Shown: in pieces, positions 1-33,468 of the stretch
Layout: each line of letters begins with the position of its first letter
Numbering within the stretch: the stretch's first letter is position 1
NCBI GenBank assembly: GCA_013151865.1
Contig: JAADHN010000174.1
Span: forward strand, 1-33,468
Source of the DNA: Kiritimatiellota bacterium
Lineage (GTDB): Bacteria; Verrucomicrobiota; Lentisphaeria; Oligosphaerales; JAADHN01
Direction: 5' to 3'
Length of the DNA stretch: 33,468 nt
Program-made: the position numbers and the translations under genes
The notes under the pieces: generated by a model
Told to the model about the DNA's origin: nothing
The model's database searches: none
The model's input: the letters and a program-made list of their open reading frames with translations, nothing else

Positions 1-46
1 ATTGAACCCGATCTCGTGATGGGGGCGGCACGTGCGGAAAAGGAAA

Positions 47-79
47 GCGGCGCGGGAGCGCCCGCCGCTCCCGCGCCGC
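47..79. repeat. Perfect 14-bp GC-rich inverted repeat (hairpin)
   Basis: The arms 47-60 and 66-79 are perfect reverse complements (GCGGCGCGGGAGCG and its complement) around a 5-base loop. On the minus strand the hairpin is followed by a T-rich tract (TTTCCTTTTCC). It could therefore act as a factor-independent terminator for leftward transcription, or as a processed hairpin at the end of a plus-strand gene lying before the window. There is no T tract on the plus-strand side. Confidence 0.55.
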
Positions 80-858
80 GGCCTGACTGTCCCCCGCTCA
101 TTCACGCGAGGTCGCTCCAGGACTCGCTCGAACACATTGCAAAGACGCTCTGTGTCAGGGCGATCCCGCCGACGACGCCTCGACGAACTGCTTCCTCACA
201 ACTGGACGCCCGCGGCCAAATACTATTCCTGAACTCGCCCCGCCGCCGCCCGCCGGGGCGCCCCGCGTCCCGATTCTCCCCCCGGAGAGTCCTCTCCGTC
301 CCATCCCCGCACCGAACGCCTGTCGGCCGTCACAGATCCAACGTTCATGGTCCAGATGCGACGCTTACGGAACGCAGAAGAACACGAAGGCCCGCAGAGA
401 ACTTGTTGCAACACAGCACGTCCGAGTTCGGTGGATCAGGGCACAACGTGGAAATGTCGTGCCTGCCGGTAGAGTAAGGTTTCCAGTTTGCCTGAATGCT
501 CAGCGCGTAATCTCAAGGGGCACAGCGTGCAATTTGTGACGGCAATCTTCTCGGCAGTTCATCCAGCATGAATGAGAGATCGCGTTCCTGTCGGGCGATG
601 CGAGCCGAGAAGGCGGCCGGGACCGGACAGAACATTCAGGTGCTTCAAAAAAGTGATGGCGGAATCTTTGGATGCCCGTTGAAGCTGACGTTTTCGAGAT
701 TGGAGGCACCAGAACGGCACGGCTTTTCGTAGGTGCCTTCTTGTGCTCGGCGTTGGCTGGAGCCGATATTCTGCACCGGTCGCCTGTAACATCCGGGCGG
801 CTCCGAAAACGCCTGAATGGGTCGCCGCATACCCCCGGGAGAATGCACGCGTCAGGAC

Positions 859-887
859 TTGTACCACGCCGTGGTATGCATCATAGT
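859..887 (+). promoter_or_regulatory. Candidate sigma-70 promoter with a palindrome in the spacer
   Basis: A TTGTAC hexamer (859-864) and a CATAGT hexamer (882-887) are separated by exactly 17 bases. Each is only a partial match to consensus. The perfect palindrome TACCACGCCGTGGTA at 862-876 begins inside the -35 box and fills most of the spacer, where a bound repressor would block RNA polymerase. Transcription would give a leader of about 95 nt before the GTG at 987. The assignment is inferred from sequence alone. Confidence 0.35.
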
Positions 888-975
888 AAAAGCGAGGTTA
901 TTCAGCCAAGCACCGCCCTGCGCCAAGAGTGCGTGGACAGCGCGGCCGACGAGTCGGAGTTCGTGGACCTCCAAT

Positions 976-980
976 GGAGA
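976..980 (+). promoter_or_regulatory. Ribosome binding site that sets the GTG start at 987
   Basis: GGAGA sits 6 bases before the GTG at 987. The upstream in-frame ATGs (843, 876) lack a comparable site, and the one at 876 overlaps the promoter palindrome. Confidence 0.5.
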
Positions 981-986
981 CCGCCG

Positions 987-2078
987 GTGAAGCCGATCTA
1001 CATCGTGGGCACAAAGCGACACGTGGGCAAAACGACGCTCGCACTGGGGTTGTTGCACGGCCTCCGGGAAAGAGGATTTCGTACAGCCTATCTCAAACCG
1101 TTAGGTCAGCACTTTTCCGCCAGTAAGAACGGGGTGTTTCACAACGACGCCCGGGTGGTGTCCTGCATCCTCGATTCCGCGGCTCGCGACACCGTCGAGA
1201 TGGCGGTTTCGATCGGACGCGGACGCATCCAAGAGGAACTCAAGGCCAGGCGCGGCGAGCAGTACCTGCGGCAGATCGAAGAGGACGTCGAGCGCCTTGC
1301 CGTCAGTCACAACGCTATCGTCCTGGAGGGGATGGGCAACGTGGCAATGGGGGCCTGCCTGCAAATGTCCGCGGCCGATGTGGCGCGGACGGTGTCCGCT
1401 CGTTCGCTGCTGGTCGTCGAAGCCGGGGTCGGGCGCACCATCGACGAAATCCTGCTCTGTGCCACGTTCATTGCGACGCATGGAGCAGATTTCATGGGTG
1501 TGGTCGTGAGCAAAGCCTGGCCCGCAAAGTACGATCGGATCGCCGAAGCTTTGACCAAAGGTCTGGCGGACCGGGGCATTCCCCTTTTCGGCATTACCCC
1601 CTTCCAGGAGGAACTGGCGAGCCCGACGGTACAGCAGGTTTTCGAAGGTCTCGGGGGGGAGCTTCTGGGCGGGGAAGACCACCTGAGCCACCGCGTCTCG
1701 CGCACGATAATCGGGGCCATGCAGGCCCACAACATGAGCAGTTACATTACCGACCGCACCCTGGTGATCACTCCGGGGGATCGTTCCGATGTAATCATGG
1801 CCAGCCTTCGGGTCCACATGATCGGTGGGGATCGCTTGTCGGCGTCCGGACTTGTTCTGACTTGCGGACAGCGTCCGACCCCGGAAACCTTGGAGCACAT
1901 CCGGCAGTTTCACCTTCCCGTGATGCTCGTCGACGGCGATACCTACTCGGTCGCCTGCGAACTGCGCAACCGCATCTACAAGATCACCCCGGACGACAAG
2001 GAACGGATCGACTGGGCCGTGCGCCTTGTTTCCGAGCACGTGGACATCGACCGGATGGTCGAGGCCCTGAAGGCATAA
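987..2078 (+). CDS. BioD-like P-loop / DRTGG-domain protein (Pta N-terminal-like)
   Basis: This 363-residue protein matches the 'phosphotransacetylase family' type: an N-terminal dethiobiotin-synthetase-like P-loop domain followed by a DRTGG domain. The phosphotransacetylase catalytic domain itself is absent. The first residues contain YIVGTKRHVGKTTLALGL, with the P-loop at residues 8-17, and the DRTGG region is marked by LVITPGDRSDVIMASL near residue 255. I chose the GTG at 987 because GGAGA (976-980) lies 6 bases upstream and homologues begin right at this strand. An upstream ATG at 876 would add 37 residues with no family resemblance. In E. coli Pta the equivalent domains are regulatory, so a nucleotide- or metabolite-sensing role toward acetyl-CoA/acetyl-phosphate metabolism is an inference. 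It converges on the large minus-strand operon. Confidence 0.8.
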   Translation: MKPIYIVGTKRHVGKTTLALGLLHGLRERGFRTAYLKPLGQHFSASKNGVFHNDARVVSCILDSAARDTVEMAVSIGRGRIQEELKARRGEQYLRQIEEDVERLAVSHNAIVLEGMGNVAMGACLQMSAADVARTVSARSLLVVEAGVGRTIDEILLCATFIATHGADFMGVVVSKAWPAKYDRIAEALTKGLADRGIPLFGITPFQEELASPTVQQVFEGLGGELLGGEDHLSHRVSRTIIGAMQAHNMSSYITDRTLVITPGDRSDVIMASLRVHMIGGDRLSASGLVLTCGQRPTPETLEHIRQFHLPVMLVDGDTYSVACELRNRIYKITPDDKERIDWAVRLVSEHVDIDRMVEALKA

Positions 2079-2312
2079 GCCGGCCGGTGGCATCGGCATG
2101 GGAATTGAGGTTGTCGCAGGATTATACGGGCGGTCTTGCCGAGAGAGAGTCCGCCGGCGCCAGCGGTTGCTTGGACACGAGGGACATCTCGAATTCTCGC
2201 CCCTTCTGCCGCACAGCGAGACGGTCGTCTCCCACCCGCCTGCGGCGAATCGGAACCTTCGGCATTGCCTCCGGAACCGTTCAGCCGCCATCTTCACACT
2301 TCGCCGCTCAGC
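2079..2312. other. Convergent intergenic spacer with a small palindrome
   Basis: This 234-base spacer separates the ends of two convergent genes. The only clear structure is GAGACGGTCGTCTC at 2218-2231, a 6-bp stem with a 2-base loop. No T tract follows on either strand, so I do not call a terminator. Confidence 0.4.
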
Positions 2313-3128
2313 TCACTCCATCTGCTTGCTTTTCCGGTAGGCGGAAAGGTACGAGTTGCTGTAGATCGTTTTATTCAGCAGAAGCTCGGCGGTGACCATG
2401 GCGTTGGTGAGTTCGTCGTCGAGTGGATCATGGATTGACGTGTCCAGCCCGGCGGCCATCGCCATGACCAGAAAGGTGCGATTGATCAGCGGCCGTTCCG
2501 AAGCCCCTTGGCTGAGGTTGCTGAGCCCGATAACGACATGGGGGGCCGGGTCCGACAGCATCTTGAATTGCGTGATGGTCTCGAGAACGATGCCGGGAGC
2601 CGCTTGATCGACATTGAGGGGAAGAATGATGGGATCGAGGAAAACATTCTCGATAGGCACATCGTTTTCCATGGCCGAAGCAATGATTCGCATGCCGATC
2701 TCCAGTTTCTCATCGGCGCTCGGTGCGACCCCGTTCTCATCGATGGACAATCCGACGATCCCGGCGTCGAACTCATGGGCGAGCTTCATGAATACGTCCA
2801 GTTTGTCGGCCCGTCCGGTGGTCGAATTGATGATCGCGGTCCCCCCCCCGACGCACGCCCTGGCAAGGCCGGCTCTCATAGTGGACGGGCCCGGGTTGTC
2901 GATGGAGAGGGGCGCTTTCGTGACTTCGCGGACGACGTCGACAAGCCACTCCATTGCAGCAATGCGCTCCGACTTGGGCACTCGCGTGCCCACATTGATG
3001 TCGAGGGCATCCGCTCCGGCAGAGAGCTGTTTCTCAGCCATTTCTTGGACAGGTGCTTTGTCCTTCGCCAAAATGGCGTTGCCGATATTCTTGAACATCC
3101 CGTTGATGCGTTCTCCAATGACATACAT
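2313..3128 (-). CDS. acsE: Methyltetrahydrofolate:corrinoid/iron-sulfur protein methyltransferase
   Basis: This 271-residue protein transfers the methyl group from methyl-tetrahydrofolate to the cobalt of the corrinoid iron-sulfur protein, the last methyl-branch step before acetyl-CoA synthase. It has the pterin-binding TIM-barrel (dihydropteroate-synthase-like) motifs of the family: DINVG near residue 43, SIDNPGPS near 75, INSTTGRADK, GLSIDENG and GLSNLSQGA. The length fits the family (about 262). The ATG at 3128 is chosen because AAAAAAGGAG ends 8 bases before it; the open frame upstream is only overlap with the preceding gene. It is the last gene of the 13-gene operon, 17 bases after acsD. 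A run of nine G (coding strand, 2841-2849) encodes its Gly-Gly-Gly. Confidence 0.95.
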   Translation of the reverse strand: MYVIGERINGMFKNIGNAILAKDKAPVQEMAEKQLSAGADALDINVGTRVPKSERIAAMEWLVDVVREVTKAPLSIDNPGPSTMRAGLARACVGGGTAIINSTTGRADKLDVFMKLAHEFDAGIVGLSIDENGVAPSADEKLEIGMRIIASAMENDVPIENVFLDPIILPLNVDQAAPGIVLETITQFKMLSDPAPHVVIGLSNLSQGASERPLINRTFLVMAMAAGLDTSIHDPLDDELTNAMVTAELLLNKTIYSNSYLSAYRKSKQME

Positions 3129-3145
3129 GGCGAATTCTCCTTTTT

Positions 3146-4114
3146 TCAGACTGTCGTCAGGCGGTCGATTGTGGTTTTCAGGGCTTGAGCGGCTTTGGGG
3201 TGGCGCATGACCAGGATGTCGCTGCCCGCTTGCAGCAGGGCCGTGGCCGTGGCGATTTCCCAATAGACTCCGCGTTCTCCCTCATCGCCCCAGCCGGGCA
3301 GTTCCTCGCTGGTGGCGCGGGCCTCTTTGGCGCGCCAGGCCTCCTGTCCCACCATGCAAATGACCGGGACGCCCATCAATCGGTCGTTGCCGAGGGCGGC
3401 CAGGCGGCCGCGTTCCTGGATCGAGTAGGTGTACTCGAGCCCGTACCCCAGGGCGCCGGTTGTTTGGTACATGACCAGGCGATCGAGGGGGAATCCCATG
3501 TCCGTAACCAGAACGTTGACCTGTTTGGCAATGTTGATATCGATGGGGCTGAGCCCGATGAGGCAGTGCCCATCGGCCAGACACGAGGCGACAAGCGTTT
3601 TGTAATTGTCCTCGGTGACCGTGCCGAGGAGACAGCGTTCGCCTGCCGCGGCTTGACTGCAGACGGACAACACCAAGTTGTCCTTGTCGGGCAAATCGCA
3701 TCCCCAGATGATCAGGGGTACGTCCACCGCTTCGAGGACTGACCTCACGGTGGCAGCCGCCTCTTGCGGGGAGGCGTCCCCCTGATCGGGGTGGGTGCTC
3801 GCGAGCCGCAGACAAATGAGGTCCGCACCCCATTTCTCGACACACGCTTTGGCCCACTCGGCGGGGCTGGCGACCACGTCTCCCAAAGCGTCGGCGAGGG
3901 AGCGCGGCCAGTCCTCCGGCGGGCAATCCCAGACTTCCATCGCCACGGCGATGCTATGCGGTGGTGCGCCGTCGAAAGGCGCAAACGGCAGGCCGCCTGC
4001 GCCGCCGACCGTCACCACCGACTTCCGCGTACCTCCGGCCGCGGCATCGGCTCCGATGGTGAGAGTACTGATCGTTCCGGACCATCTTTCTTTCGCGGTG
4101 TCAAGCAATGTCAT
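3146..4114 (-). CDS. acsD: Corrinoid/iron-sulfur protein small subunit (CODH/ACS delta)
   Basis: The 322-residue product matches the small (beta/delta) subunit of the corrinoid iron-sulfur protein, a TIM-barrel partner of AcsC that presents the corrinoid to AcsE and AcsB. Typical family stretches are MEVWDCPPEDWP, GADLICLRLASTHPD, WGCDLPDKDN and SPIDINIAKQVNVL. The ATG at 4114 overlaps the stop of the preceding cooC-like gene as ATGA. GGAGG lies 5 bases before it, inside the preceding gene, which implies translational coupling. A GTG two codons upstream is possible but falls on the ribosome binding site. The length agrees with known members (about 310-320). Confidence 0.95.
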   Translation of the reverse strand: MTLLDTAKERWSGTISTLTIGADAAAGGTRKSVVTVGGAGGLPFAPFDGAPPHSIAVAMEVWDCPPEDWPRSLADALGDVVASPAEWAKACVEKWGADLICLRLASTHPDQGDASPQEAAATVRSVLEAVDVPLIIWGCDLPDKDNLVLSVCSQAAAGERCLLGTVTEDNYKTLVASCLADGHCLIGLSPIDINIAKQVNVLVTDMGFPLDRLVMYQTTGALGYGLEYTYSIQERGRLAALGNDRLMGVPVICMVGQEAWRAKEARATSEELPGWGDEGERGVYWEIATATALLQAGSDILVMRHPKAAQALKTTIDRLTTV

Positions 4115-4878
4115 AACCACCTCCGTTTTCTGAATAGTGCGACCAGGTCGCGAACGGCGTTCAGCGCGGTTGAGTCCTCCGGCAATTCCATGAGCGGGCG
4201 GCCTTGCACGTCGAATGCTCCCAGGGCGGGGTCCGTCGGAATGCCGGCCACGATCTCGATGCCGGTGGCGGCAAATGTCTCGGCGACCGCGGGTTCGGGC
4301 GGGCGATCACATGGGTTGAGGACGAGAAAAGTCCTGCCCACTTCCAGTTTCAACCGCTTGATCATGTCAATCACTCGCCCGGCGGTGCGCGCCCCGATGA
4401 TGTTGGGCGGGCAGGCAACCAGCATGATATCCACCATGCCGTTGGTACGCCGACTCAGGTGTTCGAGTCCCGCTTCGTTATCGATCACCATGGCGCGATA
4501 ATGCCCGCTGATCTCCGCGATGCAATCTCGGAGCACATTGTTGATGTAGCAGTAACACCCGGGGCCCTCCTGTTGCCCCATGACCAACATATCGAGACCG
4601 GGCGCTTCGGTCAGGTCTTCGTGAATGAGTTGCTCGATCCACTCCTGCTTGGAAACTCCGACAGGCACCGAGGACGGGTCTTCGCGCAACTGCTCGCGCA
4701 TTTCACCGATTGTCCGGCTGACGGGGAGCCCCAGGTAATCCGGCAGGCAACTATTGGGATCGGCGTCAACGGCCAGAAGTGGTTTGAGCCCGTTCTCGAT
4801 AAGCACACGGCAGAGGAGCGCGGAAATGGTTGTCTTCCCGGACCCGCCTTTGCCGGCAATGGCGATGCGAACAGTCAT
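4111..4878 (-). CDS. cooC: CooC-type nickel-insertion ATPase, copy 1
   Basis: This 255-residue protein is a MinD/ParA-type P-loop ATPase of the CooC/AcsF group, which matures the nickel centres of CO dehydrogenase and acetyl-CoA synthase. The deviant Walker A motif GKGGSGKTT is at residues 9-17, with AVDADPNS near 36-43. A Cys-X-Cys pair (C108, C110 in GPGCYCYINN) corresponds to the dimer-interface metal site known in CooC. The start has GGAG 7 bases upstream and overlaps the acsV stop as ATGA. Its place between acsV and acsD suggests it serves AcsB (an AcsF role), while the other copy sits next to cooS. The division of labour is inferred. Confidence 0.9.
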   Translation of the reverse strand: MTVRIAIAGKGGSGKTTISALLCRVLIENGLKPLLAVDADPNSCLPDYLGLPVSRTIGEMREQLREDPSSVPVGVSKQEWIEQLIHEDLTEAPGLDMLVMGQQEGPGCYCYINNVLRDCIAEISGHYRAMVIDNEAGLEHLSRRTNGMVDIMLVACPPNIIGARTAGRVIDMIKRLKLEVGRTFLVLNPCDRPPEPAVAETFAATGIEIVAGIPTDPALGAFDVQGRPLMELPEDSTALNAVRDLVALFRKRRWL

Positions 4879-6833
4879 TCTGCGGCTCCTGAACCGTTCT
4901 GCAGGCGCGTTGCTTTCGCGACTGACGGGAAACGTTCTATGTCGGTATGCGGGAGGAAGAGGCAGGACGTGTATTCGTTCATGTACTTGTGCGACGTGCT
5001 GAGTTCCACGTAGGTCATTGCCGAAGCGATGTTGTCTTGGATATACTTCAGGGCATGTTCGGAAAGCATGACCATCTTGGCGCCGAGAACGGAGCCGTTT
5101 CCGACCACTTGGAAGATGGACCGTTCAAGGTCTGGGAGGAGGCCGATCCGAATGGCCTGCTCGACACCCAGGTGATTTCCGAATCCGCCGGCGATGTAGA
5201 CATTGCGCACATCGTGGAAGGTCAGGCCGACATGGTCCAGCAGACACTCTGCGGCCATGTAGACAGAGCCTTTGCTGCGGATGAGATTGCTGATATCGGC
5301 CTCGGTCAGGGCGATGTCCCGTCCCAGGGCCGTCTGTTCGCCAGGGAACAGAATGAACGCCTTTTCCCCGGCGTCGTTTTTCTGGAGACGCGGGCCGCAG
5401 ACGTCCGCCACAAAGTGCCCGGCGCGATCGATGCACCCTGCGGAAAGCAATCCGGCCACGGCGTCGATCAGCCCCGATCCGCAAAGCCCCAGGGGACGCT
5501 CGCCGCCCACGACACCGCACCCGACGACCCTCCCTCCTTCGCCGAGGGTAAGCCACTCCACTGCCCCGGATGTGGCCCGCATGCCGCAGCCAATCCCCCC
5601 ACCTTCGAAAGACGGGCCGGCCGAAGCCGAGCAGCACATCAGCCACTCCGAGTTGCCCAGAACCAGTTCGCCATTGGTACCCAGATCGATCAGCAGCGAG
5701 AGTTCCTCGCTGCGCGTGATTTCGGTGACGAGGACGTCGGCCAGCACGTCTCCTCCCACGTACGACGCCACACAAGGCAGGGCGGTCAACAAACCGCGGG
5801 CGCCGATCGTGATGCCCACTTCCGCCGCGCGGATGACGGGGGGGTTGAGAGTGCACGGCACATAGGGATCGCATCGAATATGTGCCGGATCCAGCCCGAG
5901 GAGCAGGTGCACCATGGTCGTATTCCCGGCGCAAACCACGCAGGTCACGTCGGCGAGACGCACGCCGGCGTCGAACACGAGCGCCGAGATAAGGCCGTTA
6001 ATGTCACTGACCACGGTATCCTGCAGCACCGAGAGCCCATCGGCAGTCCCCGCGTACATGATCCGGGCGATGACGTCCTCCCCAAAGGCAGACTGAGAAT
6101 TATAGCGGGCATTGGCGGCAATGGTCTCCCCGTTGGTCAGGTCCACCAAATGGGCCACGATGGTCGTAGTGCCGATATCCAAAGCCACCCCGTAATTGGT
6201 TGCCGCGGTATTACCGGGCTCCACGTCTACCACTTCCACTGTACCGCCGCGACTGCCGAGGAGTGCGGTTGCCTTCCAGTTGCAGCGGCGCAATGTGTTC
6301 GACAGTCGTCTCAGGACGGAAAGGCCCATCTGCATAATGGGCAGGTCATAGTGCTTGCGGACCGAGCGGTAGAGCCGCTCCTGGTCGGCCAGACTGTCTT
6401 CCACGGTGGGTTGGGGCAGTTCCAGGAACACCTTGCGGACCAGCGGCGACGATGGATAGGTCGCTCCCTCGCCGATTTTGGCACACACTTTTCCGAAGCG
6501 GACGGCATCCTCGTGAGCCAAGTGCGGAATGCCGCCTGTTCTGGACTCCGGGGGCACCTCCACCACGACGTCGCCGGCCACATATGTTTGGCAGGCCAAC
6601 GCGGCTCCCCGCTGGATGTCGTGCCGATTCAGGAACATCGTCGGCTTGGCGGTCACTTTCCCGGCTCGAATCACCACACGACATTTGCCGCACACACCGT
6701 CTCCACCGCAAACATTGTTGATGGTGATCCCGGCGGCCTTTGCGGCATCGAGGATCGACCGTCCCGCGGCGGCGCGCACGGTACAGTTGTCGGGCTGAAA
6801 AGTGACGGCGTAGGTTTTCACGTGTCCTGCCAT
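4875..6833 (-). CDS. acsV: Corrinoid protein reductive activator (2Fe-2S ferredoxin + ASKHA ATPase)
   Basis: The 652-residue product fits the family that reactivates oxidised Co(II) corrinoid protein at the expense of ATP (RACo, also called AcsV or DUF4445). An N-terminal [2Fe-2S] ferredoxin domain carries C42, C48, C51 and C81. After a linker, the ASKHA-type ATPase domain starts around VALDIGTTTIVAHLVDL and continues with SLLIDLGTNGELVLG and AGGFGNHLG near the end. The ATG at 6833 overlaps the acsC stop by 16 bases. A GTG at 6821 forms a GTGA overlap with that stop and is a real alternative, giving a protein shorter by 4 residues. It lies directly after acsC, the target of its activity. Confidence 0.93.
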   Translation of the reverse strand: MAGHVKTYAVTFQPDNCTVRAAAGRSILDAAKAAGITINNVCGGDGVCGKCRVVIRAGKVTAKPTMFLNRHDIQRGAALACQTYVAGDVVVEVPPESRTGGIPHLAHEDAVRFGKVCAKIGEGATYPSSPLVRKVFLELPQPTVEDSLADQERLYRSVRKHYDLPIMQMGLSVLRRLSNTLRRCNWKATALLGSRGGTVEVVDVEPGNTAATNYGVALDIGTTTIVAHLVDLTNGETIAANARYNSQSAFGEDVIARIMYAGTADGLSVLQDTVVSDINGLISALVFDAGVRLADVTCVVCAGNTTMVHLLLGLDPAHIRCDPYVPCTLNPPVIRAAEVGITIGARGLLTALPCVASYVGGDVLADVLVTEITRSEELSLLIDLGTNGELVLGNSEWLMCCSASAGPSFEGGGIGCGMRATSGAVEWLTLGEGGRVVGCGVVGGERPLGLCGSGLIDAVAGLLSAGCIDRAGHFVADVCGPRLQKNDAGEKAFILFPGEQTALGRDIALTEADISNLIRSKGSVYMAAECLLDHVGLTFHDVRNVYIAGGFGNHLGVEQAIRIGLLPDLERSIFQVVGNGSVLGAKMVMLSEHALKYIQDNIASAMTYVELSTSHKYMNEYTSCLFLPHTDIERFPSVAKATRLQNGSGAAE

Positions 6834-8158
6834 ACGGTCTTCAGGTACTTGGACAGCGCACTCGCTTCGCGGGGGCCGACCAACACTTCCCACCCCGAGT
6901 CTTCGTTTAGACTGCCGCTCATGGCGGCGACGTATCCGGGGATAATCACTTTGCGGTGCGACACCGCCTCCGAGACTTCCGCGGACATGAGGAACGCGGC
7001 AACTTTCTCGGAGGATAGTTTGTCCGCCGCGAAAGCCGTCAGCACCGAGGTGCCTTCAGTGTCGATGACGCCGATGTAGGTTGGGACGCGACTGGCTTCC
7101 ACTTCGGACTGAACCGTGTAGTACGTCAGCGAGAAATTGGTCGTCACCAGCAGAGGAGATTGGGGTGTAACTGCGCCGACGCTGTAAAGCTTCGCTTCCA
7201 CCTGCACAGGCTTGCGCGGATCGGTGTAGAGGTTCTGACTGAGCGTGAGGATGGGTGCGATCTGCTCGGGGCCGCTGAGCGGGGTTAACACGATGCCGGC
7301 ATACTTGGCAACGTAGGCGCAACAGTCGGAGACGTTTTGGTACGGATCGGGTTCACGCACGACGGCCATGCAGGGGAAGCCGACCCCGTCTGCCTTGCGC
7401 TTGAGGGCCAAGCGGCGGGCGGCCGTCATCGCCTCCACTCCGGCCGCAATACTTCCGGCGCCGAGATCCAGCACGATGTCCTCGATGCCGGCTTTGCGGA
7501 CCTGTACAGCCAGAGCGGCCACACTGTCCAGATCAGGCCCCGTGACTGCCAGAGGGCATTTGGCGCTCTTGGCCACTCGCACGTATTCTTGCCAATCGGC
7601 GTCCGTCGCGGCATGGATCAGAGGCCGGGCCGCGGCACACTCGGCCAGAGCGGCTTCGGCGTGAGCAGCCTGCCGAGCGATGAGAACCATGGGAAGTTCC
7701 AGGGAGGCGACAGCCTTCACGGTGGAGGCGAAGGCAGCGGCATCCCCGCTGACATTTTCCACGCCGACCACAGTGACGCCGATGCGCATACCGACCCGGA
7801 CGAACGAAAGCGCCTTGACGGCAGCGATGCGTGCCCGCAGGTCGTCCTCGTCGAGATTGTCGGGCAAGACAACGCCGATGCCCGGCGGGTGGTAGAACGA
7901 CTCCTCATGGCGGAACATGACGGTTTCGCCGCCGATCTCGATTTTTGCGGCGCCGGCGCCGATGGCGACGAGCCGAATAGGGGGAGCGGCCGCGCCGCTC
8001 AGTTGGGCTTTTGCGTCTTCCGACACGTCGGGACACTCATCCAGAGTGGCCTTCTGTGTTGTCAGTTTCATGGCAAATGCCAGACAGGTTGGACAGCCGC
8101 ACTTCTTGCAGTTGGTTTTGGGAAGCAGCTTGAAAATGTCGAGCGCTTTGAGTGCCAT
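6818..8158 (-). CDS. acsC: Corrinoid/iron-sulfur protein large subunit (CODH/ACS gamma)
   Basis: This 446-residue protein is the large subunit of the corrinoid iron-sulfur protein, which binds the cobamide and the [4Fe-4S] cluster that keeps cobalt reduced. The N-terminal cluster motif is complete: C17, C20, C25 and C42 in NCKKCGCPTC plus DEC. The middle is a TIM barrel, and the C-terminal corrinoid-binding region includes LLVTTNFSLTYYTVQSEVE and IPGYVAAMSGSL. The start has AAGGGA 8 bases upstream. It follows acsB by 33 bases and forms a complex with AcsD, encoded two genes further on. The length is typical (about 446). Confidence 0.96.
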   Translation of the reverse strand: MALKALDIFKLLPKTNCKKCGCPTCLAFAMKLTTQKATLDECPDVSEDAKAQLSGAAAPPIRLVAIGAGAAKIEIGGETVMFRHEESFYHPPGIGVVLPDNLDEDDLRARIAAVKALSFVRVGMRIGVTVVGVENVSGDAAAFASTVKAVASLELPMVLIARQAAHAEAALAECAAARPLIHAATDADWQEYVRVAKSAKCPLAVTGPDLDSVAALAVQVRKAGIEDIVLDLGAGSIAAGVEAMTAARRLALKRKADGVGFPCMAVVREPDPYQNVSDCCAYVAKYAGIVLTPLSGPEQIAPILTLSQNLYTDPRKPVQVEAKLYSVGAVTPQSPLLVTTNFSLTYYTVQSEVEASRVPTYIGVIDTEGTSVLTAFAADKLSSEKVAAFLMSAEVSEAVSHRKVIIPGYVAAMSGSLNEDSGWEVLVGPREASALSKYLKTVWQDT

Positions 8159-8191
8159 GACGTATTCCCTTTCCGCTGTTTGGTGGTGAAA

Positions 8192-10369
8192 TCAGAACAA
8201 TGGATCCATTGCGAGTGCCGGATGTTCGACACGCGTCAGGTATTCGACCAATTCTTCGGCGGAGGTGGCATTGGTCTCGTCGGCGATTTGGTCGGGCAGT
8301 TTGGGCATTCCCTCTTCGGCGGCACGGGCGCGCAGTCGATCGCCGTAAAACTCTTTAAGTTCCTTCGGCATCCAGACCAAGCGCCCCAGACCTCCGTCGC
8401 CGGAGATAAATTTGTGGCTGAGGACGTAAAGACGTCCCACGCCCAGGAAGCCGGGCGTCTGGTTCCCGCCGCCCACGCTGCCGGCCAGGGTGGAGAACTG
8501 CATGCCGCACGGCGTCATACCGGAATACTCCCGGTTCACGATCATGAACCCGTTGGCTTCCGGGACCAGGGCCAGGATGCATTCGAAGCAGCCGCAAGAT
8601 GTCATCGGGGCATCCATCAGCGAGTACAGGCTGATTTCTTCGACGGCGCGGTTGGACGCTTGGTATATGAAATTGTTGACTCCTTCCCATTTGCCGGTCA
8701 CGGGGTCGATCACCTTCCCTTTCTTGATGGGCTGATTGCCGCCGGAAGGGTTGAGGCGAAACGAGGCCTTGCCGTCGAGCCAGTTGTAGGCGCCGCACAA
8801 GCCCAGGCGTTCGGGGCTGATGACGCAGGCGTGGTTCGGGGCGAAGGACTGGCAGAGAGTGCAAGAGTAGAACTCCTCAACGCTTTCGTCGGTCATTCCC
8901 GCGACCCTGTCATCCCGTTCGGCGTAGACTGTACGCGCTTCTTCGAGCAGCTTCTCGACCTCGGCCTGTTCCGTGTAAAGAGTGACGCTGACCTTGTCGA
9001 TGATCTTTCCGTAAAGCTCGTGAATCTGGGCATGGGCAATCGTTCCAAGATGTTTGAGCCGGAAGCCGCTGTCATAGGCCGCCTTGCTGATGCGCAACCA
9101 AATAATATCCCTCTGCCCCATATGGAAAATGCCCATGGCGTTGTTGAAGAAGGTGTGGAGCTGTCGTTCGATAATGGACTCGAAGTCCTCCTGCATCTCG
9201 CGTCCGGCCACTCGGATATGGATGGCGAGCGGCATGGCGCTGCCGATTTCCGCCGTGTCGACATCCGGGCCGATCACTTCGATCTTGCCGTCCTCAATTT
9301 CATCCGGCTCGACCATGCGGACGAATTCGAACGCGGTGGAGTACTTGCCGCCGAATTCCACGCGCATGTCGTCACGGCGAACGCGCTCACCCTCGAATGC
9401 GGGCGAATAGGATACGGGAATGTCCAGTTCACTGACCTTCACTTTGACGCCGCGGACTTCGATGCATCGGGACGGAATCTTGCCGTGGTCGAGTTCACGC
9501 ACGATGTGCTCGTAGGTGCAGATACCGGTGGGAAGGATTTCCGGTATGTTGGTATCGGCGATGATGGGGAAGCCCATGTTGATGGCGCCGGCGCCGGTGG
9601 CATACTTCACGTCGTCGACCTCGCCGAGCGTCAGGCCGAAGGCGAAGACACGTTCCTTGCAGTAGAGCAGGCACTTGCGCGCCTCGCCCGGCCGGATGCC
9701 GCCAAACGTCATGGCGCCGCGGATTGCCCAGTTGAGCGGGTAGATGCCGGTGATCGTGTCGCGGCCGTAGGGAATGATGTAGGTATCCCAGCCCATCTCG
9801 ACACCGCCCTCGATGAGCTGGTCGATGATGCTGACGCCGTTGGTCGACGATCCGGCGAAGGTCATGATACTGTTTTTCTGGAACTCGCGGACCAAGGCCA
9901 CAGCCGTGTCCACATCCGGCGCCGCGCCGAGGATGGCGGCGAATCCCGGCAGTCGTCCGTCGACCAACTGGATGCCGAGGGTACGCAGGATCGTATCTGA
10001 GAAGAAGCCGTTGCACCCATCCTGCGGCTCTTCCTCGTTCAGGTAGCGCAGCACGCAGATGATTTCCTCGGCCAGCAGCGCGGCAATGCCGGCATCGAGA
10101 GCGGTGCCCAGGTAGGGGAACCAGAGATGATCGGCAGGGACGTCCCCGAGCAGCTCGTCGATGTGCGCCAGTACGGGGTCCAAGTCGCCAAGCTCTTTGA
10201 TTTCCAGCCCCATGAGGGCATTGGCCATCGGCAAGTAGTAGGCGGTATCGGGGAAGCCGATAGCCGCGCTTTCGCCCTTGCTCTCCTTCGCCAGCCGAAC
10301 GCCTTCCACCGCTTGGCGCGCAAGTTCGCGAGCGCCTCGGATTGCCGCGGATGCAATTATCTTGGACAT
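8192..10369 (-). CDS. acsB: Acetyl-CoA synthase catalytic subunit
   Basis: The 725-residue product is the bacterial acetyl-CoA synthase, which joins CO, a methyl group from the corrinoid protein and CoA at the nickel A-cluster. The A-cluster ligands are all present: C503, C506, C515 and C525 for the Fe4S4 cube, and C592-G-C594 for the distal nickel. Every one is offset by exactly 3 from the Moorella numbering, and the length (729 there) agrees. The N-terminal third, which in this family makes the CO channel and CODH contact, is complete, so this is the bacterial rather than the short archaeal CdhC form. AAGGAT lies about 9 bases before the ATG. It follows the nuoG-like gene by 14 bases. Confidence 0.97.
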   Translation of the reverse strand: MSKIIASAAIRGARELARQAVEGVRLAKESKGESAAIGFPDTAYYLPMANALMGLEIKELGDLDPVLAHIDELLGDVPADHLWFPYLGTALDAGIAALLAEEIICVLRYLNEEEPQDGCNGFFSDTILRTLGIQLVDGRLPGFAAILGAAPDVDTAVALVREFQKNSIMTFAGSSTNGVSIIDQLIEGGVEMGWDTYIIPYGRDTITGIYPLNWAIRGAMTFGGIRPGEARKCLLYCKERVFAFGLTLGEVDDVKYATGAGAINMGFPIIADTNIPEILPTGICTYEHIVRELDHGKIPSRCIEVRGVKVKVSELDIPVSYSPAFEGERVRRDDMRVEFGGKYSTAFEFVRMVEPDEIEDGKIEVIGPDVDTAEIGSAMPLAIHIRVAGREMQEDFESIIERQLHTFFNNAMGIFHMGQRDIIWLRISKAAYDSGFRLKHLGTIAHAQIHELYGKIIDKVSVTLYTEQAEVEKLLEEARTVYAERDDRVAGMTDESVEEFYSCTLCQSFAPNHACVISPERLGLCGAYNWLDGKASFRLNPSGGNQPIKKGKVIDPVTGKWEGVNNFIYQASNRAVEEISLYSLMDAPMTSCGCFECILALVPEANGFMIVNREYSGMTPCGMQFSTLAGSVGGGNQTPGFLGVGRLYVLSHKFISGDGGLGRLVWMPKELKEFYGDRLRARAAEEGMPKLPDQIADETNATSAEELVEYLTRVEHPALAMDPLF

Positions 10370-10383
10370 GGGCTGTTATCCTT

Positions 10384-11187
10384 TCATCGTGAGGTGGCTG
10401 TTCTCTGGCCCGTGAGTACCTTCTCCGCGAGAGAACGAGTTTCTGCACGACGGCAGTCGGGACAGGTGCACAGAGTTGTCTCGGGGATGAGTTGACGCTG
10501 ATGCATCAATTGGAAACTCGCTTGCGTGGTGAACGTTCGACCGCAAGCTCGGCACGCCAGCAACGGCAGCCTGGCGCCGATCTCGACCATGACCCTCTCG
10601 GTGTCCGTATCCTCGACGTGCAGCGCTCCGGTAGGGCACACGAAAACACAGGCGCCGCAGGCAATACACGCCTCCGCCCTTCCGGCAAAGGGCGACGTCA
10701 CGCAGCGTTCCCCCCCTCTGCCGGCATAGCCGATGGCATTACGGCGCACGCCCTGAGAGCAGACCCGGACGCAGAGGCCGCAGAGGATGCATTTGTCCTG
10801 CCAGTCGCCGGTCGTCGACACGGGAAAGCGTTCAGCCTCGACACCGTATTCATCGCCCAGTCGCTGCAGGACTTCGACGTCGGGGCAACGTGCCAGGAGA
10901 AGTTCCAACACCACTTTACGGGTGCGCCGCACCCGTTCACTGTCGGTCTCGATTCGGTCGCCATCCTCCGGCGTGTGGATGCAGGAAGGGACGATGGTGG
11001 AATGTTCCTCTCGAAAAGCTTCGACGACGCAAAGACGGCAGGCGCCGTAGGGCTCGAGTCCCGGATGGTGGCAGAGGGTGGGGATATCGATCGCCAAACG
11101 TTTTGCCGCATCGAGGACGGTTTCGCCGGGAGCTGCAACGGCTTCCTGCCCGTCGATCGTGAAGCAAATGGTTTTCGGCTCTTCCAT
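10384..11187 (-). CDS. NuoG/HoxU-like iron-sulfur protein with C-terminal zinc-ribbon-like tail
   Basis: This 267-residue protein resembles the N-terminal electron-transfer part of NuoG, HoxU and HydA. A [2Fe-2S] ferredoxin domain has C39, C50, C53 and C69. Two 4Fe-4S motifs follow, at C133, C136, C139, C143 and at C174, C177, C180, C184. The His-Cys3 cluster between them in NuoG is missing: only C101 remains where HxxxCxxC would be. The C-terminus has CRAC (212-215) and CTCPDC (240-245), like a zinc ribbon. No catalytic domain is attached. It begins 11 bases after the nuoE-nuoF fusion and probably accepts or donates electrons for it. The exact partner is inferred from position between CODH and ACS. 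Confidence 0.85.
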   Translation of the reverse strand: MEEPKTICFTIDGQEAVAAPGETVLDAAKRLAIDIPTLCHHPGLEPYGACRLCVVEAFREEHSTIVPSCIHTPEDGDRIETDSERVRRTRKVVLELLLARCPDVEVLQRLGDEYGVEAERFPVSTTGDWQDKCILCGLCVRVCSQGVRRNAIGYAGRGGERCVTSPFAGRAEACIACGACVFVCPTGALHVEDTDTERVMVEIGARLPLLACRACGRTFTTQASFQLMHQRQLIPETTLCTCPDCRRAETRSLAEKVLTGQRTATSR

Positions 11188-11198
11188 GGGGTGACGCC

Positions 11199-13526
11199 TT
11201 ACGTCCTGACGACGGCATCGAAGCGGCATGCCTCACGGCAGATTCCGCACTTGATGCAGATGTCCTGGTCGATCGTGTGAAGTTTCTTCCGTTCTCCGGC
11301 AATGGCCGTCACGGGACATTTCCGGGCGCAGGCCGTACACCCGGTACACGTTTCGGCGTCGATGTCGTAACGGATCAGTGCCGTACAAACACCGGCCGGG
11401 CAGCGTTTCTCGCGGATGTGCGCTTCATATTCGTCCCGGAAATAGCGCAGGGTCGACAACACGGGGTTCGGCGCCGTGCGCCCGAGTGCGCACAAAGAGC
11501 CGTCGACGATGGCGGGGGCAAGCTCCTCGAGGGCCTCCAAGTCGGCGGGGGCGCCGTCGCCGACTGTGATGCGGTCGAGAATGCCGCACATCTGGCGCAG
11601 GCCCTCACGGCAAGGAATGCACTTGCCGCAGGACTCGTCAAGCAGAAAGTGGAGGAAATATCGGGCCACGTCGACCATGCACGAATCTTCATCCATGACG
11701 ATGAGGCCCCCCGACCCCATCATGGAGCCGACCTTCTTGAGTTCGTCGTAATCGATGGGCAGATCGAGGAGTTCTGCGGGCAGACAGCCGCCCGAAGGGC
11801 CGCCGGTCTGTACGGCTTTGAATTCTTTGCCGCCCGGGATGCCGCCGCCGATGTCGTAGATGATGTTGCGAAGGGGCATTCCCAAGGGGACTTCCACCAA
11901 ACCGGTGTTGACGACCTTGCCCACCAGGGAAAAGATCTTGGTCCCTTTCGAGCCCTCGGTGCCGATGTTTGCATAGTAGTCGGCACCCCGACTAATGATC
12001 ACGGGCACGTTGGCCCACGTCTCCACATTGTTGATATTGGTCGGCCTCCCCTTGTAACCCGACTGGGCGGGATACGGCGGGCGCGTTCGCGGTTCGGGAG
12101 CAGCTCCCTCCAGGGAAGCGATGAGGGCGGTCTCTTCGCCGCACACAAAAGCGCCGGCGCCGCGATTGACGGACACGTCGAAATCAAGACCCGATCCAAG
12201 GATATCGACCCCCAGGAATCCTTTGTCCCTGGCCTGCCGGATGGCCGAGCGGATGTGTTTGACGGCAAGCGGGTACTCTTCACGCACATAGACGTACCCC
12301 TGATTCGCTCCGATGGCGTAGGCGCCGATGATCATGCCCTCCAGCACGCGGTGCGGATTGCCTTCCAACAGGCTGCGATCCATGTAAGCGCCCGGGTCGC
12401 CCTCGTCGGCGTTACAGATTACGGTCTTGGGTCCACCCCGGGCCTGACGGCAGGCCCACCACTTGCGGCCGGTCGGGAAACCGCCTCCGCCCCGTCCTCG
12501 GAGCCCTGCCTTGTCGATCGTCTCGATTACAGTCTCGGGGGCCATGGCGAGGGCTTTGCGCAAGGCCGCGTAGCCGTCGCACTTGCGGATGTAGTCGTCA
12601 ATGCATTCTGGGGATATACGGCCGTTGTCCCCGAAGATCAAGCGGCGCTGATGGGCATAAAAGGGGATCGCACTTTCCTTGGTTATCGTTTGGCCGTCGG
12701 CTGTCCGGTACAGCAACCGTTCGACCGGCTTTCCTTGCACCACGGTCAAGCGAACGATCTCGGGAACGTCCGCCACCGTAACGTTGCGATAAAGGATCCC
12801 CGCGGGGCGCACGACCACGATCGGGCCTTGTTCGCAAAAGCCTTGACAACCCGTTTTGACAAACTCGACGCAATCGGCAAGTCCGACGCCCGCAAGTTGG
12901 GCGGCGACGGCGTCGGCCACCGCCTCGCAACCATAGGCCTGGCAGCCGGTACCACCGCAGACAGCGACGCTGACGCCGGCCGTTTGGATGCGGGTGCGTT
13001 CGTCGACTGTTACGGTTTCGTCGCCGCCAACGGTCGGAATCGCTTCGGCCTTACCCGCGAGGAAGTCTCGCAGCAAGCCCTCGATGCTTCCCGGAGCGGC
13101 ATGGTAAAACTGGCCGTCGATGACGATCACGGGACCAAGTGCGCACGCCCCGATACAGTTGACCGTTTCGAGTGTAAAGGCGCCGTCTTTCGTGGTTTCG
13201 CCGGCCGCGACCTCAAGCAGGCGGCCGAGTTCGTCGAGTACTTTGGGCGCCCCGCGAACATGGCAGGCCGTGCCGAGACAAACCTTCAGGATGTGTCGAC
13301 CGCGGGGTTTCAGGCTGAACGCTTTGTAGAACGTGGCCAGATGATAGACCTGCGCGGACGGCACCTTCGCCTGGTCGGCGATCCGACGCAGGGCGTCTTC
13401 GGACAGATACCCGAGAATGCTGTTCAGGTCCTGCAAGATCGGGAGCAACGCCGAGGCCCCGACCCCATGCCGGGCGATCGCCGCGTCCAACACTGTTTCC
13501 ACGCGCGTTTGCACGTCGGTGTTCAC
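11199..13526 (-). CDS. NuoE-NuoF fusion, NAD(P)H-binding flavoprotein (HydCB-like)
   Basis: This 775-residue fusion reads in order: a NuoE-type thioredoxin-fold [2Fe-2S] domain (C83, C88, C124, C128); a second thioredoxin-like ferredoxin domain (C190, C195, C227, C231); the NuoF FMN/NAD(H) domain with GLRGRGGGGFPTG (341-353) and NADEGDPGAYMDR (372-384); its 4Fe-4S site (C633, C636, C639, C679); and two C-terminal 4Fe-4S ferredoxin motifs (C727-C737, C757-C767). The order matches HydC plus HydB of electron-bifurcating hydrogenases and formate dehydrogenases, joined in one chain. It starts with GTG, overlapping the previous stop as GTGA, with GGAGG 10 bases upstream. In this operon it should oxidise or reduce NAD(P)H for CO dehydrogenase or methylene-THF reduction; that role is inferred. 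Confidence 0.93.
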   Translation of the reverse strand: MNTDVQTRVETVLDAAIARHGVGASALLPILQDLNSILGYLSEDALRRIADQAKVPSAQVYHLATFYKAFSLKPRGRHILKVCLGTACHVRGAPKVLDELGRLLEVAAGETTKDGAFTLETVNCIGACALGPVIVIDGQFYHAAPGSIEGLLRDFLAGKAEAIPTVGGDETVTVDERTRIQTAGVSVAVCGGTGCQAYGCEAVADAVAAQLAGVGLADCVEFVKTGCQGFCEQGPIVVVRPAGILYRNVTVADVPEIVRLTVVQGKPVERLLYRTADGQTITKESAIPFYAHQRRLIFGDNGRISPECIDDYIRKCDGYAALRKALAMAPETVIETIDKAGLRGRGGGGFPTGRKWWACRQARGGPKTVICNADEGDPGAYMDRSLLEGNPHRVLEGMIIGAYAIGANQGYVYVREEYPLAVKHIRSAIRQARDKGFLGVDILGSGLDFDVSVNRGAGAFVCGEETALIASLEGAAPEPRTRPPYPAQSGYKGRPTNINNVETWANVPVIISRGADYYANIGTEGSKGTKIFSLVGKVVNTGLVEVPLGMPLRNIIYDIGGGIPGGKEFKAVQTGGPSGGCLPAELLDLPIDYDELKKVGSMMGSGGLIVMDEDSCMVDVARYFLHFLLDESCGKCIPCREGLRQMCGILDRITVGDGAPADLEALEELAPAIVDGSLCALGRTAPNPVLSTLRYFRDEYEAHIREKRCPAGVCTALIRYDIDAETCTGCTACARKCPVTAIAGERKKLHTIDQDICIKCGICREACRFDAVVRT

Positions 13527-14044
13527 GATTCGGCCGCCTCCGTCGCGCGTTCGATCTGGAGCAGGAAGGCCTCGCGTTTATTCCGGGGCACGTCCTGAAC
13601 AGCCTCGAAGGCAAGCGCTCCTGTGTGGCAACTTTCCACGCAGGCCGGCAGTTCGCCCGCGGCCAAACGCTCGGTGCACAAGTCGCACTTCACCACCGCG
13701 CCATTCTTGCCGTCCATGCGAATGACCCCGAACGGACAGGCCAAAAGGCACCACCGGCAGCCGATGCAGCGCTCGCCATCCAGTACCACCGGAGAATCGC
13801 TGTCCCGCCGCCGGAGCGCCATGGTCGGACAGATTTCGACACAGGGCGCTTGCTCGCAATGCCGGCACTGCAACGGCGTCGAAAACGCAGCCCCTTTCTC
13901 GACCCAAACCCGCACTTTCGGCAGCGGGTCCTCTCGAATGGCGTCGATGAGGGTTTTGGACTTGGAGTGGGCCACCCCGCAGGCCAGTTCGCAAGACCGA
14001 CACCCGAGGCAACGATCCGGACGGACGACAAGTAGACTCTTCAC
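13523..14044 (-). CDS. CooF/HycB-like polyferredoxin (four 4Fe-4S clusters)
   Basis: This 173-residue electron carrier has sixteen Cys in four cluster motifs: C12-C15-C18-C22, C60-C63-C68-C72, C93-C96-C99-C103 and C120-C123-C135-C139. This is the pattern of CooF, HycB and other DMSO-reductase-type ferredoxin subunits. It lies 25 bases after cooS and overlaps the nuoE-nuoF gene (GTGA), so it probably carries electrons between CODH and the NuoEF protein. I chose the GTG at 14044 because GGAG (14054-14057) is 9 bases upstream. The ATG at 14053 directly abuts that GGAG, which leaves no spacer. The chosen start also places the first Cys motif at the usual distance from the N-terminus. Confidence 0.88.
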   Translation of the reverse strand: MKSLLVVRPDRCLGCRSCELACGVAHSKSKTLIDAIREDPLPKVRVWVEKGAAFSTPLQCRHCEQAPCVEICPTMALRRRDSDSPVVLDGERCIGCRWCLLACPFGVIRMDGKNGAVVKCDLCTERLAAGELPACVESCHTGALAFEAVQDVPRNKREAFLLQIERATEAAES

Positions 14045-14069
14045 GATTCGCATCTCCGAAGCAGACCGG

Positions 14070-15992
14070 TCAGACTGTGATCGGCTGGCTGTACATCAGG
14101 GGTTTCAGCTTGAGGGCCTCTCGCTTGCCGTCCATGTGCCGCATCATCAGCCGGGCAGCCTTGATGGGATCGTCCTCGAAGCAAAACTTGCCGCCCACGA
14201 GTTCCTCGACCTCTTCGGTGAGGAAACGGGTGACTTCGGGACTGCCCAGAACACGCATGGGGGGGCTGAAGTTTACGTAAGCGCCGGAGGCAACGCAGTA
14301 AAACCCAATGGCGATGGCTTTTTCGCACATGGCCTCCGGTGCCGATCCGGCAATGGGCAAGTCGGAGAGTTGCTCTCCGAGTCCTCCCTCCTTGATCATT
14401 TCACAAAGGGCCACCAGAATGCGGCTGTTGTCCACACAGGAACCCAGGTGCAGTACCGGGGGAATGCCCACGGTTTCGCAGATTTCCTGCAAACCTTTCC
14501 CGGCCCATCGCGCCGCCTCCGGTTGCAACAATCCGACCTTGGCACAGGCTGTGGCGCCGCATCCCGTCATCACCACCAGGACATCGTTGGCTATGAGTTC
14601 CCGAACCATCTTGACGTGACTGTCGTCCTGCGTCTTGCGCACTGTGTTGCAACCGATCACGGCGGCAACACCACGGAGCCGACCCGAGATGATCCCGTCG
14701 TTCAAGGGGCGAAACGACGCCCTGTATCTGCCGCCCAGGTGCGTAAAGATATTGGCGACGGTAAAGCCGGCGACCAGATCGGTCGTGATGTCCGGAATGT
14801 CCACGACGCCGCGATTCGGAAAGTTCTCTACGGCCCGGGTCACGATCCGCTTGGCGATGTCGTACGCTTTCTCCTCCTCGAACTGAATGTGTTCGGCCCC
14901 CGGAATGCGCGCTTTCTTGCTCGTGGTGATGACTTTGGTATGGAAGCGCCCCGCGTGTTCGACCACTGCCGGCATGATGCACTGCACGTCGACCAGCATC
15001 ACGTCGACGGCCCCGGTCGCGATGGCAAGTTCCTGATGCAGGAAGTTGCCGACCACAGGAGCGCCCTGGCGCATCAGGATCTCGTTGGCCGTACAGCAGA
15101 TGCCCCCCACCATGATGCCGGCGGCCCCGTTCTTCTTGGCAAGGGCCAGCATTTCCTTGTCGCGACTGGCCGCGACGATCATTTCAGAAAGGGTGGGCTC
15201 ATGCCCATGCACGACAATGTTCACCGCGTCGGCCCTGAGCACGCCGAGATTCACCTTGCTGCGCACCGGCTGGGGGTCGCCGAAGAGTATGTCCCCGCAA
15301 TCCGTTGCCAGCATCGCCCCGGCCCATCCATCCCCGAGCGAGGTGCGGAGCCCATGGAGAATGAGATCCTTGTAGTCGGCATCGACGCCTTCGTGGGTGC
15401 GGTGCAACGTTTCGACGATCTCATGTTCCACGCCCACCGGAAGCAGGCCCAGTTTGCGCCAGTTGTCGACGGTTGCCTCCGGAGCGCGCAGTCCGGGGTA
15501 AGCGATCTCGCCTTCCTGCCGGTTGAACTCGCGCAGGGCCGTTTCGGCAAACTCCTTCGCAATGTCGCTGTCGCTGCGGTCCTCGGTTTCGATACCCCAC
15601 TCCGCGGCCAATCGACGCAGGCGCTCCGGGCTTTTGATGGAGAAGCCCTGCGCCTCGCCTTTGGCGGTCAGCAGCAGCGTGCGGACGATGTCGTGACCGT
15701 GATCGGAGTGTGCGGCGGCCCCGGCCGCAACCTGGCGGATAAGGTGGCGAGCGGCAATGGTCGAGGCTGTGGCGCCGCAGACGCCCTGTTTCGGCCCCTC
15801 GTCAAAGGGATCGATGCGGCAGGGCCCCATTTCGCAGATGCGACAGCAGATTCCCAACTCGCCGAACCCGCAACGCGGTTCTTGTTTGTCCGAACGGTCG
15901 TAGGCAGTGGCCACGGCGGTCCCTTCCAAGCGGCTGAGCACGGCCTGAGCGGCGGGGTCGGAAGTTCGCGTTCTGGTGTTGGTCTTGGTCAT
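14070..15992 (-). CDS. cooS: Ni-Fe-S carbon monoxide dehydrogenase catalytic subunit
   Basis: The 640-residue protein is the anaerobic CO dehydrogenase (CooS/AcsA), which interconverts CO and CO2 and delivers CO to AcsB. D-cluster ligands are C41 and C49. The B-cluster has C50, C53, C58 and C72. C-cluster signatures are all visible: VVHGHEPTLSEM (His), GGICCTANE, IGCNTVR, TGCGATACAK and GSCVDNSR. The start is strongly supported by GAGGAGG 5 bases upstream. The neighbours cooC on one side and a CooF-like ferredoxin on the other are typical of CODH loci. The company of acsB and acsC makes this the AcsA partner of acetyl-CoA synthase rather than a stand-alone energy-conserving CODH. Confidence 0.97.
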   Translation of the reverse strand: MTKTNTRTRTSDPAAQAVLSRLEGTAVATAYDRSDKQEPRCGFGELGICCRICEMGPCRIDPFDEGPKQGVCGATASTIAARHLIRQVAAGAAAHSDHGHDIVRTLLLTAKGEAQGFSIKSPERLRRLAAEWGIETEDRSDSDIAKEFAETALREFNRQEGEIAYPGLRAPEATVDNWRKLGLLPVGVEHEIVETLHRTHEGVDADYKDLILHGLRTSLGDGWAGAMLATDCGDILFGDPQPVRSKVNLGVLRADAVNIVVHGHEPTLSEMIVAASRDKEMLALAKKNGAAGIMVGGICCTANEILMRQGAPVVGNFLHQELAIATGAVDVMLVDVQCIMPAVVEHAGRFHTKVITTSKKARIPGAEHIQFEEEKAYDIAKRIVTRAVENFPNRGVVDIPDITTDLVAGFTVANIFTHLGGRYRASFRPLNDGIISGRLRGVAAVIGCNTVRKTQDDSHVKMVRELIANDVLVVMTGCGATACAKVGLLQPEAARWAGKGLQEICETVGIPPVLHLGSCVDNSRILVALCEMIKEGGLGEQLSDLPIAGSAPEAMCEKAIAIGFYCVASGAYVNFSPPMRVLGSPEVTRFLTEEVEELVGGKFCFEDDPIKAARLMMRHMDGKREALKLKPLMYSQPITV

Positions 15993-16001
15993 GTTGCCTC
16001 C

Positions 16002-16787
16002 TCAGTGAGAGGGTGTTATGTTGCGTTTGTCCTCGAGAATACGAATCGTTCTCTCGACGGCTTCGTCCACAGCGGGACTGGCCCCGGCAGGAGGGCGTCC
16101 GGCGCGTTCGGCGTCGCAGATGCGGTCATCGTACGGGATGAAGCCGGCAAACTCGATATCCGGCAGAGCGGACTTCAGAAACTCCCGATCGGCGGCGGTG
16201 CGAATGCGGTTGCCGACGGCGGCCACGCGGTGGAGCCTTATATCCGCCGCCAGGCGCTGTATCCGTTTGACGGTTTCCACACTGGCGCGCGACGGCTCGG
16301 TCACGATCACCAGTTGGTCGACGCTGTCGACGGTCCCTCGACCGAGGTGCTCGATACCGGCTTCCAGGTCCACCAGCAAAGCGACGTCCGCTTCGAGCAA
16401 AAGATGCGATATCAGCGCCCTGACCATGGCGTTTTCGGGGCAGTAGCAGCCCGCGCCGCCGGTTTTGACGGCACTGGCAACCAGGACCCGAACCCCGTCG
16501 ATCTCCCGGGCATATTCGGCGGGGATGTCAGCCACGAAGGGATTCATGCGGAACATCCCCCCCCCGCTGCCGGGGCGAGCCCCCGTACGTTCTTCGATAA
16601 GGTCCGCGAGTTTGACCAAAGGCTCGACGGTTTCTGGATTCGGATACCCCAGGCATCCCAGCAGGGTGGCATTGGGATCGGCATCAATGGCGAAGACCTC
16701 GTACCCTTGGCGAGCGAGGGTGGCGCAGGTCAAAGCGGTGAAGGTCGTCTTTCCCACGCCCCCTTTGCCTGTGATCGCGAGTTTCAC
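16002..16787 (-). CDS. cooC: CooC-type nickel-insertion ATPase, copy 2
   Basis: A second CooC-like P-loop ATPase, 261 residues. The Walker A motif GKGGVGKTT is at residues 7-15, AIDADPNATL follows near 33, and the Cys-X-Cys metal site is C114 and C116 in GAGCYCPENA. It starts with GTG, overlapping the stop of the metF-metV gene as GTGA. It lies 9 bases before cooS, which points to CODH C-cluster nickel insertion. It is clearly divergent from copy 1, including in the region after the switch Asp, so this is not a recent duplication. A run of nine G (coding strand, 16557-16565) encodes Gly-Gly-Gly near residue 75. Confidence 0.92.
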   Translation of the reverse strand: MKLAITGKGGVGKTTFTALTCATLARQGYEVFAIDADPNATLLGCLGYPNPETVEPLVKLADLIEERTGARPGSGGGMFRMNPFVADIPAEYAREIDGVRVLVASAVKTGGAGCYCPENAMVRALISHLLLEADVALLVDLEAGIEHLGRGTVDSVDQLVIVTEPSRASVETVKRIQRLAADIRLHRVAAVGNRIRTAADREFLKSALPDIEFAGFIPYDDRICDAERAGRPPAGASPAVDEAVERTIRILEDKRNITPSH

Positions 16788-18382
16788 GACGTCTTCGTCT
16801 CCGCTGACGCGACGGCTCCCGGACCGGGCCCCGTCTTGCCCGTTTGACCGTCGGCGTCGGCGAGGGCCGCATGATCACGGTAAAGGAAATAATTGGCCCA
16901 GCCCGAGGTGTTGGCCAAATCGCGACGACAAGGCGGAATATACCCCTCGCGAAGGACATCCAATTTCCCTTCGCTCTTCAGCCGCCGGTAGATTTCGGTC
17001 CAGGCGCATGCCTTTTCGGTGGGGTCTTTCTCGCACATGCCGCCGACGCTGCCGCCGCACGGTCCGTTGCGAGACTGCTTGGCACAGTGACACATGGGGC
17101 ATCGATTCGCGGTATCGAACAGCATACAATCGCCGCAATCGCGACACCCGAACATCAGACGCTTGATACCGAACTCGCCTGCATGGGAAACCGCGGCCAG
17201 TCTCGGGTGTTTGTCCAACACCCTGTAGTATCCGGACATGACTTTGTGCCCCAGACTGTCTCGCTTGAACACGACGTCGTGAACCTTGCCCAGAATGGCA
17301 TGGGACAACGGCTTGCGCCCCTTGCTCAAGTGCCGGACCGGGTCTTCTTCGTTCTCGCCGACCCGGAATTTTTCCGGCGGCGGGAAAGCATAAAACTCAT
17401 CGGGTTGCCCGAAGCAGAGTTCCGGGATGAACTCCTCCCATCGCGGCGCGAGTTCCAGACCTCTCTCGATCACATGAACGTAATCCGCAGTCTTGAGACC
17501 GAACCCACCGATATGCACCCCGGCGAACCCCATCCCTTTGAAGGCGGCAATCATTTTGGCGGCGCGTTCGAGGCGCTTTGCCTTGCCCTTGTCAGGGTCC
17601 TTCGCTTCCGCTTTGAGGACGCGCAACAACTCATCGGTGACCACACAACCGGGGACCCCGCCTGAGTTCATCACGCGTCCGACCCCTGCCGAGAGTACGT
17701 AGGCATTGCCGATAACGGGAGTGTCGAGCCCGCGACTGGCCAAATACCGTCGAACCTCCAGGAACTTCCGCATGTCGTAACCAAGCTGAGTGATGATGAA
17801 GTGGGCGCCGGCCCTGATCTTTTTCTCCATCTTGAAGTATTGGAACATAAGTTCCTCTTCCGTCAACTTGAACGGCGAAACGGCGGCGCCGATGCAGAAA
17901 TTGGTTGGAGGCAGCGTGACGGTCGTTCCCGGTTTGCGTCCCGGAACCACAAGGCCTTGATTCATTGCGGAGATGAGGCGTATGGCCTGCACCGAATCAA
18001 GGTCGTAGACGCCGCCGGCCGGACCGCCGTAGGCGCTGTCGACCGGATAGTCGCCACTGAGAACCAGAAGATTCTTGACGCCGATGTGCGCCAGCGCACT
18101 GGCGCGCGACTCCATTGCGTTACGGTTGAGGTCCCGCGCAGTGAAGTGTACGAGCGGCTCTCCCCCGACCTTCAGGATGTCGGCAGCAATGACATCCGGC
18201 GAGATGGCAGGTCCGCCGCCGGGATTGTCGGTGAGGCTGATCGCATGAACGGTCACACCCGCGTCAGCGATTTCCTTGGCAAACCGCGTGGCCGCTTCGA
18301 CGGCTGGGCCTTCGAAACCGCGACCGGGAACGAATTCGCACGTGAAGACGAACGAGCGATTCGAAAGTGCTTCTTTGAGCAT
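16784..18382 (-). CDS. metF: MetF-MetV fusion, methylenetetrahydrofolate reductase
   Basis: This 532-residue protein joins a MetF-type TIM barrel (about residues 1-315) to a MetV-like C-terminal domain (about 355-500). The barrel keeps the FTCEFVPG start, the HAISLTDNPGGGPAISPD strand, NLLVLSGDYP, and a FIITQLGYD flavin-site strand. The C-terminal part is Cys-rich (C413, C416, C419, C428, C431, C433, C442, C450, C459, C485), as in MetV zinc/4Fe-4S domains. In most studied acetogens MetV and MetF are separate subunits. The reaction is reduction of methylene-THF to methyl-THF. It sits 30 bases after fhs and overlaps cooC copy 2, with GAGGGA before its ATG. The electron donor is unknown; the operon's NuoEF module is a candidate. 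Confidence 0.92.
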   Translation of the reverse strand: MLKEALSNRSFVFTCEFVPGRGFEGPAVEAATRFAKEIADAGVTVHAISLTDNPGGGPAISPDVIAADILKVGGEPLVHFTARDLNRNAMESRASALAHIGVKNLLVLSGDYPVDSAYGGPAGGVYDLDSVQAIRLISAMNQGLVVPGRKPGTTVTLPPTNFCIGAAVSPFKLTEEELMFQYFKMEKKIRAGAHFIITQLGYDMRKFLEVRRYLASRGLDTPVIGNAYVLSAGVGRVMNSGGVPGCVVTDELLRVLKAEAKDPDKGKAKRLERAAKMIAAFKGMGFAGVHIGGFGLKTADYVHVIERGLELAPRWEEFIPELCFGQPDEFYAFPPPEKFRVGENEEDPVRHLSKGRKPLSHAILGKVHDVVFKRDSLGHKVMSGYYRVLDKHPRLAAVSHAGEFGIKRLMFGCRDCGDCMLFDTANRCPMCHCAKQSRNGPCGGSVGGMCEKDPTEKACAWTEIYRRLKSEGKLDVLREGYIPPCRRDLANTSGWANYFLYRDHAALADADGQTGKTGPGPGAVASAETKTS

Positions 18383-18412
18383 CTGTGCGGTCCCTCGGCG
18401 AATGCCGGTTGT

Positions 18413-20185
18413 TCAGAACAAACCTCGGACGGCACCCGTCCGCACGTCCACATCGATTCTGCGGAAGGCCGGATTTGAACCCGTTCCGGGCAGGAGCTTT
18501 ATCTCACCGGCGACCGGCACCACGAGCCCGGCCCCCCTGTAGGTTAGAATGTCGCGAATCGGCAGTTCCCAGCCGGTGGGGCGCCCCTTGACGTTCGGAT
18601 CGTGGGAGAGACTGAGATGTGTTTTGACCATACACGTACCGAGCGACGAAATGTCCGGGTCGGCTTCCAACTTTTCGGCTTTTTCCTTGGCCTCGTCGGT
18701 GTAGGTCACACCGGCGGCACCATAGACTTCACGGGCAATGAGTTCGATACGTCGACGCAACGGCAGGTCCAGGTCGTAAAGGAAGGAAAAATCATTCTTT
18801 TCGTCGCACGCCGCGATCACGGCTTCGGCCAGTTCCCGGGCTCCCTCGCCGCCCTTGAGCCAGTGCTCGGAGACGGCGGCCAAGGCGCCGTGGCCCTCGG
18901 CGATGCGGCGTACCGCGGCAATTTCTCCGGGAGTGTCCGTGTGGAAGCTGTTGATACATACCACGGGGCGTACGCCACTCTTGCGGACGGTCTCAATGTG
19001 GGCGACGAGATTCTCGCACCCTTTCTCCACCAAACCGACGTTTTCTTTGATGTAGGCTTCGTCCAACGGCAGTCCGGGCTTCACGGGCGGCCCCCCCCCG
19101 TGCATTTTCAGGGCCCGGATCGTGGCTACCACCACCACGGCGTCCGGTCTCAATCCCGAAAAGCGGCATTTGAGGTTCCAGAACTTCTCAAACCCGATGT
19201 CGGCCCCGAACCCGCTCTCGGTAACGTGGTAATCGCTGAGGCGGAGCCCGAGCTTGTCGGCAATGATTGAACTCTGGCCGATGGCGATGTTGGCAAACGG
19301 CCCGGCATGCACGAAAACGGGCTGGCCCTCGACGCTCTGCAGCAGGTTGGGGTTGAGCGCATCGACCATCCAGGCCGTCATGGCTCCGTCGACCTCCAGA
19401 TCGGCCGTGGTGATGGGGGCGCCGCTACGGCTGTAGGCGACGACTATTTTGCCCATACGGGTCCGCAAGTCTGCAAGGTCGTCGGCCACCGCCAAAATGG
19501 CCATAATCTCGCTGGACACGGTGATTTGGAACCCCGACTTCATGGGGTATCCATCCATCTTGCCGCCATTGCCGATGGTGATATTGCGCAAGGCTTGAGC
19601 ACAGAAATCGATGGCCCATTTGAATTCAACGCGTTCGGGATCAATGTCCAGCCGCTGGAGATTGCGCTTGCGCAACACAGCATCGCTGTAGTTGCGCTCG
19701 TGCTGCATCCGCGCCGTAAGGGCCACCATGGCGAGATTATGCGCGTTGGTAATGGCATCGATGTCGCCCGTCAAACCAATGGAAAGCGGCGTCAACGGAA
19801 TGCACTGAGCCAAGCCGCCTCCTGCGGCTGAGCCCTTAATGTTGAAGGTGGGACCGCCGCTCGGTTGACGGATGGCCCCCCCCACATGCTTGCCGAGCTT
19901 GCCCAGGCCTTGGATCAGTCCCAAAGTCGTCGTGGTTTTGCCTTCCCCCAGCGGCGTGGGCGTGATCGCCGTGACATCCACATAGCGTCCCAGCGGCGCC
20001 TTGTCCAACCGGTCGAGGATACGGATCGCATCGACCTTACCGACCTGGCGTCCCATCGGGATCAGTTCATCCTCTTCGATCCCATATTCCGCACCCAATT
20101 GCGCCAGAGGCTTCATGTCCTGTTCGCACGCGGCGGCGATTTGCCAGTCTTTCAGGACCGTGGGATCCAATTTCTGCTTCACCAT
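18413..20185 (-). CDS. fhs: Formate-tetrahydrofolate ligase
   Basis: This 590-residue enzyme condenses formate with tetrahydrofolate using ATP and is the entry to the methyl branch. Family landmarks are [16 protein letters not shown] (the P-loop), [49 protein letters not shown] and [15 protein letters not shown]. It is somewhat longer than the roughly 557-residue norm. GGAG lies 8 bases before the ATG. It is the first gene of the 13-gene operon, and a promoter at 20485-20513 gives it a leader of about 290 nt. The coding strand has runs of nine (19091-19099) and eight (19876-19883) G at Gly-Gly positions. Confidence 0.97.
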
Positions 20186-20478
20186 AATTGCGCTCCAAAC
20201 CAGATTGCCGTTTCAGCCTCTGTCACGTCAGACCACTTTCTGTCCCGACACAAGACCTATCCTGGAAAATGCATAAGCCATCTGCTGCGACCACGTATCT
20301 CAACCGCCTCCGGAACATTGCCGCAGCCCGCCGACTGAAGCGGTGTTTCAACAGCCTCGTCCGGTCGTCCGGCGCAACGACCCGAATCCGTACAAGCTGC
20401 GCCCTCTCGCAACGAAGTTCATGCATTCATCTGAACCAAACACGTCACGTGCAACTGTTGTCGCCGCCACGTTCTCGG
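20186..20478 (-). promoter_or_regulatory. Long 5' leader of the Wood-Ljungdahl operon
   Basis: If transcription starts about 7 bases after the -10 box, the fhs mRNA carries a leader of about 290 nt. I looked for cobalamin, tetrahydrofolate and SAM riboswitch landmarks and did not recognise any. Small hairpins are possible, for example GTTCA with TGAAC close to a CACGTGACGTG stretch near the 5' end. No convincing leader peptide is seen. Function unknown. Confidence 0.35.
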
Positions 20479-20484
20479 GACTTA

Positions 20485-20513
20485 TATATACCGGTGCTAC
20501 AATGTGGTGTCAA
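20485..20513 (-). promoter_or_regulatory. Near-consensus sigma-70 promoter for the fhs-acs operon
   Basis: On the minus strand TTGACA (20508-20513, a perfect -35) is followed after exactly 17 bases by TATATA (20485-20490), which continues as TATATATAAG. This is the best promoter upstream of fhs, and it would drive all 13 genes down to acsE, since no other gap in the operon exceeds 35 bases. Confidence 0.75.
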
Positions 20514-20523
20514 GCGACGTTGC

Positions 20524-20578
20524 AAAAAAAATAGGGGGGGGCGGCGGTGGGGGAGAGGCACCCCCCCCCGCCGGGGGG
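20524..20578 (-). terminator. G/C-homopolymer hairpin followed by T8, just upstream of the fhs promoter
   Basis: Read on the minus strand, a run of nine G (20561-20569) can pair with a run of eight C (20534-20541) across a C-rich loop. TA and then eight T's follow (20524-20533 region). This looks like a factor-independent terminator for leftward transcription that ends 10 bases before the -35 box of the fhs promoter. It might insulate the operon. The plus-strand G runs (8, 5 and 6) could also form a quadruplex. Low complexity makes both readings uncertain. Confidence 0.4.
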
Positions 20579-20954
20579 CAGGAAACGCCCCGGCGCCGCG
20601 GTCGGCACGGTGTTTTCCAGTCTCGCGTTCTATTCGATAGAAGATCCTGCGCGCGACGCCTGCGCCGTATCCGGCCTTGTCGACTGCTTGGTGGTTTGAT
20701 TCAAAAGTACTTGCATTGCTCAAGGCGAGATTGAATGCCGCACCCGCTGGAACGGATCGTGATGGTCTCCTCCGCCCTGTCCCAAATCCTGGACGCATTC
20801 GGGCAATCTTTCGTCGTTTCCACCAAAGAAGGACCTGTCGCAGACGGTTGGCGGATCTCGCTCATCCGAAACAAGATCTCACCCAACACCGCGCTCGTGT
20901 GCGGCCACGCACTTTTTTTCAAGGGGAAGCAGGCTTGAGTCGACGGCACTCGGG

Positions 20955-20983
20955 TCGACAACTTGCTTCGGAACGGGCATAGT
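20955..20983 (+). promoter_or_regulatory. Candidate promoter for the HTH/HD/DUF3786 trio
   Basis: TCGACA (20955-20960, 5 of 6 consensus) and CATAGT (20978-20983) are separated by 17 bases. The -10 hexamer is the same CATAGT proposed for the gene at 987. A leader of about 175 nt would follow. Confidence 0.35.
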
Positions 20984-21165
20984 ACCCTTGGGTCGGTTCT
21001 ATGGGCGTCTTCGTCAGTGCCGAGTTTCGCTTCAGCGGTCAATTCGGGTGAGGCCGAACGCCCACACACACCCTATGGGGCGCCGCCGGGCGCGGCGCAG
21101 ACCTCGGGCAACTTCTTCGGCCGAAAAGGGTCGGACATCTTCGGCAACGCAGGACAGGAGAGGCG

Positions 21166-21693
21166 ATGAGCAACAGTCCCGCACCCAAACGTCGCGAGAG
21201 GATTCCTCGCGCGCAAGTGGTCCGTCACATCCGCAACCTCTTCGGAGTGACGCAGGTCCGTCTGGCCGCCGCGATGGGGACGTCTGTTAAAACGATTCAG
21301 AGCTACGAGCAAGGCTGGCGCAGGGTGCCGACGCGTGCCCTGATACAGCTTTTGGTCCTGCTGGCGATTCACCGCCGTCGTGAGATCGACACGGTCCCAT
21401 GCTGGGAGATCCGCAACTGTTCACCCGAAGACCGCGAGGATTGCGCCAACTTTACTGTCGGCGACGGCCAGCTCTGTTGGTTTGTGTCGGCAGGGAAGTG
21501 CCGGTGCGGGTTGGCTCAGGGGGATTCGGACGTGAACGACGATCTGCTTCCCTGCATGGCTTGCGAGGTCATAAGACGTCTGTTGCGTTCGGACAATACC
21601 GGCAACGGCGCGACCGGGCCGAAGCGGCCTGGCAACAAGAACACAAGGGAAACGGGCACCGGCCGCGGCGTTGACGATTCCGCCGTCAAATGA
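21166..21693 (+). CDS. HTH (Xre-type) regulator with Cys-rich two-CW-like domain
   Basis: This 175-residue protein has an N-terminal helix-turn-helix of the Xre/Cro type (about residues 22-68, with TQVRLAAAMGTSVKTIQSYE). A Cys-rich segment follows, beginning C79-W80 and continuing C85, C93, C104-W105, C112, C114, C130 and C133. The repeated Cys-Trp pairs resemble the 'two-CW' domain seen in signalling proteins of anaerobes. The segment probably binds a metal or an iron-sulfur cluster. The C-terminal 40 residues look disordered. GGAGAGG lies just before the ATG. It is the first gene of a three-gene set facing away from the Wood-Ljungdahl operon. Redox- or metal-responsive control of that operon is an inference from this arrangement. 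Confidence 0.8.
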   Translation: MSNSPAPKRRERIPRAQVVRHIRNLFGVTQVRLAAAMGTSVKTIQSYEQGWRRVPTRALIQLLVLLAIHRRREIDTVPCWEIRNCSPEDREDCANFTVGDGQLCWFVSAGKCRCGLAQGDSDVNDDLLPCMACEVIRRLLRSDNTGNGATGPKRPGNKNTRETGTGRGVDDSAVK

Positions 21694-21751
21694 CCGCTGC
21701 GACCGGCGGTCGCAAATACGCGGCTTGTGCCCTCCTGCGGTGAGAAATGAC

Positions 21752-22519
21752 ATGAGATTGGCAAAATGTCCTGGAAGCCTCGGGTTCTCCCAGCCCAAGC
21801 CTCGCGACGTCGCGTGCCCCAATTGCGGCGCGGAAGTGGAAATATGGAGTGACGAAGCTACCGCCCGCTGCAAGGCATGCGGCCGGATCGTGATCGGTTC
21901 GGACACGCAGTCCTGCATTGATTGGTGTCGGTACGCGAAAGAATGTCTTGGGGAAGAGACGTATCGAGAGTACGGGCAAATGAAGGCCGCCATTCGCAAA
22001 GCCGCTTTGTATCAAGCGGTTGAGGAACGGCTCGGCGAGGATCATGTCGATGTCGCTTTCAGCCGCACGGTGCTGCGTTTTGGGGAGCAGCTCTGTTCGC
22101 AGCAGGAGGCCGCCGACCCTATGGTGGTGGCGGCCTCGGTCGTGCTCTTGTGTTTGGCCGGACGGGACCCGGCGGCGGTGATGCCCCGGGGAGACGGCGG
22201 CACACAGGGGGCAACCGGAACGGAAGAGGTCGCCAGGATTCTCCGGGACCTTCACTATGCGCCCGACGTGATCGAGAGGGTGAGCGCCATCCACGAGATG
22301 CTGGCGGAGTCCAGGCCGCCTCCAGCGCCGGACAACCTCGAGTACGCTTTGGTGCATGATGCCCTACTGTTGGCCTCGCTGGAGCACCGCCATACGGCAG
22401 GCGAGGCCGCTCTCCCCGAGGCAGTGGTGGCGCAGTGTCTCACTGACGGAGGAAGATCCGTAGCCATCGAACTGGGCCGGTCCCTGCGGCCGTCGTTAAA
22501 AGCGGAGGCCCCGGAATGA
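21752..22519 (+). CDS. Zinc-ribbon protein with degenerate HD domain
   Basis: This 255-residue protein resembles a family in anaerobes with an N-terminal zinc ribbon (C22, C25, C40, C43), a second Cys group (C55, C59, C65 in SCIDWCRYAKECLGEE) and a C-terminal HD-type helical domain. Here the HD part is recognisable (DPMVVAASVVLLCLAGRD, VHDALLLASLE) but has lost the expected metal ligands. The usual LHDIG reads LCLAG, the first His is missing, and the double-His segment reads IHEMLAESRP. It is probably a non-catalytic sensor or scaffold. The ATG at 21752 gives the family-like start MRLAKCPG; an earlier ATG would overlap the upstream gene. Its stop overlaps the next start as ATGA. Confidence 0.75.
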   Translation: MRLAKCPGSLGFSQPKPRDVACPNCGAEVEIWSDEATARCKACGRIVIGSDTQSCIDWCRYAKECLGEETYREYGQMKAAIRKAALYQAVEERLGEDHVDVAFSRTVLRFGEQLCSQQEAADPMVVAASVVLLCLAGRDPAAVMPRGDGGTQGATGTEEVARILRDLHYAPDVIERVSAIHEMLAESRPPPAPDNLEYALVHDALLLASLEHRHTAGEAALPEAVVAQCLTDGGRSVAIELGRSLRPSLKAEAPE

Positions 22520-23133
22520 CCAAAAAGGGCGTCGAGGAAGCGTGTGACCGAATGTGGGACACACTGGCCAATCTCGACCCGGGAGACGTCTGCCGCCGGA
22601 CCGGCGTCACAGTCGCCCCGGCCTCGAGGACGTACATCTGTCCGAGCCTGGGGCAGGAGGTATTGGTCGACCCGGGCGAGAGGGTTCTTTCCTGCGCGTC
22701 GGAGACGGGTCGGATTCTGCTCGGCCGCCTGGGCTACTTTTCCAAGATTGCGATTCTTAAGTACCTCGTCCACGGCAACCAAGAGGCGCTGGCAGGAGAG
22801 ATGGTGTCCCCGGCAGCCCTCGTGTCGGGGCAACTTTACTTTCGCGGTTCCCACGTGCTTCCCACCGCACAAATGGCGGAGGCTTACGCAGGAGACGGGA
22901 AACGTTTCCTGGAACGGGCCCGGGACTTGGGCGCCGAAGTGCTCGACTATGGTGATGCTGCGGTGAAACTCTTTCCCTTGCCTTATTTCCCTGTCGCGCT
23001 AGTGCTTTGGCATGGAGACGACGAGTTCCCGGGCCGGGCCAACGTACTGCTCGATGCCGGGTGCGAGAACCAACTACCCCCGGACATCGTCTGGTCCATC
23101 GCCATGCTGACCGTGCTGATGTTCCTCATGTAG
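22516..23133 (+). CDS. DUF3786-domain protein
   Basis: The 205-residue product fits the DUF3786 family of unknown function, common in anaerobes and often found near corrinoid and acetyl-CoA pathway genes. Recognisable parts are YICPSLGQEVLVDP, LLGRLGYFSKIAILKYLVHG, VSPAALVSGQLYFRGSH and PYFPVALVLWHGDDEFPGRANVLLD. The ATG is shared with the stop of the preceding gene (ATGA), so the two are probably co-translated. The C-terminal 18 residues are hydrophobic, but I would not call them a membrane anchor. The role is unknown; a maturation or sensing function with the other two trio members is a guess. Confidence 0.8.
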   Translation: MTKKGVEEACDRMWDTLANLDPGDVCRRTGVTVAPASRTYICPSLGQEVLVDPGERVLSCASETGRILLGRLGYFSKIAILKYLVHGNQEALAGEMVSPAALVSGQLYFRGSHVLPTAQMAEAYAGDGKRFLERARDLGAEVLDYGDAAVKLFPLPYFPVALVLWHGDDEFPGRANVLLDAGCENQLPPDIVWSIAMLTVLMFLM

Positions 23134-23244
23134 CGGGTCGCCCCCATCATCACGCCGGACCAGGCACGGGCGGCGGCTGCGTCTTTTGCTCCTCCCTCGC
23201 ATGAATCGCAGAACCGCCGCGTACTCTTCCGGAGCAGGGCGCGG

Positions 23245-24240
23245 TCAGGTCGTCTTCCGAGTTTCGGATCCGGCTTCAACGCTACCGAGAAGCAGTTGCG
23301 CCTGGTCCACAATGTCCCCGGCCGAGGAGGCCCGTGGGATATAAGTTCCCGAATACTTCATGCCCTGCAGAAACGGCCCGTACACACGGAAGCCGGAGAA
23401 CTTGCGCAGAATCTTGATGGCGACGTTCCCGGCGTCAAGGGACGGAAAGACGAGCACATTCGCATTGCCGGCAACCGCACTGGCCGGCGCCTTGATGCCG
23501 GCGACGGCCGGAATCAAGGCTGTGTCGATCTGCATTTCGCCGTCCAGGATGAGATCGGGCGCCCGGGCGTGCGTGAGGGCCACGGCGTCCCGGACTTTCT
23601 GGGCAGCGGGGTGACTGGAACTACCGGAAGTGGAGAACGAGAGAAAGGCCAGTCGAGGACTCTCGCCGGTGATCCGCTCATAGCTGGCGGCCGATTGAAT
23701 GGCGATGTCCGCAAGCTGATCCACGGTGGGGTCCGGCACCACACTGACGTCTGCCACGCCCACCATCTGGCAACGCACAAAATCGCACCCGTCGAACCTG
23801 ACCAGCGACATGCCCGACACCGTGCTGCAATCCGCGGCCACCCCGAGGAGTTTGAGGTAGACACGCATGACGTGACTGGGAGTGGTCGCCGCGCCCGCGA
23901 TCACCACGTCGGCCGAACCCGACGCCACCAGCCAGGCCCCGACCACCACGGGGTCGGTCGCATCCAGACTGCTGCCGGCGCCGGTTTTTTCCAGATGGGA
24001 CGCGATTGTCTGTTGAATCTGGACGTCTTCGTAGTCGAACACATCCATTCCTTCGAGAGGCAACCGCAGGCCGACGGCCAGCGTGTCCAGTTCATCGCGG
24101 TTCCCCAGCAGCACCACATGCCCAAGCTTGTACTGAGTCAACGTATGAGCCGCCCGCAGGACGCGCCAATCAAAAGATTCGCACAATACCACGCGAGGAA
24201 GCGGTCCGCTCCGTCTGGAAAAACTCGGAATGACAGGCAT
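23245..24240 (-). CDS. pta: Phosphate acetyltransferase (catalytic domain only)
   Basis: This 331-residue protein is a single-domain Pta, which interconverts acetyl-CoA and acetyl phosphate. Family stretches are VVIAGAATTPSHVMRVYLKL, LADIAIQSAASYE, LAFLSFSTSGSS, DLILDGEMQIDTALIP, KAPASAVAGNANVLVFPSLD and YGPFLQGM. The loop after LQG differs from the norm: the expected KPVNDLSRG reads KYSGTYIPRAS. The Arg is kept, but the Ser before it is Pro. The N-terminal PEG/DP segment is also altered (CESFDW). It follows the acetyl-CoA synthetase gene by 12 bases and is probably in its operon. A related acyltransferase with a different acyl group is an alternative. No acetate kinase gene is present in the window. 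Confidence 0.8.
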   Translation of the reverse strand: MPVIPSFSRRSGPLPRVVLCESFDWRVLRAAHTLTQYKLGHVVLLGNRDELDTLAVGLRLPLEGMDVFDYEDVQIQQTIASHLEKTGAGSSLDATDPVVVGAWLVASGSADVVIAGAATTPSHVMRVYLKLLGVAADCSTVSGMSLVRFDGCDFVRCQMVGVADVSVVPDPTVDQLADIAIQSAASYERITGESPRLAFLSFSTSGSSSHPAAQKVRDAVALTHARAPDLILDGEMQIDTALIPAVAGIKAPASAVAGNANVLVFPSLDAGNVAIKILRKFSGFRVYGPFLQGMKYSGTYIPRASSAGDIVDQAQLLLGSVEAGSETRKTT

Positions 24241-24252
24241 GTGGCGCCCCCT

Positions 24253-26415
24253 TTACGATCCACTGTCCCGGTATTGCTTTTTCAGTTTCTCGATCACTGC
24301 CGGTTCTGCCAGCGCCGTCATGTCCCCCAGCACTTTGCCCGCCGCGATGTCCCGGAGCAACCGCCGCATGATCTTGCCGCTGCGTGTCTTCGGCAGGTCT
24401 GCCGTAAAGAGGATGTTCTCGGGGCGTGCGATTGCACCGATCTTCTTCACCACGTGATCCTTGAGTTGCTGGACCAAATCGACACCCATACGGCTCGATT
24501 CCTTGATCGTGACAAACGCCGTGATCGCTTCCCCCTTGATCTCGTGAGGTGTGCCGACCACGGCCGCCTCCGCCACGGAAGGATGATCCACCAATGCAGA
24601 CTCCACTTCCATGGTGCCGATCCTGTGCCCGGCAACATTAAGGACGTCATCCACTCGGCCCACCACGGTAAAGTATCCCATCTCGTCGCGTTTGGCGCCG
24701 TCACCGGTGAAATAAATGCCGGGCCACTTCGACCAGTATGTCTTCACGAAACGCTCGTGGTCACCGTAGATCCCCCGAATCATACCGGGCCATGGCTCGG
24801 TGACGGCCAGATAACCGGCGCCCACCGGGATTTCATTGCCGGCCTCGTCCAGAATGGCAGCAGCAATGCCCGGCACCGCGCGACCCGCCGATCCCGGTTT
24901 CATGGTGCCGATACCCGGGAGGTTCGTGATCATAATATGGCCCGTTTCCGTCTGCCAGTACGTGTCCACCACCGGGCATCGGCCGTTGCCGATGTTCTCA
25001 AAGTACCACATCCACGCTTCAGGATTGATCGGCTCCCCCACGGTCCCCAGCAGCCTTAAACTGGAGAGATCGTGCCGCTCCACCGGCTCGGGACCCCATT
25101 TCATGAAAGTCCGGATTGCCGTCGGCGCCGTGTAAAAGACGGTGACCCCGTATTCCTCGACGATGGCCCAAAAGCGATCCCGATCCGGCCAATCGGGCGC
25201 CCCTTCGTACATCACAATGGTCGCGCCGTTGCACAACGGCCCGTACACGATGTAGCTGTGTCCCGTCACCCAACCGATGTCCGCCGTACACCAGAAAACA
25301 TCGTCTTGCTTTAAGTCGAAGATCATCTTGCTGGTGGCGTAGCAGCCCACCATGTAGCCGCCCGTGGTATGGACGATGCCTTTCGGTTTGCCCGTCGTAC
25401 CGGAGGTGTACAGGATGTAGCTCATGTGCTCGGAATCGAGAGGCTCGGCAGCGCAATCCGCCGAGGCCGACTGCATCAGTTCGTCCCACCAGAGGTCCCG
25501 TTTGGCAATAAGGCGTATCGGAAAATTCCCGTGGCGTACGATGATGACGTGCTCGACTCCCGGCGACTGCCGCAGCGCATAGTCCGCATCGTGCTTCAAC
25601 GGGATGAGCCCGCCGCGGCGAAACCCCCCGTCCGCGGTAATCAGCAATTTGGCCTGGGCGTCGTTGATTCGATCCGCCAGCGACTCGGCGGAGAACCCGG
25701 CGAAAACAACCGAATGAACAGCCCCGATGCGAACGCAGGCGAGCATGGCGATGGCAAGCTCCGGAATCATCGGCATGTAAAGCGCCACCCGGTCCCCTTT
25801 CTCAACCCCAAGGCCCCGCAGAACATTGGCAAATTTGCACACCTGGCGGTGCAAATCCCAGTAAGTCAAGGTGCGCTTCTCCCCCTTTTCGCCTTCCCAG
25901 ATAATGGCGGCCTTGTTCCGCAGACCCTTGTCCAGGTTCAGATCAAGGCAATTGTAGCTGATGTTCGTCGTCCCGCCCACGAACCACTTCGCGTACGGCG
26001 GGTCCCACTGAAGGGGCCGATCCCACTTCTTGAACCAATGCAATTCAGCGGCAAAGCGCTCCCAGAAACGCGGCCCCTCGGCCCGCGCCTTCTCGTAGAT
26101 ATCGGGGTCCGAAACGTTGGCCTGCGCCGTAAATGCCGGCGGCGGTTCAAACGTTCGCTCTTCTTTCAATAAGTCGCTGATCACTGCCGGTCTGCTGGCG
26201 GCAGGAGTCGTTTCCGGCGGCCCGGGCGGACGGCTCGACGGAGTCTTGCCGTCCGGGTTCCGCAGCCACTTCTCCAAATCCTCCCGGGAAAAACGCCAGC
26301 GACGCCCCAGTTTTTTCGCAGGAATGCGCCCCGACTGCAACAGCTTGTACAGGGTGCTCTTGGAAAGTTTGAGATGGGCCGCCGCCTCGTCGAGTGTAAG
26401 CACGTCTTCTGCCAT
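24253..26415 (-). CDS. acs: Acetyl-CoA synthetase (AMP-forming) with N-terminal HTH domain
   Basis: This 720-residue fusion begins with an excisionase/MerR-type helix-turn-helix domain (residues 5-52: [20 protein letters not shown], then [21 protein letters not shown]). A Pro-rich linker follows (about 55-78), and then a full-length acetate-CoA ligase of about 640 residues. The ligase has [11 protein letters not shown] (336-346), the [10 protein letters not shown] acetate/ATP motif, [13 protein letters not shown], the [13 protein letters not shown] hinge, and the C-terminal [11 protein letters not shown] with Lys681, the usual acetylation site. Reading is continuous, and a start after the HTH would drop the only ATG close to the promoter (26473-26501). 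The enzyme activates acetate. The HTH domain suggests it may also bind DNA, possibly its own promoter. pta follows in the same operon. Confidence 0.95.
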
Positions 26416-26451
26416 GGTTTTGCTCCCGAATCAAACCACTCTCTGCTTGCC

Positions 26452-26480
26452 GCTATTAGCCAGTATTGTCCGATAATAGC
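26452..26480. promoter_or_regulatory. Inverted repeat overlapping the acs -10 box (candidate operator)
   Basis: GCTATTA (26452-26458) and TAATAGC (26474-26480) form a perfect 7-bp inverted repeat. Their centres are 22 bp apart, about two helical turns. One arm covers the -10 hexamer of the acs promoter and the other lies just downstream of the transcription start. This is the geometry of a repressor site. The HTH domain of the encoded enzyme is the obvious candidate ligand, by inference. Confidence 0.5.
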
Positions 26481-26501
26481 CCGCAACACAAAGATTGTCA
26501 A
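26473..26501 (-). promoter_or_regulatory. Sigma-70 promoter of the acs-pta operon
   Basis: On the minus strand a perfect TTGACA (26496-26501) is followed after 17 bases by TATTAT (26473-26478, 5 of 6). The ATG of the fusion gene is about 55 bases after the -10 box. Confidence 0.8.
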
Positions 26502-26855
26502 CCGTCACCGGTCACTTTTCCAAGAAAAAATTGCCCGGATGGACCTGCGTGCAGATGTGTCGAGGTGTCGGTCGAGACGCCCGTTGCAACAATCCGGGGC
26601 TGGGCCTGGCCAGAGCCCGGCCATGTCACCGCCCGCCAAGCGGGGGGCGCCGTATCCCTTATCTTGAGTTTTCACAACTCGTGCGACGGTCCCAGGAACC
26701 CGATATCCAACGGACAAGAACGTGCGAAACAGGCTCCGAACGCCGGGGAGTGGGAAGCCTTGCATTCCTACCCTGTCGGGGTATCATATGAGTACGACAA
26801 TGTGGCATTCGTGCCAGTCCGACGGGATGGTTTCGACGACGCGTGAATCCGAAAC

Positions 26856-26883
26856 CCAAAACAACCACGCAAGGCCGTTTTGG
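26856..26883. repeat. 7-bp inverted repeat
   Basis: CCAAAAC (26856-26862) and GTTTTGG (26877-26883) pair around a 14-base loop. It lies midway between the divergent acs and fdh operons. No T tract follows, so its role (operator or nothing) is unknown. Confidence 0.3.
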
Positions 26884-27123
26884 TTATTTGGGTAACGATT
26901 CTGACTGCGCGCGCCCGAGGTCGCAGCGGGGAAGCGGAATGCCGCCGCGCCAACCGCGAGCAGAGTGAACTGCCGACGGCATAGAATTGAGGTCCCGGAA
27001 GTCAGATCTCGACTGTCGGCCCGGAATGCTCTCTGCCGAACTTCGACACTTGAAACCAAGCCGTTCATTCACTTGCTTCCATGATATTGAGCGAGCAGGT
27101 ACCGGCCAGGAGATCGACTTACC

Positions 27124-27345
27124 ATGAACCCCGAACAGGCAGCCGCTTACCGGCAGTTTTTTTCATCGCTGCCCTCACTCGTTACCGCAGAAGATCTTTT
27201 CGGCATCCTGGGTCAACTCCAGGACGAGCTGGGGTGTATTCCGCGTGCAGCCATCCGCGACCTTGCCGGTCGTGCCGGCGTTTCTGAAACACGCCTTTTC
27301 GGGGCTGTCACGTCCTACCCCGATTTTCTTCTGGCGGAGGACTGA
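27124..27345 (+). CDS. Truncated NuoE-like protein (helical N-terminal part only)
   Basis: This 73-residue protein matches only the N-terminal helical bundle of NuoE, HydC and FdsG subunits (about residues 15-70: LFGILGQLQDELGCIPRAAI, then VSETRLFGAVTSYPDFLL). The thioredoxin-fold [2Fe-2S] domain that should follow is absent, and the nuoF-like ATG lies only 2 bases after the stop. There is therefore no remnant to suggest a simple frameshift. The ATG is preceded at some distance by AGGAG (27110s). It is the first gene of the formate dehydrogenase operon. It may serve as a structural partner for the NuoF-like subunit without a cluster of its own. Confidence 0.75.
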   Translation: MNPEQAAAYRQFFSSLPSLVTAEDLFGILGQLQDELGCIPRAAIRDLAGRAGVSETRLFGAVTSYPDFLLAED

Positions 27346-27347
27346 CC

Positions 27348-28646
27348 ATGATCCACGAAATGAAGCGACTCACCACACGGATCGGGGCCTACGATCCCCT
27401 GGATGCAGCAGGATACGAAAGGCTGGGCGGATTTCGCGGACTCCGACAGGCATTGTCCAAAGCACCGGCGGACGTCATCGGCGAGGTGGCCGACGCCGGC
27501 CTCCAAGGCCGCGGCGGCGCCGGTTTTGCTGCGGCTCGAAAATGGTCGTTTGTAGCAGCCCAGGAACGGCATCCGAAGTATCTGATCTGCAATGCAGACG
27601 AAGGGGAACTCGGGACGGTCAAGGACCGACTGCTGCTCGAAGGCGATCCTTGGGCGGTCGCAGAGGGACTGTTGATTACTGCATACGCGACCGGCGCCGA
27701 CGTGATCATTGTCTACATTCGCGGTGCATACCGTGAAGCCTTCTGCCTTTGGAAGGAACTGGCCGAGCGCGTTTCCGCCGAACTGCGGCGCCCCGAGTTG
27801 TGGACCGCTGCAGCGGGCAGAGCTGCACCGGAGCTGCGCGTCGTCCGCGGGCGGGGTCTCTATATTGCGGGCGAGGAAATGGCCCTGATCGCCTCGTTGG
27901 CGGCGCGACGGCCCGTGAGCGCATCGAAACCGCCTTATCCCGCGGAAAAAGGGCTCTTCGGGATGCCGACCGTGGTCCACAATGTGGAAACCGTGGCAAA
28001 CGTGCCGCTGATCCTGGCCGACGGCGCCGGGGAATACCGGACGGTGGGCACGGAAGAGGAGCCCGGAACGCGTTTGTTCTCCCTGTCCGGCAACATCCGT
28101 CGGCCCGGCGTCTACGAGCTTCCCATCGGCTCGACGACGTTGGCGCAGCTCATCGACGACCTTGGCGGCGGCACACTGGACGGACGCCCACCCAAGGCCG
28201 TGCAGCCCGGGGGCGGAACGAGCGCCTTGCTCAGTGCCGCCCACCTGAATACACGCATGTCCAGCGCGGACCTCCGGGCGGCCGGAAGTTCGGCGGGCAC
28301 CGGCGGAGTGATCGTGTATGGCGCGGACAGGAACGCCGTATCCATCGTCGACGAACTGCTGGGGTACTACGGCGGCGAATCTTGCGGCATGTGTATGCCC
28401 TGTCGGGTCGGGACCCTGAAAATGCGGGAGATTGTGAAACGCCTGCTCGCCGGCGACGGCTGCGCCGCAGACATCGGACGTTTGCGGGCTGTCGGCGAAA
28501 CCTGCGTGAAGGCTTCCACATGTGGTATGGGCCAGAGTTTCCCCTTGCCGGTGCTCTCGGCGCTGAAGCTGTTCCCGCGAGACTTCGAGAGTTTGGTTCG
28601 CGTCCCGCCGCGGACCCGGACCCCGGATCAGGAGCAAAGCAGGTGA
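27348..28646 (+). CDS. NuoF-like NAD(P)H-binding subunit of formate dehydrogenase
   Basis: The 432-residue product is a NuoF/FdsB-type flavoprotein that binds FMN, NAD(H) and one 4Fe-4S cluster. Motifs are GLQGRGGAGF (51-60), NADEGELGTVKDR (82-94), MPTVVHNVETVANVP (206-220), and cluster ligands C346, C349, C352 and C392 in SCGMCMPCR and TCGMG. Unlike the fusion at 11199-13526 it has neither an N-terminal thioredoxin-like domain nor C-terminal ferredoxins. GGAGG lies 7 bases before the ATG. Its stop overlaps the fdhA GTG as GTGA. With FdhA it should form an NAD(P)-dependent formate dehydrogenase; this follows from the fdsGBA-like gene order. Confidence 0.92.
   Translation: MIHEMKRLTTRIGAYDPLDAAGYERLGGFRGLRQALSKAPADVIGEVADAGLQGRGGAGFAAARKWSFVAAQERHPKYLICNADEGELGTVKDRLLLEGDPWAVAEGLLITAYATGADVIIVYIRGAYREAFCLWKELAERVSAELRRPELWTAAAGRAAPELRVVRGRGLYIAGEEMALIASLAARRPVSASKPPYPAEKGLFGMPTVVHNVETVANVPLILADGAGEYRTVGTEEEPGTRLFSLSGNIRRPGVYELPIGSTTLAQLIDDLGGGTLDGRPPKAVQPGGGTSALLSAAHLNTRMSSADLRAAGSSAGTGGVIVYGADRNAVSIVDELLGYYGGESCGMCMPCRVGTLKMREIVKRLLAGDGCAADIGRLRAVGETCVKASTCGMGQSFPLPVLSALKLFPRDFESLVRVPPRTRTPDQEQSR
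28630..28634 (+). promoter_or_regulatory. Ribosome binding site that sets the fdhA GTG start
   Basis: AGGAG lies 8 bases before the GTG at 28643 but 14 before the ATG at 28649, which favours the GTG and the 4-base overlap with the nuoF-like stop. Confidence 0.5.
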
Positions 28647-31354
28647 GCATGGAAACGATTTCACTGATGATCGACGGCAGGCAGGTCAGTGCAGCCGAAG
28701 GCACCACAATCCTGGAGGCGGCCCGGACCGCGGGAATCCACATTCCCCACCTCTGCTGGGATCCGCGCGTCGAGCCCATCGGCAGTTGCCGCCTTTGTGC
28801 GGTGCGAATCGAAGGCCGCAACAGCTTTTTTCAGGCTTGCTCGACGACCGCCGTGCACGGTATGCAGGTGACAACGGAAGACGCCGAGATCGCGGCATTG
28901 CGCAAGGGAATCCTCGAACTGATCTTTGCCGATCACCATACCGCCTGTCCCACCTGCGACCGCGACGGCAATTGCAAACTGCAGGACTACGCCTACCGCT
29001 ACGGTGCGGACCACGACCGCTTCGGAGCTGCCGAAGCGTCCCCGATTCGCAGCAACTACGCCAGTGCCAATTACGGCATCGCGTACGTGTCCGAAAAATG
29101 CATCAAGTGCGGGCTCTGTGTGAAGTACTGCGAAACGGTCCAGATGGCCGAAGCAATCACCCTGGCTTGGCGGCAGGAGCGGACCGCGGTCACCACCGCG
29201 TTCGGTGTCGACCTGCACGAGAGCCCATGCGAGCTTTGCGGCGGTTGCATCCGGGTCTGCCCGGCCGGCGCCATGCTGGACAGAAAGGCCATCGGCAAAG
29301 GGCGCGACAGGAACCTGAACCGGGTCAGGACGATCTGCCCCTACTGCGGCGTCGGCTGCCAAATGGATCTCCTCACGGATCCCGTGAGGAACCGAATCGT
29401 CCGGGTCACAGCGGTCCCCGGTTCGCCCATCAACGACGGCAATCTCTGTGTCAAAGGACACTTCGGCTTCGATTTCGTCAGTTCCGAGGAACGCCTGACG
29501 CAACCGCTTCTCCGCAAGGCAGACGGATTCGCCGCTGTCACCTGGGACGAGGCGCTCGATACGATCGGAACGCGGCTGCGGCGCATTCGCGAAAAACACG
29601 GGCCCGAAGGGCTGGCGTTTGTCTCTTCCTGCCGATGCTCGAACGAAGAGAACTACCTGATGCAGAAGCTGGCCCGTGCCGCCGCCGGCACCAATAACGT
29701 TGACCAATGCGCCACGACGTGTCACGCCCCGACGGTTGCGGGCCTGGCCTCGGCGTTCGGCAGCGGCGCCATGACCAACAGTGTGAGAGAAATCCGGGAT
29801 TGCGACGTCCTTTTCGTGATTGGCGCAAACCCGACCGAAGCCCACCCCATTGTCGGATTGGAGATGAAACGGGCACTGCGGCGCGGCGCCAAACTCGTCG
29901 TCTGCGACCCACGCAGGACTTGGCTGGCGGCCCGCGCTCACGTCCACATCCAACACCGGCCGGGAAGCGACAACATGCTGCTCAACGCAATGATGCGATT
30001 CATCATCGACGAAGGACTTCAGGATCGCGCTTTTGTCGCGGAACGCTGCGAGGAATTCGATGTGTTCGAGGAAAATCTGCGCGCCTTCTCCGTGGAAGAA
30101 GCCGCGATATACTGCGGTGTGAAGGCCGAGGACATTCGGCAGGCGGCGCGTTTGTATGCGAACGGCAGCCCCAGCGCCATTTTCTACACGCTCGGGATTA
30201 CCGAACACACTTGCGGTACCGACAATGTTCGGAACCTGGCCAATCTGGCCATGCTTTGCGGCCAGATCGGCAAATGGGCCAGCGGCGTCAACCCGCTCCG
30301 CGGTCAAAACAATGTGCAGGGCGGTTGCGACATGGGAGCCATGCCGCACAAATTGCCCGGATACCAGAATTGGAGCGATGACGCGGTACGCGCCAAGTTC
30401 GAACGTGCCTGGGACCGTCCTCTGCCGACCAATCCGGGCGGCCGCGTGACCCACTTCGTCGAGGAAGCCGGTGCGGGAACGCTCAAGGCCCTGTACGTCA
30501 TGGGTGAGGATCTCGTCGTCTCCGAACCGAACCAGGCAAAAGTCGTCCGGCATCTGCGTCAGCTGGAATTCCTGGTCTGCCAAGATCTGTTCCTCACCGA
30601 GACAGCCAAGCTTGCCCACATGGTTCTGCCCGGCGCGTGCTGGGCAGAAAAGGACGGCACTTTCACCGCCTCGGAACGGCGCGTTCAACGGTTCCGTCGC
30701 GCTGTCTTGCCGCCCGGCGAAGCAAAACCCGACTGGGAGATTCTGTGCCTGGTGTCCGAGGCTTTGGGGTATCCCATGCACTATGCCGATCCCTCCGAAA
30801 TCTTCTCTGAGATGGCTCGACTTACCCCGAGCTATGCCGGCATGTCCTACGCACGGCTGGGCGACGAGGGCCTGCAGTGGCCCTGCCCGGACCCCGACCA
30901 CCCCGGCACGCGCTTCCTGCACGAAGGGACTTTCGCCCGGGGCAAAGGCAAATTCCAGCCCATCGGCTTCCAGCCGCAGAAGGAGGAGCCCGACGAGTCC
31001 TATCCGCTCATCCTCTCCACGGGCCGGACGCTGTACAACTACAACTCCGGGAGCATGACGCGCAAGACCGGGATTATCCGCCAGAAAGAATCCGCCAACT
31101 TTGTGGAGATCCACACGGACACGGCGGCACGGTATGGTATTGCCGATGGAGACAGAGTCCGGGTGCGGACACGGCGCGGCGTCGTCGCGGGGCGTGCCGT
31201 GGTGGGCGAGCGGGTGCGGCCGGACTCGATCTGGATGCCGTTCCACTTCGCTGAGGCCCCGGCAAACGCCGTGACCAATGACGTGTTCGACCCGGAAACG
31301 GCGACCGCCGAGTACAAGTGCTGTGCCGCAGCGTTGGAAAAGGCCGAGGCATGA
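28643..31354 (+). CDS. fdhA: Formate dehydrogenase catalytic subunit (Cys-type, Mo/W)
   Basis: This 903-residue protein interconverts formate and CO2 at a Mo/W-bis-pyranopterin site. The NuoG-like N-terminus has a [2Fe-2S] site (C38, C49, C52, C66), a His-Cys3 cluster (H98 or H99, C102, C105, C111) and two 4Fe-4S motifs (C153-C163, C196-C206). The catalytic domain starts with C232, C235, C239 and C269, followed by Lys271. The active-site residue is Cys360-His361 (codon TGT at 29720-29722) in NNVDQCATTCHAPTV, so it does not use selenocysteine. The GTG at 28643 is chosen because AGGAG (28630-28634) is 8 bases upstream and it overlaps the previous stop; the ATG at 28649 is an alternative. The molybdopterin dinucleotide domain near the C-terminus is complete. 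Confidence 0.96.
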   Translation: MSMETISLMIDGRQVSAAEGTTILEAARTAGIHIPHLCWDPRVEPIGSCRLCAVRIEGRNSFFQACSTTAVHGMQVTTEDAEIAALRKGILELIFADHHTACPTCDRDGNCKLQDYAYRYGADHDRFGAAEASPIRSNYASANYGIAYVSEKCIKCGLCVKYCETVQMAEAITLAWRQERTAVTTAFGVDLHESPCELCGGCIRVCPAGAMLDRKAIGKGRDRNLNRVRTICPYCGVGCQMDLLTDPVRNRIVRVTAVPGSPINDGNLCVKGHFGFDFVSSEERLTQPLLRKADGFAAVTWDEALDTIGTRLRRIREKHGPEGLAFVSSCRCSNEENYLMQKLARAAAGTNNVDQCATTCHAPTVAGLASAFGSGAMTNSVREIRDCDVLFVIGANPTEAHPIVGLEMKRALRRGAKLVVCDPRRTWLAARAHVHIQHRPGSDNMLLNAMMRFIIDEGLQDRAFVAERCEEFDVFEENLRAFSVEEAAIYCGVKAEDIRQAARLYANGSPSAIFYTLGITEHTCGTDNVRNLANLAMLCGQIGKWASGVNPLRGQNNVQGGCDMGAMPHKLPGYQNWSDDAVRAKFERAWDRPLPTNPGGRVTHFVEEAGAGTLKALYVMGEDLVVSEPNQAKVVRHLRQLEFLVCQDLFLTETAKLAHMVLPGACWAEKDGTFTASERRVQRFRRAVLPPGEAKPDWEILCLVSEALGYPMHYADPSEIFSEMARLTPSYAGMSYARLGDEGLQWPCPDPDHPGTRFLHEGTFARGKGKFQPIGFQPQKEEPDESYPLILSTGRTLYNYNSGSMTRKTGIIRQKESANFVEIHTDTAARYGIADGDRVRVRTRRGVVAGRAVVGERVRPDSIWMPFHFAEAPANAVTNDVFDPETATAEYKCCAAALEKAEA

Positions 31355-32217
31355 TGCCGACAACGTCCCGTGCGAACGCCTTGAACACCACCCAAGTTCG
31401 GGTGACCTGCCACGCTTGCGGCAAAACCGGCGGGCACGCGGACACCCGGAGGGTCGTCCGGGAAGCGCCGCTCGTGATCCACGTCAACCGAGAAACGCAT
31501 TACACCCTCATGCGCACCCCGGGGGAAGACCGCGACCTTGCCGTCGGTTTCCTGTTCACCGAAGGCGTGATTGATGCGCTGGGACAGATTCACGTCCTGC
31601 GCGAGTGCCCCGACAACCCCAATCTGATCGAGGTCGCGGTGGTCGGCCCGGCGGTCGCCGAGGGCACAGAGCGGAACATGGTGGTGAGTTCGTCTTGCGG
31701 GCTCTGCGGCCATACGGACATCGAAGGGCTCGTTGCCGGCCTGCCCGCAGCTACGGGTGTTTGGGAACTGCCCGTCGAGGTGCTGTTCGAGCTGCCGGGC
31801 AGCATGCGGACAGCTCAGTCGCTGTTCGAAGTCACGGGCGCCACGCACGCGGCGGCAATCTTCAACGCCCAAGGCGTGCTGGACATCGTACGCGAGGACA
31901 TCGGACGGCACTGCGCCTTCGACAAAGCCATCGGCCACGCACTCCTGGCCGGCGTAAACCTGCGCGACCGTGCGGCATTCCTGTCGGGAAGGGTCAGTCT
32001 GGAAATGATTGTAAAAGCGGCGCGGGCCGGGCTCCCCGTCGTGGCAGCGGTCAGTGCGCCCACGGCAGCGGCGGTGGAGGCGGCGCAACGCCTGGGCATC
32101 ACACTCTGCGGCTTCGTTCGCGGCCGCGACGCAACGGTGTACACGCACTCTTGGCGAATCAGGTCCGTCCATCCAGAAACCGGTGCGGCGCCCCCCCGGC
32201 CCCGTTGTGGGAAGTGA
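31351..32217 (+). CDS. fdhD: Formate dehydrogenase accessory sulfurtransferase
   Basis: The 288-residue product is FdhD, which delivers sulfur to the metal cofactor of formate dehydrogenase. The conserved Cys pair is C116 and C119 in SSSCGLCG. Other family segments are MRTPGEDRDLAVGFLFTEG, THAAAIF, REDIGRHCAFDKAIGHAL and AFLSGRVSLEMIVKAARAG. It has an extra N-terminal CHAC pair (C20, C23). The ATG overlaps the fdhA stop (ATGA); a second ATG follows directly. It is the last gene of the formate dehydrogenase operon. Confidence 0.95.
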   Translation: MMPTTSRANALNTTQVRVTCHACGKTGGHADTRRVVREAPLVIHVNRETHYTLMRTPGEDRDLAVGFLFTEGVIDALGQIHVLRECPDNPNLIEVAVVGPAVAEGTERNMVVSSSCGLCGHTDIEGLVAGLPAATGVWELPVEVLFELPGSMRTAQSLFEVTGATHAAAIFNAQGVLDIVREDIGRHCAFDKAIGHALLAGVNLRDRAAFLSGRVSLEMIVKAARAGLPVVAAVSAPTAAAVEAAQRLGITLCGFVRGRDATVYTHSWRIRSVHPETGAAPPRPRCGK

Positions 32218-32557
32218 CATTGCCCCCCCTCCTGCGAACAGCCGAACACAGCGCGAGCCAAGCGGACGACAGTCCTTTGGCGGCCGCTTCGCGGGGTCGA
32301 GGGGGGATCCGATTCCGTTTCCCGCCTGTCCCAGTCAGTCGTCTCCAACCGGGAGGCGGCAGCCTGAGCCTCCGCTTCTGGACACGAACCGGGAGTACAC
32401 CCGCCCGAAGTTCGCCAAGCAACACGAATGCCGCCTTGACGTTCGATGCCGAGAGTTCATATTGTGCTGGTGTTTTCGGAGAACGTCCGATCAGTGGCCA
32501 CCGCCCAGGCATGGTCCTGTTCTCGTTTTTGGGTCCCCCGGCTGAAAGGGTCGTACC
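32218..32557. other. Intergenic region after fdhD
   Basis: This 340-base gap holds a 6-bp stem (GGAGGC 32352-32357 with GCCTCC 32368-32373), without a T tract, that could be a weak end signal for the fdh operon. It also holds a promoter at 32436-32465 for the lipoprotein gene. No coding sequence is supported. Confidence 0.45.
32436..32465 (+). promoter_or_regulatory. Candidate sigma-70 promoter for the lipoprotein gene
   Basis: TTGACG (32436-32441) and TATTGT (32460-32465) are separated by 18 bases, each 5 of 6 consensus. The ATG at 32558 is about 90 bases downstream. Confidence 0.5.
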
Positions 32558-32956
32558 ATGAATCGAAGCAAGTTGTCCGGTTGGCTCCTGGGGTGTTGCG
32601 CCTTCGCTTTGCTCGCCGCAGCAGGCTGCCAATCCATGACTTGGTCAGCCGACAATCAGACCGCGTATCGGCTCGAACGCCATTTCAATGGCTGGCGCGT
32701 ACTGGTTCAGCGTTCCGTTCCGGAGGTACACGCCGCCGTCGTCGCCGCACTGAAGGATCTGGAACTGAAGCCGATCACGGACCAAGCGGACAAACTCTCC
32801 GCGACCGTGGACGGCATTTTCGCCGACAACATGGATTTCGAGGTTAGGCTCGAGGGGATGGCCCCCAAGCTCACGCGGATCACCATCAAGTGTGGCGTGC
32901 TTGGAGATGAAGCGCGCTCAAAGCTGCTTTTCCGGGCCGTTGAGAAACATTTGTGA
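32558..32956 (+). CDS. Small DUF3568-like lipoprotein
   Basis: This 132-residue secreted protein has an N-terminal signal peptide with a lipobox ending at Cys24 (LLAAAGC), so it should be lipidated and held at the membrane. The mature part (VLVQRSVPEVHAAVVAALKD, DKLSATVDGIFADNMDFEVR, SKLLFRAVEKHL) resembles the DUF3568 family of unknown function. AAAGGG lies about 9 bases before the ATG, and it has its own promoter. There is no evident link to the acetyl-CoA pathway. Confidence 0.8.
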   Translation: MNRSKLSGWLLGCCAFALLAAAGCQSMTWSADNQTAYRLERHFNGWRVLVQRSVPEVHAAVVAALKDLELKPITDQADKLSATVDGIFADNMDFEVRLEGMAPKLTRITIKCGVLGDEARSKLLFRAVEKHL

Positions 32957-33127
32957 TCTGTACAGTGCCGGTCCGTGAATCCGTAAAACGCGAATTGAAC
33001 CCGACTCCGCGCGGCATTATCTTAGTGACTGCTTTTGACGGATCGCCCGGGCAGTTCCAGCAGGTAGTGTCGGTGTCGATCTTCGTACAACCCGGTCTTG
33101 GCATTCTGTCGAGCACGGCGCCCCTTC

Positions 33128-33292
<165 letters not shown>

Positions 33293-33314
33293 CGCGGCGG
33301 GCCGCGGTTCGAGC

Positions 33315-33331
33315 GTCCCGCTTTGCGGGAC
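33315..33331. repeat. 7-bp hairpin between the direct repeats
   Basis: GTCCCGC and GCGGGAC pair around a TTT loop. It lies in the unit between the two 91-bp repeats, next to GC-rich palindromic sequence (CCGCGG twice near 33293-33308). It may end the tRNA transcript, but no T tract follows. Confidence 0.4.
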
Positions 33332-33377
33332 ACGGGCGCACCTCGCCGTGCGAGTGTGCGCAGGGCTTCAGCCCGTC

Positions 33378-33468
33378 AATCCCGCCCTCTCCGCCAATTA
33401 CCCCCTCCCCGCGCGTCACCGGCGCTCGCGCCCGGACCACTTCTCGCCGCCCCGGGAGTCGAACCCGC
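33378..33468 (+). repeat. 91-bp direct repeat, copy 2 (ends at the window edge)
   Basis: An exact second copy of 33202-33292, with the tRNA-Ser 3' end including CCA but without the rest of the tRNA. The match runs to the last base of the window, so the true repeat may be longer or part of a tandem array with a 176-bp period. Confidence 0.95.

Follow-up and report, generated by a model that had tools for sequence, protein, structure and literature searches.

BirA is an adenylate-forming biotin ligase that carries an N-terminal winged HTH and represses the genes of its own pathway; it forms a dimer on its inverted-repeat operator, and the fold of its ligase is not related to that of acetyl-CoA synthetase (Acs). 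The Streptomyces protein BldC assembles head to tail on 9-bp direct repeats, via an AT-rich stretch and a C-G pair (PMC5859096). The sites of Apl are direct repeats one helical turn apart, promoters are repressed by Apl, and other recombination-directionality factors (RDFs) also use direct repeats at this spacing (PMC7498355). The locus described here combines an Acs carrying an HTH_17 domain (HTH-Acs) with a tandem direct-repeat array in the promoter of its gene. Searches of the open-access literature turned up neither an acetyl-CoA synthetase described with a DNA-binding domain of the BldC/Xis type nor an operator to go with one.

The HTH-Acs protein and its gene neighbourhood

The window (the whole 33,468-bp stretch of DNA that was analysed) contains the HTH-acs gene and, downstream of it, a second gene:

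24253-26415, minus strand: HTH_17-acetyl-CoA synthetase fusion, 720 aa (identified by Pfam, NCBIfam, alignment and fold)
23245-24240, minus strand: phosphate acetyltransferase-family gene (PTA_PTB), directly downstream of HTH-acs

HTH-Acs was sought at the level of the order, the class and the phylum, and in the class of two distant relatives, with a maximum of 400 genomes per search. Three further HTH-Acs genes were found, one in the same order (G022) and two in a single genus of another class (G307 and G293). Where they can be aligned, these three orthologs show 76-85% identity to the protein encoded in the window; the HTH and Acs parts are conserved among them, while the linker is variable.

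The first-pass annotation had stated that the gene behind this promoter encodes an HTH, and Pfam agrees: HTH_17 (E 2.3e-18) is followed by ACAS_N, AMP-binding and AMP-binding_C. The HTH occupies residues 5-53, the variable linker approximately residues 54-104 and the Acs part residues 105-716. Against the NCBIfam acetate--CoA ligase model, whose cut-off is 657, residues 81-716 reach 997.5 bits, and alignment indicates that the catalytic motifs SGTTGKPKG and PKTRSGK are retained. With the ACAS_N, AMP-binding and C-terminal domains and both motifs, the protein can be classified as an AMP-forming acetyl-CoA synthetase. It probably also performs ordinary acetate activation, because three of the four genomes yielded no other close Acs homologue.

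The HTH is predicted to be a small winged HTH (two helices, a beta wing and a helix) with a pLDDT of approximately 80 in the domain, in a model built from a four-sequence alignment with a mean pLDDT of 69. The top Foldseek matches of this prediction, at a modest E-value of approximately 0.004, were BldC-DNA (6ama, with smeA DNA), RdfS (8dgl) and Pukovnik Xis (4j2n). These matches to a predicted structure support, but do not prove, the assignment to the BldC/Xis type. The domain falls in the HTH_17 group of winged HTHs, and the putative operator in all four orthologs consists of direct repeats approximately one helical turn apart. BldC in the strict sense is a small stand-alone protein with a 9-bp AATTxxxxC repeat, whereas HTH-Acs is an Acs fusion with a 10-bp AWTAnYGG repeat.

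HTH-acs sits in a Wood-Ljungdahl cluster that includes genes for formate-THF ligase, a methylene-THF reductase-like protein, CO dehydrogenase, the acetyl-CoA synthase alpha/beta, gamma and delta subunits and a methyltransferase. This large cluster, which also holds a NuoE/F-like flavoprotein and a formate dehydrogenase-like operon, spans positions 1-32220 of the window; the genome is 6.2 Mb in size. The acs-pta gene order is retained in all four genomes. In a sample of 388 genomes of the phylum, acsB (acetyl-CoA synthase) was found in 25, scattered and at 50-74% identity, a pattern that suggests transfer or repeated loss. All HTH-Acs occurrences in this sample fall in acsB-bearing genomes (3/25); G022 carries both, and is not among the acsB matches listed for the sample. 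The Acs homologues of most other genomes of the phylum have no HTH_17 domain. The contig matches inspected for HTH-Acs in other phyla proved to be either Acs without the HTH or an HTH on its own.

A small gene for an XRE-type HTH protein (21166-21693, plus strand) and the formate-THF ligase gene (20185-18413, minus strand) point away from each other. Homologues of this XRE gene adjoin fhs in G022 and G293 and cooC in G376, so its product may regulate the Wood-Ljungdahl operon.

Promoter and direct-repeat array

The following features were identified upstream of the HTH-acs start codon:

26422-26426, minus strand: ribosome-binding site GGGAG, kept in G022
26450-26459, minus strand: direct-repeat unit 3, CTAATAGCGG, the best-conserved of the units
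26460-26469, minus strand: direct-repeat unit 2, ACAATACTGG; the transcription start is expected about here, as inferred from the -10
26470-26479, minus strand: direct-repeat unit 1, CTATTATCGG, part of the cross-genome motif and covering the -10
26473-26478, minus strand: -10 hexamer TATTAT, within unit 1
26496-26501, minus strand: -35 hexamer TTGACA; the same hexamer and 17-bp spacer occur in G022
26452-26480, no strand: inverted repeat GCTATTA-15-TAATAGC, whose arms are parts of units 1 and 3

The first-pass annotation had described a strong promoter with a perfect TTGACA and a 17-bp spacer, an arm of the inverted repeat overlapping its -10. This description is accurate: the sigma-70-like promoter TTGACA-17-TATTAT reads on the minus strand (26501-26473) with 11/12 matches to consensus, and GCTATTA (26452-26458) and TAATAGC (26474-26480) are both present, with centres 22 bp apart. 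Taken alone, the inverted repeat is unremarkable and not beyond chance. The window holds 148 perfect 7-bp inverted repeats with spacers of 3-40, where shuffles give 106-151, and a 100-bp promoter, once shuffled, contains a perfect 7-bp inverted repeat in 7.8% of cases. Conservation of the arms in relatives, set beforehand as a point on which that reading hinged, was not observed: the arms match at 3/7 positions in G022, and the 80 bp preceding the G022, G307 and G293 genes contain no perfect inverted repeat (6-8-bp arms, spacer 3-30).

What is beyond chance in this promoter is a 10-bp tandem direct repeat over the same bases. Three head-to-tail 10-bp units, CTATTATCGG, ACAATACTGG and CTAATAGCGG, follow the approximate consensus of the four HTH-acs promoters, nTAATAGCGG, with one unit on the -10 and two downstream. 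Units 1 and 3 read as an inverted repeat because TATTA in unit 1 is the reverse complement of TAATA in unit 3 and each of these units is bordered by GC; judged by its bases, the mirror-image repeat is a by-product of the direct repeats, which accounts for the earlier observation. Two other arrangements were set aside. A compact 15-bp palindrome over the -10 (TATTGTCCGATAATA) is not conserved in G022, where approximately 4/7 pairs are kept, and the genome contains no family of such sites. A repeat of 20-bp pitch, GCTAWTnnnGG, first seen in the window and G022, corresponds to every second unit of the 10-bp array.

Conservation and specificity of the array

The comparison set consisted of four HTH-acs promoters from two taxonomic classes, two of them from one genus. 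All four share an array with 10-bp pitch located within 65 bp of the start codon:

G022: CTAATGTTGG ACACCAGTGG CTAATACTGG
G307: GTATTAGCGG ATAATAGCGG CGATTAATGA
G293: TGATTAGCGG ATAATAGCGG CGATTAACGA

The middle unit of G022 (ACACCAGTGG) is degenerate, and the third unit is weak in both G307 and G293. From TTGACA to ATG, the window and G022 align ungapped with 56/92 identical positions; upstream of about -120 they show no resemblance. Candidate -10 hexamers (GATAAT) also lie inside the arrays of G307 and G293, but their -35 hexamers are weak and these promoter assignments are less certain. In G293 (L106), a further GGCGGATAATCGC element is located approximately 80-90 bp upstream of the HTH-acs start, above the array, and is possibly another partial unit.

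When the best three-unit score at pitch 10 was calculated without a model, the window reached 19 pairwise matches of 30, G022 17, G307 21 and G293 21; the numbers of shuffles (of 1000) reaching these scores were 2, 13, 0 and 0, respectively. Pitch 10 ranked top among pitches 7-29 when the four promoters were summed, again model-free. With a pair-of-units model made from the window and G022, the HTH-acs promoter ranks first in both the G307 locus (score 19.7, reached by 0/200 shuffles) and the G293 locus (15.6, 5/200). In the reverse test, the score of the G307/G293 model on the 708-bp intergenic stretch of the window was matched by 2/1000 shuffles. This narrow model is less discriminating elsewhere: the array is not top-ranked in the G022 locus, and over the whole 33-kb window one coding site (6099-6118, plus strand, ATTATAGCGGGCATTGGCGG) outranks the array. 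That site, a two-unit match with a score of 16.9-18.1 inside the coding region of gene 4875-6893, is probably due to chance.

No array was found in the other intergenic stretches of the window or at 17 acs genes without HTH, for which the best score was 7.3 compared to 20.1-26.8 for HTH-acs promoters. In the four genomes (approximately 23 Mb), exact matches to AWTANYGG-N2-AWTANYGG occur at HTH-acs promoters only; this pattern was composed with the HTH-acs sites already in view, and the degenerate G022 array is not an exact match. The genome-wide scans are pattern matching only. A wider regulon was considered and rejected, as matches with one mismatch in G000 are mostly in coding sequence and none was seen near Wood-Ljungdahl genes beyond the acs promoter. 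The conserved DNA element, with its array structure, gene association, position on the -10 and near-uniqueness in each genome, is well supported.

Proposed mechanism and alternatives

We propose that this region is the promoter-operator of an acs-pta operon, with an operator of tandem 10-bp direct repeats running from the -10 across the predicted transcription start. The N-terminal HTH_17 domains of HTH-Acs would occupy the array head to tail, one domain per helical turn, in the manner of BldC, Xis and Apl. The bound array would cover the -10 and repress the operon, giving negative autoregulation by the enzyme itself. To this reading as a whole, in which HTH-Acs represses its own acs-pta operon by head-to-tail assembly over -10/+1, we assign a probability of roughly 0.66. 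Binding of HTH-Acs to the array is likely, and we infer that its effect is repression. The autoregulatory loop suggested by the first-pass annotation is likely too, as finding the element only at HTH-acs promoters fits autoregulation. Its operator over the -10 stood in part: a conserved cis-element is located there, but with head-to-tail direct repeats instead of inverted symmetry.

The original picture of a symmetric, dimeric repressor on GCTATTA-15-TAATAGC draws on a perfect 7-bp inverted repeat, one arm of which overlaps the -10, but the near-chance frequency of such repeats, the poor match of the arms in G022 and the lack of a perfect copy in the three orthologs make it very improbable, and direct repeats are what HTH_17, BldC and Xis proteins bind. 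An RNA element or a translation-initiation constraint in a conserved leader, rather than a DNA operator, is likewise highly unlikely. Such a leader would suit the position of the window and G022 arrays, mostly within the 5' leader, and the conservation that extends to the ribosome-binding site. Against it, the leader has no Rfam hit at E-values up to 1, a constant pitch of 10 bp is characteristic of the DNA helix, and in G307 and G293 the array lies at a different distance from the start codon, with one unit upstream of the predicted transcript.

The array might instead be a genuine operator for another regulator, such as an HTH_17 protein that is not part of a fusion or the product of the XRE-type gene at 21166-21693. 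The genome does encode further HTH_17 proteins, and the XRE gene is likewise kept in related clusters. We consider this unlikely nevertheless: the array is restricted to HTH-acs promoters, G376 has the XRE gene with a plain acs and no array, and the usual targets of XRE proteins are palindromes. It is also rather improbable that HTH-Acs, bound to the array, activates in a MerR-like fashion or serves as an architectural protein. Promoters activated by MerR have a long spacer of approximately 19-20 bp, and here the array lies over the -10 and predicted start site, not over the spacer, which has the optimal length of 17 bp; for these reasons occlusion, and thus repression, is likelier than MerR-type activation. 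Activation would be consistent with the relationship of HTH_17 to MerR (fold search, PMC5859096) and with the bending of DNA in the BldC binding mode.

For autorepression by HTH-Acs, a role for the enzyme's substrates can be imagined. By analogy with BirA, our guess is that substrate state (acetate, ATP or bound acetyl-AMP) alters DNA binding. The fuller version, an acetate-sensing autorepressor that polymerises via its HTH domains on phased repeats, with a catalytic state such as acetyl-AMP setting the stability of the filament and so linking acetate activation to acs-pta transcription, is tentative and less probable than autorepression as such. Should this hold, the Wood-Ljungdahl pathway would have at its acetate/acetyl-CoA node an enzyme that senses its own state and controls its own gene via a direct-repeat filament. 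The locus would also offer a compact test case, with one site and one target, for transcription repression by this HTH class.

Comparison with known systems

HTH-Acs shares with ordinary AMP-forming Acs the match to the acetate--CoA ligase model and the motifs SGTTGKPKG and PKTRSGK, and differs in its extra HTH_17 domain and linker. With BirA it shares the architecture of an adenylate-forming ligase with an N-terminal winged HTH and, presumably in the case of HTH-Acs, repression of genes of its own pathway; the inverted-repeat operator and unrelated ligase fold of BirA set the two apart, and an acetyl-AMP corepressor for HTH-Acs is a guess. The excisionase/RDF proteins (186 Apl, lambda Xis, RdfS and Pukovnik Xis; PMC7498355, PMC11963761) have in common with HTH-Acs the HTH group, the fold match and direct repeats one helical turn apart. 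Apl itself needs three adjacent operators and represses promoters. Unlike these proteins, HTH-Acs is accompanied by neither an attachment site nor a recombinase, and its HTH is a domain of a metabolic enzyme. Streptomyces BldC (PMC5859096) shares the HTH_17/MerR-like winged HTH, as the top fold match (6ama), and AT-rich direct repeats with G/C contacts, in variable number and at promoters. BldC stands alone at 68 residues, uses 9-bp repeats and has many targets, whereas HTH-Acs has its HTH fused to an enzyme, a 10-bp pitch and one target per genome.
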